In this document: positions 1 through 64,000 of the stretch, piece after piece
Layout of the letters: each line of letters opens with the position of its first letter
Position numbering within the stretch: the stretch's first letter is position 1
Assembly: GCF_900155985.1 (NCBI RefSeq)
Contig: NZ_FTMA01000001.1
Location: 124,001 to 188,000, forward strand
DNA: 64,000 nt
Reading direction: 5' to 3'
From: Maribacter ulvicola
GTDB lineage: Bacteria; Bacteroidota; Bacteroidia; Flavobacteriales; Flavobacteriaceae
The notes under the pieces: generated by a model
The model's database searches: none
Told to the model about the DNA's origin: nothing
What the model saw: the letters and a program-made list of their open reading frames with translations, nothing else
Translations under genes and position numbers: made by a program

Positions 1-257
1 TAGCTTTGGCCATGGATAAAAAACCACCTACAAAGGCTCTGAAGTTTTGGCAACTAAAAATTGGTAAGATTGCAGATATAATTAAAAATATACTTACCGG
101 AAGCCCTAGAACTATTACAAAAAATACTATTTACGGATTAAAACACCCCACAACATTTAACAATGAAAAAATTAAGAATACATTGGGTATGGAGTTTGAT
201 AGTTTGGACGAACAAATAAAATTCTCTTCTAAACTGTTTATTTCTGAACACTCTTAG
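1..257 (+). CDS. NAD-dependent epimerase/dehydratase, C-terminal fragment cut by the window edge
   Basis: The reading frame is open at the left edge, so only the last ~84 residues are visible. The end (ITKNTIYGLKHPTTFNNEKI, then KNTLGMEFDSLDEQI) resembles the C-terminus of flavobacterial extended SDR proteins of the dihydroflavonol-4-reductase type, where a 'ITKETA..LH....YDNSKIK..L.FEF' segment closes the substrate domain. The Rossmann nucleotide site would lie upstream, outside the window. The last 20 bases overlap the convergent DUF4296 gene. The TTG at base 6 is unlikely to be the true start, because homology-like sequence runs to the edge. The family call is moderate; the substrate is unknown. 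Confidence 0.6.
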   Translation, partial: ALAMDKKPPTKALKFWQLKIGKIADIIKNILTGSPRTITKNTIYGLKHPTTFNNEKIKNTLGMEFDSLDEQIKFSSKLFISEHS

Positions 258-675
258 ACGATACCGGGTCTTTCTTTATAATTTTGATATCCTTCTTTTT
301 TGTCTTCTCAACCATATTTAGACTGTCTCTAATTTTTTTCTCTGCTTCTAATTGTAAACGTTGCTTTTCTAGATCAGACTCTACCTTTTTGTACATATTC
401 TCATATTGTAAAGGTTTTGATGCATAATACCTATCGCTATTTACAAACTGGGCACTATCAATTTCAAATTTCTTAAATATGAAAAATGTTGGCTCTATAC
501 CATTTTCTCTAAGCTTCCCCAAATTGGTTGCTTTTGCGGCATTAACAATAGCCATTTCCTTGATAATCAATACCATTTTATCTTCCGGTATTAAATTATC
601 GGGTTTTTCTATTAATTCTTCGGTACATGAAGAAACCAATAAAAATATTGCCACTAAAAATAATAAGTGCTTCAT
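238..675 (-). CDS. DUF4296 family lipoprotein
   Basis: A 145-residue protein with a lipoprotein signal peptide: a hydrophobic stretch from about residue 3 to 15, then a lipobox-like LVSSC with Cys17 as the predicted lipidated residue. The body carries the N-terminal DUF4296 pattern (IPEDKMVLIIKEMAIVNAA) and a charged, coiled-coil-prone Lys/Glu-rich C-terminus from about residue 100. DUF4296 is a Bacteroidota family of unknown function that often lies beside pyrC. Its start overlaps the pyrC stop by four bases, so the two are probably translated together from one mRNA. It is likely attached to a membrane on the periplasmic side; no activity can be read from the sequence. Confidence 0.8.
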   Translation of the reverse strand: MKHLLFLVAIFLLVSSCTEELIEKPDNLIPEDKMVLIIKEMAIVNAAKATNLGKLRENGIEPTFFIFKKFEIDSAQFVNSDRYYASKPLQYENMYKKVESDLEKQRLQLEAEKKIRDSLNMVEKTKKKDIKIIKKDPVSSKSVQK

Positions 676-2009
676 GGTCTATTGAATGTTAGCCTTTTTG
701 CATTTCGTTCTTCAGAAAACTGTCCGTTACTATACCCTAAATGTCCGTTTATAAAAGTGTGTACAATTTTAGAAGAGAATGTAGTGTCCTCAAAAGGAGA
801 CCATTTGCACTTATAGGCGATATTTTCTTTGGAAACGGTCCAAGGATTATTTAAGTCTGCCACTACTAAATCTGCATAATAACCTTCACGAATATATCCA
901 CGCTTTTCTATCTGAAATAATATTGCGGGATTATGACACATTTTCTGCACCAGTTTTTCTAAGGTAATTTTTCCTTCTTTTACCTTCTCCAGCATGGCGT
1001 TTAACGCGTGTTGCACTAACGGTCCGCCAGAAGGTGCTTTTGTATACACATTGTCCTTTTCCTCTAATAAATGAGGTGCGTGATCGGTAGCAATGACATC
1101 TATTCTGTCATCTAATAGCGCATTCCAAAGCATATCTCTATCCTTAGCCGTTTTTACTGCGGGGTTCCATTTTATTAAAGTGCCTTTGTTTGCATAATCG
1201 GCATCTGAAAACCATAGGTGATGAATACAAACCTCTGCCGTAATTTTCTTTTGCTCTAAAGGAATATCATTACGGAACAGATCCGTTTCTTTTCCGGTAG
1301 ACAAATGAAACACATGTAATCTAGCTCCTGTTTTCTTGGCCAAAGCAATTGCCCTAGATGAAGAAAGGTAACAAGCTTCTTCACTTCTTATGATAGGATG
1401 AAGTTCTAAAGGAATAGCATCTCCGTACTCCGCCTTATATTTAGCCAAATTTTCACGAATGGTGGTTTCATCTTCACAGTGTGCAGAGATAACCATTTCT
1501 GTATTACTGAAAATATTCTCAATGACTTTTTCATCGTCCACCAACATATTTCCCGTAGAAGAACCTAAAAACAATTTGATACCTGAACAAGCATTTTTAT
1601 CTAATCTTTTTAATTCTTCAAGATTATCATTGGTACCACCGAACAAAAAAGAATAATTGGCAAAAGCAGTATTTGCCGCAGTGGCAAATTTCTCTTCTAG
1701 CTTTTCTATAGTAGTTGTTTGCGGTGTTGTATTGGGTTGCTCCATAAATGTAGTGATACCACCTGCAAGTGCCGCCCTACTTTCTGTTGCTATTGTTCCT
1801 TTATGGGTAAGACCTGGCTCTCTAAAATGAACTTGATCATCTATAATACCCGGCAATATATGCTTACCGGAAACATCAATTACCACTGCATCTGCATCAG
1901 ATATATCTTTTCCTATTTTCGCAATAAGGTCATCAACAATTAGAATATCACTTTCCTGAGCTACTCCCTCGTTAACAATTATTCCGTTTTTCAATAAAAT
2001 CTTACCCAT
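672..2009 (-). CDS. pyrC: Dihydroorotase (class I, PyrC/multifunctional type)
   Basis: Catalyses reversible cyclisation of N-carbamoyl-aspartate to dihydroorotate, step three of pyrimidine synthesis. At 445 residues it has the usual class I length. The amidohydrolase barrel shows IDDQVHFREPGLTHKG at about residue 56, VISAHCED at about 174, LHVFHLSTGKE at about 231, and IATDHAPH at about 305 with the catalytic Asp. The first metal motif reads DxQVHxR rather than the textbook DxHVHxR. As I recall, this Gln is a subfamily feature of Bacteroidota enzymes and not a lesion. It lies between the mannosyltransferase-like gene (2 bases upstream) and DUF4296 (4-base overlap) in one operon. Confidence 0.93.
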   Translation of the reverse strand: MGKILLKNGIIVNEGVAQESDILIVDDLIAKIGKDISDADAVVIDVSGKHILPGIIDDQVHFREPGLTHKGTIATESRAALAGGITTFMEQPNTTPQTTTIEKLEEKFATAANTAFANYSFLFGGTNDNLEELKRLDKNACSGIKLFLGSSTGNMLVDDEKVIENIFSNTEMVISAHCEDETTIRENLAKYKAEYGDAIPLELHPIIRSEEACYLSSSRAIALAKKTGARLHVFHLSTGKETDLFRNDIPLEQKKITAEVCIHHLWFSDADYANKGTLIKWNPAVKTAKDRDMLWNALLDDRIDVIATDHAPHLLEEKDNVYTKAPSGGPLVQHALNAMLEKVKEGKITLEKLVQKMCHNPAILFQIEKRGYIREGYYADLVVADLNNPWTVSKENIAYKCKWSPFEDTTFSSKIVHTFINGHLGYSNGQFSEERNAKRLTFNRP

Positions 2010-2011
2010 AA

Positions 2012-2740
2012 TTAAAACTTATTTTTCAAAAAAAGACTTCTCATTTTCATTACAAACACACCCCAAATAGCCTCACTTATAATTGACGAACTCATTTTGG
2101 ATTTCCCTAATACTCGATCTCTAAAAATAATGGAAACTTCTTCTATTTTAAAATGCTTTAAGTACGCCCTAAACTTCATTTCTATTTGAAATGCATAGCC
2201 TACAAAACGAACCGAATCTAAATCTATAGCTTCTAATACTTTTCTTTTATAACATACAAAACCTGCGGTAGGATCGTCTACACGCATTCCGGTTATCAAC
2301 TTTACATATACGGAAGCCCCATATGATAACAATACCCTATAAAGTGGCCAATTTACCACGTTCACTCCTTTTTTATACCTAGAGCCTACTGCTAAATCAG
2401 CTCCATTCTCACATGCTTTCAACAATCTCAAAAGGTCTGAAGGTGTATGTGAAAAATCTGCGTCCATTTCAAAAATGTAATCGTAACGCTTTGCTATAGC
2501 CCATTTAAACCCATGAATATAGGCTGTACCTAAGCCAGACTTTTCTAATCGGGTCTCTAAGAACAATCTCCCCTTAAATTCTTGTTGTAGTCCGCGAACG
2601 CAGTCCCCTGTTTTATCTGGTGAATTATCATCTACTATAAGTACATGAAATTCTTTCTGCAAAACAAATACTGCCCTAATTATAGCCTCTACATTTTCAA
2701 TTTCGTTATACGTAGGTATGATTACGATACTACTGGACAT
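2012..2740 (-). CDS. Polyprenol-phosphate mannose synthase-like glycosyltransferase (GT2)
   Basis: A 242-residue single-domain GT2 enzyme of the Dpm1 type. The fold starts IVIIPTYNEIENVEAII; the donor-site DDNSPDKTG is near residue 37 and the metal-binding EMDADFSHTP near residue 91. GSRYKKG and the late DPTAGFVCYKR follow. It has no C-terminal membrane anchor, as in the soluble Dpm1 class. Such enzymes transfer a hexose, usually mannose from GDP-mannose, onto a polyprenyl phosphate, which then donates to membrane GT-C enzymes. A GT39 family GT-C enzyme is encoded divergently next door, making a donor/acceptor pair plausible. It is first in the operon with pyrC and DUF4296. The sugar is inferred from the family. 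Confidence 0.85.
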   Translation of the reverse strand: MSSSIVIIPTYNEIENVEAIIRAVFVLQKEFHVLIVDDNSPDKTGDCVRGLQQEFKGRLFLETRLEKSGLGTAYIHGFKWAIAKRYDYIFEMDADFSHTPSDLLRLLKACENGADLAVGSRYKKGVNVVNWPLYRVLLSYGASVYVKLITGMRVDDPTAGFVCYKRKVLEAIDLDSVRFVGYAFQIEMKFRAYLKHFKIEEVSIIFRDRVLGKSKMSSSIISEAIWGVFVMKMRSLFLKNKF

Positions 2741-2839
2741 ATGTTAATTATAGGTATTTCGACAAAAGTAGGGTTTTATTAGTCGTCTTAAAATGACCAA
2801 CAATACCTTTATGAAATTTTTAAAATAGATACCAAGCCT

Positions 2840-2855
2840 TAAATTTGTAATTTTG
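2840..2855 (+). promoter_or_regulatory. Tandem TAnnTTTG -7 boxes upstream of the GT39 gene
   Basis: TAAATTTG (2840-2847) is directly followed by TAATTTTG (2848-2855). Both match the Bacteroidota -7 consensus TAnnTTTG and lie 20-35 bases before the ATG at 2876. No clear TTG -33 element stands at the ideal distance, so this is a likely but untested promoter. Confidence 0.5.
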
Positions 2856-2875
2856 ACTCTAAGTAATCTATACAA

Positions 2876-4549
2876 ATGCTGACTAAAATTCCAAAGCAGT
2901 TTTACTTTTTTCTAGCTGCCATATTCATTTTAAACCTTATTCAATCTAGTTTTACGCAACTCATTTTTGATGAAGCTTATTACTGGTATTATAGTCAGGA
3001 CATGGCATGGGGTTATTTTGACCACCCGCCCATGGTGGCACTTTTAGTAAAAATCAGTAGTTTCTTTTTTAATGGTGAACTAGGGGTACGTTTCATGAGT
3101 TGTGTATTATCTGCCATCAACATTATTCTTCTTTGGTTAATGATAGACAACCCAAAAAAGAACGACTACATCAAACATTTTTTTGTACTGGTTTTTTCTA
3201 TGACGCTGCTTAATGCTTATGGTTTTTTTACATTACCAGATACTCCCCTGTTATTTTTTACCAGTTGCTTTTTGCTTACCTATAAATATTTTATTAAAAA
3301 ACCAACTGCAGGTTTAGCAATACTTTTGGGCATATTTATGGCTGCATTGATGTATAGTAAATACCATGCTGTACTGGTCATATTCTTTGTTCTGCTATCC
3401 AACCTTAAACTTACTACGAACAAATATGCTTGGCTAGCCGTTATCATTGCTCTATGCTGCTATGCCCCACATTTTTATTGGCTATACGAAAATGATTTTG
3501 TATCCATAAAATATCATTTGTTTGAACGCCCTAACGGTGCGTACCGCTTTGAAAAATACACCTTAGGCTTTTTGGTCAATCTAGTTGCCATATTCGGTTT
3601 AACTTTTCCGTTTATCTACAAAGCGCTGTTTAAGACCAAAGGAAATGACTTGTTCAGCAAGGCTCTTATCTATCTTACCTACGGTGTACTAATTTTCTTT
3701 TTTGTTTCTAGCTTCAATAGAAGAGTGCAAACACAATGGATCATTATTGTTTGTATTCCACTTGTGGTCATTGCTTTTAACTATATGCTACAAAACAAAC
3801 AGGCATTAACCTGGATTTACAGATTAGGTCTTATCAATACAGTTTTAATTCTTTATTTAAGGATGGGACTTGCCCACCAACCGCTACTTTTTAATTTCCA
3901 TTACGAAAGTCATGGTAACAAGGAATGGGCTAAAGCCATTGAAGAAGAAGTAGGAAACATACCTGTAATATTTGAAAACTCCTATAGAAATGCACCCATG
4001 TATTCTTTTTATACCGATGCAACACCTACCTTTTCATTGAACAACTTCATGTATCGAAAAAATCAATATTCAATAGATGGCTCTGAAGAACAAATACGCG
4101 GTAAAGACGTTGCATACATCTCTCAATACGACAAAAACCCAACTTTCACTTATGAAAAAGAAGACGGCGGCTTATACAAAGGTAAATACATAGCTAACTT
4201 TCAGTCTTACCGAAAATTAAGTTGTATTATTGAAGACACCCCTATTACCTTAAACTCAGAAAAATCTATTGATCTTAAAATTTATAATCCATATCCAGAA
4301 GCTATAGACCTCAATAAATTAAAATTTGCAGTGACCTATATGGACAACTACAAAACCCCTGTAGAGACGCTAAAAATGACACCTAAACCTAAACAAACCA
4401 CAGTTACTACCTTAAAACAACAAGACACTACAAATTTTATATTTCAATTACCTAAAACAAAAAAAGAAAACATTGGCTATTTTAGAGTTGTAATATCTGA
4501 AAATGGCCTTTTATACGGGCTAAACGGACAAGCAATACCTGTGAATTAA
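2876..4549 (+). CDS. Glycosyltransferase family 39 (ArnT/PMT-like GT-C) membrane protein
   Basis: A 557-residue polytopic protein. The first membrane segment is followed by DEAYYWYYSQ and WGYFDHPPMVALLVK, the acidic first-loop motif of PMT/ArnT-type GT-C enzymes where the catalytic Asp/Glu sits. About ten hydrophobic segments run to roughly residue 335. The last ~200 residues are soluble and probably periplasmic, including a beta-rich tail from about residue 450 that could be a carbohydrate-binding-like module. The family uses polyprenyl-phosphate sugars, which fits the divergent Dpm1-like gene. It shares its final base with the next gene's ATG (TTAATGG), so translation is probably coupled. 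The acceptor is unknown. Confidence 0.82.
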   Translation: MLTKIPKQFYFFLAAIFILNLIQSSFTQLIFDEAYYWYYSQDMAWGYFDHPPMVALLVKISSFFFNGELGVRFMSCVLSAINIILLWLMIDNPKKNDYIKHFFVLVFSMTLLNAYGFFTLPDTPLLFFTSCFLLTYKYFIKKPTAGLAILLGIFMAALMYSKYHAVLVIFFVLLSNLKLTTNKYAWLAVIIALCCYAPHFYWLYENDFVSIKYHLFERPNGAYRFEKYTLGFLVNLVAIFGLTFPFIYKALFKTKGNDLFSKALIYLTYGVLIFFFVSSFNRRVQTQWIIIVCIPLVVIAFNYMLQNKQALTWIYRLGLINTVLILYLRMGLAHQPLLFNFHYESHGNKEWAKAIEEEVGNIPVIFENSYRNAPMYSFYTDATPTFSLNNFMYRKNQYSIDGSEEQIRGKDVAYISQYDKNPTFTYEKEDGGLYKGKYIANFQSYRKLSCIIEDTPITLNSEKSIDLKIYNPYPEAIDLNKLKFAVTYMDNYKTPVETLKMTPKPKQTTVTTLKQQDTTNFIFQLPKTKKENIGYFRVVISENGLLYGLNGQAIPVN

Positions 4550-5202
4550 TGGAACCAATTGTAAGAACTTTTGAGCAAACCGATTGGATCACCATAACAC
4601 TAGCGGCTAGTTTACTACTTCCTATTATCGCCAAAAGCATCTATTATTCTCGCTTTTTAAATTTTGTCATACTCCCTTTCAACAATAAGTACATTTCCAT
4701 GTACACCAAGAAAGAAAAACTATTTAATTGGTTTCATTTACTAATGAGCATCTTCCAAATCATAAATACCGCATTATTTATTTATTTTATTTGGTGCTCT
4801 TATTTAAATCCTACAGAAGCAAAAAAACCTTTTATTTTTCCGATACTCCTTGCAGCTGTTTTCCTATTTATTAGTGCAAAAACAATGGCGCAATTAATTA
4901 ACGGATTTATTTTTAATTCCTACAACACCTTTAACGAGTTGATTTTTAAGAAACTAACCTACCTTAATTATTCTGGTATTATTCTTTTTATTGCAAATGT
5001 ATTTTTAAGCTATGTTTTTATAAATTCTCGCATTGTAATAATAATTGCCCTCTTCTTATTTTTTGCTATCAATATAATTGGTTGGGTAACAGTCCTCAGG
5101 AATTATCAAAAATTCATAAGCAGCTATTTTTTCTATTTTATTTTGTACCTTTGCACACTCGAAATTGCACCCTTAGTTATTATGGGAAGCTTTCTAAAAT
5201 AG
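4549..5202 (+). CDS. DUF4271 membrane protein
   Basis: A 217-residue protein with about six or seven hydrophobic segments spread along its length and little else. It fits DUF4271, a Bacteroidota-specific membrane family almost always found directly before uroporphyrinogen-III synthase, as here. The start codon overlaps the GT39 stop, and the stop (5200-5202) is 8 bases before the hemD ATG. A TACCTTTG box at 5146-5153 inside its 3' end could serve as an internal promoter for hemD. Function unknown; a role linked to tetrapyrroles or to the envelope is only suggested by gene order. Confidence 0.8.
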   Translation: MEPIVRTFEQTDWITITLAASLLLPIIAKSIYYSRFLNFVILPFNNKYISMYTKKEKLFNWFHLLMSIFQIINTALFIYFIWCSYLNPTEAKKPFIFPILLAAVFLFISAKTMAQLINGFIFNSYNTFNELIFKKLTYLNYSGIILFIANVFLSYVFINSRIVIIIALFLFFAINIIGWVTVLRNYQKFISSYFFYFILYLCTLEIAPLVIMGSFLK

Positions 5203-5210
5203 TGCAGCAT

Positions 5211-5954
5211 ATGAAAGTAAAAACGATTTTGGTCTCGCAACCTGAGCCGAAAATGGAAAACTCCCCCTATTCCAAGCTTATTGACAAACAGAAAGTAAAG
5301 GTTGATTTTAGACCGTTTATTCACGTAGAAGGAGTTGACGCAAAAACAGTACGTCAACAAAAGATAGATCTAAATGATTTTACTGCGATAATATTAACAA
5401 GTAGAAACGCAGTAGATCATTTCTTTAGAATTGCAGAAGAAATGCGCTTCAAAGTACCTGACTCTATGAAATACTTCTGCCAGTCTGAAGCGGTTGCCTA
5501 TTACCTTCAAAAGTATGTGGTCTATAGAAAACGTAAGATTTACGTAGGAAAAAGATTGTTTTCAGATTTAGTACCCTTGATCAAGAAATATAAAGATGAA
5601 AAATTCTTATTACCTTCTTCAGATGTACTTAAACCCGATGTACCTGAAACCTTAGAGTCATTAGGCATTAATTGGAAAAGGGCTATTTTTTATAAAACGG
5701 TAATTAGCGACCTTTCTGACTTAAGAAATGTATATTATGACATCTTGGTTTTCTTTAGCCCTTCCGGTATAGAGTCTTTATTACAGAACTTTCCTGATTT
5801 TGATCAAAAAGAAACAAGAATAGCTGTTTTTGGAAACTCTACAGTAGACGCGGCAACAGATGCCGGGTTACGTATAGATATCAAAGCACCAACACCCGAA
5901 ACACCTTCTATGACCATGGCGTTACAGAAATATATTATGAGTGTAAATAAATAG
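5211..5954 (+). CDS. hemD: Uroporphyrinogen-III synthase
   Basis: Cyclises hydroxymethylbilane with D-ring inversion to uroporphyrinogen III, the branch point to haem, sirohaem and cobalamin. I start it at the ATG at 5211, which gives the family-like N-terminus MKVKTILVSQPEP and 247 residues. The same frame is open from 5082, but that extension lies inside DUF4271 and has no family look. Visible family features are IILTSRNAVDHFF in the first lobe, the SSDVLKPDVPETL segment, and VFFSPSGIESLLQNFP with AVFGNSTVDAATDAGL in the second. The family is poorly conserved, so position after DUF4271 adds weight. A strong hairpin terminator follows at 5974. Confidence 0.88.
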   Translation: MKVKTILVSQPEPKMENSPYSKLIDKQKVKVDFRPFIHVEGVDAKTVRQQKIDLNDFTAIILTSRNAVDHFFRIAEEMRFKVPDSMKYFCQSEAVAYYLQKYVVYRKRKIYVGKRLFSDLVPLIKKYKDEKFLLPSSDVLKPDVPETLESLGINWKRAIFYKTVISDLSDLRNVYYDILVFFSPSGIESLLQNFPDFDQKETRIAVFGNSTVDAATDAGLRIDIKAPTPETPSMTMALQKYIMSVNK

Positions 5955-5973
5955 CGTGCTCAAATAACAACAT

Positions 5974-6004
5974 AAAAAAAGCCTTGCATTGCAAGGCTTT
6001 TTTT
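5974..6004. terminator. Bidirectional terminator between hemD and pckA
   Basis: A perfect hairpin, GCCTTGCA/TGCAAGGC with a one-base loop at 5981-5997, has seven A on its left and seven T on its right. It can therefore end transcripts of both convergent genes. Confidence 0.9.
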
Positions 6005-6009
6005 ATCTC

Positions 6010-7626
6010 TTAAAATGCGTACCGCTGTGGCCCGCCCCTTCTTATTTCTTCACTGGCATAACTTTCAAACTTTTTAAAGTTTTCCCTAAAGGCGTTTGTC
6101 AGCTTAAATGCAGTGTTATAGTATTTCTCATCATCGTTCCAAGTTGCCCTTGGACTTAATACAGATGTTGGCACGCCCGGACACTCTCTAGGCTGCGCCA
6201 CACCAAATACGGAATGAATATGGTACTTATCATAAGAATACAGTCCTAAATCACCGTTTAATGCAGCTGAGATCATTGCCCTAGTATACTTCAGCTTCAT
6301 TCTAGTACCAACACCATAAGAACCTCCTGTCCAGCCTGTGTTCACAAGCCATACATCTACCCCAGATTCTTTCATTTTTTTACTCAACATTTCAGCATAC
6401 TTTGTTGGGTGCAATGGCATAAAAGGCGCACCAAAACATGCAGAGAACGACGGCACCGGTTCTACCACACCTGCCTCTGTCCCAGCAACCTTAGCCGTGT
6501 AGCCAGAAATAAAGTGATATGCGGCCTGACTAGGGGTAAGCTTAGATATTGGAGGCAGCACACCAAAAGCATCTGCAGTTAAAAAGAAAATATTCTTTAC
6601 ATTCTTGCCAATTGATGGTTGTTGAATGTTATCTATATGATGAATTGGGTAACTAACCCTTGTATTCTGGGTTATGGAAGTATCTGCAAAATCTACATTT
6701 CCCTTATCATCTAAAACCACATTTTCAAGAATTGCACCTGGTTTGATCGCATTGTAAATTTCAGGTTCTTGCTCTTCAGATAGGTTAATTACCTTTGCAT
6801 AACAACCACCTTCAAAGTTAAATACTGTATTTCTACTTGTCCAGCCATGCTCATCATCGCCAATTAATTTTCTATTTGGGTCTGTTGATAAAGTTGTTTT
6901 TCCCGTACCTGATAATCCAAAAAAGATTGCCGTGTCACCATCTTCACCAACATTGGAAGAACAATGCATTGGCAAAGTTTGCTTATATACTGGTAAAATA
7001 AAGTTCAAAGCAGAAAAAATACCTTTTTTGATTTCTCCCGTATACCCTGTTCCTCCAATTAAAGCAATTTTATCGGTAAAGTTTAAGATTGCAAAATTAT
7101 GTTGCCTTGTGCCATCTACTTCTGCATTGGCCATAAAACCCGGAGCGTTAATTACCGTCCATTCTGGTGTAAAATCATCCAATTCTGTTTTGGTAGGACG
7201 CAAAAACATATTATAGGCAAACATATTTGACCAAGGATATTCATTGATCACACGTATATTTAATCTATAATCTTCGTCTGCACATGCATAACTATCTCTA
7301 ACAAAAAGTTCTTTTTCGTTTAAATAACTGATTACCTTAGTGTATAGGGCATCAAATTTTTTCTTTTCAAATGGAATATTTATATCTCCCCACCAAATTT
7401 TACCCTTGGTTATATCATCTTTGACAATAAATCTATCTTTAGGGGACCTACCGGTAAATTCACCGGTATTGACCGCCAGTGTTCCGTTTTTGGCTTCAAC
7501 CCCCATATCCATTTCTAGAGTGGCTTTTTGGAGATTTTCTGGAGTTTCCTGATAATGAAAATTGGCGTGTGTAATCCCATATTTTTTCAGGGATATCGTA
7601 TTCGCATTTGTCATTGAGCTTTTCAT
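6010..7626 (-). CDS. pckA: Phosphoenolpyruvate carboxykinase (ATP)
   Basis: Converts oxaloacetate plus ATP to phosphoenolpyruvate, the entry step of gluconeogenesis. At 538 residues it has the normal length of the ATP-dependent family. The kinase-1a P-loop GLSGTGKTTLSTDP is near residue 238, the metal-binding LIGDDEHGW follows at about 255, and R-x-SYPIHHI (VSYPIHHIDNIQQPS) at about 330. TGRSPKDRFIV in the N-terminal half binds substrate. It is convergent with hemD and shares a terminator with it. The next genes upstream on the same strand encode glycerate kinase and a carboxylate transporter, which feed the same PEP/phosphoglycerate node. Confidence 0.97.
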   Translation of the reverse strand: MKSSMTNANTISLKKYGITHANFHYQETPENLQKATLEMDMGVEAKNGTLAVNTGEFTGRSPKDRFIVKDDITKGKIWWGDINIPFEKKKFDALYTKVISYLNEKELFVRDSYACADEDYRLNIRVINEYPWSNMFAYNMFLRPTKTELDDFTPEWTVINAPGFMANAEVDGTRQHNFAILNFTDKIALIGGTGYTGEIKKGIFSALNFILPVYKQTLPMHCSSNVGEDGDTAIFFGLSGTGKTTLSTDPNRKLIGDDEHGWTSRNTVFNFEGGCYAKVINLSEEQEPEIYNAIKPGAILENVVLDDKGNVDFADTSITQNTRVSYPIHHIDNIQQPSIGKNVKNIFFLTADAFGVLPPISKLTPSQAAYHFISGYTAKVAGTEAGVVEPVPSFSACFGAPFMPLHPTKYAEMLSKKMKESGVDVWLVNTGWTGGSYGVGTRMKLKYTRAMISAALNGDLGLYSYDKYHIHSVFGVAQPRECPGVPTSVLSPRATWNDDEKYYNTAFKLTNAFRENFKKFESYASEEIRRGGPQRYAF

Positions 7627-7884
7627 GATTTAGAAAATTTGTTCATGTAAAGCTAAAAAAATAAATGCTGAACCACTGATTTTCAGAGTCCAATTAGTTT
7701 CATTCATCGTCGAAATACGAATTCAATTAAAAATCTGCTATAAATAAAAAATATCCGCAAGTACTTTATTGCATTTAATTCATTTTTAATAAAAATACCT
7801 TGTATTAAATTTATTATTCGTAATTAAATGTGATTATTTTATGAAATAAATAAAAACACAAACAAAATGCTGCCTAAAAAATTT

Positions 7885-9012
7885 TTATTTTTTGGCAAAA
7901 TAGTCAGCAGTTCTTGCAATTAAAAGCTGGGCTGCATGGCGCATATTATACTCGCTACCCCTAAACTCATCATGAAACTCTACGACATCAAAAATGCCCT
8001 GTCGTTCTAATTCGTCTTTAGAAATTTCTGATTTTCCACAAATGACAATTACTGGAGTATTGTATTTTTTTCCTAAAGAAATTATTCCCTGTAACAATTT
8101 CCCGCAGAGGGATTGCCCATCTATTTTACATTCTCCTGTAATTATATAATCTACATCACCCAGAGCCAGTACATCCTTAACTCTTGAAAGTTCCAGAATA
8201 AAATCTTCACCACTTAACATATCGGCATTAAAAAAAGATTTCAACCCAAACCCCGTACCTCCACCAGCTCCTGCTCCAGGTAATTTTCCATTTTGTACAC
8301 TGTATTGTTTAGAAACTATCTTGTCTAAATTTATAAGTCCTCTATCCAAATCTTCAATAATAACATCAGATGCCCCTTTTTCCCCAGCATAGAGATAAGA
8401 GGTACCGTTTTCACCAAATAAGGGGTTGGATATATCATTGACCGCATAAAAATTTACCTGCCTTACATTTGAAGAAACTGCTGCGTCATCAATACTATCT
8501 ATTAATTGTAAACTTGCCCCAATAGCATCCAATTCTTCTCTTTCCTCATTTAAAAAGACATATCCTAAAGCATTCGCAATACCAATACCTCCATCAACAG
8601 TAGCACTTCCGCCCAATCCCATATAAATATGCTCTATCCCTTTTTCGATTGCATCTTTTATTTGAATACCCGTGCCATAAGTAGTGGTCAACATTGGGTT
8701 TCGATCTTCTTTCATCAACAGCTGTTTACCTGAAGCGTTTGCCAACTCAATGTATGCCGCATTGTTTTGCTGACTGTACAGATAATAGGATTGTATTCGT
8801 TTTCCTAACGGATTCGTACTAATAACCTGCATTGATATACACGGCTTATAATAGGCCACCACATTCAAAAAATTGTCACCAACATCAGATAATTTTATAC
8901 AACTGTAAGAGAAAGAAACTCCCGACTTTTCCACACCCGAAATAAAAGCATTTGAAAATTCATCACTGGTCAGGGAACCCTTAAATTTATTTGGAATAAG
9001 TAATAGTTTCAT
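7885..9012 (-). CDS. Glycerate 2-kinase (GlxK/GarK family)
   Basis: Phosphorylates D-glycerate, giving 2-phosphoglycerate in most members of this family. Its 375 residues match the usual ~380. The N-terminus has the family-like LLIPNKFKGSLTSDEFSNAF, the nucleotide/substrate region shows MGLGGSATVDGGIGIANALG near residue 130, and GAGAGGGTGFGL near residue 247. ITGECKIDGQSLCGK near residue 290 is a further family block. The stop-side neighbour is pckA 258 bases away; upstream it abuts the DASS transporter with no gap (9012/9013), so import and phosphorylation are almost certainly co-expressed. The transporter substrate is therefore likely glycerate or a related hydroxy acid. Confidence 0.9.
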   Translation of the reverse strand: MKLLLIPNKFKGSLTSDEFSNAFISGVEKSGVSFSYSCIKLSDVGDNFLNVVAYYKPCISMQVISTNPLGKRIQSYYLYSQQNNAAYIELANASGKQLLMKEDRNPMLTTTYGTGIQIKDAIEKGIEHIYMGLGGSATVDGGIGIANALGYVFLNEEREELDAIGASLQLIDSIDDAAVSSNVRQVNFYAVNDISNPLFGENGTSYLYAGEKGASDVIIEDLDRGLINLDKIVSKQYSVQNGKLPGAGAGGGTGFGLKSFFNADMLSGEDFILELSRVKDVLALGDVDYIITGECKIDGQSLCGKLLQGIISLGKKYNTPVIVICGKSEISKDELERQGIFDVVEFHDEFRGSEYNMRHAAQLLIARTADYFAKK

Positions 9013-10479
9013 TTATTTAAATTTATCGGGGAAACTATTTATTGAAATATCCCACAACTCTGGGAGTACAAAATATACGAAAAAGGTTAATATTATGATA
9101 GAAATAATATTCATAAAGAACCCCTTGCCCACCATATCGGGTATTCTAAGGTAACCCGAACCAAAGACTACAGCATTTGGCGGCGTAGCTACTGGCAGCA
9201 TGAAAGCACATGATGCAGCAACCGCGGCACCTACCATTAAAACAAACGGATGCACATCTATGGTCAACGCCATAGGAGCTAAAACTGGCAACAACATTGC
9301 CGTTGTTGCCAGGTTAGATGTTATCTCCGTCAAAAAGTTTACCGCTGCTATCAATACTAAAATCAGAAAAACTATTGGCAACCCGGACAATGACGCCATT
9401 TGACTACCGATCCAAACTGCCAACCCACTAATTTCAAACCCTTTTGCCAACGCCATACCGCCGCCGAACAAAAGAATAATTCCCCATGGCATTTTTACAG
9501 CTTCCTCCCAATTGATCAGTTGCTCTCCTTTTTTCTTTGAGGGAATCAAGAACAATACAATTGCAAAAAATATGGCAATGATAGTATCATCCAATCCGGG
9601 TAATATTTTTTGTAATAGAAAAGACCGCGTGATCCAACAGAACGCAGTTAATGCAAATACAAACGCCACCACTTTCTCTTCATATGATATTTTACCAAGA
9701 TTAGACAACAAGCGTTTAATCTCTTGCTTTCCTCCCGGGAAAGATTTTTGTTTAAAGCTAAAGGCATACTTGGTTAAATATCTCCAACAAATGAAAATTA
9801 AAATTATAGCTATGGGCAACCCAAAGACAAACCATTGCATAAAAGTAATTTCATAACCATAAGTATCTAAAACTACTCCTGCCAAAACTAGGTTTGGCGG
9901 TGTACCTATAAGTGTTGCCACACCACCAATAGAAGCGCTATAGGCTATCGCTAACATAAGTGCCTTACCAAAAGTCTGATTTTCATCTTCTACGGTATCT
10001 GGGTTATCTTGTAATTGTTTTATGATCGCCAAACCAATAGGCAGCATCATAACAGAAGTTGCCGTATTTGAAATCCACATGGACAGAAAAGCGGTTGCCA
10101 TCATAAAACCTAGTATAATCTTTTTAACATCTGAACCAATGAGGTTGATAATATTCAAGGCTATTCTTCTATGTAAATTCCATTTTTCTATAGCAATGGC
10201 AATGATAAAACCGCCCATATATAGAAATACATATTTATGACCAAAAGAAGCAGATGTAGACGACAAATCCAATCCACCAGATAATGGGAACAGCACCAAA
10301 GGCAATAATGCAGTTACGGCAATTGGTATTGCTTCTGTAATCCACCAAATGGCAATCCAAATGGTAGATGCCAAAACAGCATTTGCTTGCTCTGAAAGTC
10401 CGTCCGGACGAAAAAATAATAGAATGAATACAAATGAAAGTGGACCCAAGACAAGACCCAATAATTTAGTTTTAGTCAT
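9013..10479 (-). CDS. SLC13/DASS family sodium:carboxylate symporter
   Basis: A 488-residue membrane protein with 11-13 hydrophobic segments. Both DASS clamshell motifs are visible: SNTATSVMMLPIGLAI near residue 138, and TEITSNLATTAMLLPVLAPM near residue 383. The SNT/SN-type motifs bind Na+ and the carboxylate. GTPPNLVLAGVV lies between them and ATPPNAVVFGSG is near the C-terminus. Known members import succinate, malate, citrate or similar acids. Direct abutment with glycerate kinase suggests glycerate or tartronate-type substrates here, but that is inference. It is first in the two-gene operon. Confidence 0.9.
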   Translation of the reverse strand: MTKTKLLGLVLGPLSFVFILLFFRPDGLSEQANAVLASTIWIAIWWITEAIPIAVTALLPLVLFPLSGGLDLSSTSASFGHKYVFLYMGGFIIAIAIEKWNLHRRIALNIINLIGSDVKKIILGFMMATAFLSMWISNTATSVMMLPIGLAIIKQLQDNPDTVEDENQTFGKALMLAIAYSASIGGVATLIGTPPNLVLAGVVLDTYGYEITFMQWFVFGLPIAIILIFICWRYLTKYAFSFKQKSFPGGKQEIKRLLSNLGKISYEEKVVAFVFALTAFCWITRSFLLQKILPGLDDTIIAIFFAIVLFLIPSKKKGEQLINWEEAVKMPWGIILLFGGGMALAKGFEISGLAVWIGSQMASLSGLPIVFLILVLIAAVNFLTEITSNLATTAMLLPVLAPMALTIDVHPFVLMVGAAVAASCAFMLPVATPPNAVVFGSGYLRIPDMVGKGFFMNIISIIILTFFVYFVLPELWDISINSFPDKFK

Positions 10480-10540
10480 GAAAATGCCATTGATACGTTG
10501 AAAATACGCTATTTATATGCTCAATTGACCTATTTACATT

Positions 10541-10933
10541 CTAATTTATAAATTTTGATTTTAATATTCCATAACCCATAAGTGCCCATGCCACTATCAA
10601 GAACAGACCACCAATGGGAGTTACTATTCCTATTACTTTAAAATCAAATGCAACCAAAGAATTCAAGGACAATAGATAAATAGAAAAAGAAAACAACACT
10701 ACACCTAGTACCGTACATATGTATATAGTTTTCTTCGATTTTACATATTCATAAGGTAATAAACCAAGCGCAAACAAGAAAAAAGCATGATATATCTGGT
10801 ATCTTACCCCTGTCTCAAAAGTGGCTACAGCTTGTGCATCAACCAAATTTTTTAACCCATGTGCACCAAAAGCACCAAACAGCACCGCCAACATTCCAAA
10901 AAGACATGCAGTACTTAAAATTGTTTTTTTCAT
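10541..10933 (-). CDS. DUF423 small membrane protein (YgdD-like)
   Basis: I choose the ATG at 10933, giving MKKTILSTACLFGMLAVLFG and 130 residues with four hydrophobic segments. The frame extends to 10999, but the extra residues are hydrophilic and unlike the family. GAFGAHGLKN after the first segment, then FETGVRYQIYHAFFLF, are the typical DUF423 pattern. The family is widespread, about 120-130 residues, located in the inner membrane, and has no settled function. It is divergent from saccharopine dehydrogenase, 81 bases away, and may share a control region with it. Confidence 0.88.
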   Translation of the reverse strand: MKKTILSTACLFGMLAVLFGAFGAHGLKNLVDAQAVATFETGVRYQIYHAFFLFALGLLPYEYVKSKKTIYICTVLGVVLFSFSIYLLSLNSLVAFDFKVIGIVTPIGGLFLIVAWALMGYGILKSKFIN

Positions 10934-11014
10934 AACTTTTACGATAAGTTTTTTTATAAATGTAACAATTTGATACCTTAGTAAATCGTTACCCATCAAA
11001 AATACTGAAATCGT

Positions 11015-12388
11015 ATGATGCGAAAAATTCTTGTTATAGGCGCAGGTAAATCTACCTCCTATTTATTAGATTATCTTTTAGGAAAAGCGAAAGCAGAAAA
11101 ATTAGAAATTACCATTGGTGATATTAATCCGGCTGCAATTCCCTCATCAATTGCCCAGCATCCTCATTGTACGGTCATTGCTCTAGATATATTTGACGAC
11201 ACCCTAAGGCAAAAAGCTATAAAAAATATGGATCTCGTTATTTCTATGCTTCCCGCGCGTTTTCACATAACGGTTGCAAAAGATTGTGTTCGCCTAAAAA
11301 AACACTTGGTAACGGCATCATATGTAAGTCCAGAATTATTAGGGCTAGATAAACAGGTGAAAGACGCAGGCTTGGTATTTATGAATGAAATAGGATTAGA
11401 CCCCGGCATAGATCATATGAGTGCCATGCAGGTGATTGATCGTATCAGGGATAAAGGGGGTAAAATTATTTTGTTCGAATCTTTCTGTGGCGGACTCGTA
11501 GCTCCGGAACATGATAACAACCTTTGGAACTATAAGTTTACCTGGAACCCTAGAAATGTAGTTCTCGCTGGGCAAGGAGGTACCGCAAAATTTATTCAGG
11601 AAGGCACTTATAAATACATACCATACCATCGCTTGTTTAGACGTACCGAATTCTTTGAAATTGAAGGATATGGTCGTTTTGAAGGATATGCCAACCGCGA
11701 TTCTTTGAACTACCAAGAAGCATACAAATTGCAAGATGCATTAACTATATATAGAGGTACCATGCGCCGCGTAGGATTTTCAAAAGCATGGAATATGTTC
11801 GTTCAATTAGGAGCAACCGACGATACGTATGCTATAGAAAATTCAGAAAGAATGAGCTACCGAGAGTTTATCAATCTATTTCTACCTTACTCACCTACAG
11901 ATGCTGTTGAACTAAAACTTAGACACTATCTAAAATTAGATCAAGATGATATCCGCTGGGATAAATTATTAGAATTGAATATTTTTGACCAGAATAAATT
12001 AATAGGAATACCAAATGCTACGCCCGCACAAGCCCTTCAAAAGATTCTTGAAGACAGTTGGACGCTAAAATCCGATGAGAAAGATATGATCGTTATGTAT
12101 CATAAATTCGGTTACGAGCTCAATGGCGAAAAGAAACAAATAGATTCTAAACTCGTAGTTACCGGAGAGAACCAAACCTTTACTGCAATGGCAAAAACCG
12201 TAGGTCTACCGGTAGCCATGGCTGCTTTAAAAATATTGAACGGAGAAATAACTACGCCCGGAGTACAAATACCTATTTCTAAAGAAGTATACGAACCAAT
12301 ACTAAAAGAACTTGAAGATTACGGAGTTAACTTTAAGGAATATGAAATTCCTTATCTTGGTTATAACCCAAATTCCATAGTCAATTAG
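11015..12388 (+). CDS. Saccharopine dehydrogenase-family oxidoreductase
   Basis: A 457-residue NAD(P)-dependent enzyme. The Rossmann fold starts at once (ILVIGAGKSTSYLLDYLL, GxGxxx pattern), followed by MDLVISMLPARFHITVAKDC. The FMNEIGLDPGIDHMSAMQ block near residue 130 is typical of saccharopine reductases/dehydrogenases. The C-terminal catalytic domain runs to about residue 445 (VGLPVAMAALKILNGEI). Family members act in lysine metabolism, on saccharopine and alpha-aminoadipate semialdehyde. The Lrp/AsnC regulator 152 bases downstream is a natural controller of amino-acid catabolism. Which direction it runs cannot be seen. ATG codons at 11015 and 11018 are equally possible starts. Confidence 0.88.
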   Translation: MMRKILVIGAGKSTSYLLDYLLGKAKAEKLEITIGDINPAAIPSSIAQHPHCTVIALDIFDDTLRQKAIKNMDLVISMLPARFHITVAKDCVRLKKHLVTASYVSPELLGLDKQVKDAGLVFMNEIGLDPGIDHMSAMQVIDRIRDKGGKIILFESFCGGLVAPEHDNNLWNYKFTWNPRNVVLAGQGGTAKFIQEGTYKYIPYHRLFRRTEFFEIEGYGRFEGYANRDSLNYQEAYKLQDALTIYRGTMRRVGFSKAWNMFVQLGATDDTYAIENSERMSYREFINLFLPYSPTDAVELKLRHYLKLDQDDIRWDKLLELNIFDQNKLIGIPNATPAQALQKILEDSWTLKSDEKDMIVMYHKFGYELNGEKKQIDSKLVVTGENQTFTAMAKTVGLPVAMAALKILNGEITTPGVQIPISKEVYEPILKELEDYGVNFKEYEIPYLGYNPNSIVN

Positions 12389-12540
12389 CACTTTTTAACT
12401 ATCAAATTGCAACCAATTAAGTACATTTATGTTTTAAACCCTCATTAATAATTTAATTTTACCAGGCTTGCTTGCAAATAATAAATAGAACCAAAAGCAG
12501 ACCACACAGCGTTAGATTGAGGCAATAGATTTTATAACAT

Positions 12541-13011
12541 ATGAAAACACCCACTTCTTTGGCCAAAATTGACGGTATCGATAAAAAAATTTTACGCTTT
12601 TTAATGCAAGATGCGCGTAAACCGGTGCTTGAAATTGCAAGAAGTATTGGAATATCTGGCGCTGCCATTCATCAACGTTTACGAAAACTAGAAGCTTCAG
12701 GTTTATTATCTGGCTCTAAATTCATTGTCAATCCTAAATCTTTAGGGTATACCACTATGGCCTATATCGGTATTTATCTGGACAAGGCAATGAGCAATCC
12801 TATAGCCGTAAAGCAGTTAGAAAAAATTCCCGAAGTATTGGAGTGCCACTATACTACCGGTAACTGGTCTATTCTAATTAAAGTATTGTGTAGAGACAAC
12901 GAACATTTAATGCAAGTACTAAACAAAGAAATTCAAGCCATAGAAGGTATCTCAAGGACAGAGACCTTTATCTCTTTAGCACAACAAATTGACAGGCAAA
13001 TCACTATTTAA
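12541..13011 (+). CDS. Lrp/AsnC family transcriptional regulator
   Basis: A 156-residue protein. The N-terminal winged helix-turn-helix runs from about residue 9 to 60: IDGIDKKILRFLMQDARKPV, then LEIARSIGISGAAIHQRLRK. The C-terminal RAM ligand-binding/oligomerisation domain occupies about residues 72-150 (GYTTMAYIGIYLDKA, then VLECHYTTGNWSILIKVLCR). Lrp/AsnC proteins sense amino acids and usually control neighbouring amino-acid genes. The saccharopine dehydrogenase gene immediately upstream, and the now broken alanine dehydrogenase gene 3 kb downstream, are both typical target types. This is inferred from context; no operator was identified. Confidence 0.93.
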   Translation: MKTPTSLAKIDGIDKKILRFLMQDARKPVLEIARSIGISGAAIHQRLRKLEASGLLSGSKFIVNPKSLGYTTMAYIGIYLDKAMSNPIAVKQLEKIPEVLECHYTTGNWSILIKVLCRDNEHLMQVLNKEIQAIEGISRTETFISLAQQIDRQITI

Positions 13012-13049
13012 TATTTTGATTTAATCTAAATAAGCATTAATTTTGAACT

Positions 13050-13367
13050 ATGAAAGTGGTTTTCCGTTCTAAATTCTATACCCTTTATCAGTCCGATAAG
13101 GAAAAATGTCATTACTTGGACATGGATCAAAAGACCATTAAATTATCCTTTTGCCAATTTCTGGCCTTAAGAACTAAAGTGCGAAATATTGCTATTGAAG
13201 ATCATTTTGATTCTGACCTAAACAAACATGGTTTTGAGATATTAATGCTTTGTAACAAAGAGCACCTATTTATTTTAAACACATTAGAATTACTAGATTT
13301 AAAATCTTTGGTTGAATGTAGCTTCATGACCATTGATATAGATCAGATTGCAAGTAGAACAATTTAA
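13050..13367 (+). CDS. Small hypothetical protein, possibly DUF6686-like
   Basis: A 105-residue soluble protein without signal peptide or membrane segment. It contains three Cys (CHYLDMDQKTIKLSFCQF and LCNKEH) and alternates short beta-like and helical stretches. The pattern of a fifty-residue 'Y.L.....L.FC.F.AL' segment resembles small Bacteroidota proteins grouped as DUF6686, but this is a weak match from memory. It lies 38 bases after the Lrp gene on the same strand and about 107 bases before ferritin. It could be co-transcribed with lrp. No function can be proposed. Confidence 0.6.
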   Translation: MKVVFRSKFYTLYQSDKEKCHYLDMDQKTIKLSFCQFLALRTKVRNIAIEDHFDSDLNKHGFEILMLCNKEHLFILNTLELLDLKSLVECSFMTIDIDQIASRTI

Positions 13368-13474
13368 CTTCACCTTCCTCCTTATTTATAATTAGTCTTA
13401 AATTAATTTCAAATAGAGACGCAAATTCTATAATTCATTATATAGTTACTACTTTTATATAAAATAGTAAAGTA

Positions 13475-13981
13475 ATGAAAGATATCGCAAGATTAAACAT
13501 GAGCATTAAGGTCACTTCTTTAGATGCCCTAAATGACCAAATACAAATGGAAGGTAAAGCCTCTTCATCATATTTAGCAATGGCTTCATGGTGTGATCAG
13601 AATTCATATTCAGGTAGTGCAGCATTATTCTATAGACAAGCAAGCGAAGAGCGCGAGCACATGATGAAAATATTTAAATTCATTAATGATTGTGGCGGTA
13701 ATGCTATTTCGCCAGAAATATCTAATATAAACCATGACTTTTCTTCATTAGAGGAAATTTTTGAAACCGCTTTAGAGCAAGAAATCGCAGTTACGAAATC
13801 TATCAATAAAATAATTTCATTAGCGAAAAAAACAGAAGATTATGCTGTTGAAAATTTCCTACAGTGGTTCGTAAAAGAACAACTAGAAGAGGAGAAATCA
13901 ATGAGAGACATTCTTGACTTATTTGAAGTTATGGGAAGAGAAGGTATTGCCATCAAATTAATTGATGAGCGCATTAAATAG
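13475..13981 (+). CDS. ftnA: Bacterial non-haem ferritin
   Basis: A 168-residue iron-storage ferritin with the standard four-helix-plus-one layout. Ferroxidase ligands are seen in helix A (DQIQMEGKASSSYLAMASW, the Glu in MEGK), helix B (ASEEREHMMKIFKF, Glu and His of EREH), and helices C/D (LEQEIAV, then WFVKEQLEEEKSMRDIL, with a Glu-rich site). The internal Met at residue 9 (13499) is nearer the usual ferritin N-terminus and is a possible alternative start. It is a single-gene unit closed by a strong terminator at 14021. It oxidises Fe(II) and stores it as mineral in the cytoplasm. Confidence 0.93.
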   Translation: MKDIARLNMSIKVTSLDALNDQIQMEGKASSSYLAMASWCDQNSYSGSAALFYRQASEEREHMMKIFKFINDCGGNAISPEISNINHDFSSLEEIFETALEQEIAVTKSINKIISLAKKTEDYAVENFLQWFVKEQLEEEKSMRDILDLFEVMGREGIAIKLIDERIK

Positions 13982-14020
13982 TAAATGAACGTTCAATAAA
14001 GTGCTTATAATCGCTTTAAT

Positions 14021-14057
14021 AAAAAAAGGGAGCTAAATAAATTTAGCTCCCTTTTTT
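14021..14057. terminator. Bidirectional terminator between ferritin and the zinc peptidase
   Basis: Perfect 11-bp stem GGGAGCTAAAT / ATTTAGCTCCC (14028-14051) with a two-base loop, flanked by seven A and six T. It can end both convergent transcripts. Confidence 0.9.
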
Positions 14058-14075
14058 ATATATTACAATTAAGAA

Positions 14076-14771
14076 TTAATCTCTACCACCAAACACTTGA
14101 AGCCCCCAGTATACCAAGGTTGCCAATGAACCAATTGCAGCAACCAAATATGTACGTGCAGCCCATTTCAAAGCATCTTCAGAGCCTTCATATTCTTGCG
14201 ATGTTACCATATGCTTATTTTTCAACCATGCCAGCGCTCTATTACTTGCATCATATTCAACTGGTAACGTTACCAGGCTAAATAATGTAGCCATACCCAT
14301 CATAATCAAACCAGCAACGGCCACCCAATATCCAAAGCCCACTCCTGCAGCGGCACCTAAAGCTAAACCTCCAAAAACCACCCACTGAGACATCCCAGAA
14401 GTTACGCTAACCACCGGTACTAATTTTGAACGCAAGCCCAACCACTCATAAGCTTCTGCATGCTGTACAGCATGACCACATTCATGTGCGGCCACTGCAG
14501 CTGCCGAAGCATTTCTTTGACCGTACACCCCTTCACTTAAGTTTACTGTTTTATTTGCAGGGTTGTAGTGATCTGTTAACATACCCGGCGTAGAGACAAC
14601 CTTTACATCTCGTATACCATGATCTGCCAACATTTTTTCAGCAATCTCAGCCCCGCTCATTCCATTTTGCAAATGGACCTTTGAATAATACTTGAACTTG
14701 CTTTTTAACTTATTACTTACTAACCAGCTGACCAAAGCAATTGCTCCGAGCAATATATAATATCCCATCAT
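14076..14771 (-). CDS. Membrane zinc metallopeptidase (YugP family)
   Basis: A 231-residue membrane protein. A hydrophobic N-terminal segment (MMGYYILLGAIALVSWLVSN) is followed by a soluble part with NGMSGAEIAEKMLADHGI. The zinc site is HECGHAVQHAE near residue 96, an HExxH motif with downstream Gln-His. At least two further membrane segments lie in the C-terminal half. This is the PF04298/YugP family. Its natural substrate is not established. It sits alone on the minus strand, convergent with ferritin. Confidence 0.92.
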   Translation of the reverse strand: MMGYYILLGAIALVSWLVSNKLKSKFKYYSKVHLQNGMSGAEIAEKMLADHGIRDVKVVSTPGMLTDHYNPANKTVNLSEGVYGQRNASAAAVAAHECGHAVQHAEAYEWLGLRSKLVPVVSVTSGMSQWVVFGGLALGAAAGVGFGYWVAVAGLIMMGMATLFSLVTLPVEYDASNRALAWLKNKHMVTSQEYEGSEDALKWAARTYLVAAIGSLATLVYWGLQVFGGRD

Positions 14772-14844
14772 AACATTTCAATTTTTAAATCGATTAAATA
14801 TACTAAAGATCCGTAATTTCCTTTAAGAATCTTTAGATATAAAA

Positions 14845-14883
14845 GCAAAAACCCCGCCAAATTCCTTTTGATTATAGCGAGGC
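14845..14883 (-). terminator. Terminator downstream of the ald pseudogene
   Basis: On the minus strand, CCTCGC pairs with GCGGGG (one G-U pair) around a ~19-base loop and is followed by TTTTTG. It lies about 40 bases after the ald stop. The long loop makes it moderate in strength. Confidence 0.55.
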
Positions 14884-14923
14884 ATATTTTACTGACAAAA
14901 TGTACTAGCCAAGTAACTATTTT

Positions 14924-16009
14924 TTACCAACCAAAGGCTTCCGTAATTTCTTGATACACTACATTTCCTTCTATTATATTTAATCCTTTCTTTAAAGATG
15001 TGTCTTTCTCACAAGCTTCCTCCCATCCTAAATTTGCCAATTTTAAAGCAAACGGCAATGTTACATTAGTTAACGCCATGGTAGATGTATAAGGCACCGC
15101 ACCCGGCATATTTGCTACCGAATAATGTACCACATCATCAATTATATAAATAGGGTCTTCATGCGTGGTAGGTTTTGTAGTTTCTACACAGCCTCCCTGA
15201 TCTACGGCTACATCAACAATTACGGTTCCGGGTCTCATTTCTTTCAGCATATCCCTAGTAATTAGATTAGGCGCCTTTGCTCCTTTCAATAGCACCCCAC
15301 CAATAATTAGATCATGGGTTTTTATAAGTCTTCTGATATTAAACTCATTAGAAAATTCTGTTACTACATGTGGCGGCATTACATCATTGGCGTAACATAA
15401 ACGTTTTATGTTCACGTCTAAAATAGTTACGTGAGCCCCTAAACCTGCTGCCATTTTAGCAGCCTGTATACCCACTACACCAGCACCTAACACCAAAACT
15501 TTCCCCCGGAGCAACACCTGGCACTCCGCCTAACAACACACCTCTCCCTTTGACAGGTTTCTCTAAATATTTGGCGCCTTGCTGAATAGCCATTCTACCG
15601 GCAACTTCAGACATAGGCGTTAAAAGTGGCAATGTACCTTCTTCATCTTCTACCGTTTCATAGGCTATACAAACCGCTTTCTGCTTAATCATTGCCCTTG
15701 TTAAAGCTTCGCTTGATGCAAAATGGAAATATGTAAATAGTATTTGCCCTTCTTGAATTAAAATATATTCCTCGTCTATTGGCTCTTTCACCTTAACGAT
15801 CATTTCGCTCATGGCGTAAACTCAACCAATGGTATCTAGTATTATGGCACCTGCCTATTAATAATCCTGATTAAAAAGCCGCTGCCTTCACCAGCATCTG
15901 ATTGGACATATACTATGTGGCTGTTCTTTACCAATTCAAAAACTTGGACCGATGTCATACCCACCCTGCTTTCATTGTTTTTAATTTCTTCTGGAATGCC
16001 AACAATCAT
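14924..16009 (-). pseudogene. ald: Alanine dehydrogenase, broken by two frameshifts and three stop codons
   Basis: The ancestral gene would encode a NAD-dependent L-alanine dehydrogenase of about 361 residues (alanine to pyruvate plus ammonia). Reading on the minus strand, the ATG at 16009 gives MIVGIPEEIKNNESRVGMTS and so on to GEGSGF. The frame then slips at the A-run 15873-15877 and the original frame stops at 15842. In the homologous frame, TAA (15858-15860) and TAG (15855-15857) stand in tandem, and a TGA lies at 15822-15824. From 15812 the match resumes cleanly ([42 protein letters not shown]). A further frameshift lies in the five-C run 15503-15507, where one extra base separates VAPG from [11 protein letters not shown]. 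The last part keeps the NAD site and catalytic-domain blocks to residue-perfect levels. Five separate lesions argue for real decay rather than sequencing error. The 3' fragments are open but are unlikely to make an active enzyme. Confidence 0.88.
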
Positions 16010-16125
16010 GACTCGTCAATTTAAATTAATTGTGCATACATTAAACTTTAAATTGACAAAACGAAAGGGTTGATAGCTTAAATCATTTAAATATTATATT
16101 TACCCCTATTCTTTAAGGGGTAGTT

Positions 16126-16380
16126 TTACTTGTGCCTTACTTTTAAAATAAGCATGATTAACAGTAATACTGCAGTTGCAAGATTTGCTATTATGATAGG
16201 TAAACTCTGTAATGAAAATCCGTAAACAATCCACATTATAGCACCTATCAATAAAATAGTGTACATCGTAAACGAAATGTCTTTGGTAGATTTCTCCTTC
16301 CAGGTTTTATATACCTGTGGAACAAACGCTCCAGTTGTAAATGTTGCGGCTACTAAACCTAATATTTCAATACCATCCAT
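16126..16380 (-). CDS. SemiSWEET sugar transporter
   Basis: An 84-residue protein with three hydrophobic segments, the single triple-helix bundle of bacterial SemiSWEETs, which work as homodimers. The signature Pro in helix 1 is visible (FTTGAFVPQVYKTWKEKSTK), as is the conserved DISFTMY loop leading into helix 2 and GIMW-like GAIMWIVYGF. The family moves sugars down their gradient across the inner membrane; the exact sugar is unknown. It lies between the ald pseudogene and leuS, with a small hairpin (16101-16122) just after its stop that lacks a good T-run. Confidence 0.9.
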   Translation of the reverse strand: MDGIEILGLVAATFTTGAFVPQVYKTWKEKSTKDISFTMYTILLIGAIMWIVYGFSLQSLPIIIANLATAVLLLIMLILKVRHK

Positions 16381-16413
16381 ATCTATCTATATTATCACTG
16401 GTAATACGTTAAT

Positions 16414-16444
16414 ATTAAAAGAGGCAATTAACATCGCCTCTTTA
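16414..16444 (-). terminator. Terminator after leuS
   Basis: On the minus strand, GAGGC and GCCTC (16421-16440) form a short stem with a ten-base loop followed by TTTTA. It is 14 bases after the leuS stop. Moderate strength. Confidence 0.6.
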
Positions 16445-16457
16445 TTATTTAAATTCA

Positions 16458-19451
16458 CTAGCCTACGATATTCACAATTTTTCCTGGCACTACTATTACT
16501 TTTTTAGGGGTACGCCCTGCTAATTGCTGTTGGGTTTTTTCATGCGCCATTACTGCCGCCTCTATTTCGTCTTTACTTAAATCTAAGGATAACTGCATGG
16601 TAAATTTCATTTTACCATTAAAAGAAATAGGGTATTCTTTATCACTCTCCTTAATATATTTTTCTTCAAATTTTGGAAAAGCTTCCGTTGCAATTGAATC
16701 AGAATGGCCCAATTTACTCCATAACTCTTCTGCGATATGTGGCGCGTACGGAGATACCAATATTGCTAAAGGCTCTAACACTTTTCTGCTTACACATTTT
16801 TGAGACGATAGTTCGTTTACACAAATCATAAATGTAGATACCGATGTATTAAAACTGAAGTTCTCAATATCTTCTTCTACCTTTTTGATGGTTTTATGCA
16901 GTGTCTTCCATGATTCTTTAGATGGCTCTTCTTCTGAAACTACGAATACACCGTCTGCCCCTGTATGGTATTGACGCCACATTTTCTTCAAGAAACCATG
17001 TGCCCCTGTTATACCTGCAGTGTTCCAAGGTTTTGATTGCTCTAACGGACCTAAGAACATTTCATACAAACGCAAACTATCTGCACCGTACTCCTCACAA
17101 ATAGCATCTGGGTTTACGACGTTGTATTTAGATTTGGACATTTTTTCTACTTCGCGACCTACGACATAACCCGCTTCCTCTTCTATAAAAATCGCTTCCA
17201 CAAACTCAGACCTCCATTTCTTAAACAATTCTACATCCAAAACATTAGAACTATTCACCATAGATACGTCAACATGTAAATTTTGCACATCGGAAAAATA
17301 AGGATTTATATCATTAACAATTTTTGCTCTTGGTTCGGGAGCATAATATACCGAAATATCAATTTTCAATTGCTCCTTAACTCTTAATAATCCCTCTTTT
17401 TGCTTTTGAGGATCTAATTGAAGAATGGACTTTAGATGAAAGTAAGTTCCTGAAGAAATAAATACCTGGTCTGTTGCCTCTTCCCCATCATTAAACGTCA
17501 CTTTTACTTTTAATGTATAAGCAAAAGCACTAGTCCCCGTAATCATCCCTTGATTGATCAGCTTCTTGGCAAACTCGTCTTTAGGCACCAAACCTTTATC
17601 GAACATGAATTTTTGCCAGAAACGAGCATACAATAAGTGACCTGTGGCGTGCTCGCTACCACCTATATATAAATCTACATCTTGCCAGTAGTTAATAGCA
17701 TTTTCAGAGAAAATTTCGTCGCTATTATGCGGGTCCATGTATCTGTTGAAATACTGTGAACTACCTGCCCAACCTGGCATTGTATTCAATTCCAACGGAA
17801 ATACAGTGGTATTATTTATCTCGCTATTATTTACAACCTTATTTGTAACGGTATCCCAAGCCCAAACCTCAGCATTACCTAATGGTGGCTCGCCAGTTTC
17901 TGTTGGTAAATATTTTTCAACCTCTGGCAACTCAATTGGTAAATGTTTTGGAGAAATCATTTGCGGCATTCCTTCTACATAATACACCGGGAATGGCTCC
18001 CCCCAATATCTTTGACGACTAAAAACAGCATCGCGCAAACGGTAGTTAATCTTACCTTCACCTTGACCTAATTTCTCTAATTCATAGATAGCCAATTTCA
18101 TCGCTTTCTTATACGGTAGTCCGCTTAAGAAATCGCTATTCGCTATCACCGTTTTATCTTTATCGGCATGTGCTTCTTCAGAAATATCTACACCTTCAAA
18201 TATGTTAGGTATATCGATATTGAAATGCTTTGCAAAATCATAATCGCGCTGATCTCCACATGGAACGGACATTACAGCTCCTGTACCATAACCTGCCAAC
18301 ACGTAATCTCCGATCCAGATAGGAATAGGCTCTTTGGTAAAAGGATGCTCCGCATACGCTCCTGTAAAAGCACCCGATATGGTTTTTACGTCTGCCATAC
18401 GATCACGCTCAGAACGCTTTGCCGTTGCCTCTATATATGCTTCCACCTCTGCTTTTTGCTCTACAGTGGTAATTTCACTTACCAATTCATGCTCGGGAGC
18501 CAAGGTCATAAATGACACTCCGAAAATAGTATCGGGCCTCGTAGTAAATACTTCTATTTTTTCATCATGCCCTTTCACATTGAATACGGCTGAAGCTCCT
18601 TGACTTCTCCCTATCCAATTGGTTTGTGAATCTTTTAATGGCTGCGGCCAATCTATCTTATCCAAACCATCTAATAAACGTTGTGCGTATGCAGAAATAC
18701 GCATGCTCCACTGGGTCATTTTTTTACGAACAACCGGGTGACCACCACGTTCTGACACACCGTTTACTATTTCGTCATTTGCCAATACCGTACCTAATGC
18801 TGGGCACCAGTTTACCTCGGTATCCGCCAAGTATGTTAACCGATATTGTAATAATATTTCTTGTTTTCTGACATCTGAAAAAGCTTTCCAATCATCTGCA
18901 GAAAACACTGCAATATCATCATCACAAACGGCATTTACATCAGCGTTACCACCCAAAGAAAATTTAGAAATCAAAGTTTCAATATCCTCCGCCTTATCGG
19001 TATCGTTATTATACCAGGAATTGAATATTTGAATGAATATCCACTGGGTCCATTTATAATACTCAGGACTAGAAGTTCTCACCTCTCTACTCCAATCAAA
19101 AGAAAAGCCCAGTTGATCTAACTGCCTTCTATATGTTTTTATATTTGCCGCCGTTGTAACCGCCGGATGCTGGCCTGTTTGTATGGCATATTGCTCTGCC
19201 GGCAAACCAAAAGAATCATACCCCTGCGGATGTAACACATTAAACCCCTTATGCCTTTTGTATCGCGCATAAATATCACTGGCAATATAGCCTAACGGAT
19301 GCCCAACATGGAGCCCCGCACCAGAAGGATAAGGAAACATATCCAACACATAGAACTTTTCTTTTTCAGAATCGTTCTCTGCTTTAAATGTTTGATTTTC
19401 TGCCCAGTATTTTTGCCATTTGGCTTCAATTTCGTTGAAATTGTATTGCAT
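16458..19451 (-). CDS. leuS: Leucyl-tRNA synthetase
   Basis: Charges tRNA-Leu with leucine. I use the ATG at 19451 (MQYNFNEIEAKWQKYWAENQ), giving 997 residues. An in-frame extension to 19496 adds residues unlike the family. The class I HIGH-type motif is PYPSGAGLHVGHPLGYIASD near residue 40, and KMSKSKYNVVNPD (KMSKS) is near residue 740. The editing domain carries TTRPDTIFGVSFMTLAPEH (FTTRPDT). Relative to the ~860-residue bacterial norm, the protein has extra segments, including one after the HPQGYDSFGLP block (FNSWYNNDTDKAEDI...) and one before KMSKS, typical of long Bacteroidota LeuRS. It is a single-gene unit. Confidence 0.97.
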   Translation of the reverse strand: MQYNFNEIEAKWQKYWAENQTFKAENDSEKEKFYVLDMFPYPSGAGLHVGHPLGYIASDIYARYKRHKGFNVLHPQGYDSFGLPAEQYAIQTGQHPAVTTAANIKTYRRQLDQLGFSFDWSREVRTSSPEYYKWTQWIFIQIFNSWYNNDTDKAEDIETLISKFSLGGNADVNAVCDDDIAVFSADDWKAFSDVRKQEILLQYRLTYLADTEVNWCPALGTVLANDEIVNGVSERGGHPVVRKKMTQWSMRISAYAQRLLDGLDKIDWPQPLKDSQTNWIGRSQGASAVFNVKGHDEKIEVFTTRPDTIFGVSFMTLAPEHELVSEITTVEQKAEVEAYIEATAKRSERDRMADVKTISGAFTGAYAEHPFTKEPIPIWIGDYVLAGYGTGAVMSVPCGDQRDYDFAKHFNIDIPNIFEGVDISEEAHADKDKTVIANSDFLSGLPYKKAMKLAIYELEKLGQGEGKINYRLRDAVFSRQRYWGEPFPVYYVEGMPQMISPKHLPIELPEVEKYLPTETGEPPLGNAEVWAWDTVTNKVVNNSEINNTTVFPLELNTMPGWAGSSQYFNRYMDPHNSDEIFSENAINYWQDVDLYIGGSEHATGHLLYARFWQKFMFDKGLVPKDEFAKKLINQGMITGTSAFAYTLKVKVTFNDGEEATDQVFISSGTYFHLKSILQLDPQKQKEGLLRVKEQLKIDISVYYAPEPRAKIVNDINPYFSDVQNLHVDVSMVNSSNVLDVELFKKWRSEFVEAIFIEEEAGYVVGREVEKMSKSKYNVVNPDAICEEYGADSLRLYEMFLGPLEQSKPWNTAGITGAHGFLKKMWRQYHTGADGVFVVSEEEPSKESWKTLHKTIKKVEEDIENFSFNTSVSTFMICVNELSSQKCVSRKVLEPLAILVSPYAPHIAEELWSKLGHSDSIATEAFPKFEEKYIKESDKEYPISFNGKMKFTMQLSLDLSKDEIEAAVMAHEKTQQQLAGRTPKKVIVVPGKIVNIVG

Positions 19452-19558
19452 GATCTTTACTTCTTTTCTGTAAGTAACAAAAATAGGTGGAATCAATGAA
19501 AGTTAAAAGATATTGACCACATACGTTTTTAGTAATTCACTTTATAATTGTAATAAAC

Positions 19559-19575
19559 TAAATTTGGTAACTTTG
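19559..19575 (+). promoter_or_regulatory. Two TAnnTTTG -7 boxes before the T9SS cargo gene
   Basis: TAAATTTG (19559-19566) and TAACTTTG (19568-19575) both match the Bacteroidota -7 box. They sit just upstream of the GTG at 19580, implying a very short leader if the first box is used. Confidence 0.45.
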
Positions 19576-19579
19576 AGTT

Positions 19580-21460
19580 GTGATCGATAAGCAGCCCAAT
19601 CTTTTCTTATTTTCTTGCCTTACCATGTTTTTGTTAGCAACAAGCGTGCATGCACAACTTGGTTTTTGTGGCGGAAATTCTGGTGACCCCATTTTTACTG
19701 AAGATTTTGGATCTGGCACCACTGACGGACCTGCACTGCCTGCCGGCACTACAACATACAATTTTACTACAGGTACGCCCAGTGATGGCGATTATACCAT
19801 ATCTAGCACTACCAATTATTTTGATTGGCTCTCATTACAGGATCACACCCCTGGCGATAGTAACGGGAAAGCTTTTATTGTTAATGCCAGTTTTACGGCA
19901 GGGGAATTTTATCAACGCCAGGTAACAGGCTTATGTGAAAACACCACCTATGAATTTTCATCCTGGCTTATTAACTTACAACCTGCCGGTAGCTGTGAAG
20001 GCAACAGCATACCAGTAAATGTTCGTTTTCAAATTTGGGACGAGACAGATACAAATTTGCTTGCCCAGGGCGATACAGGAAGTATACCCGGAACAGGAAC
20101 TATACAATGGAACCAATACGCCCTTGTGTTTAAAACCGAACCGGCACAAACATCGGTTATTCTGAAAATGAGAAATAATAGTAATGGAGGGTGCGGAAAC
20201 GACTTAGCTATTGACGATATCCTTTTTCGTTCTTGTGGCGACAATGTTACCGTTGCCACGGCAGCCAATGAAGCCAGATCGGTAGTTTGCGAAGATCAAG
20301 GCGGTGTATCCAAAACGCTTACCGCAACACCAGATTCTTCTGTTTTTAATTCTCATGCCTACCAATGGCAGCAAAGTACCGATCAACAAACTTGGGTGGA
20401 TATCACCGGAGAGAACAGTGCAATTTTAAACACCCCTTCCGTAACTACCACCACATATTTTAGAACAAAAATAACAGAGGACATTATCAATGTAAATAAC
20501 GATTTATGCAATGTAGTATCCGATGTTTTTGATATTACAGTGGTACCCATACCGCCTGCCCCTTCAACTAATGGAAATGTTGAAATTTGTGAAGGTGACT
20601 TAGGTCTATTATCCGTGAATACACCATCTGCCTATTCCGTAAATTGGTATGACGCCCCTACTGGCGGAAACTTGATTTTATCTGATAATCAGAATTTAGA
20701 AACCGGCATTTCCGGCACTTATTACGCTGAAGCTAATTCAGTTGAAACTGATTGCGCATCTACCACAAGAACAGCGGTTACGCTAACCGTTTATCCATTA
20801 CCCATTGTGCCAGATGATTCTATTGCTTTTCTATGTGAAGATTCTTTTATCACTATAGATGCCGAAGTCGAAAATACTACCTACCAATGGTCTACAGGCG
20901 AGACCTCTCAAATGATTAACGTTACCGAAGCAGGCGAATACGAAGTCGTTGTAACCAATATAAATGGATGCTCTGCCGTACGTACCATTACGGTTGACCA
21001 AATAGATTTACCTATAATTGATAAAATAGTATCTGACGGACCATCAATAGTTGTCACTACTTCTAACCATGGTAATTTTGAATATTCTTTAGACGGAATT
21101 TCATTTCAACCCAATAACGTTTTTGAAGCCGTCGAAGGAGGTTTTTACACTATTTACGTTCAAGACAATACAGATTGCGGGGTGGTAATGCAAGCGTTTT
21201 ACCATCTGGTCATTCAAAAGTTCTTTACACCTAACGGAGATACCGTCAATGACCTTTTTGAACCAGACGGATTAGAGGTTTTCAATACGGTTACCATTTC
21301 AATTTTTGACCGTTACGGGAAGCTCTTAAAATTTGGCAATACCAATTCCACATCTTGGGACGGCACTTTTAAAGGCGAACGATTGCCAGAAGATGATTAT
21401 TGGTATCTTATTGACGCTGATTCTGTACAATTTAAGGGACACTTTAGCTTAAAACGTTAA
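19580..21460 (+). CDS. Secreted multidomain protein with T9SS type B (gliding-motility-type) sorting domain
   Basis: A 626-residue exported protein. The GTG start gives a full signal peptide (MIDKQPNLFLFSCLTMFLLA, cleavage after VHA). The next ATG (19625) would leave no basic N-region, so GTG is preferred. Residues ~30-215 form a beta-rich, carbohydrate-binding/jelly-roll-like module (ends ...CGNDLAIDDILFRSCGD). PKD/Ig-like repeats follow (YQWQQSTDQQTWVDITGEN; ICEGDLGLLSV; YQWSTGETSQMINVTEAGEY). The last ~80 residues are the TIGR04131-type sorting domain: FFTPNGDTVNDLF, ISIFDRYGKLL, WDGTFKGERLPEDDYWY. Such proteins are exported by the type IX system to the cell surface. The binding target is unknown. 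Confidence 0.9.
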   Translation: MIDKQPNLFLFSCLTMFLLATSVHAQLGFCGGNSGDPIFTEDFGSGTTDGPALPAGTTTYNFTTGTPSDGDYTISSTTNYFDWLSLQDHTPGDSNGKAFIVNASFTAGEFYQRQVTGLCENTTYEFSSWLINLQPAGSCEGNSIPVNVRFQIWDETDTNLLAQGDTGSIPGTGTIQWNQYALVFKTEPAQTSVILKMRNNSNGGCGNDLAIDDILFRSCGDNVTVATAANEARSVVCEDQGGVSKTLTATPDSSVFNSHAYQWQQSTDQQTWVDITGENSAILNTPSVTTTTYFRTKITEDIINVNNDLCNVVSDVFDITVVPIPPAPSTNGNVEICEGDLGLLSVNTPSAYSVNWYDAPTGGNLILSDNQNLETGISGTYYAEANSVETDCASTTRTAVTLTVYPLPIVPDDSIAFLCEDSFITIDAEVENTTYQWSTGETSQMINVTEAGEYEVVVTNINGCSAVRTITVDQIDLPIIDKIVSDGPSIVVTTSNHGNFEYSLDGISFQPNNVFEAVEGGFYTIYVQDNTDCGVVMQAFYHLVIQKFFTPNGDTVNDLFEPDGLEVFNTVTISIFDRYGKLLKFGNTNSTSWDGTFKGERLPEDDYWYLIDADSVQFKGHFSLKR

Positions 21461-21523
21461 GGCTTTGTTTTTTTAAGTCCCATTTAACAATACTTTGCTA
21501 TTTTTACTGCACTTTTAAGTACT

Positions 21524-22402
21524 ATGGCGAACTCCTTCGAAAATTATCAAAGACGCAAACTCATCTCCTCCTATTTTTCAGTTGTGCTGAGTATTGCATT
21601 AGTCTTGTTCCTATTGGGCATTTTAGGATTATTGGTTTTAAACACTAAAAAAATGGCAGATCGTTCTAAAGAACAAATCACCATTTCTGTCTTTCTAAAA
21701 GAAAATACCAAAAAAATTGAAGTTGAGCAGCTTCAAAAAACCTTGGCAATGTCTGACTATACCAAATCTTCTACTTACGTATCTAAAGAAGAAGCTGCGA
21801 AACAGCACAGTGAAGATATAGGCGAAGATTTTGTTGATTATTTAGGATACAATCCGCTTAAAAATTCCATAGACGTTAAACTAAATGCAGATTTTGTTAC
21901 TGCTGAAAAAGTTGAAGAGATTGCGGATACCCTTTCAGAAAAGAGTTTTGTAGATGAAGTAAGTTATGACCGGGTGCTGGTGAGCATGGTTGCTAAAAGT
22001 GTGGAACAAATTGGCTTTTGGATTTTAGTTGCTAGTGCCATATTTACCTTTATCGCCGTATTATTGATCAACAGCTCTATACGTTTATCTATCTATTCTA
22101 AACGGTTTATCATAAAAACCATGCAAATGGTTGGAGCTACCAAAACCTTTATCAGAAGACCGTTTATATGGCAAAATATTAAACTTGGTATGATCGGTGC
22201 AGCAATTGCCTTATTGGCCATTGGTGGCGTTGTGTATTATGTGAATACTAATTTTCAAGATTTAGGACTACTTGAAGAACCTTATATTCTAATTACTTTA
22301 TTTGTTAGCGTTTTTCTTTTGGGTATTCTTATTTCGTTCATTAGCACCTATTTCGCAACCCAACGTTTCTTAAACCTTAGAACGGACGAATTATATTATT
22401 AA
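21524..22402 (+). CDS. ftsX: Cell division protein FtsX
   Basis: A 292-residue inner-membrane protein with the FtsX layout: a short cytoplasmic N-terminus, membrane segment 1 (about 20-42), a ~110-residue extracytoplasmic domain (ISVFLKENTKKIEVEQLQKT; YVSKEEAAKQ), then three membrane segments in the FtsX/MacB permease domain (MKTMQMVGATKTFIRRPFIW-like block near residue 205). With FtsE it forms an ABC-type complex that controls peptidoglycan hydrolases at division; ftsE is not in this window. It leads the run ftsX-DUF3098-uppP-truB, a common flavobacterial order. Confidence 0.92.
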   Translation: MANSFENYQRRKLISSYFSVVLSIALVLFLLGILGLLVLNTKKMADRSKEQITISVFLKENTKKIEVEQLQKTLAMSDYTKSSTYVSKEEAAKQHSEDIGEDFVDYLGYNPLKNSIDVKLNADFVTAEKVEEIADTLSEKSFVDEVSYDRVLVSMVAKSVEQIGFWILVASAIFTFIAVLLINSSIRLSIYSKRFIIKTMQMVGATKTFIRRPFIWQNIKLGMIGAAIALLAIGGVVYYVNTNFQDLGLLEEPYILITLFVSVFLLGILISFISTYFATQRFLNLRTDELYY

Positions 22403-22411
22403 ATTTGTGGC

Positions 22412-22675
22412 ATGAGTAAAAACAATAGAATGGAACAGCAACCTAAACAAGAATTTATTTTTCAGAAGAAAAATTACATGTTCATGTTTATTGGTCTTGC
22501 CTGCATTGCGTTAGGTTTTATACTAATGAGCGGCGGCGGCAGTGACGACCCCAACGTATTTAATCCGGATATATACAATTTTAGAAGAATTAGACTAGCA
22601 CCAACTTTAGTACTTATTGGCTTAGGCATAGAAATTTATGCCATTTTATTGAACCCACACAAAAAGAAAAATTAA
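22412..22675 (+). CDS. DUF3098 small membrane protein
   Basis: An 87-residue protein with two hydrophobic segments (FMFIGLACIALGFILMSGGG and APTLVLIGLGIEIYAILL) and a polar linker containing SGGGSDDPNVFNPDIYNFRR. This is the Bacteroidota family DUF3098, nearly always located between ftsX and uppP. It starts 9 bases after ftsX, and its stop directly abuts the uppP start codon, so the three genes are one transcript. The role is unknown; envelope or division is suggested only by position. Confidence 0.9.
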   Translation: MSKNNRMEQQPKQEFIFQKKNYMFMFIGLACIALGFILMSGGGSDDPNVFNPDIYNFRRIRLAPTLVLIGLGIEIYAILLNPHKKKN

Positions 22676-23473
22676 TTGGATACTTTAGATGCTATTATAC
22701 TTGGTATCATACAAGGATTAACCGAGTTTCTACCCGTTTCTTCAAGTGGGCATTTAGAATTGGGCAAAGCCATTTTAGGTGACAACTCTGTTCAAGAAGA
22801 AAGTTTGCTATTTACCGTAATACTTCACTTTGCTACCGCATTGAGTACCATTGTGGTTTTCAGAAAGGATATTTGGGAAATTTTAAGCGGCTTGTTTCAA
22901 TTTAAATGGAACGAAGAAAGTCAGTTTTCTGTTAAAATTATTATCTCTATGCTTCCGGCCGTATGTGTAGGTTTATTTTTTGAGGAGCAATTAGAAGCAT
23001 TTTTTGGAGGTAATATTAGGTTTGTAGGCTTTATGCTAATCATCACTGCAGTACTGCTATATTTTGCTGACAAAGCAAAAGACACCGATAAGAAAGTAAG
23101 TTTCAGCAACGCCTTTATCGTAGGTATTTCTCAAGCAATTGCTATGCTACCCGGTATTTCACGCAGTGGAGCTACTATTTCAACCTCTGTTCTATTAGGT
23201 GTAGACAAATCAAAAGCTGCCCGGTTTTCTTTCTTAATGGTAGTGCCATTAATTTTTGGTAAAATTGCCAAGGACCTTATGAGCGGAGATTTAACTTTTG
23301 ATGGTGAAAATAATGTTGCCATGGGTGCAGGTTTTATTGCAGCCTTTATTGCCGGTCTTGCCGCTTGTACCTGGATGATTAAATTGGTACGTAAAAGCAA
23401 GCTCTCCTATTTTGCCATCTATTGTCTTGCTGTAGGATTGATTGCCGTCATATATAGCTTTACTAATTCATAG
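22676..23473 (+). CDS. uppP: Undecaprenyl-diphosphatase (BacA/UppP type)
   Basis: A 265-residue membrane enzyme that dephosphorylates undecaprenyl diphosphate, recycling the lipid carrier for peptidoglycan. The start is TTG directly after the DUF3098 TAA; it gives the family N-terminus MDTLDAIILGIIQGLTEFLP. The active-site signature EFLPVSSSGHLEL and the second motif LPGISRSGATISTSVLLG are intact. About eight hydrophobic segments are present. It is translationally linked to DUF3098 and ends 22 bases before truB. Confidence 0.95.
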   Translation: MDTLDAIILGIIQGLTEFLPVSSSGHLELGKAILGDNSVQEESLLFTVILHFATALSTIVVFRKDIWEILSGLFQFKWNEESQFSVKIIISMLPAVCVGLFFEEQLEAFFGGNIRFVGFMLIITAVLLYFADKAKDTDKKVSFSNAFIVGISQAIAMLPGISRSGATISTSVLLGVDKSKAARFSFLMVVPLIFGKIAKDLMSGDLTFDGENNVAMGAGFIAAFIAGLAACTWMIKLVRKSKLSYFAIYCLAVGLIAVIYSFTNS

Positions 23474-23495
23474 TACTATTAAAACACCCAAATTC

Positions 23496-24209
23496 ATGGA
23501 AGATTTGACCAAAGAAGACTATTTAGATGGTCAGGTATTATTGATTGATAAACCATTAGAATGGTCCTCTTTTCAGGCGGTCAATAAATTGAAATGGGCA
23601 ATCAGAAAAAAATTCAGTCTAAAGAAATTTAAAATAGGACATGCAGGTACTTTAGACCCCTTAGCAACAGGGCTTCTAATTATTTGTACAGGGAAATTTA
23701 CTAAGAAAATCACCGAATACCAAGGGCAGGAAAAAGAGTATACGGGTGTTTTTACCTTAGGGGCTACAACACCGTCTTATGATCTTGAAACAGAAATAAA
23801 CGAAACCTTTAACACGGACCATATTACACCCGAGCTGATAAAAGCTACTACCAATGAATTTATAGGCGATATAGAACAAGCTCCTCCTGTATTCTCAGCA
23901 CTCAAAAAAGACGGTAAACGCCTATATGAATTGGCAAGAGAAGGAAAAACAGTAGAAATACCAAAACGAAAAGTAAATGTAAGCACCTTTGATATAACCG
24001 ATATTGACGGGTTAAATATTCACTTTAGAATTGCATGTAGTAAAGGAACGTACATAAGGTCTATGGCACATGATTTTGGAAAATCATTGAACTCCGGAGC
24101 ACATTTAATAGCATTAAGAAGAACCAAAATAGGTGATTTTAACGTAGATAATGCTCAAGACCCTTTGGTTTTTGCCGATTTCTTGTTAGGTTCAGAAGGA
24201 ACCCGATAA
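23496..24209 (+). CDS. truB: tRNA pseudouridine-55 synthase
   Basis: Makes pseudouridine 55 in the T-loop of tRNAs. The ATG at 23496 gives MEDLTKEDYLDGQVLLIDKP and 237 residues; the open frame before it lies inside uppP. The catalytic Asp is in KIGHAGTLDPLATGLLIICT near residue 50. APPVFSALKKDGKRLYELAR and CSKGTYIRSMAHDFG are the other family blocks. The C-terminal PUA domain of E. coli TruB is absent, as in the shorter Bacteroidota version. It ends the ftsX-DUF3098-uppP run. Confidence 0.95.
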   Translation: MEDLTKEDYLDGQVLLIDKPLEWSSFQAVNKLKWAIRKKFSLKKFKIGHAGTLDPLATGLLIICTGKFTKKITEYQGQEKEYTGVFTLGATTPSYDLETEINETFNTDHITPELIKATTNEFIGDIEQAPPVFSALKKDGKRLYELAREGKTVEIPKRKVNVSTFDITDIDGLNIHFRIACSKGTYIRSMAHDFGKSLNSGAHLIALRRTKIGDFNVDNAQDPLVFADFLLGSEGTR

Positions 24210-24273
24210 CAAATAACTGATTACCATTTATCGATCTTCTAAAATATTTTGGTATTATTAAGGTTATATACGC

Positions 24274-25002
24274 ATGAATCTGAACAGAAAACAATTATCT
24301 CTACTTGCCACTAGCTTTAGCTTGTCTATTGTAGTGTTGGTATTATATGGTATTCAGTTTGGGGGGCAACAAGAATCTCATGAAGATTATGTAGTTGAAA
24401 TGATTATGGATCCAGAAGTTTTAGAAGAAATACTAAAAAAGGAGGAACCTGAAACCGAGCAAGCAGCATCAGACCCAATAAAAAGTCACTTAGCCTTTAA
24501 CGAAACTGCAAAGCCTAGTTATGGCAATCCAGAGCCGCTGCAAACTCTAGAAGAGTTAATGGAAGAACGAAGTGAAATGAGCGACGGTGATCCAAGCGAA
24601 GATATTATTTCTGATACCGGGTATACAGAAAGAATTAAAGCTTTGGCAAAAAAAAGAGAAGAGAAAAAACAATTTTTAGGCGAAAAAGAAGCTCAAAAGA
24701 AAGAATTCACCAACAACTTAGCTGCAAGAAGAACTTCTGTATCTTATTCTTTGGTAAACAGAAATAATTATAAACTACCTCCACCAATATATACTTGTAT
24801 TGAAGGAGGTAAAGTTGTTATCAACATAAAAGTGAATGCTTTAGGATACGTAACCGAAGCGGATTACAATGAAAAGAGTTCTGACACTTCTAACGGATGT
24901 CTAGTTGACAATGCCATAAATTATGCTTTAAAAGCAAGATTCAATTCTTCTTCCAAAGCATCACAAAAAGGTACTATTACTTATTTATTTCAAAAAAAGT
25001 AA
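24274..25002 (+). CDS. TonB-like protein with one membrane anchor
   Basis: A 242-residue protein: a single N-terminal membrane segment (LSLLATSFSLSIVVLVLYGI), an acidic, Glu/Lys-rich, proline-poor linker from about residue 35 to 165 with coiled-coil character (AKKREEKKQFLGEKEAQKKE), and a ~75-residue C-terminal domain. That domain (CIEGGKVVINIKVNALGYVT, then VDNAINYALKARFNSSS) resembles the TonB C-terminal fold, where a 'G.V.....V...G.V......SS' pattern ends in 'A....F'. The usual partner ExbB/ExbD genes are not here. It could be a TonB paralogue or a flavobacterial protein of unknown role conserved after truB. Confidence 0.65.
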   Translation: MNLNRKQLSLLATSFSLSIVVLVLYGIQFGGQQESHEDYVVEMIMDPEVLEEILKKEEPETEQAASDPIKSHLAFNETAKPSYGNPEPLQTLEELMEERSEMSDGDPSEDIISDTGYTERIKALAKKREEKKQFLGEKEAQKKEFTNNLAARRTSVSYSLVNRNNYKLPPPIYTCIEGGKVVINIKVNALGYVTEADYNEKSSDTSNGCLVDNAINYALKARFNSSSKASQKGTITYLFQKK

Positions 25003-25009
25003 TAGTACC
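24970..25009. repeat. 13-bp perfect inverted repeat across the TonB-like gene stop codon
   Basis: GGTACTATTACTT (24970-24982) and AAGTAATAGTACC (24997-25009) are perfect inverse complements with a 14-base spacer, and the TAA stop lies in the right arm. There is no T-run after it, so it may act as a 3' stabiliser or weak terminator rather than a classical terminator. Confidence 0.6.
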
Positions 25010-25159
25010 TTGAGGAAAGTCCATTAAGCATTGAATAGAAAACTTAATTTTTTTCATTCAAGCGTTGGCGTATTTAAAACTTGATTTTCCAAGCAATAAA
25101 AGCCACAACTATTAGTTCTAAATAGCTTGAAATTTTTCAACAATCCTCTTTCTTTTTTA

Positions 25160-25765
25160 TTATTGAATAGGTAGCAGCTCAAGTAAATCTTCTAAAATAC
25201 TCTTCCCTTTATCCTTATTATAAAATAGCTGAAGATCCTGTTTAAACTCAGGAGTCAGCTGTCCGTGTTCCTCCTTATAATCCTCTACTAGTTTAGTTGC
25301 CTTTGCCGACCTTGGCCCCCAAGTTGCCAAAGTTGTTTCTTCTTCATTTACAGCAATTAATTTAGGTATGGATCTACCTCCATTGGTTAAAAATTGATCC
25401 ATGATATCTAAATTCTCATCACGTAGAATAATAGCTAATGATATGTTTGGGTTAAGCTCTGTAATTTTATGCATTACGGGTAAGGCAGGTGAAGCATCGC
25501 CACACCAACTTTCTGACAACACCACCCAGGATATTTTCTGATCAACAGATTTAATTTTAGCTACAGCATCTTCGCTAAATTTCAATGTTTTATCCCATCT
25601 GCGCATGCGGCTATTATTCAACTGTGTATATTGCGACAATGCCTCTAACTGTTCAGGTCCCGTTGCCTGACCTTTTTCAGCCAAATCAGCAACTAATGCC
25701 CTATACTCTGCATAACTAAAACTGGTCTCCAATCCCTTTTTTACTAAATCCTCTACTAACTCCAT
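25160..25765 (-). CDS. Thioredoxin-like protein with a single-cysteine active site
   Basis: A 201-residue cytoplasmic protein. After ~75 helical residues comes a thioredoxin fold: ISWVVLSESWCGDASPALPV has the WCxx site, but the second Cys is replaced (CGDA). The cis-Pro block is GGRSIPKLIAVNEE near residue 130, and TWGPRSAKATKLVEDYK follows. It matches the 'thioredoxin family protein' type of Pfam Thioredoxin_9. With one Cys it could act by a monothiol mechanism or only bind; oxidoreductase activity is not assured. It stands alone, flanked by non-coding DNA on both sides. Confidence 0.8.
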   Translation of the reverse strand: MELVEDLVKKGLETSFSYAEYRALVADLAEKGQATGPEQLEALSQYTQLNNSRMRRWDKTLKFSEDAVAKIKSVDQKISWVVLSESWCGDASPALPVMHKITELNPNISLAIILRDENLDIMDQFLTNGGRSIPKLIAVNEEETTLATWGPRSAKATKLVEDYKEEHGQLTPEFKQDLQLFYNKDKGKSILEDLLELLPIQ

Positions 25766-26320
25766 ACGTTTGCTAATTTATATTCTATAATCGAACGCTT
25801 TAGTAGCAATAATAGTACAATGCTTACAAATTCTCAAGATTTAAGGTCAAACTATTGAACAGCTTAGCTTCATCTTAAAATAATTAGTTTTATTTGATTT
25901 TGTTTTACTACAACACTTATCCACTTAAACCTCTTACATTTATTAAAAAAGGATACTTTTTTCAAAACTGATTTTTCATTCTTCCGCAGTAAATATTGCT
26001 ATAAAATTAGATACTATTACTTCCATAAGCTCGTACTGATTCTAGTTTAAAAAATCAACTAATCATAGATACTTGTCTAAATTCCTTGCAAGCTGTTTAT
26101 AACCAACTGTAATTAATTGAATAGCAAAAAAAATATTCCTATCAAATTGCAATAGACTTTTAATTAATAAAGAATGCTAAACAAATAATTCATAAACTGC
26201 ACTTAACATAATTAAAGGAAAACAAAAGACTATCAAAACCATAAATATCATATCTCAGAACATACAAAAACACCGTATTTCAACTCATTTTCAATACTTT
26301 TGTCATTTAAATAATTTTCC
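25766..26320. other. 555-bp AT-rich intergenic region
   Basis: No convincing reading frame, hairpin or RNA fold was seen in either strand. It separates the divergent thioredoxin-like and tag genes. The only recognisable element is a TAnnTTTG box near its right end. Confidence 0.6.
26295..26302 (+). promoter_or_regulatory. TAnnTTTG -7 box for tag
   Basis: TACTTTTG fits the Bacteroidota -7 box and lies 18 bases before the tag ATG. A TTG -33 element at the usual distance is not clear. Confidence 0.45.
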
Positions 26321-26884
26321 ATGGAACCTAAAAGATGTGGCTGGTGCAAAGGAGATTCGCTTTACGAAGCTTATCACGATCAAGAATGGGGAGTTCCAGT
26401 AAAAGACGATGATCTTTTGTTTGAGTTTTTAGTGCTGGAATCTTTTCAAGCAGGCTTAAGCTGGATCACCATTTTAAAAAAACGGGAGCACTTTAGAGTT
26501 GCATTTGATCATTTTGATTATACGAAAATTGCCAAGTATTCAGAAGCTAAAATCTTGTCTTTATTGCAAGATGAAGGTATTATCAGGAACAAATTAAAAG
26601 TCCGGGCAACTGTGACCAATGCCATCGCCTATCAAAAAGTTCAAAAAGAATACGGTAGTTTTAGTAGCTATATTTGGAAATTTGTAGATAACGAACCTAT
26701 TTTAAATAAAGTCATAAATTACAAGGATGCTCCTGCCAATACACCCATTTCAGATGCTATTAGTAAAGACCTAAAAAAGCGCGGATTTAAATTTGTAGGC
26801 AGCACTATCATTTATGCATTTATGCAGGCAACAGGTATGGTAAACGACCACCAAATAGAATGCTTTAGATATGATGAAGTATAG
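26321..26884 (+). CDS. tag: DNA-3-methyladenine glycosylase I
   Basis: Removes 3-methyladenine from alkylated DNA, starting base excision repair. It has 187 residues. The N-terminus shows the family zinc/binding block RCGWCKGDSLYEAYHDQEWG; FEFLVLESFQAGLSWITILK follows with the base-pocket residues. The C-terminal FKFVGSTIIYAFMQATGMVN ends with DHQIECFRY, keeping the His and Cys of the zinc snap. The next gene starts 21 bases later, but its link to repair is unlikely. Confidence 0.96.
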   Translation: MEPKRCGWCKGDSLYEAYHDQEWGVPVKDDDLLFEFLVLESFQAGLSWITILKKREHFRVAFDHFDYTKIAKYSEAKILSLLQDEGIIRNKLKVRATVTNAIAYQKVQKEYGSFSSYIWKFVDNEPILNKVINYKDAPANTPISDAISKDLKKRGFKFVGSTIIYAFMQATGMVNDHQIECFRYDEV

Positions 26885-26905
26885 CATAAAATAAGTATTA
26901 CAGAT

Positions 26906-27493
26906 ATGAAAAATTATTTTATAAAATTAATGTTCACTGCATTTCTATTCTGTTTTCACCTAGGTCGTTCCCAGCACAAACACGAAAGAGAACACCGCAT
27001 TCTTAAATCCCAATTTCCTGCTTTGGCCATCGAAATCATTGATGAGAATGTGATAGATTTTAAGCGTATTAAATTTTATAAGGAAATAGACAGCACTAAA
27101 ATAAGTTATGAAGCTAAACTTAAAAAAGATAAGCTTTGGTACAGTATTGAATTTGATCAAAATGGTCTATTAGAAGATATCGAAATTCTCATAAAACCTA
27201 CAGATGTACCTAATAACACCTATACCAAAATAGTTGATTATTTGAACAAAAATTACTTAAAATATAAAATAAGAAGACTTCAACAACAATATTATTCAAG
27301 TAACTTACCTATTGATGAAATTTTTAAAAATGCATTTCAGAATCTTATGTTGCCTTATATAAACTATGAATTAATTGTCTCAGGCAAAAAAGACAAAGGC
27401 TATTTAGAATATGAAATTTTGTTTGATGCTGACGGAAATTTTAAAAAAATAAGAACTTCTCTTCCTCCAAATTATGATCACATACTGTATTAG
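26906..27493 (+). CDS. Exported hypothetical protein with PepSY-like C-terminus
   Basis: A 195-residue protein with a signal peptide (MKNYFIKLMFTAFLFCFHLG, then RSQ). The mature part is Lys/Tyr-rich and contains two similar ~80-residue stretches: KLKKDKLWYSIEFDQNGLLE and KKDKGYLEYEILFDADGNFK. Each resembles the 'Y.lef...G' hairpin of PepSY-like proteins and may reflect an internal duplication. It overlaps the following DUF2490 gene by 20 bases in another frame, so the two are co-translated. Periplasmic or surface location is likely. Function unknown. Confidence 0.7.
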   Translation: MKNYFIKLMFTAFLFCFHLGRSQHKHEREHRILKSQFPALAIEIIDENVIDFKRIKFYKEIDSTKISYEAKLKKDKLWYSIEFDQNGLLEDIEILIKPTDVPNNTYTKIVDYLNKNYLKYKIRRLQQQYYSSNLPIDEIFKNAFQNLMLPYINYELIVSGKKDKGYLEYEILFDADGNFKKIRTSLPPNYDHILY

Positions 27494-28166
27494 GGTACGG
27501 CTCATTATAGCCCTATTGTTGTTAGGTGCTAATTATGCATATGCACAAAATAATACAACAGCATATTGGGAGTCCGAAGTTGCCTTAAACTACAAGATAA
27601 CCCCTTTGCTTAAACAGAACTTTTCTATAGCGAATAGAAATTACACCTACCAAAATAATACGTCTCAGTTAACGATACGGCAAATAGAAATCGTCAATTT
27701 CTCATCCTTGACAATCGACCCCCATAAGAGCATAGGTCTAGGTGTTCAGTACCGATTTAGAGAGGTGTTTGAAAAGGAAAAAGAAAATGAACTTAGGCTC
27801 ACCCAACAATTTAATATCACTAAAAAAACCAAAAGTGCTCGTTTTGGCAACCGTTTTAGAATAGAGCAGCGTATTCAACCCTCTAATCTTTTTCATCGTT
27901 TTAGATATCGTTTCGCTGTAGATATACCTTTAAAAGGTTTTAAAATGAATATTGGCGAACCCTATTTAGTTGCCACCACAGAATCTCTGCTAACGGTAGG
28001 CAAAAGCATAAAACCTATGTACGATCAACGCATAACTTCACAAATAGGTTGGTCTATTACGCCACACTTAAAAGCGCAATTGGGTGTACAGTTTAGAATA
28101 GAAAATTATACAAAGCGTACAGAACAAGTCATCTTAATATTAAACAGTTTGGTCATCTCAATTTAG
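27474..28166 (+). CDS. DUF2490 outer-membrane beta-barrel-like protein
   Basis: A 230-residue exported protein. Signal peptide (RVRLIIALLLLGANYAYA, then QNN), then alternating beta strands with aromatic girdle residues, ending in a typical short strand (ILILNSLVISI). YWESEVALNYKITPLLKQNF and SIGLGVQYRFREVFEKEKEN are DUF2490-like. This family is predicted to form a small outer-membrane barrel and lacks an assigned role. It overlaps the preceding exported protein by 20 bases and the convergent aat gene by 9 bases. Confidence 0.82.
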   Translation: MITYCIRVRLIIALLLLGANYAYAQNNTTAYWESEVALNYKITPLLKQNFSIANRNYTYQNNTSQLTIRQIEIVNFSSLTIDPHKSIGLGVQYRFREVFEKEKENELRLTQQFNITKKTKSARFGNRFRIEQRIQPSNLFHRFRYRFAVDIPLKGFKMNIGEPYLVATTESLLTVGKSIKPMYDQRITSQIGWSITPHLKAQLGVQFRIENYTKRTEQVILILNSLVISI

Positions 28167-28790
28167 TAACTGTATAAACTCTTTTCTTGAAATTTCCTGT
28201 GCACCCATGCTTTCTAGATGATCAGTGTGCAATTGGCAATCTATAACCTTATATTCTTTAGCTTGTAACTCTTGAGCTAGTTTTATGAAGGCAAATTTTG
28301 ATGCATTAGACGTTAAACTAAACATACTTTCACCACAAAATATATGACCCAAATCTACCCCATACAAACCGCCCACCAACGTATTGCCTTCCCAGACTTC
28401 ATATGATTTTGCAATACCTCTTTCATGCAATTTCATATATGCAGTTTTCATCTCATCTGTGATCCAAGTACCATCTTGACCTTCTCGTGGTACAGATGAG
28501 CAATGCTCCAATACTTTCTTAAAACAAGTATTCTTGGTTAATCTAAACTGATTGTTACGAATAACTTTTCTCATACTTTTAGAAATTTTTATTTGATCGG
28601 GATATAGAACCATTCTAGGATCTGGACTCCACCATAATATAAGAGAATCAGTATCAAACCATGGAAAAATTCCACTTTGGTACGCCAACAGCAACCGTTC
28701 CGGAGAGAGGTCACCGCCCACGGCCAATAAGCCTTCTACATTAGCATTATCTACTGGCGGAAATAAAAGTTCATCGGTCAAAAAGTACAT
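28158..28790 (-). CDS. aat: Leucyl/phenylalanyl-tRNA--protein transferase
   Basis: Adds Leu or Phe to the N-terminus of proteins with basic N-terminal residues, marking them for ClpAP-type degradation (N-degron pathway). The 210-residue length is usual. Family blocks: FPPVDNANVEGLLAVGGDLS, GIFPWFDTDSLILWWSPDPR, AYMKLHERGIAKSYEVWEGN, GGLYGVDLGHIFCGESMFS and IDCQLHTDHLESMGAQEISR. All main motifs are present. Convergent with, and overlapping by 9 bases, the DUF2490 gene. Confidence 0.96.
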   Translation of the reverse strand: MYFLTDELLFPPVDNANVEGLLAVGGDLSPERLLLAYQSGIFPWFDTDSLILWWSPDPRMVLYPDQIKISKSMRKVIRNNQFRLTKNTCFKKVLEHCSSVPREGQDGTWITDEMKTAYMKLHERGIAKSYEVWEGNTLVGGLYGVDLGHIFCGESMFSLTSNASKFAFIKLAQELQAKEYKVIDCQLHTDHLESMGAQEISRKEFIQLLN

Positions 28791-28842
28791 GACAATCTGC
28801 GTCTTTTTAATTTTTTCTCAAAGTAAATAAAGGAGCTAAAAC

Positions 28843-28884
28843 AAAAAAACTTGTTTAACTATTTTAAGTTAAACAAGTTTTTTC
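28843..28884 (-). terminator. Terminator after the DUF3127 gene
   Basis: AACTTGTTTAACT / AGTTAAACAAGTT form a long AU-rich stem with a ~6-base loop, followed on the minus strand by a T-run. It can also act on the plus strand. It separates DUF3127 from aat. Confidence 0.75.
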
Positions 28885-28924
28885 TTCTAAAGACATAAGG
28901 TCTTATAAGATTTCTATTCAAATC

Positions 28925-29299
28925 TTAGAATGGAAGATCATCATGATCCTCTTCATTTAAATTATCAGCAGGCTCAAAAGCCTCCATTGGTGCAACTGGT
29001 GGCATACCCGCCGCTGCTCCTTGAGATGCACCTTCTATACGCCATCCTTGAATAGAGTTAAAATATTTTACCTGGCCTTGAGGATTTGTCCATTCTCTTC
29101 CTCTAAGGTTAATGCTCACCTTTACATCTTGCCCTACATTATAGCTGTTCAATAAATCACATTTATCTTGAACAAATTCTACCATTATATGCTGTGGATA
29201 CTGCTCATCTGTAGTAACAACCAATTCTCTTTTTCTAAACCCATTAGACCCAAAAGTTTGGGTTTCTCCTATCAATTTTACTTTACCTTCTATTTCCAT
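28925..29299 (-). CDS. DUF3127 OB-fold-like protein with an SSB-type acidic tip
   Basis: A 124-residue protein. Residues 1-85 form a compact beta-rich domain (MEIEGKVKLIGETQTFGSNG; VKVSINLRGREWTNPQGQVK; YFNSIQGWRIEG) consistent with an OB fold. A Gly/Ala/Pro-rich linker follows, then an acidic end closing in DDLPF. The SSB encoded at 58778 in this window ends the same way (EEDDDLPF). In SSBs this tip docks DNA-repair partners. DUF3127 is Bacteroidota-centred and uncharacterised; a role at single-stranded nucleic acid is inference. Divergent from the histidine kinase. Confidence 0.85.
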   Translation of the reverse strand: MEIEGKVKLIGETQTFGSNGFRKRELVVTTDEQYPQHIMVEFVQDKCDLLNSYNVGQDVKVSINLRGREWTNPQGQVKYFNSIQGWRIEGASQGAAAGMPPVAPMEAFEPADNLNEEDHDDLPF

Positions 29300-29425
29300 C
29301 TTGAACTCTTTTTACAATAGAGTCCAAAAATACATAAAATGCTGTTCTAATAAAACATGGTACAAGTATTACAACACAACAATTATTCACAATTAGGGTT
29401 ATCTTTAGTATTAGATAACTATTGG

Positions 29426-30574
29426 ATGAACTTTATTCCTAAAAACAAAATTTCCAACATTTTTCTATTGATAGGCTCCTTTGTAGTAGTGAGTCTTATC
29501 TTATGGAATACCAACAGCTTTTTTAAACAATTTAAAGAAGAAGAGCGACTGAAAATGGAAATCTGGGCCACAGCTCAATCAGAATTTCTACAATCTTCTG
29601 AAACCGTAGATTTAGGTAGTTTACATTTAAAAGTTTTTCAAAACAATACCTCTACCCCCATGATTCTTATCAATAAAGATAAATCTATTAGGGTAAACAA
29701 TTTTCCTCCCAACAAATCTGAAGACTCCGTTTATATTCAAAGCCAACTCAAAAAATTTAAGAACGAAAATATACCTATTTCTATTGATCAACAGGGAGAA
29801 CATTTAGCTACGCTATATTATGGCAATTCTGATGTTTTGATCAAATTAAAATATTACCCCATTGCGTTACTCCTAATCATTTTTCTATTTGCCACAGTTA
29901 TCTATTTTTTGTTCAAAACAAATAAAGCCGCTGAGCAGAATAAACTTTGGGTAGGTATGGCCAAAGAAACCGCACACCAAATAGGCACACCGCTTTCATC
30001 TCTTTTGGGTTGGAACGAGCTATTAAAATCTGAAGCCATCAGCCCTAGCATTACCAAAGAAATTAAAAAGGATATAGATCGGTTACAAACAATTACCGAG
30101 CGTTTCTCTAAAATAGGATCTTTACCAAAACTTGTTGAAAGTGATATTGTAAAGGAAACTAAAGATGCTTTTGATTACCTAAAACTTAGAAGCTCAAAAC
30201 TCATCCACTTTTCATTTAATACCAAGGTGGATCATCTACCGGTTATGCTGAATAGTTCATTATACAATTGGACTATAGAAAACTTGGTTAAAAACGGAAT
30301 TGATGCCATGCGCGGCAAGGGTAGTATTGCCATAGAAATAGTTCAAGACAACAAATTTGTCAACATTTTAATAGCCGATACCGGACATGGTATTTCTAAA
30401 AGCAACTATAATAGTATCTTTACACCCGGCTTCACCTCTAAAAAAAGAGGCTGGGGCTTAGGACTTTCTTTGGTTAAGAGGATTGTGGAAGAATACCACA
30501 ACGGAAAAATAAAGGTGTTATCATCTGGCAAAGAAGGAACTATAATGCAAATTTCTTTAAAAGTGTCTCACTAA
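29426..30574 (+). CDS. Membrane sensor histidine kinase
   Basis: 382 residues from the ATG at 29426 (MNFIPKNKISNIFLLIGSFV); the frame is also open from an ATG at 29357, which would add 23 residues. Membrane segment 1 (about 9-30) and segment 2 (about 168-190: ALLLIIFLFATVIYFLF) flank an ~130-residue extracytoplasmic sensor. The H-box is AKETAHQIGTPLSSLLGWNE, the variant HQIGTPL instead of HELRTPL. N-box ENLVKNGIDAMRGKG, G1 DTGHGIS and G2 GWGLGLSLVKRI are intact. No response regulator is adjacent, so it is an orphan kinase. It is followed by a 116-residue membrane protein 3 bases later. Confidence 0.92.
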   Translation: MNFIPKNKISNIFLLIGSFVVVSLILWNTNSFFKQFKEEERLKMEIWATAQSEFLQSSETVDLGSLHLKVFQNNTSTPMILINKDKSIRVNNFPPNKSEDSVYIQSQLKKFKNENIPISIDQQGEHLATLYYGNSDVLIKLKYYPIALLLIIFLFATVIYFLFKTNKAAEQNKLWVGMAKETAHQIGTPLSSLLGWNELLKSEAISPSITKEIKKDIDRLQTITERFSKIGSLPKLVESDIVKETKDAFDYLKLRSSKLIHFSFNTKVDHLPVMLNSSLYNWTIENLVKNGIDAMRGKGSIAIEIVQDNKFVNILIADTGHGISKSNYNSIFTPGFTSKKRGWGLGLSLVKRIVEEYHNGKIKVLSSGKEGTIMQISLKVSH

Positions 30575-30576
30575 TT

Positions 30577-30927
30577 ATGTCCAAAGAAAAATTAGAAATT
30601 ATTAAGGAAGCCAATCTAAGCAATAATTGCCCTGAATGTTTTAACCAAGATTTAAACCTTACTTTTTACCAAAAACATACTTGTGGTAGATTCTTTTATA
30701 AAATAACAGGTGAATTAAGTAATAAACTTGTTTGCAACACCTGCCATTCTACTATTTACCCTATAAGCTGGACCGATGATATTGAACGTATGTTCAATTA
30801 TTATGAAAAAACAGTGATACCCGTTAAAAAATCATCTAAACCAACATTGCTCTTTTACAGCCTTATGTTAGTTTTAATAGCATTGGTAGCAGGTGCAGTC
30901 TATATACTTCTTTCTAATGCTATTTAA
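30577..30927 (+). CDS. Hypothetical protein with Cys-pair motifs and a C-terminal membrane anchor
   Basis: A 116-residue protein beginning with a zinc-ribbon-like part: NCPECFNQDLN, later HTCGRFFYK and LVCNTCHSTIYPI, giving CxxC ... C ... CxxC. The last ~25 residues are one membrane segment (LLFYSLMLVLIALVAGAVYI). It could be a tail-anchored zinc-binding protein. It follows the histidine kinase by two bases, so it probably shares its transcript, and it may act with the kinase. It overlaps the convergent HIT gene by 8 bases. Family not recognised. Confidence 0.65.
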   Translation: MSKEKLEIIKEANLSNNCPECFNQDLNLTFYQKHTCGRFFYKITGELSNKLVCNTCHSTIYPISWTDDIERMFNYYEKTVIPVKKSSKPTLLFYSLMLVLIALVAGAVYILLSNAI

Positions 30928-31312
30928 CATTAGAACCAATTTCCTCAGCTAAGGTATTAAGCTCTTCATTACTTAAATTTACTTTATGCTGAAAAGTAGC
31001 ATCTTTCATTTCATTTAACGGAATTAAATGTACATGCACATGTGGTACTTCTAAACCAATGACAGATAAACCTACACGCTTACAATCTACCGTGCTTTCT
31101 AATGCCTTGCCTATTTTTCTTGAAAAAGACATTAAACCTAAATAGGTTTCTTCATCTAAATCTAAAATTTTGTTGACCTCTTTTTTCGGTATACACAAGG
31201 TATGCCCTTTTGCATTTGGGTTGATATCTAAAAAAGCCAAGAAGTTTTCATCTTCGGCTACTTTAAAACATGGAATTTCACCATTAATGATCTTCGTGAA
31301 AATTGTTGGCAT
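30920..31312 (-). CDS. HIT family nucleotide-binding hydrolase
   Basis: A 130-residue histidine-triad protein. N-terminal IFTKIINGEIPCFKVAED and FLDINPNAKGHTLCIPKKEV are typical, and the catalytic triad is VPHVHVHLIPL near residue 98 (HxHxH). Family members hydrolyse purine nucleoside phosphoramidates or similar nucleotide adducts. It is downstream of greA on the same strand, with a terminator between them, a gene order common in Flavobacteriaceae. Confidence 0.93.
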   Translation of the reverse strand: MPTIFTKIINGEIPCFKVAEDENFLAFLDINPNAKGHTLCIPKKEVNKILDLDEETYLGLMSFSRKIGKALESTVDCKRVGLSVIGLEVPHVHVHLIPLNEMKDATFQHKVNLSNEELNTLAEEIGSNVK

Positions 31313-31335
31313 TGTAATTTGAATTTAATAGTAAT

Positions 31336-31366
31336 AAAAAACCCTACCCTTCTTAAAGAGTAGGAT
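31336..31366 (-). terminator. Terminator between greA and HIT
   Basis: On the minus strand, CCTACTC and GGGTAGG pair around a ~8-base loop followed by GTTTTTT. It ends greA 23 bases after its stop; readthrough could supply the HIT gene. Confidence 0.7.
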
Positions 31367-31388
31367 TAAATATAGTTATTTAAAAAAC

Positions 31389-31865
31389 TTAAGCTCTTGT
31401 AATTTCAAGAATTTCAAATTTGATAGCCCCGCTTGGTACTACGATTTCTGCAGTATCGCCAACTTTTTTACCCAGTAGACCTTTACCAATAGGTGAATTC
31501 ACAGAAATCTTTCCTGTTTTTAAATCCGCCTCACTTTCAGCCACCAATTTGTATGACATTTCCATGCCGTTATTTTGGTTTTTAAGTTTTACCGTAGAAA
31601 GCACTAATACCTTAGAGGTATCTAATTGAGATTCGTCAATGATCCGCGCATTGGCCACCGTATTTTCCATCTTGGAAATTTTCATTTCCAATAATCCCTG
31701 TGCTTCTTTTGCCGCATCATATTCGGCATTTTCTGACAAATCGCCTTTATCTCTTGCTTCTGCAATTGCTTGAGACGCCTTTGGGCGCTCAACATCTCTT
31801 AAATGATCTAGTTCTGCCTTAAGTTTTTTTAACCCCTCAACAGTATAGTATGATATGTTACTCAT
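31389..31865 (-). CDS. greA: Transcription elongation factor GreA
   Basis: A 158-residue factor that rescues backtracked RNA polymerase by stimulating transcript cleavage. The N-terminal coiled coil shows YYTVEGLKKLKAELDHLRDV and the tip acidic motif region DLSENAEYDAAKEAQGLLE (the D..E.AEY of GreA). The C-terminal FKBP-like domain has VNSPIGKGLLGKKVGDTAEI. Length and motifs are canonical. The -7 box at 31942 fits its promoter. Confidence 0.96.
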   Translation of the reverse strand: MSNISYYTVEGLKKLKAELDHLRDVERPKASQAIAEARDKGDLSENAEYDAAKEAQGLLEMKISKMENTVANARIIDESQLDTSKVLVLSTVKLKNQNNGMEMSYKLVAESEADLKTGKISVNSPIGKGLLGKKVGDTAEIVVPSGAIKFEILEITRA

Positions 31866-31941
31866 AACTTCCTCGTTTTATAAATAGACGAAATCCTCTG
31901 CAAATGCCTAAAAATTCGGCCTTTTAAGAGAGGATTTAACA

Positions 31942-31949
31942 CAAATATA
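31942..31949 (-). promoter_or_regulatory. TAnnTTTG -7 box for greA
   Basis: TATATTTG on the minus strand, 77 bases upstream of the greA start. A matching TTG -33 element is not evident. Confidence 0.45.
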
Positions 31950-31999
31950 CATAATTTTTACGCACATTTGCTGAAGTTTGTTTAAAACAAAAATTAAGC

Positions 32000-32437
32000 A
32001 TGATGACCCGATTATACATCGTAATTCTATTGATTTTCACTGCCTGTAGCAATGATGGCACCAACAGAAATCCGTATTTGCAAGAAATAGGTTTTCGTTT
32101 TGAAGCTAATTTAAACCTGCCTTCTTACAGCCCTCTTACAAATACGGGTAGCGCTATCTATATTCCAAGCGATCTTGCCGGTACCAGAGGGGTTTTTGTT
32201 ATCAATTCCGGTTTTGATCAATTTAGAGCTTTTGAAGGTAGTTGCCCAAATCATGTTCCTAATGATTGCTCTACAATGGAGCTAGATGGTCAGATTGCCA
32301 CTTGTTCTTGTGATGATTATCAGTATAGCCTATTTACGGGGCAGTTAATCAACAAACCAGAAGATGAAAATCGTTATTATGATATGTTAGAATACCGAAC
32401 TAGCTTTAGTGGAGGCAGTGTAATCATCTCTAACTAA
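32000..32437 (+). CDS. Lipoprotein with a degenerate Rieske-like domain
   Basis: A 145-residue protein with a lipobox (LLIFTACS; Cys at residue 16). The C-terminal half reads like a Rieske fold: AFEGSCPNHVPNDCSTMELD, then ATCSCDDYQYSLFTG. The [2Fe-2S] ligand motifs CxH...CxxH are altered to CxxH and CSCD, so a normal cluster is unlikely. The four Cys could form disulfides in the periplasm. Such Rieske-like lipoproteins are common in Flavobacteriaceae and unstudied. It is divergent from greA and convergent with the TIM-barrel gene. Confidence 0.75.
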   Translation: MMTRLYIVILLIFTACSNDGTNRNPYLQEIGFRFEANLNLPSYSPLTNTGSAIYIPSDLAGTRGVFVINSGFDQFRAFEGSCPNHVPNDCSTMELDGQIATCSCDDYQYSLFTGQLINKPEDENRYYDMLEYRTSFSGGSVIISN

Positions 32438-32440
32438 ACA

Positions 32441-33106
32441 CTATTCTTCTGCGCGGTATTTATCCATTATTTCCTTAAATAATTCGCCCGTACTTGGCGG
32501 AGTGTACGATATGGCATTTGCACCTGCATCAATTGCCAGGACTATTGTTTCGTCGGTTTTACCACCTGTCGCAATGATACCCACATTGGCGTCTAAATCT
32601 CTTATTCTTTTAATGATATCCGCTGTTTTATCTGCACCGGAAACATTAAAAATATCAACCCCTGCGTCTAATCGTCCTTTGAAATCATCTTTTTCAGATA
32701 CCACGGTAATGGTTACCGGTATGTCAATTTTTTCTTTAAGCAATGAAATAAGGCTATTTGGCGTAGGTTTGTTTAACACCACCCCTAAAGCACCTTGAAA
32801 TTCTGCATGTATTGCCAGTTCTAATGATCGCAATCCGGTTGTAAGTCCACCGCCAACGCCACAAAAAATGGGCTTGTCCGCTGCTAAGATCAATGCATTT
32901 GAAATCACGGGCTGGGGTGTAAATGGATATACTGCTATAATTGCATTGGCATTCGTATTCCTAATTATTGCCACATCTGTACTGAATAAAAACGATTTTA
33001 TAGATTGCCCAAACACACGAATACCAGAGCATTGAGAAATTACCTCTGGTACCGTTACTATATTGTTTCTAAGCCTACTGCCAAAAACCGGAATGTTGCG
33101 TGCCAT
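32441..33106 (-). CDS. Uncharacterised TIM-barrel protein (often annotated 'hydrolase')
   Basis: A 221-residue soluble protein, an alternating beta/alpha pattern with two glycine-rich phosphate-binding-like loops: FCGVGGGLTTGLRSLELA near residue 83, and GIIATGGKTDETIVLAIDAG near residue 177. AEFQGALGVVLNKPTPNSLI and PVTITVVSEKDD lie between. It resembles a small family I recall mainly from Firmicutes, with the start '...ITSCSGIRIFGQ.IKSLIFSTD...'. The fold is like that of ThiG, TrpF or IMPDH-type barrels, but no catalytic motif can be assigned. It lies 104 bases after the TPP-regulated TonB receptor on the same strand, separated by an elaborate hairpin region. Confidence 0.65.
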   Translation of the reverse strand: MARNIPVFGSRLRNNIVTVPEVISQCSGIRVFGQSIKSFLFSTDVAIIRNTNANAIIAVYPFTPQPVISNALILAADKPIFCGVGGGLTTGLRSLELAIHAEFQGALGVVLNKPTPNSLISLLKEKIDIPVTITVVSEKDDFKGRLDAGVDIFNVSGADKTADIIKRIRDLDANVGIIATGGKTDETIVLAIDAGANAISYTPPSTGELFKEIMDKYRAEE

Positions 33107-33159
33107 AACCCTGAATGTTAGGGTTCTAATATAGAATATTCTTCTATACCCCTAACATT
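33107..33159 (-). promoter_or_regulatory. Two mutually exclusive hairpins in the leader of the TIM-barrel gene
   Basis: Read on the minus strand, AATGTTAGGG (33159-33150) pairs perfectly over ten bases with CCCTAACATT (33124-33115); between them TATAGAA/TTCTATA forms a second 7-bp stem. The same CCCT (with the AA before it) can instead pair with AGGGTT (33112-33107) directly before the ATG at 33106: AACCCT/AGGGTT. So the start-proximal AGGG can be free or sequestered. This is a switch-like geometry; it could also simply end the upstream receptor transcript, although no T-run follows. Confidence 0.5.
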
Positions 33160-33210
33160 TCAAGTAAATATTTAAGACCATAATATAACCAACAAGTTTA
33201 GCTACGATTC

Positions 33211-35373
33211 TTAGAATTTTACTGTTGCTCCCAATAAAAAGTTTGTACCTGCTTGTGGATAATAGCCTTGTACTTCAAAGGTATTACCAGGTGTAGACCA
33301 GCTATCTAAATAGGTATAACCGTTAGACACATATTTTTCATTTAGAAGGTTATTTACTAACCCAGAAAATACAATTGATTTTACCACACTGTTCATTTCA
33401 ATTTCATAGGTAATGTTAAGATCGTTCGTGAAATAAGCATCTAATTTAGATGCTTCCGTATCTGTATTACTTAAATACTGCTCTCCAACAAACTTTGAAT
33501 ACAATGAAAGGCTCAATGCATCACATGGCATATAACTAAATACATTACCCGCTACCAGACCTGGTGAAAATGCTATATTGGTATCTCCCAAACCTTGCAA
33601 TACATCATCCCTGTCAATAAAAAAATCTTTGTTCTTATTATCACTGATTGCCATATTAGGCCTTACACTAAATTTATCTCCCAATCTAATATTCGCATCA
33701 ATTTCTAAACCAAACCTGTAGCTATCACCAACATTTTCTCTTAATGATGCACCTACATCATTTATCTCTCCCGTAACTACCAACTGATCTTTATAATTCA
33801 TGTAATACAGGTTGGTATTTACTTGTACATCTGCAGATACGTATCTCCATCCTAATTCAAAATCATTTAATTTCTCTGGTTTAGGATTTCCGCTTTTATA
33901 ATCATTTCTATTTGGCTCCCTATTCGCTATCGCACACGATAAATAGAAGTTATTATTTGTATTTAGATCAAATGTTACCCCTGCTTTTGGGTTGAAAAAA
34001 TTAAACGTATCATCTACCAAACCTGTTTCTTCACCATTAGCCTTATAACCAACAGTTCTATATTGCAAATCTCCATATAACGACCACTGTGTTGTTAATT
34101 GATAATTTGCTTTGGCGTACAGATTAAAATCTGTTTTTGATGAACTATCATCATAGTAACGATCTTCATAGTTACTGTTACTTGCATACCTAGCCCAAAT
34201 GACCTCACCAAAATGGTCACCTTCGTACTTATTGAATCCGCCGCCCATTATTACATCTAGCTTATCTTTCTTATAATTTGCAGAAAATACGGTTCCGTAG
34301 AAATCATTATCTAACCAACGTCTTCTAATAAGATCCGTGGAGTTTACTTCTTCCCCGTCTACAGTAATTGGTTCAAAACCATAGGTAGAAAAATCATCAT
34401 CTTCCTTGTATTGTTCATAATACCCTCTACCTCTAGTATAATGCAAAGCGATGTTGGTACTCCAGAAATCTGAAATCTGTTCGTTCCATAATAGCTGTGT
34501 ATGATCCTGCTTATAATTGTCAACCTCGTTATCATAAAACTGGGTGTTACCCTCTAAATCTTTATAAATACCTGAAGTATTATATGTTCTATTGTCTTTT
34601 AAGGTCTTCGCATTTATACCGTTCCAAGCCTGATACGTAATCTCATGCCCCCCAAACATTAATGCTTTAATCAAAGTGTTTTCATCTTTGTAAGCTGCTT
34701 GTAAAAAATAAGATTCAAGGTCTGATCGAGCCCTATCAATATAGCCGTCAGATTTAATTTTAGATAACCTTCCCGAAATTTCAACATGGTCGTTTAAAAG
34801 TCCCGTGCTAAATTTTAAGTTATTTCTTAAAGTACTATAGCTTCCAATAGAAGTAGATATTTGACCGTATGCGTCTTGTGAGAATCCGTCGGTCAATACA
34901 TTTAAACTTGCTCCAAAAGCACCTGCACCATTTGTAGATGTTCCTACTCCACGCTGCAATTGCAAGCTTTCTGTTGAAGAGGCAAAATCTGGCATATTCA
35001 CCCAAAATGTACCTTGAGATTCGGCGTCGTTATACGGTATGCCATTGATTGTAACATTTACGCGTGTAGCATCGCTACCCCTAACTCGTATACCAGTATA
35101 ACCTACACCTGCTCCTGCATCGCTAGTAGTCACTACAGATGGTAAAAAATTCATTAATACGGGAATATCCTGACCCAAATTTCTAGGCCTGATATCCTCT
35201 TTGGTAAGATTTGAAAATGTAACCGGAGATGCTTTGGTTACCCTTATCGCCGAGACGAACACTTCGTCCAATACTACTTTTTTACCTTCTAAAGAATCGG
35301 TTTTTTGTTCTTGGGCAAAAACACCCATACTCAGCGTAAAAAATGCTGAAATTGTGCAAATAGATAATTTCAT
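33211..35373 (-). CDS. TonB-dependent outer-membrane receptor, probably for thiamine compounds
   Basis: 720 residues from the ATG at 35373; MKLSICTISAFFTLSMGVFA is the signal peptide. There is no carboxypeptidase-like beta-sandwich before the plug. The plug starts with VVLDEVFVSAIRVTKASPVT (TonB-box-like VSAIRV); GVGYTGIRVRGSDATRVNVT and QRGVGTSTNGAGAFGASLNV are the plug signature. A 22-strand-type barrel follows, ending in QGYYPQAGTNFLLGATVKF with a terminal aromatic. A TPP riboswitch in the leader points to thiamine or a precursor as cargo, as known for similarly regulated Bacteroidota receptors. Confidence 0.9.
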   Translation of the reverse strand: MKLSICTISAFFTLSMGVFAQEQKTDSLEGKKVVLDEVFVSAIRVTKASPVTFSNLTKEDIRPRNLGQDIPVLMNFLPSVVTTSDAGAGVGYTGIRVRGSDATRVNVTINGIPYNDAESQGTFWVNMPDFASSTESLQLQRGVGTSTNGAGAFGASLNVLTDGFSQDAYGQISTSIGSYSTLRNNLKFSTGLLNDHVEISGRLSKIKSDGYIDRARSDLESYFLQAAYKDENTLIKALMFGGHEITYQAWNGINAKTLKDNRTYNTSGIYKDLEGNTQFYDNEVDNYKQDHTQLLWNEQISDFWSTNIALHYTRGRGYYEQYKEDDDFSTYGFEPITVDGEEVNSTDLIRRRWLDNDFYGTVFSANYKKDKLDVIMGGGFNKYEGDHFGEVIWARYASNSNYEDRYYDDSSSKTDFNLYAKANYQLTTQWSLYGDLQYRTVGYKANGEETGLVDDTFNFFNPKAGVTFDLNTNNNFYLSCAIANREPNRNDYKSGNPKPEKLNDFELGWRYVSADVQVNTNLYYMNYKDQLVVTGEINDVGASLRENVGDSYRFGLEIDANIRLGDKFSVRPNMAISDNKNKDFFIDRDDVLQGLGDTNIAFSPGLVAGNVFSYMPCDALSLSLYSKFVGEQYLSNTDTEASKLDAYFTNDLNITYEIEMNSVVKSIVFSGLVNNLLNEKYVSNGYTYLDSWSTPGNTFEVQGYYPQAGTNFLLGATVKF

Positions 35374-35491
35374 TCGTAAAAGAATCACGAATAAAAGGGG
35401 CTATTATTCTAAAATTAAAATTGATTATGCCTATTTAAAGACTTTGTTTTCCAAAAATGAAGTCAGCCATTACGCCGGCCGGCCCCTTGCT

Positions 35492-35514
35492 AAAAATGTC
35501 TACCGGACATTTTT
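35492..35514. promoter_or_regulatory. 9-bp hairpin just downstream of the TPP aptamer
   Basis: AAAAATGTC / GACATTTTT with a five-base loop, directly 3' of the aptamer in the receptor leader. It is a candidate for the expression platform (a weak intrinsic terminator, since the U's are within the stem). A GGCCGGCC palindrome follows at about 35475-35483. Confidence 0.5.
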
Positions 35515-35520
35515 TTAACG

Positions 35521-35608
35521 CTCGGTCCCTTGGCAGCATTACCCGCCCAGGTTCTTTGGGTATAATCTCAGCTTTGTTCCAAAATTAGAACTCGGCACCC
35601 CTTTGAGA
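35521..35608 (-). ncRNA. TPP riboswitch (THI element)
   Basis: On the minus strand all conserved blocks occur in order: GGGGTGCC, GCTGAGATTATACCC, GAACCTG, GGGTAATGCTGCCAAGGGA. The variable P3 arm contains GTTC/GAAC. These match the thi-box consensus closely. The element is ~150 bases before the receptor ATG. It binds thiamine pyrophosphate and normally turns the downstream gene off when the vitamin is plentiful. Confidence 0.95.
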
Positions 35609-35744
35609 TGCGGCAAATGTAATGCAGTTCTTTTAAACTGTCATAAAGATTCTTTAAAAAATAACAACTTGTTTAATTAACATCATTTTAGAACTTATTT
35701 ACATCGTTTTATCGTACTTATACTAATGTATATTGTACTATTAT

Positions 35745-38192
35745 ATGGATTCAAAAAAAAATAAATTCACCCTTAAGATTGCCATTAGCTACTTATTGTT
35801 AATTATACTAGGAGCCATTGCCTCTTATTATATCTACAATGAAGTACAAAATTATATTGCCACTGAACAAACCGTTGAAAAAGACAACAAACTACTTAAA
35901 ACCAACTCTTTTCTTGCACAACTATATGAAGCCGAAAGCCTATCTAAACTTGCCTTGCAAACAAAAAGTAAAATCAACTTTACAGCTTATGAGAATAAAA
36001 TTGACTCTATCTACACCAATATTGAAGAGTTAAAAACACTTACGGACAGTGAGCATCAACGTGGACTTTTGGATAGTCTTAGCTCTTTACTGACCAAAAA
36101 AGTTACTAATATAAATGCCTTACGCTCTATAAGGCTAAAAGACCAAACAGGTACTGCCATAAATTCTGCTCTTAAAGAGTTTAATAAGTTAGAGGAATCT
36201 TTGGGCATTATAAAACCAGAGGGATTAGCACCCAACCTTGACGAGCTCTCCCCAAAAGCACAAAGTGCCATAAAAAAAGTTGCAGATTACTTGAATGCCA
36301 ATGTACCGGCAGAGGGTAATTCTCAACAAAATGTACAAACCATGGATAGCATAGTTCAGGTCTCTAAAAATCTTTTAAAAGATGTACAACACGAAAACAC
36401 CATAAATGAGAATTCTTTAGCTATTAGAGAAACAACAATCAATAGAACAGATGTTGAACTATCGCAGCAATTACGTACCATTCTCTCTTCTTTTGAACAG
36501 GAAATTATTATGAACAGCATAGCAAGTTCCATAAAGAAAGAAACCTTGCTTAAAAAAAGTATTCGCCTAGCCGTAATTGCAGCTATTCTTGGTTTTCTTG
36601 TAGTAGGAATATTTACTTTTATTCTTAATAGAGATTTTTGGAAAGCGAACGTTTACAGAGAGAAACTAGAAAAAGAAAAGGCATATTCAGAATCGTTATT
36701 AAAAAGTAGAGAACATTTGATTGCAACGGTAAGTCACGATTTACGCACCCCTTTAAACACCATAAGTGGTTATGCCAATATTATTGAAGAGCGTAATAAC
36801 CCACAGGAAAACAAAGAATATATTTCCCATATAAAATCTGCCGCTTGTTACGTAAATAATCTAGTGAATGATTTATTGGATTTCTCTCAGTTAGAAGCTG
36901 GTAAAATGATTGCTAAAAATGATACTTTTAGGGTAGATAAATTAGTACAGGAGAGTTCTAAAAATATTGCCTCTCAACACCAAAACAAGGATATTGAATT
37001 GATTTTAAATTTAGATGACTCACTAAAACAAGCTATAAATTCCGATGCTTTTCGTCTACGCCAAATTATATCCAACCTTTTAGGAAATGCTTATAAATTC
37101 ACGGATAAAGGTACCATAACCTTAACTGGAACCATTTTGGATCAACAAAACCTTAAAACACTTAAACTACAAATAGCCGATACGGGAATTGGTATTTCTA
37201 AAGAGAAGCAAGAACTGATTTTCAAAGAGTTTACACAGGCAGAGAACGATACCGATAAAAAATATGGAGGATACGGATTAGGCCTTACCATTACCAAAAA
37301 ACTTACCGAGCTACTTGAAGGTACCATCTTGCTAGAAAGTGACATTCATAAAGGTAGTACGTTTACGCTTGAAATACCTATTGAATTGGGAGAAGCGTTA
37401 GATGATGAAAAACAACCCATTATTGCATTAGACGATTTAAAAATGATTGTCTTTGACGACGATGCTTCACTCTTAAAACTAATTGGCAAAATGCTAAAGT
37501 CTGCAGGGATCAATGCCCAGTTATATTCAGACTTCAATGAATATACAGCTCATGAAAATTTCAATTTTGATGTGGTTCTAACAGATATAGAAATGCCTAC
37601 GGTTACCGGTTATGAGATAGTTACTCAGCTGAAATCTGGTGAATTTCAAAATTTTAATAACCAACCTATCTTGGCTATGACCGGAAGACGAGATCTATCA
37701 TTAGCGCATTTTACAAAAAAGGGATTTACCGATCTTATTCATAAGCCATTCTCAAAGAATGATTTATTACAAAAACTTCATTTCTTATTTCATACTAATA
37801 CCCAAGCTCAAAATAGTACCGTTGCTTTAATTGAAGAAGACAACAACAAGCCGTTTAGCTTAACTAATATAAAGATGTTTTTAGGTGATGACCAAAATGC
37901 TATTGACGAAGTATTACTCACTTTCAAAAAAGACACCGCAGAAAATCTCCTTCAACTTAAATTTGCCGTTACCAATTACGATATGGAGCTACTGAACAAA
38001 ACAGCACATAAAATGTTACCCATGTTTCGTCAATTAGAAGTACAAAATGCAATCCCTCTTTTAGAAATTTTTGAAGTATTACAGCATAATGAAATTAACA
38101 GTCAAGAACTAAAGAGAAAATTTCTAGCATTGCAGGAAGAAATTAAAAAACTTGCCAAAGAAATAGCTACAGATCCAAATCATAATAATTGA
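35745..38192 (+). CDS. Hybrid sensor histidine kinase with REC and HPt domains
   Basis: 815 residues from the ATG at 35745. Membrane segment 1 (about 11-30: ISYLLLIILGAIASYYIY), an ~250-residue helical sensor with Leu-rich coiled coils, and membrane segment 2 near residue 278-298 (LAVIAAILGFLVVGIFTFIL). The kinase core follows: H-box TVSHDLRTPLNTISGYANII, N-box NLLGNAYKFTDKGT, ADTGIGIS, YGGYGLGLTITKKL. REC domain (LKMIVFDDDASLLKLIGKML, phospho-Asp in VVLTDIEMP) and HPt domain at the end (KTAHKMLPMF). So it carries a full His-Asp-His relay. It converges on, and overlaps by 26 bases, the NtrC-type gene, its likely partner. Confidence 0.93.
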   Translation: MDSKKNKFTLKIAISYLLLIILGAIASYYIYNEVQNYIATEQTVEKDNKLLKTNSFLAQLYEAESLSKLALQTKSKINFTAYENKIDSIYTNIEELKTLTDSEHQRGLLDSLSSLLTKKVTNINALRSIRLKDQTGTAINSALKEFNKLEESLGIIKPEGLAPNLDELSPKAQSAIKKVADYLNANVPAEGNSQQNVQTMDSIVQVSKNLLKDVQHENTINENSLAIRETTINRTDVELSQQLRTILSSFEQEIIMNSIASSIKKETLLKKSIRLAVIAAILGFLVVGIFTFILNRDFWKANVYREKLEKEKAYSESLLKSREHLIATVSHDLRTPLNTISGYANIIEERNNPQENKEYISHIKSAACYVNNLVNDLLDFSQLEAGKMIAKNDTFRVDKLVQESSKNIASQHQNKDIELILNLDDSLKQAINSDAFRLRQIISNLLGNAYKFTDKGTITLTGTILDQQNLKTLKLQIADTGIGISKEKQELIFKEFTQAENDTDKKYGGYGLGLTITKKLTELLEGTILLESDIHKGSTFTLEIPIELGEALDDEKQPIIALDDLKMIVFDDDASLLKLIGKMLKSAGINAQLYSDFNEYTAHENFNFDVVLTDIEMPTVTGYEIVTQLKSGEFQNFNNQPILAMTGRRDLSLAHFTKKGFTDLIHKPFSKNDLLQKLHFLFHTNTQAQNSTVALIEEDNNKPFSLTNIKMFLGDDQNAIDEVLLTFKKDTAENLLQLKFAVTNYDMELLNKTAHKMLPMFRQLEVQNAIPLLEIFEVLQHNEINSQELKRKFLALQEEIKKLAKEIATDPNHNN

Positions 38193-39525
38193 TTCTGTTA
38201 TACAGCGTTTTTCTAGTTACCTGTAACAATTTTGCCGCTTTAGATTTATTATAATTGGTACGTTTTAGTGCATTTATAATCTGTTCTTTTTCGAAATCTG
38301 CTTTTGATAGACTACCCAATTCTACCGTTTCTAAAACCGGATTCATTAATTCTGACGGCAATGTATTTGCCTGCACTTTTTCAACGGTTGTCAACAACAC
38401 GGCACGTTGTATAACATTCTGCAATTCTCTTATATTTCCCGGCCAGTGATATGCTTTAAAAATATCCCATACCTCATCTGAAAAATCCAATATTTGCTTG
38501 TTCAACTTTTCATTGAACTTTCCTAAAAAATAAGCGGCCAAGACCGGTAGATCTCCATGCCTGTTTTTTAAAGCAGGAATCTGTAATGAAAACTCATTTA
38601 ATCTGTGGTACAAATCTTCGCGGAAGGTTCCTTTTTCAACTGCAGCTTTTAAATCTTCATTGGTAGCCGATAATATTCTCACATCTACCTGAATTTCCGA
38701 ATTACTACCTATTCTTTTAATTTTTCGCTCTTGCAATGCCCTTAACAATTGTATTTGGTTCTCATAAGAAAGATTTCCAACCTCATCTAAAAATAAGGTT
38801 CCGCCGTTGGCAGCTTCAAAACTTCCTATTTTATCGGCTACGGCACCTGTAAAACTTCCTTTTATATGTCCAAAAAACTCACTTGCCGCCAACTCTTTTG
38901 GTATTGCCCCACAATCTAGAGCTACAAATGGCTTTTCATTTCTTGTACTTTTCTGATGAATAGTTTTCGCAGTAACCTCCTTACCGGTACCACTTTCACC
39001 AATAATTAAAACCGACATATCTGTAGGTGCAACTAGAACAATATGTTCTTCTAATTTTTGGGTTGCCTGGCTATTGAGTACTAATTCTCCTGCATGAGCT
39101 ACACGCTCTTTGTTGGCCACTTTATCCTTAGAATTTTCCGGTATTTCTTTAGTGAGTTCTTTTGTAGCTACAGGTTTAGAGTTCAATGCAGCATCAATAA
39201 CAGACAACATTTGATCTGGAGTAAAAGGTTTGGAAATATAATCATAAGCCCCCATCTTCATTGCCCGTACAGCTGTAGTAACTTCTGCATAACCTGTCAT
39301 TACAACTACAGGAATCTTTCCTTTTAACTCAGACACTAATTTAATTCCGTCATAATCTGGCAGGCGTAAATCGGTAATTACAAGTTGAAAACTTTGTTCA
39401 TTTAGCTGTTTTTCCCCATCTAATTCAGTATGACTTAATACCACATCAAAACTATTTCTTACCAAAAACTTTTGAAGCATTTGGGCGAATGAAGTATCAT
39501 CTTCAATGATTAGAATTTTAGTCAT
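38167..39525 (-). CDS. NtrC-family sigma54-dependent response regulator
   Basis: A 452-residue activator. REC domain 1-120 (LIIEDDTSFAQMLQKFL; phospho-Asp in LVITDLRLPDYDG). The AAA+ domain has Walker A GESGTGKEVTAKTIHQKS, the sigma54-contact loop GSFTGAVADKIGSF (the usual GAFTGA with Ser), FLDEVGNL (Walker B) and the sensor GRE-type WPGNIRELQNVI. The C-terminal Fis-type helix-turn-helix is NKSKAAKLLQVTRKTLYNRI. It is the obvious output partner of the convergent hybrid kinase. Its nearest downstream-regulated candidates are the small PepSY-like genes upstream on the same strand. Confidence 0.95.
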   Translation of the reverse strand: MTKILIIEDDTSFAQMLQKFLVRNSFDVVLSHTELDGEKQLNEQSFQLVITDLRLPDYDGIKLVSELKGKIPVVVMTGYAEVTTAVRAMKMGAYDYISKPFTPDQMLSVIDAALNSKPVATKELTKEIPENSKDKVANKERVAHAGELVLNSQATQKLEEHIVLVAPTDMSVLIIGESGTGKEVTAKTIHQKSTRNEKPFVALDCGAIPKELAASEFFGHIKGSFTGAVADKIGSFEAANGGTLFLDEVGNLSYENQIQLLRALQERKIKRIGSNSEIQVDVRILSATNEDLKAAVEKGTFREDLYHRLNEFSLQIPALKNRHGDLPVLAAYFLGKFNEKLNKQILDFSDEVWDIFKAYHWPGNIRELQNVIQRAVLLTTVEKVQANTLPSELMNPVLETVELGSLSKADFEKEQIINALKRTNYNKSKAAKLLQVTRKTLYNRINYYDLDL

Positions 39526-39628
39526 AGTCAGTTAGGTGTTCTTAGTAGATACGTAAAAATACCATAAGCCGACTATTTGTATTTTAAAATTATCATAAAG
39601 CTTTTATGCTTTCCTTTAAAAAATGACA

Positions 39629-39666
39629 TAAAAAAAGGAAAGAATAGCATTAAGCTATTCTTTCCT
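39629..39666 (-). terminator. Terminator after the first PepSY-like gene
   Basis: Perfect 13-bp stem AGGAAAGAATAGC / GCTATTCTTTCCT with a five-base loop, followed on the minus strand by seven T. It isolates this gene from the NtrC gene downstream. Confidence 0.92.
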
Positions 39667-39702
39667 GATCAAACCAACTTGAACAAACAAGTTTCCCTAT
39701 AA

Positions 39703-40020
39703 TTACATATCTATCCAATTACCTTCTTCATCTGCATACACTGTACCTTCTGTACCGTCTTCAAGAGATAACACAAGCTTATATTGTTTCTTTTCATTAA
39801 CATAAGCCTTATCTAAACTTGCCGTTGGAAAATTCTTTGACACTGCATCTGTTACGGCTTGTGGAACCTCAGCAACCGAAATTTCCTTAAAATCATCAGC
39901 CACTACCGATATTTGATTTACTTGGTTGTGCTGTATTCCATTTTCTGAAGGTAGTGCATCTTGTGCGTTCATTGCAAAACCTCCTATTGTCATTGCTCCT
40001 AATAAAAATAAAGTTTTCAT
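39703..40020 (-). CDS. Small exported PepSY-like protein (paralogue 1 of 3)
   Basis: A 105-residue protein. Signal peptide MKTLFLLGAMTIGGFAMNA, then a ~85-residue PepSY/DUF2874-like domain with VPQAVTDAVSKNFPTASLDK, AYVNEKKQYKLVLSLEDG and the closing GTVYADEEGNWIDM. This domain type binds or inhibits peptidases or senses envelope state in other systems, but no target is known here. Paralogues follow at 40633 and 41090, all on the minus strand and each with its own terminator, so they are separately transcribed. A TGGCAC box lies ~56-61 bases before the start. Confidence 0.82.
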   Translation of the reverse strand: MKTLFLLGAMTIGGFAMNAQDALPSENGIQHNQVNQISVVADDFKEISVAEVPQAVTDAVSKNFPTASLDKAYVNEKKQYKLVLSLEDGTEGTVYADEEGNWIDM

Positions 40021-40065
40021 AATTTCTATATTTAAGTTAATACTATGTTTCTATACTATTAACTA

Positions 40066-40082
40066 AGAAAAAAGAGTGCCAC
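40066..40082 (-). promoter_or_regulatory. Possible sigma54-type -24 element (TGGCAC) before paralogue 1
   Basis: TGGCAC on the minus strand at 40081-40076, about 58 bases upstream of the start codon, followed by a T-rich run (TCTTTTTTCTTAG). The canonical -12 GC is missing. A like-placed copy occurs before paralogue 3. Suggestive only. Confidence 0.35.
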
Positions 40083-40235
40083 AAAAGAACCATATCAAAA
40101 AATTACTGATTATCAGACTAATACGTTCTAATACGCATTAAATTGGTGGGTAAAATTGTTTCTAATACGTATTGCTGTGTAATTATTACCCAATATTTAT
40201 CATGTACAAAATGATAAATGAATTTTACTGGGTAC

Positions 40236-40263
40236 AAAAAAAGGAGCTGCAAATTACAGCTCC
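40236..40263 (-). terminator. Strong terminator of an orphan minus-strand transcript
   Basis: GGAGCTG / CAGCTCC with a seven-base loop, followed on the minus strand by seven T. No annotated gene ends here, so it implies a short transcript starting somewhere below ~40580. Confidence 0.85.
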
Positions 40264-40435
40264 CTTCAAACCACCTATCAAACTCTTGTTTTAAAATTAT
40301 AAATCAACACCTCAATCAACTCAACAACAACTAAAATTGGCAATGCTAATCCGGGGGATTATTTCAAATACAATTATTTGGTGGCACTTTCATAGTCAAC
40401 GGTTAGTGTTTACGCGAAAGTGATTTTATTCTGAT

Positions 40436-40522
40436 TTATTCCTCCCAACATAGTTTTGATATGATAGTCATTGCTAAAATCAAAACTATGGTTGTAATCG
40501 AAATAAATACTATAGTGACCAT
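40436..40522 (-). CDS. Possible 28-residue single-membrane-segment peptide
   Basis: ATG at 40522 opens a frame of 28 residues: MVTIVFISITTIVLILAMTI, ending in SKLCWEE. It is one hydrophobic helix with a charged C-terminus. It is read from a minus-strand interval that has a strong terminator 170 bases downstream and is shut off upstream by another, so it likely lies on its own RNA. A perfect 12-bp inverted repeat (CATAGTTTTGAT at 40449-40460, its complement at 40479-40490) lies within it. It could instead be a non-coding RNA. No family known. Confidence 0.35.
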   Translation of the reverse strand: MVTIVFISITTIVLILAMTIISKLCWEE

Positions 40523-40583
40523 TGTTTCATAACTTGCTTCACTTATTTAGACACAACATTTTCTGATAGGTCACATTTTAAAT

Positions 40584-40612
40584 AAAAAAAACCGCATTTA
40601 GCAGTTTTTTTT
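40584..40612. terminator. Terminator after the second PepSY-like gene
   Basis: AAACCGC / GCAGTTT stem (one G-U pair on the minus strand) with a five-base loop, flanked by A- and T-runs. It ends paralogue 2 (stop at 40633) and works on both strands. Confidence 0.85.
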
Positions 40613-40632
40613 ATTTCTGTACGTAAAACAGA

Positions 40633-40938
40633 CTACTTCTTATTGATCCAATTACCATACTGGTCTATGTAAACGGTCTTTCTTGTTCCGCTTTTAAGTA
40701 CCATTATTAATTTGAATTCTCCTTTTGTATTTTTATATGCACCACCAAGTTTAGATGTTGGGTACTGCTTTAAAATCTCTTCGATAACCGGCGGTGTTAA
40801 TTCGCTCGATTTTATTTTTACGTATTCATCTACCAAATTAATAGTCACTTCTGCTTTAACTATATCTAAACTAGTTTTTGCAGTTGCGCTAAATAATGTC
40901 CCAAAAGCTATGAATACTAGTAATGTGTATTTTTTCAT
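40633..40938 (-). CDS. Small exported PepSY-like protein (paralogue 2 of 3)
   Basis: 101 residues. Signal peptide MKKYTLLVFIAFGTLFSATA, then the same domain as its neighbours: TPPVIEEILKQYPTSKLGGA, YKNTKGEFKLIMVLKSG and TVYIDQYGNWINKK. Relative to paralogues 1 and 3 it is more basic and ends in KK rather than M. It lacks the TGGCAC box seen before the other two, so its control may differ. Likely periplasmic. Function unknown. Confidence 0.8.
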   Translation of the reverse strand: MKKYTLLVFIAFGTLFSATAKTSLDIVKAEVTINLVDEYVKIKSSELTPPVIEEILKQYPTSKLGGAYKNTKGEFKLIMVLKSGTRKTVYIDQYGNWINKK

Positions 40939-41038
40939 GTTTCATATTTTAATCGTTAACCACTCTATTTCTTAGAATACCTACGAAGTAATCGCACATA
41001 TAGTTTATTAGTTAACGAAATTTTAAATTTTTAAATGT

Positions 41039-41061
41039 AAAAAGCTGCCTAAGCAGCTTTT
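41039..41061 (-). terminator. Terminator after the third PepSY-like gene
   Basis: AAAAGCTGC / GCAGCTTTT with a four-base loop, giving T's on the minus strand. It lies 29 bases after the paralogue 3 stop. Confidence 0.8.
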
Positions 41062-41089
41062 CTAAACCATTAACTAAAACTTACAATTG

Positions 41090-41392
41090 TTACATTTCTA
41101 ACCAGTTACCTTTTACATCTGCATAAAGTACCGTAGAAGCACCGTCTAGTGAAGTAACTTCTAATTTGTAATTATTTTCGTCATCAACAAAGGCTTTATT
41201 CAATATTGCACCTTCATAATCTGTTTCTAAAGCATTTACGATTGCGGTAGGTAAATCAGCCACCGCTATTTCAGAATAATCCTGTAAAAAGATATCTTCC
41301 ATTATACCGTCGTGAAATATAATTGGGGTAGCGGCAGTACCTATGGTTAAACTACCTATGGCTAAAGCTGTGGCAAAAACTAATTTTTTCAT
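41090..41392 (-). CDS. Small exported PepSY-like protein (paralogue 3 of 3)
   Basis: 100 residues. Signal peptide MKKLVFATALAIGSLTIGTA, then LPTAIVNALETDYEGAILNK, AFVDDENNYKLEVTSLDG and VLYADVKGNWLEM. The C-terminal GNW(I/L)xM motif is shared with paralogue 1 and, less strictly, paralogue 2. It is more acidic than the others. A TGGCAC box ~50-55 bases upstream matches that of paralogue 1 in position. Likely in the same regulon, possibly under the nearby NtrC-type activator. Confidence 0.82.
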   Translation of the reverse strand: MKKLVFATALAIGSLTIGTAATPIIFHDGIMEDIFLQDYSEIAVADLPTAIVNALETDYEGAILNKAFVDDENNYKLEVTSLDGASTVLYADVKGNWLEM

Positions 41393-41429
41393 CTTATATA
41401 TTTTTTAATTAAACATTCTTGACAAGTAT

Positions 41430-41448
41430 AATAGGAAAACTGTGCCAA
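41430..41448 (-). promoter_or_regulatory. Possible sigma54-type -24 element (TTGGCAC) before paralogue 3
   Basis: TTGGCAC on the minus strand (TGGCAC at 41447-41442), then AGTTTTCCTATTA. It lies ~52 bases upstream of the start, like the box before paralogue 1. The surrounding GTTCT...TTG and TTTTCYTA are also shared. The -12 GC is again absent. Confidence 0.38.
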
Positions 41449-41543
41449 CAGAACATTTTATCCTTAACAGCATTTAACCTGCTGATTTACATATTTATAC
41501 ATGTGCCACGGCATTTAATATTCTGGGTAAACATGTGTATAAC

Positions 41544-41576
41544 AAAAAAAGGTGTGTAGTTTCTACACACCTTTTT
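41544..41576. terminator. Terminator after the DUF4301 operon
   Basis: GGTGTGTAG / CTACACACC perfect 9-bp stem with a three-base loop, flanked by seven A and five T. It ends the minus-strand operon 22 bases after the DUF4301 stop. Confidence 0.9.
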
Positions 41577-41598
41577 ATACAAAATAAGATATTATAAT

Positions 41599-43137
41599 CT
41601 ATGCCTGATGCGAATCTTTTAAAAGATCCACCACACTCTTTACAGGATTGAAGGTTACCAAGGGCACTTCTACAAAGATGGTATTCCAAAATGCCATTGC
41701 ACCATTCCATAATCCTGGAAGTTCAAGCGCCTTTAATTCTTTACCATCTTTAGTTTTACCTGTAATGAAACCTTGCTTTTCATCCACAAACTTTAAAAGA
41801 TCATATTTCTCCCCTTTATAATTACGAACCGCACATACCAAATCTACCGGATTAAAATGTGTAGAATTCTTTAATAAGTCTGCCTGTTGTTGATCATCCA
41901 TATCTATTTGGGCAGATTCTATAATTTGTAGAGAAACTTCTCCTTTGCCATTTGTAACCCAAAATGGACCACCACCAGGCTCACCTTCATTCTTCACCAT
42001 ACCGCAAATACGAATAGGTCTGTTGACCTTATCTTTTAATACGGATATTTTTTTGCTGTTAGATTTTGAATCAAAGTCATCTGAGAAACGCACATTTAAA
42101 CTTGTAACCAAAAAGCTTCTTATTTCTTCAATTTGTGCATCACCAATATCTTCCTTGTCAAGTAATGCCGCATATTCAAAAGCTTTTTCCTGCTCTTTAA
42201 GGAGCACACCTGCCAATACTTTTTTGCTATTGGCAACCGCTTTGGCATCTTTCATTACGGCAACGTTATCAATATTCTTTATAAAAATAACATCGGCATC
42301 TTGCTCATTTAAATTTTGAATCAACGCACCATGACCTCCTGGTCTAAACAACACAGAACCATCTTCATTTCTAAACGGCTTATTGTCCATATCTACCGCC
42401 AAGGTATCTGTAGATGGTTTTTGAAAAGAATAATCTACATTATATGTAATACCGGTATCAGCGGAAACTTTAGGACCAGAGGCTTTGAACTCCTCACCAA
42501 ACATTTCTTCATGTTGTTCCGAAATCGTAAAATGCAAGTTTGCCTTACCGTTAGCACCTGCATACAAAGCTCCTTCTTTTAAATGCTCTTCAAAAGGAGT
42601 GGCCGCAGAATCTTCATATTTATGGAATGGCAACAAGCCCTTTGGAAAAAACCCATAGTTCAGTGCATTCTCGCCCAATAGCTCAGATATGAAATTAAAA
42701 ACTTTCTCTCCCTGAGCCTCAGATTTCACAGCTATTCTATCCATCACCTTTTGGTAAAACGGAAAGCGCTCTAATCCTTCAGAGAACTTCTTAATATCTT
42801 TATCATTAGTTCTAGTCAAATAAGCTTCTAAAGTTTCTTCACTTGGGCTATAAGCACCTAAAAAACTAAATAACGCTTTAAACATTCTTGATGCTGCACC
42901 ACTAGCTGGCACAAACTTTAAAATATCCAGATCTTTTAGTTTTGAATCATAAAATGCAATGAGCTCTTTCTCTTCTGCATCAGAAAATTTAAGAATACCC
43001 TTACCTATTACGGCAGCATTCTCTAATTTCACAAAAGGAATACCTTCTTTAAAGGTGTTGATATGACTCAACATTTGCTCTTTTGAAATTCCTTTTTTCT
43101 CTAATTGTTTTAAGTCTTTATCTGTAAGTTCGATCAT
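41599..43137 (-). CDS. DUF4301 family protein
   Basis: A 512-residue cytoplasmic protein of the Bacteroidota family DUF4301. Family blocks seen: FVPASGAASRMFKALFSFLG near residue 96, FPKGLLPFHKYEDSAATPFE near residue 162, LFRPGGHGALIQNLNEQDAD near residue 263, and GEPGGGPFWVTNGKGEVSLQ near residue 379. The GxGGA-like loops and PASGAASR are reminiscent of nucleotidyltransferase (NTP-transferase) folds. The substrate is unknown. It is the last gene of a five-gene operon and overlaps the NadR-type kinase by 4 bases. Confidence 0.85.
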   Translation of the reverse strand: MIELTDKDLKQLEKKGISKEQMLSHINTFKEGIPFVKLENAAVIGKGILKFSDAEEKELIAFYDSKLKDLDILKFVPASGAASRMFKALFSFLGAYSPSEETLEAYLTRTNDKDIKKFSEGLERFPFYQKVMDRIAVKSEAQGEKVFNFISELLGENALNYGFFPKGLLPFHKYEDSAATPFEEHLKEGALYAGANGKANLHFTISEQHEEMFGEEFKASGPKVSADTGITYNVDYSFQKPSTDTLAVDMDNKPFRNEDGSVLFRPGGHGALIQNLNEQDADVIFIKNIDNVAVMKDAKAVANSKKVLAGVLLKEQEKAFEYAALLDKEDIGDAQIEEIRSFLVTSLNVRFSDDFDSKSNSKKISVLKDKVNRPIRICGMVKNEGEPGGGPFWVTNGKGEVSLQIIESAQIDMDDQQQADLLKNSTHFNPVDLVCAVRNYKGEKYDLLKFVDEKQGFITGKTKDGKELKALELPGLWNGAMAFWNTIFVEVPLVTFNPVKSVVDLLKDSHQA

Positions 43138-43697
43138 TTATGTAATAAGGTATCTATATGGTTAATGGCTTTTTGTAAACGTTCTTTTTTGTTCCCCTTC
43201 AAGATAATAAAATTTTTACCGTATTTTTCTAAAGTACCTTTAAAATAGTTGAACATTTCCTCTCTTTCATTTGGCTTGTCCCTGAGGTCATCAGCTTCCC
43301 AAGGAATATCTATATAAGTCAACAAATAGAGGTCATAACTATTCTCTAAAGCATACTTTTCTAATACTGGATCACAATCACCAATGTAATATGCCTCTGA
43401 ATATACTTTGGTTTCCAACAGATCTGTATCGCAAATAAGAATATCTGTAGCTTTTTTCGCTAAATTATTCTCTATACGCATCTGGCCTGCTGCAATAGGT
43501 AACAAATCGTGTGGTTCGCAAGTTTTTCGTTCATTGTTCCATTTATCTTGTAGGTAATCTCTAGCATACTCAGGCACCCAAACAGTATGGTAATGCCTTG
43601 CCAATTGCTCTGACAACGTTGTCTTCCCTGTAGATTCTGGTCCAAATAGCACCACTTTTAAGACATCTGAAGGTTCTTGTCTGTATTTTTCTTCCAT
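43134..43697 (-). CDS. NadR-type ribosylnicotinamide kinase-like ATPase
   Basis: A 187-residue P-loop protein equal to the C-terminal kinase domain of NadR. The P-loop is VVLFGPESTGKTTLSEQLAR near residue 14; the family block WVPEYARDYLQDKW follows, and later DILICDTDLLETKVYSE. The nucleotidyltransferase and helix-turn-helix domains of full NadR are absent. It is expected to phosphorylate nicotinamide riboside to NMN after PnuC uptake. It overlaps pnuC by 40 bases. The presence of a thiamine-binding protein in the same operon leaves some doubt about the true substrate. Confidence 0.85.
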   Translation of the reverse strand: MEEKYRQEPSDVLKVVLFGPESTGKTTLSEQLARHYHTVWVPEYARDYLQDKWNNERKTCEPHDLLPIAAGQMRIENNLAKKATDILICDTDLLETKVYSEAYYIGDCDPVLEKYALENSYDLYLLTYIDIPWEADDLRDKPNEREEMFNYFKGTLEKYGKNFIILKGNKKERLQKAINHIDTLLHK

Positions 43698-44290
43698 GCA
43701 TTATACCCGTAAAAGGCCAATATTGTAAAAATCAGGTATTGAAAACTTGTAAACGTAAATCCTTTATAAAAATATAATGGTATAGATATTAAATCTCCAA
43801 TAATCCAATATATCCAATTTTCTACTTTCCTTTTGGCCATCAGCCACATACCCACAAAAAATATCGCTGTTGTTATGGTATCAACATAAGCCGTCCAATT
43901 ATTCCATTTGTCAAAAACTTGATATACTGTAGACACAAAAAGAATCGTACCTATAAAGATGAGTATTGATGTAATATGTTCTTTTTTGGTTACTCGGCTT
44001 ATCGGAGTGTATTGTGCTGCATCTACCTTTCTGGTCCAAATATACCAACCATATAAACTCATTACAAAATAGTAGGCATTGATAAGCATATCACCTAACA
44101 AACCCCACTTTAATAGTAAATAAACAAAAATAGAAGTACTGATCAGCCCGGTAGGATAGACCCATATATTATTCTGTTTTGAAAACCACACCGATAGTAA
44201 CCCAAATATTACGGCCACTATTTCCAATGTAACATCAAACGTATTGTAATCGGCATATTGCCCAAAGAGATAATCAAAAATGGGGCTCAT
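43658..44290 (-). CDS. pnuC: PnuC-type vitamin transporter
   Basis: A 210-residue membrane protein with about seven hydrophobic segments. The signature stretch is WNNWTAYVDTITTAIFFVGM, then KRKVENWIYWIIGDLISIPL and YKGFTFTSFQYLIFTILAFY, typical of PnuC (facilitated diffusion, followed by trapping through phosphorylation). A NadR-type kinase directly downstream supports nicotinamide riboside as the cargo. PnuT relatives carry thiamine, and the YkoF-like thiamine-binding gene upstream (17-base overlap) makes that alternative worth testing. Confidence 0.88.
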   Translation of the reverse strand: MSPIFDYLFGQYADYNTFDVTLEIVAVIFGLLSVWFSKQNNIWVYPTGLISTSIFVYLLLKWGLLGDMLINAYYFVMSLYGWYIWTRKVDAAQYTPISRVTKKEHITSILIFIGTILFVSTVYQVFDKWNNWTAYVDTITTAIFFVGMWLMAKRKVENWIYWIIGDLISIPLYFYKGFTFTSFQYLIFTILAFYGYNAWKKNTDKNLQMS

Positions 44291-44534
44291 AATCGCTTCT
44301 ATCAGATTTAACTATTTTCATGAACAAAAGACCACGATCCATAAGTTCAAAAGCTGTTTTAATTTCTGTATTCAACACGGTCATTACTTCGTCATACGTA
44401 CCATACACTTGTGTACTTAACGGATTCTCAAGAACCGTTAAACCACATTCACGTAGTTTTTTGATAAAATCTATTATGTGCTGTTCAAAATCATCTTGCA
44501 ATGGCGAAAATGTCAACTCTACTGAAATATCCAT
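44274..44534 (-). CDS. YkoF/DUF77-like thiamine-binding protein
   Basis: An 86-residue ferredoxin-like protein: DISVELTFSPLQDDFEQHII, then LRECGLTVLENPLSTQVYGT, and ELMDRGLLFMKIVKSDRSD. It matches the single-domain YkoF/MTH1187-type family, some members of which bind thiamine or its pyrimidine. In Bacilli YkoF belongs to a thiamine ABC system. Here it is embedded between a phosphopantetheinyl transferase gene (26 bases upstream) and pnuC (17-base overlap). It could be a cytoplasmic vitamin sensor or carrier. The exact ligand is not proved. Confidence 0.75.
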   Translation of the reverse strand: MDISVELTFSPLQDDFEQHIIDFIKKLRECGLTVLENPLSTQVYGTYDEVMTVLNTEIKTAFELMDRGLLFMKIVKSDRSDYEPHF

Positions 44535-44560
44535 TTAAAATACCCTATCTTTTATTTAAT

Positions 44561-45199
44561 TTATTCTTTATCTCTAGTAGCATATACACACGTAAACTGT
44601 TCAAATTCTAAAAATCTTATCTTATAATTAGACAAGTTTCCCTGAAAAATTATCTGGGCCGTGGTATTATTAGTATCGAACTTAAAATCCTGAACATTAA
44701 TGTGATGTAAAAAGCTGACCCCCCTGTGTCCATATATTTTATAAAGCGACTCTTTAGCCCCCCAAACAATTGTTAACTTTCTAACTACCGCAGCTGTGTT
44801 CGCCAATGTTCTATACTCTTCAAATGGCGTAAATTTATGTGCTATACGTAGTATTTTATCTCGCTGCATTTCAATATCTATACCAACGTGTTCTGTTGAA
44901 CTGATGATGATACCCGTAAAATTATGAGAATGTGTTATTGAAATAAAATTACCATCTTTTAAGTGGGGTTTCCCATTTTCATCATAAATCAAATCGGCAT
45001 CTGTATAGCCATAATTGGCAAGCAAATGCCTAATACTTAAAAAAGCCTTTCGATGAAGTTCTGATTTCATGCCATTGAACCTATTTTGGCAATAGGGCGT
45101 GAGTGTTACTCCTAACCAAAGATTTTCTTCGGTCTCCTGAACCTTCCAAATTGCTAAGGAGGTTTCTTCATTTACTGTTATAGTTTTGTAAAGCGGCAT
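44561..45199 (-). CDS. 4'-phosphopantetheinyl transferase (Sfp type)
   Basis: Moves phosphopantetheine from CoA to carrier proteins. From the ATG at 45199 ([20 protein letters not shown]) it has 212 residues; the longer open frame to 45313 runs through the divergent promoter region. The Mg2+/CoA motifs are [20 protein letters not shown] (GIDIE near residue 115) and [17 protein letters not shown] (WxxKES..K near residue 152). It leads the five-gene operon YkoF-like, pnuC, NadR kinase, DUF4301, and is divergent from ahcY. It probably serves the fatty-acid ACP, as no polyketide cluster is here. Confidence 0.9.
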
Positions 45200-45219
45200 G
45201 AGATTGTTCGTGTTATTCG

Positions 45220-45268
45220 TACCTTTGCCCGAAATATATTTCGCTTTCAACCAATTAAATATAGCTTT
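45220..45268 (+). promoter_or_regulatory. Two TAnnTTTG boxes upstream of ahcY
   Basis: TACCTTTG (45220-45227) and TAGCTTTG (45261-45268) both match the -7 box. The nearer one would start the ahcY transcript about 30 bases before its ATG. No SAH- or SAM-type riboswitch was recognised in this interval. Confidence 0.45.
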
Positions 45269-45305
45269 GCTACATTGGATTAACGAAAGTATAAAAAATA
45301 AAGAT

Positions 45306-46622
45306 ATGAGCACGAAAACTATTCCGTATGTGCCTTATAAGGTAAAGGATATCTCACTTGCCGATTGGGGAAGAAAAGAAATCGAATTAGCAGAAGCTGA
45401 AATGCCAGGTTTAATGGCACTGAGAGAAGAGTATAAAAATGAGCAACCTTTAAAAGGTGCACGTATTGCAGGTTGCCTTCACATGACCATACAAACTGCT
45501 GTACTTATTGAAACATTGACCGCACTTGGCGCAGATGTTACTTGGAGTTCTTGTAATATATTTTCCACTCAGGATCAAGCAGCAGCAGCTATTGCGGCAG
45601 CAGGTGTTCCCGTTTATGCTTGGAAAGGAATGAACGAAGAAGAGTTTGATTGGTGTATTGAGCAAACATTATTCTTTGGTGAAGACAGAAAGCCACTGAA
45701 TATGATTTTGGATGATGGTGGTGATCTTACAAATATGGTATTGGATAAATACCCAGAAATGGCAGGAGACATCAAAGGGCTTTCTGAAGAAACTACAACA
45801 GGTGTTCACCGTTTATACGAGCGTGTAAAGAAAGGAACTTTACCTATGCCAGCCATAAACGTTAATGATTCAGTTACCAAATCAAAGTTCGACAATAAAT
45901 ACGGATGTCGTGAAAGTGCTGTTGATGCTATACGTAGAGCTACAGATACTATGCTTGCCGGTAAACGAGTAGTTGTTGCCGGTTACGGTGATGTAGGTAA
46001 AGGTACCGCTGCCTCATTTAAAGGCGCTGGCTCTATTGTTACGGTTACGGAAATTGACCCAATTTGCGCCTTACAAGCCTGCATGGACGGATTTGAAGTT
46101 AAAAAACTAGAAACGGTTATTGGTAACGCAGATATCGTAATCACTACAACCGGAAATAAAGATATTATTAGAGCTGAACATTTTGAAGCCCTAAAGGATA
46201 AGGCTATTGTTTGTAATATTGGTCATTTTGACAATGAGATCGATATGGCTTGGTTGAACAAAAACCACGGTAATACTAAAGATGAAATTAAGCCGCAAGT
46301 TGACAAGTACACTATTGATGGTAAAGATTTAATTATCTTGGCAGAAGGTAGATTGGTAAACTTAGGTTGTGCTACAGGTCATCCTAGTTTTGTAATGAGT
46401 AACTCATTTACAAACCAAACACTAGCACAGATAGAACTTTGGAAAAATAGTGCCAATTACGAGAATGATGTTTACATGTTACCTAAGCACTTAGATGAGA
46501 AGGTTGCAAAACTTCACTTATCTCGTTTAGGAGCTGAGCTTACGGAACTAAAAGATTATCAAGCCGATTATATTGGTGTAACGGTAGAAGGTCCTTTTAA
46601 ACCAGAATACTACAGATACTAA
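45306..46622 (+). CDS. ahcY: S-adenosylhomocysteine hydrolase
   Basis: Splits S-adenosylhomocysteine into homocysteine and adenosine, clearing the product of methyl transfers. The ATG at 45306 gives [20 protein letters not shown] and 438 residues; the open frame before it is a non-coding extension. Substrate-site blocks: [39 protein letters not shown], and [18 protein letters not shown]. The NAD site is [20 protein letters not shown]. The typical C-terminus ends KPEYYRY. Single-gene unit closed by a bidirectional terminator. Confidence 0.97.
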
Positions 46623-46641
46623 GACATGGGTTTTAGAAACT

Positions 46642-46680
46642 AAAAAAGGTCCTGATATTCATCAGGACCTTTTCTTTTTT
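46642..46680. terminator. Bidirectional terminator between ahcY and DUF3332
   Basis: AAAAGGTCCTGAT / ATCAGGACCTTTT with a three-base loop, followed by CTTTTTT. Strong on the plus strand and usable on the minus strand. Confidence 0.9.
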
Positions 46681-46693
46681 GCATTTTCCCAGA

Positions 46694-47278
46694 TTAGTTA
46701 TTTTCGGCCAACATACCTTCTAAATAGTAGCAATCTGTCTGCTCCTTAATTTGAGCCAATCCTTCTTCTTTAGAACTTAGCGCATTAATTTTAACTTCTT
46801 TTCCATTTGGCATATATACAATATAAAACCCTTCTTCAAAAGATGAAAGTTTAATAATCTCTCCATTAGGTCTAATGGCGTTCCATGATTTATCACCCGG
46901 CTTATAGACCAAATCTATTTTCTTTCCTTTTTTGGGACCATCAACAACAGTAACCTGCATTCTGTTCTTAGTAGCGGTCATTTCAAAAGTATTCCCATCT
47001 CTTTCTACCATTTGGGTTTCAGATTCACCTTCTTTCATGGCAATTGGACTAGAACCGCTCCAAAATTCAATAACGTTAAAGATGATAGCATCACCTATAA
47101 AGAACAATCCATATACCGGAATAATATTTAAACCCCAAAATACCAAGTTGTTTACAAATTTACTCTCAGAAACACCCTGGTTCCAATCTTTTAAATTATT
47201 GAACGCACTAAACGACCCTAAGCAACTAGAGAATAATAATGTACTCGCCATTGCTACACAAATAATTGATTTTTTCAT
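46694..47278 (-). CDS. DUF3332 family membrane lipoprotein
   Basis: A 194-residue protein. The signal sequence ends at a lipobox (LLFSSC, Cys19) and is followed by GSFSAFNNLKDWNQGVSESK, the DUF3332 signature. A hydrophobic stretch (VFWGLNIIPVYGLFFIGDAI) could insert in the membrane. The rest is soluble and periplasmic. The family occurs in Bacteroidota and gammaproteobacteria without known function. Convergent with ahcY. Confidence 0.8.
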   Translation of the reverse strand: MKKSIICVAMASTLLFSSCLGSFSAFNNLKDWNQGVSESKFVNNLVFWGLNIIPVYGLFFIGDAIIFNVIEFWSGSSPIAMKEGESETQMVERDGNTFEMTATKNRMQVTVVDGPKKGKKIDLVYKPGDKSWNAIRPNGEIIKLSSFEEGFYIVYMPNGKEVKINALSSKEEGLAQIKEQTDCYYLEGMLAENN

Positions 47279-47500
47279 GATATAACTTGTTTAGAATTAG
47301 GCTCGCAAAATAAGTACGATCTACCCGCATGGCTTCTCCTATTAATTTTATTGTTGACCCTAAAGATGTTTTACCTAAGTACTACATTAAATGATTGTTA
47401 AGCAGCCAATTATTTAGCTTCAAAATTCATAGTTTTAATTCTTCTATGGAAAGGTAGTTTTGCACGCTTACTTTTCTACTAATTAAATCTAGAACTATAC

Positions 47501-48022
47501 ATGATACTATTTGTTGACATGGACGAGGTTATTGCAGATACCTATGGCGCCCATATTGAACTTTACAACACTGAATTTAACGGAGAGCTTACTAAAGATT
47601 TATGCGCTGGTACTGAAGTATGGCGTATGGTACCAGAAGCACACCAAGAGAACATTCGTAACCACGCTAATAGAAGAGGCTTTTTCAGAAACCTAAAACC
47701 TATTACGGGCAGTCAAGAAATATTATCTCAACTTGCAGATAAGCATGAGGTCTACATAGCCTCTGCCGCCATGCAATTCCCTAATTCTTTAGAAGAAAAA
47801 AGTGAATGGTTAGATGAGCATTTTCCCTTTTTGCCTTGGCAAAATAGAATTCTTTGTGGTCACAAACATATCCTTAAAGGAGATGTTCTAATAGACGATA
47901 GAAGTTTTAATTTAAAAACTTTTGATGGCAGAAGCCTACAATTTACCTCGCCACATAATATAAATACAGCAGGTTTTGAACGCGTGAATACTTGGTTTGA
48001 GATCGGGGAAAAATTATTATAG
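47501..48022 (+). CDS. 5'(3')-deoxyribonucleotidase (NT5C type, HAD fold)
   Basis: A 173-residue HAD hydrolase that removes phosphate from (deoxy)nucleoside monophosphates. Motif I with the nucleophile is ILFVDMDEVIADTYGAHIEL (DMDE), motif II is in YIASAAMQFPNSLEEKSEWL, and the late acidic pair is in DVLIDDRSFNL. The NT5C-type QR-like block FRNLKPITGSQEIL is also present. It follows a 222-base gap and is convergent with rpmA, sharing a bidirectional terminator. Confidence 0.9.
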   Translation: MILFVDMDEVIADTYGAHIELYNTEFNGELTKDLCAGTEVWRMVPEAHQENIRNHANRRGFFRNLKPITGSQEILSQLADKHEVYIASAAMQFPNSLEEKSEWLDEHFPFLPWQNRILCGHKHILKGDVLIDDRSFNLKTFDGRSLQFTSPHNINTAGFERVNTWFEIGEKLL

Positions 48023-48053
48023 TATACCACTATAGGCAATCATATTACTCCAT

Positions 48054-48085
48054 AAAAAAACCCTCTTTAATACTAAAGAGGGTTT
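48054..48085. terminator. Bidirectional terminator between the nucleotidase and rpmA
   Basis: ACCCTCTTTA / TAAAGAGGGT with a four-base loop, flanked by seven A and five T. Strong on both strands. Confidence 0.92.
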
Positions 48086-48105
48086 TTAAATAACTTGCTT
48101 AAAGC

Positions 48106-48366
48106 TTATGCTTCAAAAGGCTCTATGGAAACATATGATTTTCCACCAGCTTTTTTAGTAAACTTTACCAAACCATCTACACGTGCGTGCAATGTATGGT
48201 CTTTTCCTGCGTAAACATTTTCACCAGGATTGTGTCTTGTTCCACGCTGTCTAACGATAATGTTACCAGCGATAGCAGCTTGACCACCATAAATCTTAAC
48301 TCCTAATCGTTTCGATTCTGATTCTCTACCGTTTTTCGAACTACCTACACCTTTCTTATGTGCCAT
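48106..48366 (-). CDS. rpmA: 50S ribosomal protein L27
   Basis: An 86-residue ribosomal protein. [20 protein letters not shown] is the family N-terminus without the cleaved extension seen in Firmicutes. [20 protein letters not shown] and [20 protein letters not shown] follow. It sits near the peptidyl-transferase centre and contacts tRNA. It is 41 bases after rplU on the same transcript. Confidence 0.98.
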
Positions 48367-48407
48367 TGTCTGAGGTTTTAAATATTATTATACTTTAATG
48401 GTTCAGC

Positions 48408-49058
48408 TTATTTAGCTACACCACCATCTAATTCGTCTTGCAATTTTTGTAACTCGTCCCATTTACCATCAGCAGCTAATTGTGCTTGTTTTGGCCAAGT
48501 GTCAGTTACGTGATTTCCACGTACGTCTGCTATAATTTCAGAAATTTTAGCTGCGTCTGTTTTTGCCAATTCAGCAAAAGTAGAAATACCTGCATTGTTT
48601 AAGGTTTCAGCAATTTTTGGACCTACACCTTCAATTTTTTTAAAATCATCACCTTTAGCGTTAGATTTCTTAGCTTTTGGTGCTGCCTTTGCCTCAACTT
48701 TTTTAGCTTTTGGTTCAGCTTTCTTAGTTTCAGATTTCTTTGCTCCTTTAGAAACAATAGACTCGATTACAATCTCCGTAAGAGACTGACGATGTCCATT
48801 CTTCTTTTTGTAACCTTTACGTCTTTTCTTATGAAAAACGATTACTTTGTCACCTCTTAGGTGTTTAACGACTTTAGCCTCTACTGCTGCTCCGTCTATA
48901 GCCGGGGCGCCGATAGTAACGTTCGATCCATCAGCCAAAAGAAGAACATTGTCAAAAGTAATTGTCTTACCTTCTTCTGCTTGTAAACGGTGAACGTACA
49001 CTTTCTGGTCTTTTGCAACTTTAAACTGCTGCCCTGCCATCTCTACAATTGCGTACAT
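48408..49058 (-). CDS. rplU: 50S ribosomal protein L21 with C-terminal helix-hairpin-helix extension
   Basis: 216 residues versus about 103 for E. coli L21. The first ~100 are normal L21 (MYAIVEMAGQQFKVAKDQKV; RGDKVIVFHKKRRKGYKKKN; GHRQSLTEIVIESI). After a Lys/Ala-rich linker (about 105-140), the last ~75 residues carry a helix-hairpin-helix-like module (DDFKKIEGVGPKIAETLNNA, then GISTFAELAKTDAAKISEII). This extension is usual in Flavobacteriaceae. It could bind rRNA or DNA. First gene of the rplU-rpmA unit behind a full TTG/TATATTTG promoter. Confidence 0.95.
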   Translation of the reverse strand: MYAIVEMAGQQFKVAKDQKVYVHRLQAEEGKTITFDNVLLLADGSNVTIGAPAIDGAAVEAKVVKHLRGDKVIVFHKKRRKGYKKKNGHRQSLTEIVIESIVSKGAKKSETKKAEPKAKKVEAKAAPKAKKSNAKGDDFKKIEGVGPKIAETLNNAGISTFAELAKTDAAKISEIIADVRGNHVTDTWPKQAQLAADGKWDELQKLQDELDGGVAK

Positions 49059-49108
49059 ATTGTTAAATGTAATGATTAAACCTGATGGATTTTTTCCATA
49101 GGCGGGTG

Positions 49109-49138
49109 CAAATATAAATCTTAATAGTGACTTTACAA
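49109..49138 (-). promoter_or_regulatory. Full Bacteroidota promoter (TTG-N19-TATATTTG) of rplU-rpmA
   Basis: On the minus strand, TTG (49138-49136), then 19 bases, then TATATTTG (49116-49109). Spacing and both boxes fit the Flavobacterium consensus TTG-N17-23-TAnnTTTG. The leader would be ~40-50 bases to the L21 ATG. Confidence 0.75.
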
Positions 49139-49155
49139 GTGTTTTTTGGTAAATT

Positions 49156-49611
49156 TTACATGCGATTTAAACTTGTAGTGTTCGAAGTCTTAAATAGTTG
49201 CATAAAAGTAAGCGTCAACACTAAAGTAGAAGTAAAACCCATTACCGCCACCACTAGAAAAACAATGGCTTCAAAACTACGATAAGTATTAGCCCACTTA
49301 GTAGATAACTCTTCTAAAAAACCTGGCTGTAACTCTGTAGAATATACTGCAAAAAACAACGTAAATATTAAAGTTGCCACTCCGCCCGTTATTAAACCTG
49401 CCATGAAACCACCTGAATATGCAAAAGCTGTACCTTTTTCTAATTTGTAGTACTTTATGGCTTCATATATAGCAAAACCGGTAATGACAGCATTAAAAAG
49501 ACTATAAAAGACATTTACGTGCAACTGAAGTAATGACAATATTAAAAAATAAGCAATTAAACAACCACTGGCCGCAACACCAAATCTAATAGGCAAGGCA
49601 TAATTTTTCAT
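49156..49611 (-). CDS. DUF4199 membrane protein
   Basis: A 151-residue protein with four hydrophobic segments (AASGCLIAYFLILSLLQLHV; FYSLFNAVITGFAIYEAIKY; GLITGGVATLIFTLFFAVY; FVVAVMGFTSTLVLTLTFM-like). It fits DUF4199, a Bacteroidota membrane family of unknown function. FAYSGGFMAGLITGG is a recurrent family feature. It is upstream of the rplU operon on the same strand but likely separate, since rplU has its own promoter just inside the gap. Confidence 0.85.
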   Translation of the reverse strand: MKNYALPIRFGVAASGCLIAYFLILSLLQLHVNVFYSLFNAVITGFAIYEAIKYYKLEKGTAFAYSGGFMAGLITGGVATLIFTLFFAVYSTELQPGFLEELSTKWANTYRSFEAIVFLVVAVMGFTSTLVLTLTFMQLFKTSNTTSLNRM

Positions 49612-49795
49612 AATATAGATGTATTTCTGTTTAGCCTTTTAATATAAACAATAAACAACAATTAATGTAAATTTATCTGTTAAAGAATACCTATATTGAA
49701 ATCTATTCCCATAAAAACATAGAATCCTGTAACAAATTGAAATTAATGAACACCTATAGAACATATTAACTAAACACTAACCTAAACTTTATTAA

Positions 49796-51118
49796 ATGAA
49801 AATGAGATTACTACTGGTTTCAGCACTATCCATTTTTGGATTTGCAAGCCTTGCACAAGAGGTTACTTATGAAGAGTACAACCTAGAAAATGACTTACAC
49901 GTTATTCTACACCAAGACAATACCGCACCTATCATTTCTATCTCGGTATTATATCATGTAGGTTCTAGAGATGAAAACCCTGAACGTACCGGTTTTGCCC
50001 ATTTTTTTGAACATCTTCTTTTTGAAGGTACTGAAAATATTGAAAAAGGGGAATGGGATAAAATAGTCTCTTCTAATGGCGGATCAGGTAATGCTACCAC
50101 CAATGAGGATAGAACGTACTATTATGAAGTTTTTCCATCGAACAACTTAGAACTAGGACTTTGGCTAGAATCTGAAAGAATGCTTCACCCTGTTATTAAC
50201 CAAAAAGGTGTTGACACACAAAATGAAGTTGTTAAGGAAGAAAAAAGACTACGTGTAGATAATTCACCCTACGGCAAATTCATTGAAAATATAAAGAAAA
50301 ATCTTTTTCAAAGTCATCCTTACAAAGAAACGGTAATTGGTAAAATGGAAGATTTAGACGCCGCCACTTTAGATGAGTTCATAGCTTTTCAGAAAAAATT
50401 CTATTCTCCCAATAACGCTGTATTAGTTATTGCCGGCGATTTTGAGAAAGAAAATGCCAAAAAATTGATTTCAGACTATTTCAACGACATTCCAAAAGGA
50501 GCAGAAATCACCAGAAACTTCCCAAAAGAAACTCCTATTACATCAGAAATCAATGCAAAGGCTTACGACACCAATATTCAAATACCGGCTACTATGATCG
50601 CTTACAGAACTTCTGGTCTTAAGAATAGAGACAGCCAAGTTTTAGAAATGATTTCTACTTATTTATCTGATGGACCATCTTCAAAACTTTACAAGAAAAT
50701 GGTAGATGATGAAAAACAGGCACTACAAATTGGAGCCATACCGGTTACTTTAGAAGATTACGGTATGTATATCGTCTTTGCACTTCCCGTAGGGGAGACT
50801 AGTTTAAGTACACTTAATACCTCAATTGAAGCTGAAGTAGAGAAACTGAGAAACAACCTTATCTCTGAAAATGATTATATAAAACTACAGAACAAGTTTG
50901 AAAATCAGTTTGTAAACAGTAATTCCAGCATAAAAGGTATTGCAGATTCCCTTGCTGCATACTACATGCTATATGGAGATACTTCTCTAATAAACAAAGA
51001 AATAGAGATTTATAGATCTATTACTAGAGAAGAGATCAAAGAAGTAGCTAACAAGTATCTAAAGCCCAACCAAAGATTAGTGCTAGAGTATTTACCTGAA
51101 CAAAATTCCGCAAACTAA
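49796..51118 (+). CDS. M16 family zinc peptidase, catalytic subunit (exported)
   Basis: A 440-residue insulinase-family protein. Signal peptide MKMRLLLVSALSIFGFASLA. The active site is FAHFFEHLLFEGTENI (HxxEH, the inverted zinc motif) near residue 67, with the third ligand Glu in VDTQNEVVKEEKRLRVDN about 80 residues on. The C-terminal M16 half has GYRTSGL-like and LPVGETSLSTLN. The following gene encodes an M16 partner without HxxEH, so they likely form a two-subunit periplasmic peptidase (like PqqL/mitochondrial MPP pairs). Substrate unknown. Confidence 0.93.
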   Translation: MKMRLLLVSALSIFGFASLAQEVTYEEYNLENDLHVILHQDNTAPIISISVLYHVGSRDENPERTGFAHFFEHLLFEGTENIEKGEWDKIVSSNGGSGNATTNEDRTYYYEVFPSNNLELGLWLESERMLHPVINQKGVDTQNEVVKEEKRLRVDNSPYGKFIENIKKNLFQSHPYKETVIGKMEDLDAATLDEFIAFQKKFYSPNNAVLVIAGDFEKENAKKLISDYFNDIPKGAEITRNFPKETPITSEINAKAYDTNIQIPATMIAYRTSGLKNRDSQVLEMISTYLSDGPSSKLYKKMVDDEKQALQIGAIPVTLEDYGMYIVFALPVGETSLSTLNTSIEAEVEKLRNNLISENDYIKLQNKFENQFVNSNSSIKGIADSLAAYYMLYGDTSLINKEIEIYRSITREEIKEVANKYLKPNQRLVLEYLPEQNSAN

Positions 51119-51126
51119 AATTGACT

Positions 51127-53199
51127 ATGAAAAATACATATATATTATTACTAACTTTATTCTCTTGTATTGCTGTACAAGCACAGGTAGACCGTACGGT
51201 TATGCCTAAACCAGGACCTGCACCTGAAATTAATCTAGGAGTTCCGCAATCATTCAACCTCAACAACGGTTTAAAGGTACTTGTGGTAGAAAATCACAAA
51301 CTACCTAGAGTTTCCATGCAATTATCCATAGATAATCCGCCAATTTTAGAAGGCAACAAAGCTGGTGTCGCAAGTTTAACCGGCAGTCTTTTAGGGTTGG
51401 GCTCTAAGAATATTTCCAAAGAAGCATTCAACGAAGAAATAGATTTTTTAGGGGCTAGACTTAATTTTAGCGCTCAACGCGCATATGCACAGTCACTTTC
51501 CAAATACTTTCCTAGAATGATGGAGCTTATGGCAGATGCCGCTATTAACCCTAATTTTACACAAGAAGAATTTGACAAAGAAAAAAATAAACTTATCACC
51601 GGATTAAAATCTGAAGAGAAGGTAGTTTCCTCTATTTCCGGCAGAATTCAAAGAGCCTTGGCTTATGGTAAAAATCACCCTTACGGTGAATTTACGACAG
51701 AAGAGACCGTAAACAATGTAACCCTAACTGATGTTGAAGAGTTTTATAGAGATTACTTTGTACCTGCAAATGCATATCTAATTGTTATTGGCGATGTAAA
51801 CCTTGAAGAAGTAAAAACATTAACGGAGACTTACTTTACCTCATGGACCAAAGCTGTACCACCAAGCTTCTCTTATTCTCAACCTAAGAACGTACCAAAT
51901 ACACAAATCAACTTTGTAGATATGCCAAATGCGGTACAATCTGAAATAACCGTACAAAATATTGTCAACCTTAAAATGAGTGATCATGATTTTATCGCTG
52001 CTTTATTAGCGAATCAAATATTTGGCGGTGGTTCTGACAGTAGGCTAAACCTAAACCTTAGAGAGAACAAAGGCTATACCTATGGTGCATATTCATCTCT
52101 TGGCAATGACAAATACGGATCGTCAAGATTTGCCGCTTCCGTAGAAGTCAGAAATACGGTTACGGATAGCGCCGTAGTTGAAATATTAAAAGAACTTGAG
52201 CAAATCATTACTAAGCCTGTAACAGATGACGAGTTAAAAACTACAAAGGCAATTTACGCCGGTAGCTTCATTATGGCCTTAGAAAATCCAGAAACCATTG
52301 CCAGATATGCTCTAAATATCGAAAAAGAGAACCTGTCCAAAGATTTTTACAAAACCTTTCTTGAGAAACTAGATAAGGTTAGCAAGGCAGAAGTAGAAGC
52401 TGCCGCTAAGAAGTATTTTAATGTCGATAATGCCAGAGTGATCGTTGTTGGCAAGGGAAGTGATATTCTTTCCGGGCTACAAAACATAACCTTTAAAGGA
52501 AAGAAACTTCCGGTTCTTGCGTATTCTAAAACTGCGGACAGAGTTGAAACCCCAAATTACAATACCACTGTCCCTAATGATGTATCTGCACAATCCGTGC
52601 TTGAAAAGTACATGGAAGCCGTTGGCGGAAAAGAGAAACTTGAAAGCATCAATACTTTTGCCATGATGGCCTCTGCCGAAATGCAAGGAATGAAGCTGGA
52701 ACTTACTATTAAGAAAACAACTGACCACCAACTGATGCAAGATATGCAAATGATGGGCAACTCTGTAAGCAAGCAAGTGCTAAACGGAAATAGCGGCTAC
52801 ATTATAGTTCAAGGGCAACGCAAAGATCTTGAAGAAAAAGAGATTACCGAATTTAAAGGAGAATCCACTCCTATCTCCGAGCTTCAATACCTAAAGGCCA
52901 AATCTATTTCTTTAGAAGGTATGGAAATGATCGGCAACAAAAACACCTATAAAATAATGATCAATGAGAAAAAATTTGCTTTTTATGATGCGGAAACCGG
53001 ATTGAAACTACAAGAAGTGACTATTAATGAAATGCAAGGACAACAAATTTCAAGCACCTCTAATTTTGAGGATTACAAAGAGGTATCAGGCATTTTGTTC
53101 CCTTTTAGAATTACACAAACCGTAGGACCACAATCATTTGAATTTACGGTTTCTGAAATTAAAATAAACGACGGTGTTTCTCCTGCCGATTTTGAATAA
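51127..53199 (+). CDS. M16 family inactive partner with an added C-terminal beta domain
   Basis: 690 residues from the ATG at 51127 (MKNTYILLLTLFSCIAVQAQ, signal peptide). The M16 fold is clear (NGLKVLVVENHKLPRVSMQL; DFIAALLANQIFGGGSDSRL; NLRENKGYTYGAYSS, the R-Y motif), but GVASLTGSLLGLGSKN replaces HxxEH, so it lacks a zinc site. From about residue 485 a further ~200-residue domain follows (VLEKYMEAVGGKEKLESINT; ITQTVGPQSFEFTVSEIKIN), a beta-rich LolA/DUF4292-like module. It starts 8 bases after its catalytic partner. The tail may bind lipid or a lipoprotein. Confidence 0.88.
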   Translation: MKNTYILLLTLFSCIAVQAQVDRTVMPKPGPAPEINLGVPQSFNLNNGLKVLVVENHKLPRVSMQLSIDNPPILEGNKAGVASLTGSLLGLGSKNISKEAFNEEIDFLGARLNFSAQRAYAQSLSKYFPRMMELMADAAINPNFTQEEFDKEKNKLITGLKSEEKVVSSISGRIQRALAYGKNHPYGEFTTEETVNNVTLTDVEEFYRDYFVPANAYLIVIGDVNLEEVKTLTETYFTSWTKAVPPSFSYSQPKNVPNTQINFVDMPNAVQSEITVQNIVNLKMSDHDFIAALLANQIFGGGSDSRLNLNLRENKGYTYGAYSSLGNDKYGSSRFAASVEVRNTVTDSAVVEILKELEQIITKPVTDDELKTTKAIYAGSFIMALENPETIARYALNIEKENLSKDFYKTFLEKLDKVSKAEVEAAAKKYFNVDNARVIVVGKGSDILSGLQNITFKGKKLPVLAYSKTADRVETPNYNTTVPNDVSAQSVLEKYMEAVGGKEKLESINTFAMMASAEMQGMKLELTIKKTTDHQLMQDMQMMGNSVSKQVLNGNSGYIIVQGQRKDLEEKEITEFKGESTPISELQYLKAKSISLEGMEMIGNKNTYKIMINEKKFAFYDAETGLKLQEVTINEMQGQQISSTSNFEDYKEVSGILFPFRITQTVGPQSFEFTVSEIKINDGVSPADFE

Positions 53200-53217
53200 A
53201 ATTATAAAACCACTATT

Positions 53218-53244
53218 AAAAAACCCGCTACATAGCGGGTTTTT
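53218..53244. terminator. Terminator between the M16 pair and DUF2807
   Basis: AACCCGCTA / TAGCGGGTT with a two-base loop, flanked by A's and T's. Usable on both strands for the convergent genes. Confidence 0.92.
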
Positions 53245-53269
53245 CGTTTCCATATATTAGGTTAAATAC

Positions 53270-54013
53270 TTATCCTATTTTTCTAATTGTCGCCTCTCCA
53301 ATAATTATCCCTTTATCTACTTCTGGGCTGCCAGTATAACTCACGTTTGTTTCGCCATAGCAAGTTACCTTTAATCTGTCAACGACATTCACTCTAAAGT
53401 TACTTTCACCGTAAGCGGTAATCTTGGTTTCTTCTGCCACCATACCTTCCGTGTTTACCTCACTTTCTCCGTATGCCCTAAATACTTGGCGAGCAACGCT
53501 ACCTTCACCAATTTCCAAATAACTACTACCATAGATCGCTACCGTTAATTCATCTATGGAAACCGCACCAAAATACACTTTTGCTTCGCCATATAAGGAC
53601 ATTTTAAAATCATCGGCATTAAACAGGTTTTTACACCTTACTATTTCTTCACCTCTAATAGATAAATTTTCCAGTTTTCTATAGGTTACCGTAACAGAAG
53701 CCTTTGTACCATTATAAAGAGATTTACTGCCGCGCCATTGATCAGTAGAAATCCGTTCAGATTTCGTTACTACTTTAGCACCATCTAAATATATACGTAA
53801 AGTTCTACCCTCTACTTCTACATTAATTTTATCTAATGAAACCTTAGCATTATCTATAACCACACTTTCTTCTTCCCCCTGCACTAGATTCACCTCTATA
53901 TGCGGACTAACAATTAACTTATCAAAAGATTTTACGTTATACGATTTTTCCTGAGCTTGGGCACCACCAACAATACAGACGACCGTAAGCAGGGCAAATA
54001 TTATTTTTTTCAT
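53270..54013 (-). CDS. DUF2807 (head GIN domain) exported protein
   Basis: A 247-residue protein with signal peptide MKKIIFALLTVVCIVGGAQA and a repetitive beta-helix-like body. It matches the DUF2807 'putative auto-transporter adhesin, head GIN' family: FDKLIVSPHIEVNLVQGEEE, then repeated 'xxYGxSxLxxxxV' strands with YGEAKVYFGAVSID, YGSSYLEIGEG, YGESEVNTEGM, YGESNFRVNVV. Each repeat is 15-20 residues with a GES/GSS turn. Likely periplasmic or surface-exposed; function unknown. Convergent with the M16 pair. Confidence 0.85.
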   Translation of the reverse strand: MKKIIFALLTVVCIVGGAQAQEKSYNVKSFDKLIVSPHIEVNLVQGEEESVVIDNAKVSLDKINVEVEGRTLRIYLDGAKVVTKSERISTDQWRGSKSLYNGTKASVTVTYRKLENLSIRGEEIVRCKNLFNADDFKMSLYGEAKVYFGAVSIDELTVAIYGSSYLEIGEGSVARQVFRAYGESEVNTEGMVAEETKITAYGESNFRVNVVDRLKVTCYGETNVSYTGSPEVDKGIIIGEATIRKIG

Positions 54014-54088
54014 GATTTCTGTTTTTTTTGATCAGTTCTATACAAAGACAAGCTAAAGTTACTTTTGTTACAGTACGTATAACTATTT

Positions 54089-54973
54089 CTACAGAACTAT
54101 TACCTTTTTTCTATTTACAAGCCATACACCCAACAAGATAATTAAACCGCCCAATAGCTGAAGAACACTTATATTCTCCCCATCTAAAAAACCCCAAAGC
54201 ACAGCTACCAGTGGAATTAAATACGTTACAGATGCCGCAAATACAGGACTAGATAATTTTATCAATTTATTGAAGAGAATATTTGCCAAGGCGGTTCCCA
54301 AAAAAGCCAAAGCCATAATATACCAAATTGCTTCATGCATAGCACTATCCCCGGTAAACTGCTGAAACAATCCCGTACAAATCAATATTATCAAAGCCGG
54401 GAAAAAAGCAACTCCGAAACTAGCCGTTGTAACTGCTAACGGTGTCAAATGAGATAAATATTTCTTAATGATGTTGATATTAAAAGCATAACCCAACGCA
54501 GCAAAAATTATAAACAAAGCATACCAATAGTTCTGGTTTACATTATTCTCCATGCCTGCAGCAATTAACACTACGGTACCAAGAAGACCTATTAGAACCC
54601 CTAACACTTGCCTTCTTTTAAGTGAAAGTCCAAAAAGAGCCAGTCCTACCAAAGTAGTAAATAACGGCGCCACAGAATTTAAAATCGAAGTAATACCACT
54701 ACTTATTTCTGTTTGTGCCAAGGCAAAGAAAAAAGGCGGAAAAAACGAACTGCACAATCCTGCGATACCCACCCATTTCCAATCGGTTTTTGAGAGTGTT
54801 TTCAAAGATTTATAACCAAAAACAAATAACAATGCAGATGCAAATATGATTCTTAACCCTCCTACCTGAAGTGGTGTATAGCCAACTAAAGATCTTTTTA
54901 TCAATATAAAGGAAGAACCCCATATAAGTGATAGCATTACTAAATAAAACCATTTTTGATCTATATTCTTCAC
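54089..54973 (-). CDS. EamA/DMT family transporter
   Basis: A 294-residue protein with about ten hydrophobic segments arranged as two EamA repeats (LIWGSSFILIKRSLVGYTPL in the first, and ALGYAFNINIIKKYLSHLTP in the second). Each repeat has the typical 'WGSSF'-like start and a Pro-rich end. DMT exporters move amino acids, nucleosides or other metabolites; the substrate cannot be predicted. Single-gene unit. Confidence 0.9.
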   Translation of the reverse strand: MKNIDQKWFYLVMLSLIWGSSFILIKRSLVGYTPLQVGGLRIIFASALLFVFGYKSLKTLSKTDWKWVGIAGLCSSFFPPFFFALAQTEISSGITSILNSVAPLFTTLVGLALFGLSLKRRQVLGVLIGLLGTVVLIAAGMENNVNQNYWYALFIIFAALGYAFNINIIKKYLSHLTPLAVTTASFGVAFFPALIILICTGLFQQFTGDSAMHEAIWYIMALAFLGTALANILFNKLIKLSSPVFAASVTYLIPLVAVLWGFLDGENISVLQLLGGLIILLGVWLVNRKKVIVL

Positions 54974-55489
54974 TTTTCAAAATTTAGGACAAAATTGAGG
55001 TTTTTTCCAATCAAACCAATCTAATATCCATGTATTTCGTCATTGAATCTAAATTTACATATTCGGCATCTTTGCCCAAATTCATCCTTCTAGGCATCCC
55101 TATTCATAACACATAATCAACCTAATATCATGAAGCTAAAACTATCAGCTATATTACTGACCATATCTTCATAAGCAACCAACAACTCTTTAACCCAAAA
55201 AACTCTTACTTGCCCCGCAGAATTTATTACATAATGGCAACAGTACTATTTCAATTACGATTGAAGGAATGAGGTGATAAAATGGTTACACTACTAAAAC
55301 CAACTTCTAATGTAATGGAAAGTCATAGTATCATTTCTTCCGCTATTAGTTTTGAAAAATGAAAACGGATTTATAACTTTTGGCCTAAACTATTTTTACA
55401 GAGAAAAAAGGCAAAGGCTATAATTACCAATACCAAAGTAAAAGAATATATTTACACTTTCACATCTATTACCCTTCAATATAACTAAT
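54974..55489. other. 516-bp intergenic region with a possible decayed gene
   Basis: An ATG at 55131 opens a signal-peptide-like start (MKLKLSAILLTISS) that meets a TAA after 14 codons. Short protein-like pieces in shifting frames follow, such as NGFITFGLNYFYREK near 55367-55411. At least four stops interrupt the frame. This may be a dead small exported-protein gene, or chance. Nothing else was seen. Confidence 0.4.
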
Positions 55490-55912
55490 ATGAAAAAGAT
55501 ATTTTACTCACTTACCATAGCAACATTTTTAACGTTCACCTCATGTAAGGAAACCAAAAAAGCGGAGGAGCCTTCTAAAATGGAATACGTAATGAGCATT
55601 CATGATGAAGTGATGCCTAAAATGGGAACGCTAGGAAAATTAGTAGGGCAACTAAAGCCTATGGCAGACTCTCTTGGAGCAGAATCTGTTGAATTCAAAG
55701 CAATGAAAGACCTTCAAAAAGCCAATAAATCTATGATGGATTGGATGCAAGGTTTTGGCGATCGTTTTGATGCCGAAGAAATAATGAATGGCAAAGAACT
55801 TTCTGCCGAAAAGAAAAAATGGCTTGCCGAAGAGGAAGAAAAAGTAAAACAAGTGAAAGAGAATATCAATTCTAGCATAGCAAACGCAGAAGAAATTCTA
55901 AACAAACAATAA
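55490..55912 (+). CDS. Small coiled-coil lipoprotein
   Basis: A 140-residue lipoprotein. Signal peptide MKKIFYSLTIATFLTFTSCK with lipobox LTFTSC. The mature part is helical, charged and coiled-coil-prone: SIHDEVMPKMGTLGKLVGQL, ADSLGAESVEFKAMKDLQKA, and EEEEKVKQVKENINSSIANA. Similar flavobacterial proteins often carry the misleading label 'viral A-type inclusion protein'. No family function is known. It is convergent with the PLP-dependent enzyme gene (9-base gap). Confidence 0.75.
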   Translation: MKKIFYSLTIATFLTFTSCKETKKAEEPSKMEYVMSIHDEVMPKMGTLGKLVGQLKPMADSLGAESVEFKAMKDLQKANKSMMDWMQGFGDRFDAEEIMNGKELSAEKKKWLAEEEEKVKQVKENINSSIANAEEILNKQ

Positions 55913-55921
55913 AACTGGAAC

Positions 55922-56869
55922 TTAAAAGGGCAATTTAGAGAGATCTACGTTGCCCCCAGAAATTATAACCCCAATTTTCTTATTCTGAAATCCTTCCGGT
56001 TGTTCCTTTACCTGTTTTAAAACTGCAGCCACGGTAACCGAACTAGAAGGTTCTATGATAATTTTCATACGTTCCCAAACCAGTTTCATTGCAGCTATAA
56101 TTTCATCTTCCGTGACTCTCACGATACCTGAAACCAACGCTCTTATAATAGGAAAATTCTTATCACCTAGCATTGTTTTTAATCCGTCTGCAATGGTATT
56201 AGTGGTTTCATTACGTTCAATTTTATCACTTACCAAAGAACGATAGGCATCGTCTACCTCATATGGCTCAGCACCGTAAACTTTACAAGTATCAGCAAAA
56301 TATTTTGCCGCCAGCGCAGTACCTGCAATGAGTCCGCCACCACCTACCGGGCAAAAAATAAAATCTAAATCCGGTTGTTTTTCCAGCAACTCTAACGCGG
56401 CAGTACCCTGACCCAAAATAACATTATTATCATTGGAAGGATGTACAAAGGTTGCTCCCGTTTTTACTCCTATTTCATCCGCTAGCGACTGCCTTGCTTC
56501 TACCGTAGGCTTACACTCGTATATTATGCCTCCATATTCCCTTACTCCCGCTTTTTTAACTTCTGGCGCGGTATTGGGCATTACAATATGTGCAGTTACA
56601 CCCAAGCTTTGAGCAGCAAGCGATAAAGCCTGGGCAAAATTACCTGACGAATGGGTTACTACCCCTCTTTTCTTTTCTTCTTCTGATAATTGTAGAATGG
56701 CATTAGCAGCACCTCGAATTTTATAGGCTCCCGCTCTTTGAAAATTTTCGCACTTAAAAAACACTTGAGCATTGACTTCCTTGTCAATTGATCTTGATGT
56801 TAGCACGGCTGTATTGTGAACAAATGGGATTATTCGTTGATGACAATCTAAAAGTTCTTGTTTTGTCAT
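55922..56869 (-). CDS. PLP-dependent threonine/serine dehydratase-like enzyme
   Basis: 315 residues from the ATG at 56869; a GTG one codon earlier is also possible. Fold type II PLP enzyme: CENFQRAGAYKIRGAANAIL carries the Schiff-base Lys (AYKIRG) near residue 52, SSGNFAQALSLAAQSLGV binds phosphate/substrate, and VGGGGLIAGTALAAKY is the PLP-phosphate loop. Length and lack of a regulatory domain fit serine racemase/threo-3-hydroxyaspartate dehydratase or a catabolic threonine dehydratase. The exact substrate is unclear. It lies downstream of gldD on the same strand but with different function. Confidence 0.9.
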   Translation of the reverse strand: MTKQELLDCHQRIIPFVHNTAVLTSRSIDKEVNAQVFFKCENFQRAGAYKIRGAANAILQLSEEEKKRGVVTHSSGNFAQALSLAAQSLGVTAHIVMPNTAPEVKKAGVREYGGIIYECKPTVEARQSLADEIGVKTGATFVHPSNDNNVILGQGTAALELLEKQPDLDFIFCPVGGGGLIAGTALAAKYFADTCKVYGAEPYEVDDAYRSLVSDKIERNETTNTIADGLKTMLGDKNFPIIRALVSGIVRVTEDEIIAAMKLVWERMKIIIEPSSSVTVAAVLKQVKEQPEGFQNKKIGVIISGGNVDLSKLPF

Positions 56870-56878
56870 CACATCTAT

Positions 56879-57439
56879 TTATTTTTTCCAACGAAGGGTT
56901 TCTATTATTCCTCTAATATCATTTTGAAGATATGATGCCGCAGGAAGAATGGAATCATAGTTAGGTTTCGTATAAAAATAAACGGAACCCGTTAAAAAAT
57001 GCTCTGTACTATCCGTTACAAAAAATTGAGATTGCGAAGCCGCATTACCTTGTACCTCAAATAAAGCACCGTAGATTTTCTCATCAGGATTCACATATGG
57101 CTGCTCTACTATATTATCTGCCTTTGCAGCATGTTCATAACTAAGTCTTTTAGAATCAATGATCAGTTGAGACAAATTACCGTTAATCTTTTTATAGCTT
57201 AGAAAAATAGCGCCTTTCATCTCCGGGTAAGAAATAGTATAGGCTTGATCGCCGCTTAGACCTGCATTTGCCAGTTGATTGTATTTAAAACTGAAGTTCT
57301 CTGTTTCAAAATCAGCCAATTCACCCTGAGGATATTCTAATCGCATTTTAGCTTTTGGCTTAGGCAACACTTGTTCTTCTTTACAGCTGACCATCAATAG
57401 AAATACTACCAAAAAACCAACCAACAACTTATTCTTCAT
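56879..57439 (-). CDS. gldD: Gliding motility lipoprotein GldD
   Basis: A 186-residue lipoprotein of the GldD family, needed for gliding motility and linked to type IX secretion in Flavobacterium johnsoniae. Lipobox LLMVSCK (Cys19). Family blocks: AKMRLEYPQGELADFETENF, AIFLSYKKINGNLSQLIIDS, LFEVQGNAASQSQFFVTDST and HFLTGSVYFYTKPNYDSILP. It overlaps the gldE 3' end by 11 bases, so the pair is co-translated, as in F. johnsoniae. Confidence 0.93.
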   Translation of the reverse strand: MKNKLLVGFLVVFLLMVSCKEEQVLPKPKAKMRLEYPQGELADFETENFSFKYNQLANAGLSGDQAYTISYPEMKGAIFLSYKKINGNLSQLIIDSKRLSYEHAAKADNIVEQPYVNPDEKIYGALFEVQGNAASQSQFFVTDSTEHFLTGSVYFYTKPNYDSILPAASYLQNDIRGIIETLRWKK

Positions 57440-58757
57440 GTGGCAAGGTTACTTTTATCTGTTTCAATCTTTTCTTGTCCATTGCCTCAACTACAAAGGT
57501 ATAAGAGTCAAAAAGAATCTTTTCTCCACGTCTAGGAAAACTTCCTGCCTTTTCTAAAACAAAACCAGCCAATGTTTCTGACTCCCCTTTATTTTCCTCA
57601 AAATTATCAGTGTCTTCCAATTTAATAACCCGGTAAAAATCTTTTAACGGTGTCTTACCTTCAAACACGTAATTATGATCATCCAACTTTGAGAAAATTA
57701 AATCTTCATCATCGAACTCATCACTGATATCACCTACAATTTCCTCAATTATATCCTCTAAAGAAACCAAACCAGAAGTACCACCATACTCATCAACAAC
57801 TATTGCCAAGTGATTTTTCTTCTCTTGAAATTCACCCAACAAATCATCTAACTTCTTATTCTCTGGCACAAAATAAGGCTCTCTTATCAAGGTCATCCAA
57901 TTAAACGTTTTTCTATCTAAATAAGGCAATAGGTCTTTAACATATAAAACTCCCTTTACCGTATCTATATTGTCCCCAAAAACCGGAATTCTTGAATATC
58001 CATTTTTCTTAATTTCACCAAGAACTTCAGGAAACTTCATGTGCTCATTAAGGGCAAAAATATCTATTCGAGGTCTCATCACCTGCTTCGTATCTGTATT
58101 ACCAAAAGTTACGATACCCTCTAAAATCTTTTTCTCTTCTTTAGTAGTATCACCTTGAGAAGTTAAGTCCAAAGCTTGTGACAACTGATCAATACTTAAA
58201 CTAGATTTCTGTTTTCCAAGCTTATTATATAAAAACAACGTACCTGAACGCATAGGCAAACTCAATGGTGAAAAAATAAAGTCTAACACTCTTAACGGAT
58301 AAGCCATTAAATGCGTAAAACTCATTCTATTTCTATTGGCATATACCTTTGGTAGAATTTCACCGAACATTAAAATTAGAAATGTTGCTACTACAACTTC
58401 CAATAAAAAACGTACTGACACTACCCCGAACAATACTTGGCTCACATTATTAAAAAGAGTATCACCGATAACACTAAACAATAAAACTACACCAATGTTT
58501 ATAGCGTTGTTCGCGATCAATATGGTCGCCAATAATTTTTTTGGTCGCTCTAACAACTTAATCAATACAGCACTTTTTGCAGATTTTTGGTCTTGTAACT
58601 CTTTAATTTCTGTTGGCGATAAACCAAACATAGCTACTTCTGCTCCAGAAATAAGTGCAGAGCAAACAAGCAGTACACAAAGTACAACTATATTCATTGT
58701 AAAAACACCGTTTACAACCAATGTTGTCATCAAAAACGGTAAGGGGTCTGGGTCCAA
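57429..58757 (-). CDS. gldE: Gliding motility-associated protein GldE (CNNM/CorC-like)
   Basis: 442 residues. The TTG at 58757 gives MDPDPLPFLMTTLVVNGVFT; an ATG at 58730 is an alternative. DUF21 membrane domain with about four segments (CALISGAEVAMFGLSPTEIK near residue 35), then two CBS domains (VMRPRIDIFALNEHMKFPEV; MTLIREPYFVPENKKLDDLL; AIVVDEYGGTSGLVSLEDII), then a CorC-type C-terminal domain. The CNNM/CorC family handles divalent cations. In F. johnsoniae extra gldE partly rescues gldD-class mutants. It is between ssb and gldD, 20 bases after ssb. Confidence 0.94.
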   Translation of the reverse strand: MDPDPLPFLMTTLVVNGVFTMNIVVLCVLLVCSALISGAEVAMFGLSPTEIKELQDQKSAKSAVLIKLLERPKKLLATILIANNAINIGVVLLFSVIGDTLFNNVSQVLFGVVSVRFLLEVVVATFLILMFGEILPKVYANRNRMSFTHLMAYPLRVLDFIFSPLSLPMRSGTLFLYNKLGKQKSSLSIDQLSQALDLTSQGDTTKEEKKILEGIVTFGNTDTKQVMRPRIDIFALNEHMKFPEVLGEIKKNGYSRIPVFGDNIDTVKGVLYVKDLLPYLDRKTFNWMTLIREPYFVPENKKLDDLLGEFQEKKNHLAIVVDEYGGTSGLVSLEDIIEEIVGDISDEFDDEDLIFSKLDDHNYVFEGKTPLKDFYRVIKLEDTDNFEENKGESETLAGFVLEKAGSFPRRGEKILFDSYTFVVEAMDKKRLKQIKVTLPHEE

Positions 58758-58777
58758 TAGGTGTTATTTAAATTTTA

Positions 58778-59248
58778 TTAGAACGGTAAATCATCATCCT
58801 CTTCTTGACTTGTAGGAGCAGGAGCAGATGCCTTAGAAGGTGCATTATTTTCAGTACTTGTCGGTTTTTGAGCAACAGGCGCAGAACCACCATTATTCTG
58901 CATACCTTCTTTCTTAGTAGTCAAAAATGTAAATTCTTGCACATGTACCTCTGTTGAGTACCTGGTATTGCCATCTTCTCCTTGCCATTGGCGATTTTTT
59001 AATCTACCTTCTACATATACCTTATCTCCCTTACTTAGGTATTTTTCACAGATTTCAGCAGCTTTATTTCTAACTACTATATTGTGCCAATCTGTATTTG
59101 TAACACGCTCACCAGTAGATTTATTGGTATATGTCTCATTAGTAGCTATTGGAAACCTACCAATACTACCGCCTCCCTCAAAATAATGCATTTTAACTTC
59201 GTCGCCTAAATGCCCTATTAACATCACCTTATTTAATGTACCGCTCAT
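58778..59248 (-). CDS. ssb: Single-stranded DNA-binding protein
   Basis: A 156-residue SSB. OB-fold N-terminus MSGTLNKVMLIGHLGDEVKM and NTDWHNIVVRNKAAEICEKY; VYVEGRLKNRQWQGEDGNTR carries the binding strands. A Pro/Ala/Ser-rich linker leads to the acidic tip EEDDDLPF, which recruits repair and replication partners. It lies between mutY and gldE on one strand, a conserved flavobacterial order. A DUF3127 protein elsewhere in the window ends in the same tip. Confidence 0.96.
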   Translation of the reverse strand: MSGTLNKVMLIGHLGDEVKMHYFEGGGSIGRFPIATNETYTNKSTGERVTNTDWHNIVVRNKAAEICEKYLSKGDKVYVEGRLKNRQWQGEDGNTRYSTEVHVQEFTFLTTKKEGMQNNGGSAPVAQKPTSTENNAPSKASAPAPTSQEEDDDLPF

Positions 59249-59267
59249 AACTTAAAGATATAAAAAT

Positions 59268-59275
59268 CAAAAGTA
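59268..59275 (-). promoter_or_regulatory. TAnnTTTG -7 box for ssb
   Basis: TACTTTTG on the minus strand, 20 bases before the ssb ATG and directly after mutY. It suggests that ssb-gldE-gldD can be transcribed independently of mutY. Confidence 0.45.
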
Positions 59276-60325
59276 CTAAAATTTAAATGCTTTGATAAAA
59301 TCTGCGATTAAAACCGGTACAGGAAAATGTGTTATTTCCCTAACCGGAATCATATCATTAAAAGTGTCATTGGTATACACCAACCAAAACTTTGTGTACA
59401 AATGCTGATGAGATAATTTATGCACTACAGCATTATCATTAAAAACTAATACCTCTCTAGATTTTATATCTTTAAGTACCTCTTTATACTTGATAGTAAC
59501 CTCCTCTATTTTTAGGACATCTTTTGATTCCAACAAAGGAAATTCCCAGAGATTCTGCCAAATACCTTTTCCGATCCTTTGATTTAATCTGGTAAATTGG
59601 ATCCCTTCCGCATCCTTATATATAGGTATAAGATAATTAAAGTATCTATTGCGTACTTTTGTTTTCTTTAGCTTTACCGGTAAATCATTTACCAAGCCTT
59701 TTTCCAAGGCAACGCAACTATCACTTAAAGGACAAAGCAAACATAAAGGCTTTTTTGGCGTACACTGTATTGCACCAAACTCCATGATACCTTGGTTGTA
59801 ATCTCGTATCGCCTTTTCATCCATGACTTTTTCAGCCAGAGTTTTAAAATACTTAATACCCTCGGTACTATTAATAGGAATATCAACACCGTAGTACCTA
59901 GCGAGTACCCTATACACATTTCCATCTACTACGGCCTGCGGTTCATTAAAACATATAGATGAAATGGCACTGGCAGTATAGTCTCCCACCCCCTTTAATG
60001 TTAAAAGTTTCTTATAATTATCCGGAAACTCACCTCCATATTCATCCACAACCATTTTTGCTGCTGCATGAAGATTTCTAGCCCTTGAATAATATCCTAA
60101 TCCCTGCCATAATTTTAAAACTTGCTCTTCATCTGCATTTGCAAGATCGGCAACAGTAGAAAAAACCTCTGTGAACCTTAAGTAATACGGGGTTCCCTGA
60201 GCAACTCGCGTCTGCTGAAGTATAATTTCTGAGAGCCAAATTTTGTAAGGATCTATAGTTTCACGCCATGGTAAACTGCGTTTATTTTCATGATACCAAT
60301 CTAATATTTTACTGGAAAATGACAT
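59276..60325 (-). CDS. mutY: A/G-specific adenine glycosylase
   Basis: A 349-residue repair enzyme that removes adenine paired with 8-oxoguanine. Helix-hairpin-helix LTLKGVGDYTASAISSICFN with the catalytic Asp in AVVDGNVYRVLARYYG. The [4Fe-4S] loop is CTPKKPLCLLCPLSDSC (C-x6-C-x2-C-x5-C). The C-terminal NUDIX-like domain (IYKDAEGIQFTRLNQRIGKG; GIWQNLWEFPLLE) recognises 8-oxoG. Divergent from HU. Confidence 0.97.
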   Translation of the reverse strand: MSFSSKILDWYHENKRSLPWRETIDPYKIWLSEIILQQTRVAQGTPYYLRFTEVFSTVADLANADEEQVLKLWQGLGYYSRARNLHAAAKMVVDEYGGEFPDNYKKLLTLKGVGDYTASAISSICFNEPQAVVDGNVYRVLARYYGVDIPINSTEGIKYFKTLAEKVMDEKAIRDYNQGIMEFGAIQCTPKKPLCLLCPLSDSCVALEKGLVNDLPVKLKKTKVRNRYFNYLIPIYKDAEGIQFTRLNQRIGKGIWQNLWEFPLLESKDVLKIEEVTIKYKEVLKDIKSREVLVFNDNAVVHKLSHQHLYTKFWLVYTNDTFNDMIPVREITHFPVPVLIADFIKAFKF

Positions 60326-60406
60326 GCTCTTGTATACTAAGTTATAAAAGTAGCAGTTTATACACTTAAAATTAACTCATTAGAAAGAAAGATTGAATTT
60401 AATTTA

Positions 60407-60414
60407 TATATTTG
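60407..60414 (+). promoter_or_regulatory. TATATTTG -7 box for HU
   Basis: TATATTTG fits TAnnTTTG and lies 39 bases before the HU ATG. A TTG occurs 11 bases upstream, which is shorter than the usual -33 spacing. Confidence 0.55.
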
Positions 60415-60452
60415 CATCCCGAAAAAACATACAGAAAATCTAATATTGAAAG

Positions 60453-60743
60453 ATGACGAAAGCGGAAATTGTATCGAAGATCTCAGATAAACTGGGAATT
60501 GAAAAAGGAGATGTACAGGCAACTGTTGAATCTTTTATGGAAGAGGTAAAAACATCATTAGAAAGTGGCGACAATGTTTACCTAAGAGGTTTTGGTAGTT
60601 TTATCATTAAAACTAGAGCCGAAAAAACCGGTAGAAATATTTCCAAAAACACAACTATTAAAATACCCGCTCACAACATTCCAGCATTTAAGCCTGCAAA
60701 GGTTTTTGTAGAAGGAGTTAAGAGCAACGTACACGTAAAATAA
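60453..60743 (+). CDS. HU-family DNA-binding protein
   Basis: A 96-residue nucleoid protein: MTKAEIVSKISDKLGIEKGD, then VESFMEEVKTSLESGDNVYL and the HU/IHF signature RGFGSFIIKTRAEKTGRNIS. The DNA-inserting arm with Pro is KIPAHNIPAFKPAKVFVEGV. It organises and bends DNA. The gene is divergent from mutY and followed by the small basic protein 22 bases later, so they share a transcript. Confidence 0.96.
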   Translation: MTKAEIVSKISDKLGIEKGDVQATVESFMEEVKTSLESGDNVYLRGFGSFIIKTRAEKTGRNISKNTTIKIPAHNIPAFKPAKVFVEGVKSNVHVK

Positions 60744-60765
60744 TTAATCTTAAAAAAAGAACTTT

Positions 60766-60855
60766 ATGCCAAGCGGTAAGAAAAGAAAGAGACATAAGGT
60801 AGCCACACACAAGCGCAAGAAGCGTAGAAGAGCTAACCGACACAAGAAAAAGTAG
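60766..60855 (+). CDS. 29-residue very basic protein, probably a ribosomal protein of the bS22/mS38 (COX24) type
   Basis: A short gene easily missed by annotation: ATG at 60766, TAG at 60853-60855. The product begins MPSGKKRKRHKVATHKRKKR and ends NRHKKK; about 60% of residues are Lys, Arg or His. Its 'KRKRHK...HKRKKRR...R' spacing resembles the AURKAIP1/COX24 domain of bS22 and mitochondrial mS38, which thread into rRNA. It lies between HU and a strong terminator whose stem begins in its last codons, and before RNase G. I infer a ribosomal or RNA-binding role; a direct family match is from memory. Confidence 0.8.
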   Translation: MPSGKKRKRHKVATHKRKKRRRANRHKKK

Positions 60856-60878
60856 TTTTATAACTACTTTTTCTTTTT
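60847..60878 (+). terminator. Terminator of the HU/small basic protein unit
   Basis: AAAAAGTAGTT / AACTACTTTTT with a four-base loop; the TAG stop of the small gene lies in the left arm. Followed by CTTTTT. Strong. Confidence 0.88.
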
Positions 60879-61005
60879 AAAACACGTTCATTGACATAGA
60901 GATCCATTATTTGGGTTTCGGCAGATACTATGGTATTTGTCTATGGTATTGTTTAATCAGTTCGTTCCCTATTTTAATAGGTGCAACGACTAAAAATATA
61001 TTCAG

Positions 61006-62553
61006 GTGAATAGAGAATTAATCGTAAGATCTAGTTCCAAATCTGTTGACTTTGCCTTGCTAAAGGACGGAAAACTCACTGAACTACATAAAGAAGAGAA
61101 TAGTAACGACTTTTCTGTTGGCGATATTTTTCTTGCCAAAATCAGAAAACCGGTTACCGGTCTTAACGCAGCGTTTGTTAACGTTGGTTATGAAAAAGAT
61201 GCTTTCTTGCATTACCACGACCTTGGTCCGCAATTATCTTCAATGTTGAAGTTCATAAAACAAGTGAGTACCGGAAAACTAAAGGATTTTACTTTAGGAA
61301 ATTTTCCTTTCGAGACCGATATTGACAAAAACGGTGTTATTACCGATGTCATTAAAGCGAACCAATCATTGTTGGTTCAAATTGTTAAAGAGCCTATATC
61401 TACTAAAGGACCAAGAATTAGTTCTGAGCTATCAATAGCTGGGCGCTATTTGGTAATGGTTCCTTTCTCCGATAGAGTATCAGTATCTCAAAAAATAGGT
61501 AGTAAAGAAGAGAAAGACAGATTAAAAAGACTCGTTAGAAGCATTAAACCAAAAGGTTTTGGTGTCATCATTAGAACAGTCGCAGAAGGACAAAAAGTCG
61601 CAGAACTGGACAAAGATCTAGAAAACTTGCTGAACAAATGGACAGCAATGTGCAAAAAATTACATCGTGCCCAAACACCATCAAAAGTATTTGTAGAGCT
61701 TAATAGAGCATCTTCTATTTTAAGAGATGTGTTCAATGATAGTTTTACAGGAATACATGTTGATGACGACACCCTATATCAAGAAATTAAGGATTATGTG
61801 TCAGAAATTGCTCCCGAAAAAGAGAGCATCGTTAAGCACTATAACACCAATGTTCCTATTTTTGAAAAATTTGGTATTGAAAGGCAAATTAAAACGTCTT
61901 TTGGCCGTACTGCCGCAATGAGCAAGGGCGCCTATTTAATTATAGAGCATACAGAAGCACTTCATGTTATAGATGTAAATAGCGGCAACAGATCTAATAA
62001 AGCCAAAAACCAAGAAGATACGGCCCTAGAGGTAAATCTTTTGTCCGCATCAGAAATTGCAAGACAACTGCGTCTTCGTGATATGGGCGGAATTATTGTG
62101 GTAGATTTTATTGATATGGTAAAACCACAACATAGAAAAAGGCTTTTTGAACATCTTAGAGATGAGATGAAAGATGATCGTGCCAAACACAAAATACTAC
62201 CTCCTAGTAAATTTGGTTTAATTCAGATTACCCGACAAAGGGTACGACCTGAAATGAATATTAAAACAACTGAAGAGGACCCTAACAATGCAGGGAAGCA
62301 GGTGGAAGCACCTATTGTTTTAATAGATAAAATTACAGCGGACCTTGAAAAACTTCTTAAAGGACCTGCAAAAGACAACAGTATAACACTTAATATACAC
62401 CCGTTTATAGCAGCCTATATTACAAAAGGTTTTCCATCAATGAGAACAAAATGGTTCTTGGAATATAAAAGATGGATTAAAATTCAACCGCGTGATGCGT
62501 ATACGTATCTTGAATATCGTTTTAAAAATAAAGACGGCAAAACAATATATTAA
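61006..62553 (+). CDS. rng: Ribonuclease G/E family endoribonuclease
   Basis: A 515-residue RNase G-like enzyme, with a GTG start giving MNRELIVRSSSKSVDFALLK. S1 RNA-binding domain at about residues 35-115 (IFLAKIRKPVTGLNAAFVNV; GYEKDAFLHYHDLG). The catalytic DNase-I-like core has LIIEHTEALHVIDVNSGNRS with the Mg2+ Asp, and MGGIIVVDFIDMVKPQHRKR with the second. GLIQITRQRVRPEMNIKTTE then lies before the C-terminal part. The RNase E C-terminal scaffold is absent. A 127-base leader precedes it. Confidence 0.95.
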   Translation: MNRELIVRSSSKSVDFALLKDGKLTELHKEENSNDFSVGDIFLAKIRKPVTGLNAAFVNVGYEKDAFLHYHDLGPQLSSMLKFIKQVSTGKLKDFTLGNFPFETDIDKNGVITDVIKANQSLLVQIVKEPISTKGPRISSELSIAGRYLVMVPFSDRVSVSQKIGSKEEKDRLKRLVRSIKPKGFGVIIRTVAEGQKVAELDKDLENLLNKWTAMCKKLHRAQTPSKVFVELNRASSILRDVFNDSFTGIHVDDDTLYQEIKDYVSEIAPEKESIVKHYNTNVPIFEKFGIERQIKTSFGRTAAMSKGAYLIIEHTEALHVIDVNSGNRSNKAKNQEDTALEVNLLSASEIARQLRLRDMGGIIVVDFIDMVKPQHRKRLFEHLRDEMKDDRAKHKILPPSKFGLIQITRQRVRPEMNIKTTEEDPNNAGKQVEAPIVLIDKITADLEKLLKGPAKDNSITLNIHPFIAAYITKGFPSMRTKWFLEYKRWIKIQPRDAYTYLEYRFKNKDGKTIY

Positions 62554-62554
62554 T

Positions 62555-62589
62555 GAAAAAAGCGATTTCCTTACGGAGTCGCTTTTTTT
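62555..62589 (+). terminator. Terminator between rng and recX
   Basis: AAAAAGCGA / TCGCTTTTT with an inner TTCC/GGA pairing, followed by seven T. It starts right at the rng stop codon; recX then begins 20 bases later. Confidence 0.88.
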
Positions 62590-62609
62590 GTTTACTATTT
62601 TTGAAAAAT

Positions 62610-63086
62610 ATGAACCAAAAATTAAAAGGATACACTGTTCAGGAAGCTACTAAAAAGATAGAAAGTTACTGTGCTTACCAAGATCGCTGCCACAAAGAAG
62701 TGGTTTCCAAATTGAAAGATATGGGCATGATTCCATTAGTAGTTGATACTATAATTGCCCAACTTATTGAAGATCGATTTTTAAATGAAGAGCGCTTTGC
62801 CAAAAGTTTTGCCCGTGGTAAATTCAATATTAAAAAATGGGGGAAAAACAGAATTGTAAGGGAATTGAAATTTAGAGACATCTCCAAATATAATATTACC
62901 ACTGCTTTAAAAGAAATTGAACCAGAAGCTTACTTAACAACCTTAGATGATTTAGCTCATAAAAGATTGCAACAAATTACCGAAACCAACATTCAAAAGC
63001 GAAGAAAAAAACTAGCAGATTACCTGCTATACAGAGGCTGGGAAAGTCACTTGGTTTATGAAAAACTACAGGAACTTATAAAATAA
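62610..63086 (+). CDS. recX: RecX-family regulatory protein
   Basis: From the ATG at 62610 (MNQKLKGYTVQEATKKIESY) it has 158 residues, the RecX norm; the longer open frame from 62553 would run through a terminator stem and is rejected. Three tandem three-helix repeats: CAYQDRCHKEVVSKLKDMGM, EDRFLNEERFAKSFARGKFN, and YLLYRGWESHLVYEKLQELI. KKWGKNRIVRELKFRDIS is the conserved centre. RecX binds RecA filaments and limits their growth. recA is not in this window. Confidence 0.92.
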   Translation: MNQKLKGYTVQEATKKIESYCAYQDRCHKEVVSKLKDMGMIPLVVDTIIAQLIEDRFLNEERFAKSFARGKFNIKKWGKNRIVRELKFRDISKYNITTALKEIEPEAYLTTLDDLAHKRLQQITETNIQKRRKKLADYLLYRGWESHLVYEKLQELIK

Positions 63087-63092
63087 AATCCT

Positions 63093-63965
63093 TTAGTTTT
63101 CTGCCAAAATTCCATTCTTCTTATTTGTTCTGGAAATAGCTTCTTTATTCTTCCAGTCTATCCAATCTTGCCCTTTTAGCTTGCGCATCAATACATCATA
63201 ATAACGCATTATAAAGATGTTATATGATGCTTTAGCCAAGTTTCTAGGACTACGCGCCAGCGCCCTTAAACTCATTGAAAAACCAGGGGTATTGTATTTC
63301 ATATAATGCCAATAACCTTCTGGCATATACAAAACTTCTCCATGGGATAGAGTTGTTCTAAATCCGTTGGCATTTTTTAATGCCGGCCACTTATCATAAT
63401 CAGGATTCGAGAAATCTATGCTCTCATGGGTAATTAGAGAATGTGGAACTTTATAAAGTTTTTCGGTTTCCGACTGCGGAAAAAGTATTACCTCTTTTTC
63501 CCCATCAAAATGAAAATGAAAGATATTTGCCAAATCTATATCATAATGCATGAAGGTATAGGAGTCTCTTCCTCCAAAAAACAACATGGGCAAACCTTTC
63601 AATAACTTTAGTCCAAAGTTTGGAAAAGTATAATCCTTCTGTAAGGCAGGTACTTCTTTTAAAATATTCCAAAGAAAGATGCGATACTTAGTGGGCTCTT
63701 TCTTTAGCAAATCAACATACTCTGCCATTTTCATTTTGGCATGTGGCTCATTAAAACCATCTTTATGTTGCACCGGTCTATTATCATATAAAGGCACGGT
63801 AATATCACCAGCTACCTTTTTTATATAATCTAGATTCCACTTACCATAAGCAGGCCAGTCTTCAATTGCCTGTTCTAAAACAACAGGTTTTTGAGGCTTA
63901 AAGTAATCGTTAATAAAAGTGTCCTTGGTAATATGTTTTACCCTGGGAATATCTGCTAACTTCAA
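63093..63965 (-). CDS. Cupin-like (JmjC-type) 2-oxoglutarate/Fe(II) dioxygenase
   Basis: A 290-residue protein of the Cupin_8/JmjC type. N-terminal PVVLEQAIEDWPAYGKWNLD ('P.vl....dWpA...W') is the family opening. The iron facial triad is TFMHYDIDLANIFHFHFDGE (HxD) near residue 144 and the distal His in MPEGYWHYMKYNTPGFSMS near residue 220. Relatives hydroxylate proteins or small molecules, or tRNA (TYW5). The target is unknown. Only 34 bases lie between its start and the window edge, so its promoter is outside or barely inside. Confidence 0.85.
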   Translation of the reverse strand: MKLADIPRVKHITKDTFINDYFKPQKPVVLEQAIEDWPAYGKWNLDYIKKVAGDITVPLYDNRPVQHKDGFNEPHAKMKMAEYVDLLKKEPTKYRIFLWNILKEVPALQKDYTFPNFGLKLLKGLPMLFFGGRDSYTFMHYDIDLANIFHFHFDGEKEVILFPQSETEKLYKVPHSLITHESIDFSNPDYDKWPALKNANGFRTTLSHGEVLYMPEGYWHYMKYNTPGFSMSLRALARSPRNLAKASYNIFIMRYYDVLMRKLKGQDWIDWKNKEAISRTNKKNGILAEN

Positions 63966-64000
63966 TTACTAATGGTTTTTTAGGGAAATCAAAGGTAATT

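Follow-up and report, generated by a model that had tools for sequence, protein, structure and literature searches.

A highly basic 29-residue protein encoded downstream of HU in Maribacter ulvicola is an ortholog of ribosomal protein bS22

RESULTS

The ORF downstream of HU encodes an ortholog of bS22

We found that a short ORF following the HU gene in a 64,000-nucleotide stretch of M. ulvicola DNA, hereafter referred to as the window, is almost certainly the gene for bS22, a peptide that fills a pocket of the 30S ribosomal subunit and bridges to 23S rRNA. The predicted product of this ORF is MPSGKKRKRHKVATHKRKKRRRANRHKKK. It is an ortholog of a ribosomal protein that is already known; an initial annotation of this DNA, which had proposed a likely ribosomal protein of the bS22 type, was therefore right in its interpretation, and the protein is not new. 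The gene escapes the curated profiles, as neither Pfam nor NCBIfam contains a model that matches its product, so that reading by eye was useful in this case. The features discussed below are compiled in Table 1.

Table 1. Features of the HU–bS22 region, in coordinates of the window.
Feature	Coordinates	Strand	Remarks
TANNTTTG, possible −7 promoter element of the HU–bS22 unit	60407–60414	+	Weak; 47 matches on the window + strand
HU-family DNA-binding protein gene	60453–60743	+	PF00216, E 1.7e-27
bS22 gene	60766–60855	+	ATG to TAG; encodes a strongly basic 29-aa protein of the small ribosomal subunit
Hairpin containing the bS22 stop codon, putative terminator	60844–60875	+	14-pair stem, 60844–60857/60862–60875
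RNase E/G family gene	61006–62553	+	PF10150, E 2e-99; same-strand downstream neighbour, outside the proposed function

A phmmer search of the PDB sequences with E values up to 10 returned three matches in total, all of which carried ribosomal or bS22-type names. These were chain 5 of 7jil, in which 28 of 29 residues are identical to the window protein (E 4.2e-11), chain 10 of 9i5v, named an AURKAIP1/COX24 domain-containing protein (E 2.7e-08), and chain V of the Borrelia structure 8fmw, named bS22 (E 2.1e-06). According to PMC9976891, 7jil is the ribosome of Flavobacterium johnsoniae. A bS22 profile search of the same sequences gave E values of 2.4e-15, 2.8e-13 and 1.1e-11 for 7jil_5, 9i5v_10 and 8fmw_V, respectively, matched nothing else, and so left unmatched the mycobacterial bS22 and mS38 chains that are also present among the PDB sequences. 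Inspection of a Flavobacterium ribosome structure had been suggested as a check of the ribosomal reading; such a structure had already been solved by others, and its chain 5 is the match described here.

The likeness to the F. johnsoniae protein extends over the full length. R21 of the window protein is replaced by A in F. johnsoniae bS22, and the F. johnsoniae chain carries one additional C-terminal K. The Borrelia burgdorferi protein, whose gene is described as starting with GUG, shares 20 of 28 aligned residues with the window protein and differs at the other 8; passages of PMC10618245 describe Borrelia bS22 as closer to the F. johnsoniae protein than to mycobacterial bS22. The full-length match to a ribosome-bound chain (7jil_5) places the window protein among the bS22 proteins of the Bacteroidota/spirochaete type, and its size of 29 aa with 17 K or R residues agrees with this placement, copies elsewhere having 28 to 35 residues. 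PDB entries containing the 30-residue sequence of 7jil_5 name the molecule either '30S ribosomal protein S22' or '50S ribosomal protein L38'. The L38 label is probably a naming mix-up, because the relevant passages of PMC10618245 treat F. johnsoniae bL38 as a different protein that belongs to the 50S subunit.

The bS22 ORF has the signature of a genuine gene

The ORF had been described as having a start codon, a good frame and a product in which about 60% of the residues are basic. We counted K and R at 17 of 29 positions, and K, R and H together at 20 of 29. Only one of the 295 window ORFs of at least 25 codons that begin with ATG reached a K/R/H content of 60%, and none of 50 first-order random windows contained any ORF this basic, so that its basicity exceeds chance expectation.

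Coding conservation was determined for 19 loci, the window included, from genomes in the family or order of M. ulvicola; two further genomes in this set of 21, G088 and G107, had no locus. The numbers of variable sites at codon positions 1, 2 and 3 were 9, 2 and 27, respectively. When compared with the window copy, 6 of the 18 relatives carried synonymous changes only (6 to 14 each), 11 had one residue changed and one (L022) had four. Median dN was 0.029 and median dS was 0.96, with a usable dS for 89 of 171 pairs. Since the changes among relatives were mostly synonymous, the ORF behaves like a genuine gene. The earlier description of the ORF was confirmed. Across 27 diverse bS22 sequences picked from 56 loci, 17 columns were invariant. 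The source genome contains a single bS22 match.

Comparison with mS38/COX24 and with actinobacterial bS22

A profile search with the COX24/AURKAIP1 domain had also been suggested as a check. The Pfam model COX24_C (PF08213), whose curated cut-off is 23 bits, did not match the window protein, and no match was obtained with this model in the source genome at E values up to 10, in a search whose control matched 3 of 14 genomes. The same model matched 10 of 27 bS22 relatives weakly, with a best E value of 0.063. Similarly, no NCBIfam model matched the window protein, and the 27 relatives matched just two unrelated families at chance level. The resemblance to COX24 that the initial annotation had pointed to was not recovered by profile for the window protein itself.

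We compared the window protein with actinobacterial bS22 in two ways. An hhalign comparison with three actinobacterial sequences gave a score of 15.4, a value that 18 of 200 column shuffles also reached. Without gaps, the alignment has 8 of 29 identities, and its score was attained by 548 to 587 of 2000 shuffles. At the sequence level, the likeness to bS22 of actinobacteria is not distinguishable from an effect of composition. The case for a common origin of the two groups of proteins comes instead from published structures, in which they have the same location and shape. In passages of PMC10085706, bS22 of the actinobacteria Mycobacterium smegmatis and C. acnes occupies the same 30S site as F. 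johnsoniae bS22, and the C. acnes and F. johnsoniae proteins are given as 37% identical. Passages of PMC10618245 assign this same site to mS38/COX24/AURKAIP1 and to eL41; mS38 is longer than bS22 and bent at the same place, whereas eL41 is shorter and unbent.

Proposed place and role of bS22 in the ribosome

Because the window protein is 97% identical to F. johnsoniae bS22, we infer that it occupies the same place in the ribosome. In this position bS22 would form a short, bent, basic helix filling the pocket made by h27, h44 and h45 of 16S rRNA deep in the 30S subunit, near the decoding centre, and upon subunit joining it would touch 23S rRNA, at H67 in C. acnes and at H68 in Borrelia. For relatives, published structures show both the place and the contacts: the Borrelia protein lies in a pocket of h2, h27, h44 and h45 with contacts to H68 (passages of PMC10618245) and the C. 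acnes protein in the h27/h44/h45 pocket with a contact to H67 (passages of PMC10085706), and both papers also describe F. johnsoniae bS22. The peptide may stiffen the top of h44 and contribute an additional intersubunit bridge, and it may also influence decoding, movement of the head or initiation. By analogy, the best functional hint may come from yeast, in which loss of mS38 is described as altering the decoding centre and as selectively impairing initiation on some messages (passages of PMC6582356). The Borrelia bS22 gene received zero insertions in a transposon library and was classed with the essential candidates (passages of PMC10618245), which speaks for the importance of bS22 in that organism. 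For bacteria, the passages covered report no targeted deletion of bS22, only this lack of insertions in Borrelia. Tryptic mass spectrometry of Borrelia detected the other ribosomal proteins and missed bS22 (passages of PMC10618245); trypsin shreds so basic a peptide.

The free peptide might also be antimicrobial, in addition to acting in the ribosome. We consider this very unlikely for the window protein, as no export signature is visible in its sequence, and as inhibition of growth or translation is common among basic peptides at high concentration. Such a second activity has been proposed for C. acnes bS22, which in passages of PMC10085706 inhibits Escherichia coli, two staphylococci and cell-free protein synthesis.

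Genomic neighbourhood of the bS22 gene

The bS22 start codon is separated by a gap of 22 nt from the stop codon of HU, and HU was found where the initial annotation had reported it. We propose that HU and bS22 are expressed from one transcript that ends at the hairpin containing the bS22 stop codon. The Bacteroidota −7 promoter motif TANNTTTG occurs upstream of HU as a weak candidate element (Table 1) and is absent from the 22-nt gap between the two genes. Further upstream, a 349-aa ORF on the minus strand (59276–60325) resembles, by eye, an A/G-specific adenine glycosylase (MutY).

The hairpin has a predicted free energy of −15.2 kcal/mol (z −5.28), and a stem of less than −8 kcal/mol touching the bS22 stop codon was found in 17 of 20 loci, the window included. 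A terminator stem overlapping the stop codon had been claimed previously. The stem itself was confirmed; only three T residues lie 3′ of it, the T-run being mostly within the 3′ arm, and since a simple terminator scan of 60300–61100 listed no site, we regard its function in termination as putative.

HU was directly upstream of bS22 in 19 of 19 loci examined from the same family or order. At wider range, a same-strand HU gene was found upstream of bS22 in 43 of 74 loci for which 1.5–2 kb of upstream sequence was covered, a count that includes three loci twice, 17 loci that were the top matches of one class, and L077, which was chosen via HU. When HU of Balneolaceae and relatives was used as the query, bS22 lay downstream of HU on the same strand in 58 of the best 80 loci, with a spacing of 58 to 1312 nt. 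Within these best 80 loci, those numbered L138–L168, many of which are from Ignavibacteria, contained bS22 after HU in 28 of 31 cases, 27 of them at 799–1005 nt. Elsewhere, in L025, L035, L039 and L054, an ORF occupies the gap between HU and bS22. As the linkage extends to Ignavibacteria, it would predate the Bacteroidota families.

This linkage, which is invariable in the 19 close loci and reaches Ignavibacteria on the same strand, together with the extreme basicity of the peptide, could also be read to mean that the peptide is a histone-like, DNA-binding partner of HU in the nucleoid and that its place in the ribosome is incidental. We judge this to be extremely unlikely, since a sequence identical at 28 of 29 positions has been modelled as a ribosome chain, since 31 of the 74 loci had no HU within 1.5–2 kb upstream, and since 18 of the 22 genomes without a copy near HU, among the best 80 loci, contained a match elsewhere.

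In all 19 close loci an RNase E/G gene is located 3′ of bS22, and the same arrangement applies to 24 of 56 bS22 loci overall. The proposal that this conserved sequence acts as an RNA element or as an RNase E/G leader peptide and not as a free-standing protein, which could appeal to its short length, to the hairpin at its end and to this RNase neighbour, has a negligible probability, as it is refuted as an exclusive explanation by the concentration of variation at third codon positions together with the presence of the product in a ribosome structure, and as the ORF is retained in those 32 of the 56 loci in which the flanking DNA covered has no RNase E/G match (e.g. L035, L051 and L053).

Distribution of bS22 and lineages without a detectable copy

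A bS22 match was present in 196 of 198 sampled Bacteroidota genomes, including that of M. ulvicola, and in 102 of 103 genera. The two misses, G147 and G195, remained without a match at an E value of 10. In the class to which G147 (GC 0.65) belongs, 72 of 80 genomes contained bS22 at an E value of 0.1; the misses comprised all six sampled genomes of the Salinibacter-like family f34 (G147, G195, G198, G213, G219 and G225), together with two members of genus g68, from which five genomes were sampled. In five of the f34 genomes (L289–L293), HU is followed by a gene that by eye is zinc-ribbon-like and that resembles the ORF following HU in L035. No bS22 was found in the 2.4 kb after this gene (best score 4.3 bits). 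The sixth f34 genome, G213, had no HU match.

A second group without detectable bS22 is of the Fodinibius type, in which four genomes had no bS22 match. In G228 and G218 the HU loci (L076 and L078, with HU stops at 1795 and 1798, respectively) had no match to the A1 profile above 3.4 bits, and whole-genome searches found no copy of bS22. Their sister G222 carries bS22 beside HU (L077), with an A1 profile score of 54.6 bits. We considered gene loss as the general cause of a missing copy near HU, and this explanation was mostly rejected by the matches elsewhere in 18 of the 22 genomes described above. The remaining four had no bS22 anywhere: F. halophilus, F. roseus and F. sediminis, in which whole-genome searches gave no match, and a metagenome bin of 1.6 Mb that is perhaps incomplete. 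The L090 genome served as a positive control in the whole-genome search and was matched. These absences are absences of a detectable match, and a very divergent copy is possible. The existence of genomes without a detectable copy suggests that bS22 is not required everywhere.

As a tentative scenario, bS22 may be an ancestral HU-linked ribosomal protein of the Bacteroidota in the wide sense, including Ignavibacteria. Salt-loving lineages would then have lost it on two or more occasions, namely in the Salinibacter-like family and in part of Fodinibius, where high intracellular salt or compensating changes in the rRNA pocket may replace the basic clamp. An explanation of the loss by salt alone was weakened by the finding that Aliifodinibius salipaludis and Rhodohalobacter halophilus retain bS22. 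Literature searches for bS22 with the names Salinibacter, Fodinibius, Balneola or COX24 yielded no description of bS22 loss among the matches listed. If the scenario is correct, the salt-loving lineages without bS22 would be natural knock-outs for studying its role. The near-universal presence of bS22, its gene neighbourhood and the lineages that lack it form a simple comparative set for the function of this protein, and these lineages are the sole part of the analysis that might reward further work.

bS22 and Shine–Dalgarno use

Passages of the mS38 study (PMC6582356) prompted the idea that bS22 accompanies a lack of Shine–Dalgarno (SD) use. We surveyed 400 kb per genome in five genomes, which covered two lineages without bS22, taking the first ATG as the start of each ORF, a choice that blurs the signal. 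Four-base SD cores preceded a fraction of 0.037–0.102 of the ORFs, versus 0.026–0.107 at control positions. The idea was rejected, since a small excess of SD cores occurred in Fodinibius-type genomes both with and without bS22, so that SD use does not track the presence of the protein: the fraction was 0.077 in the genome with bS22, versus 0.039 and 0.056 for its controls, and 0.060 in the genome without it, versus 0.026 and 0.047.
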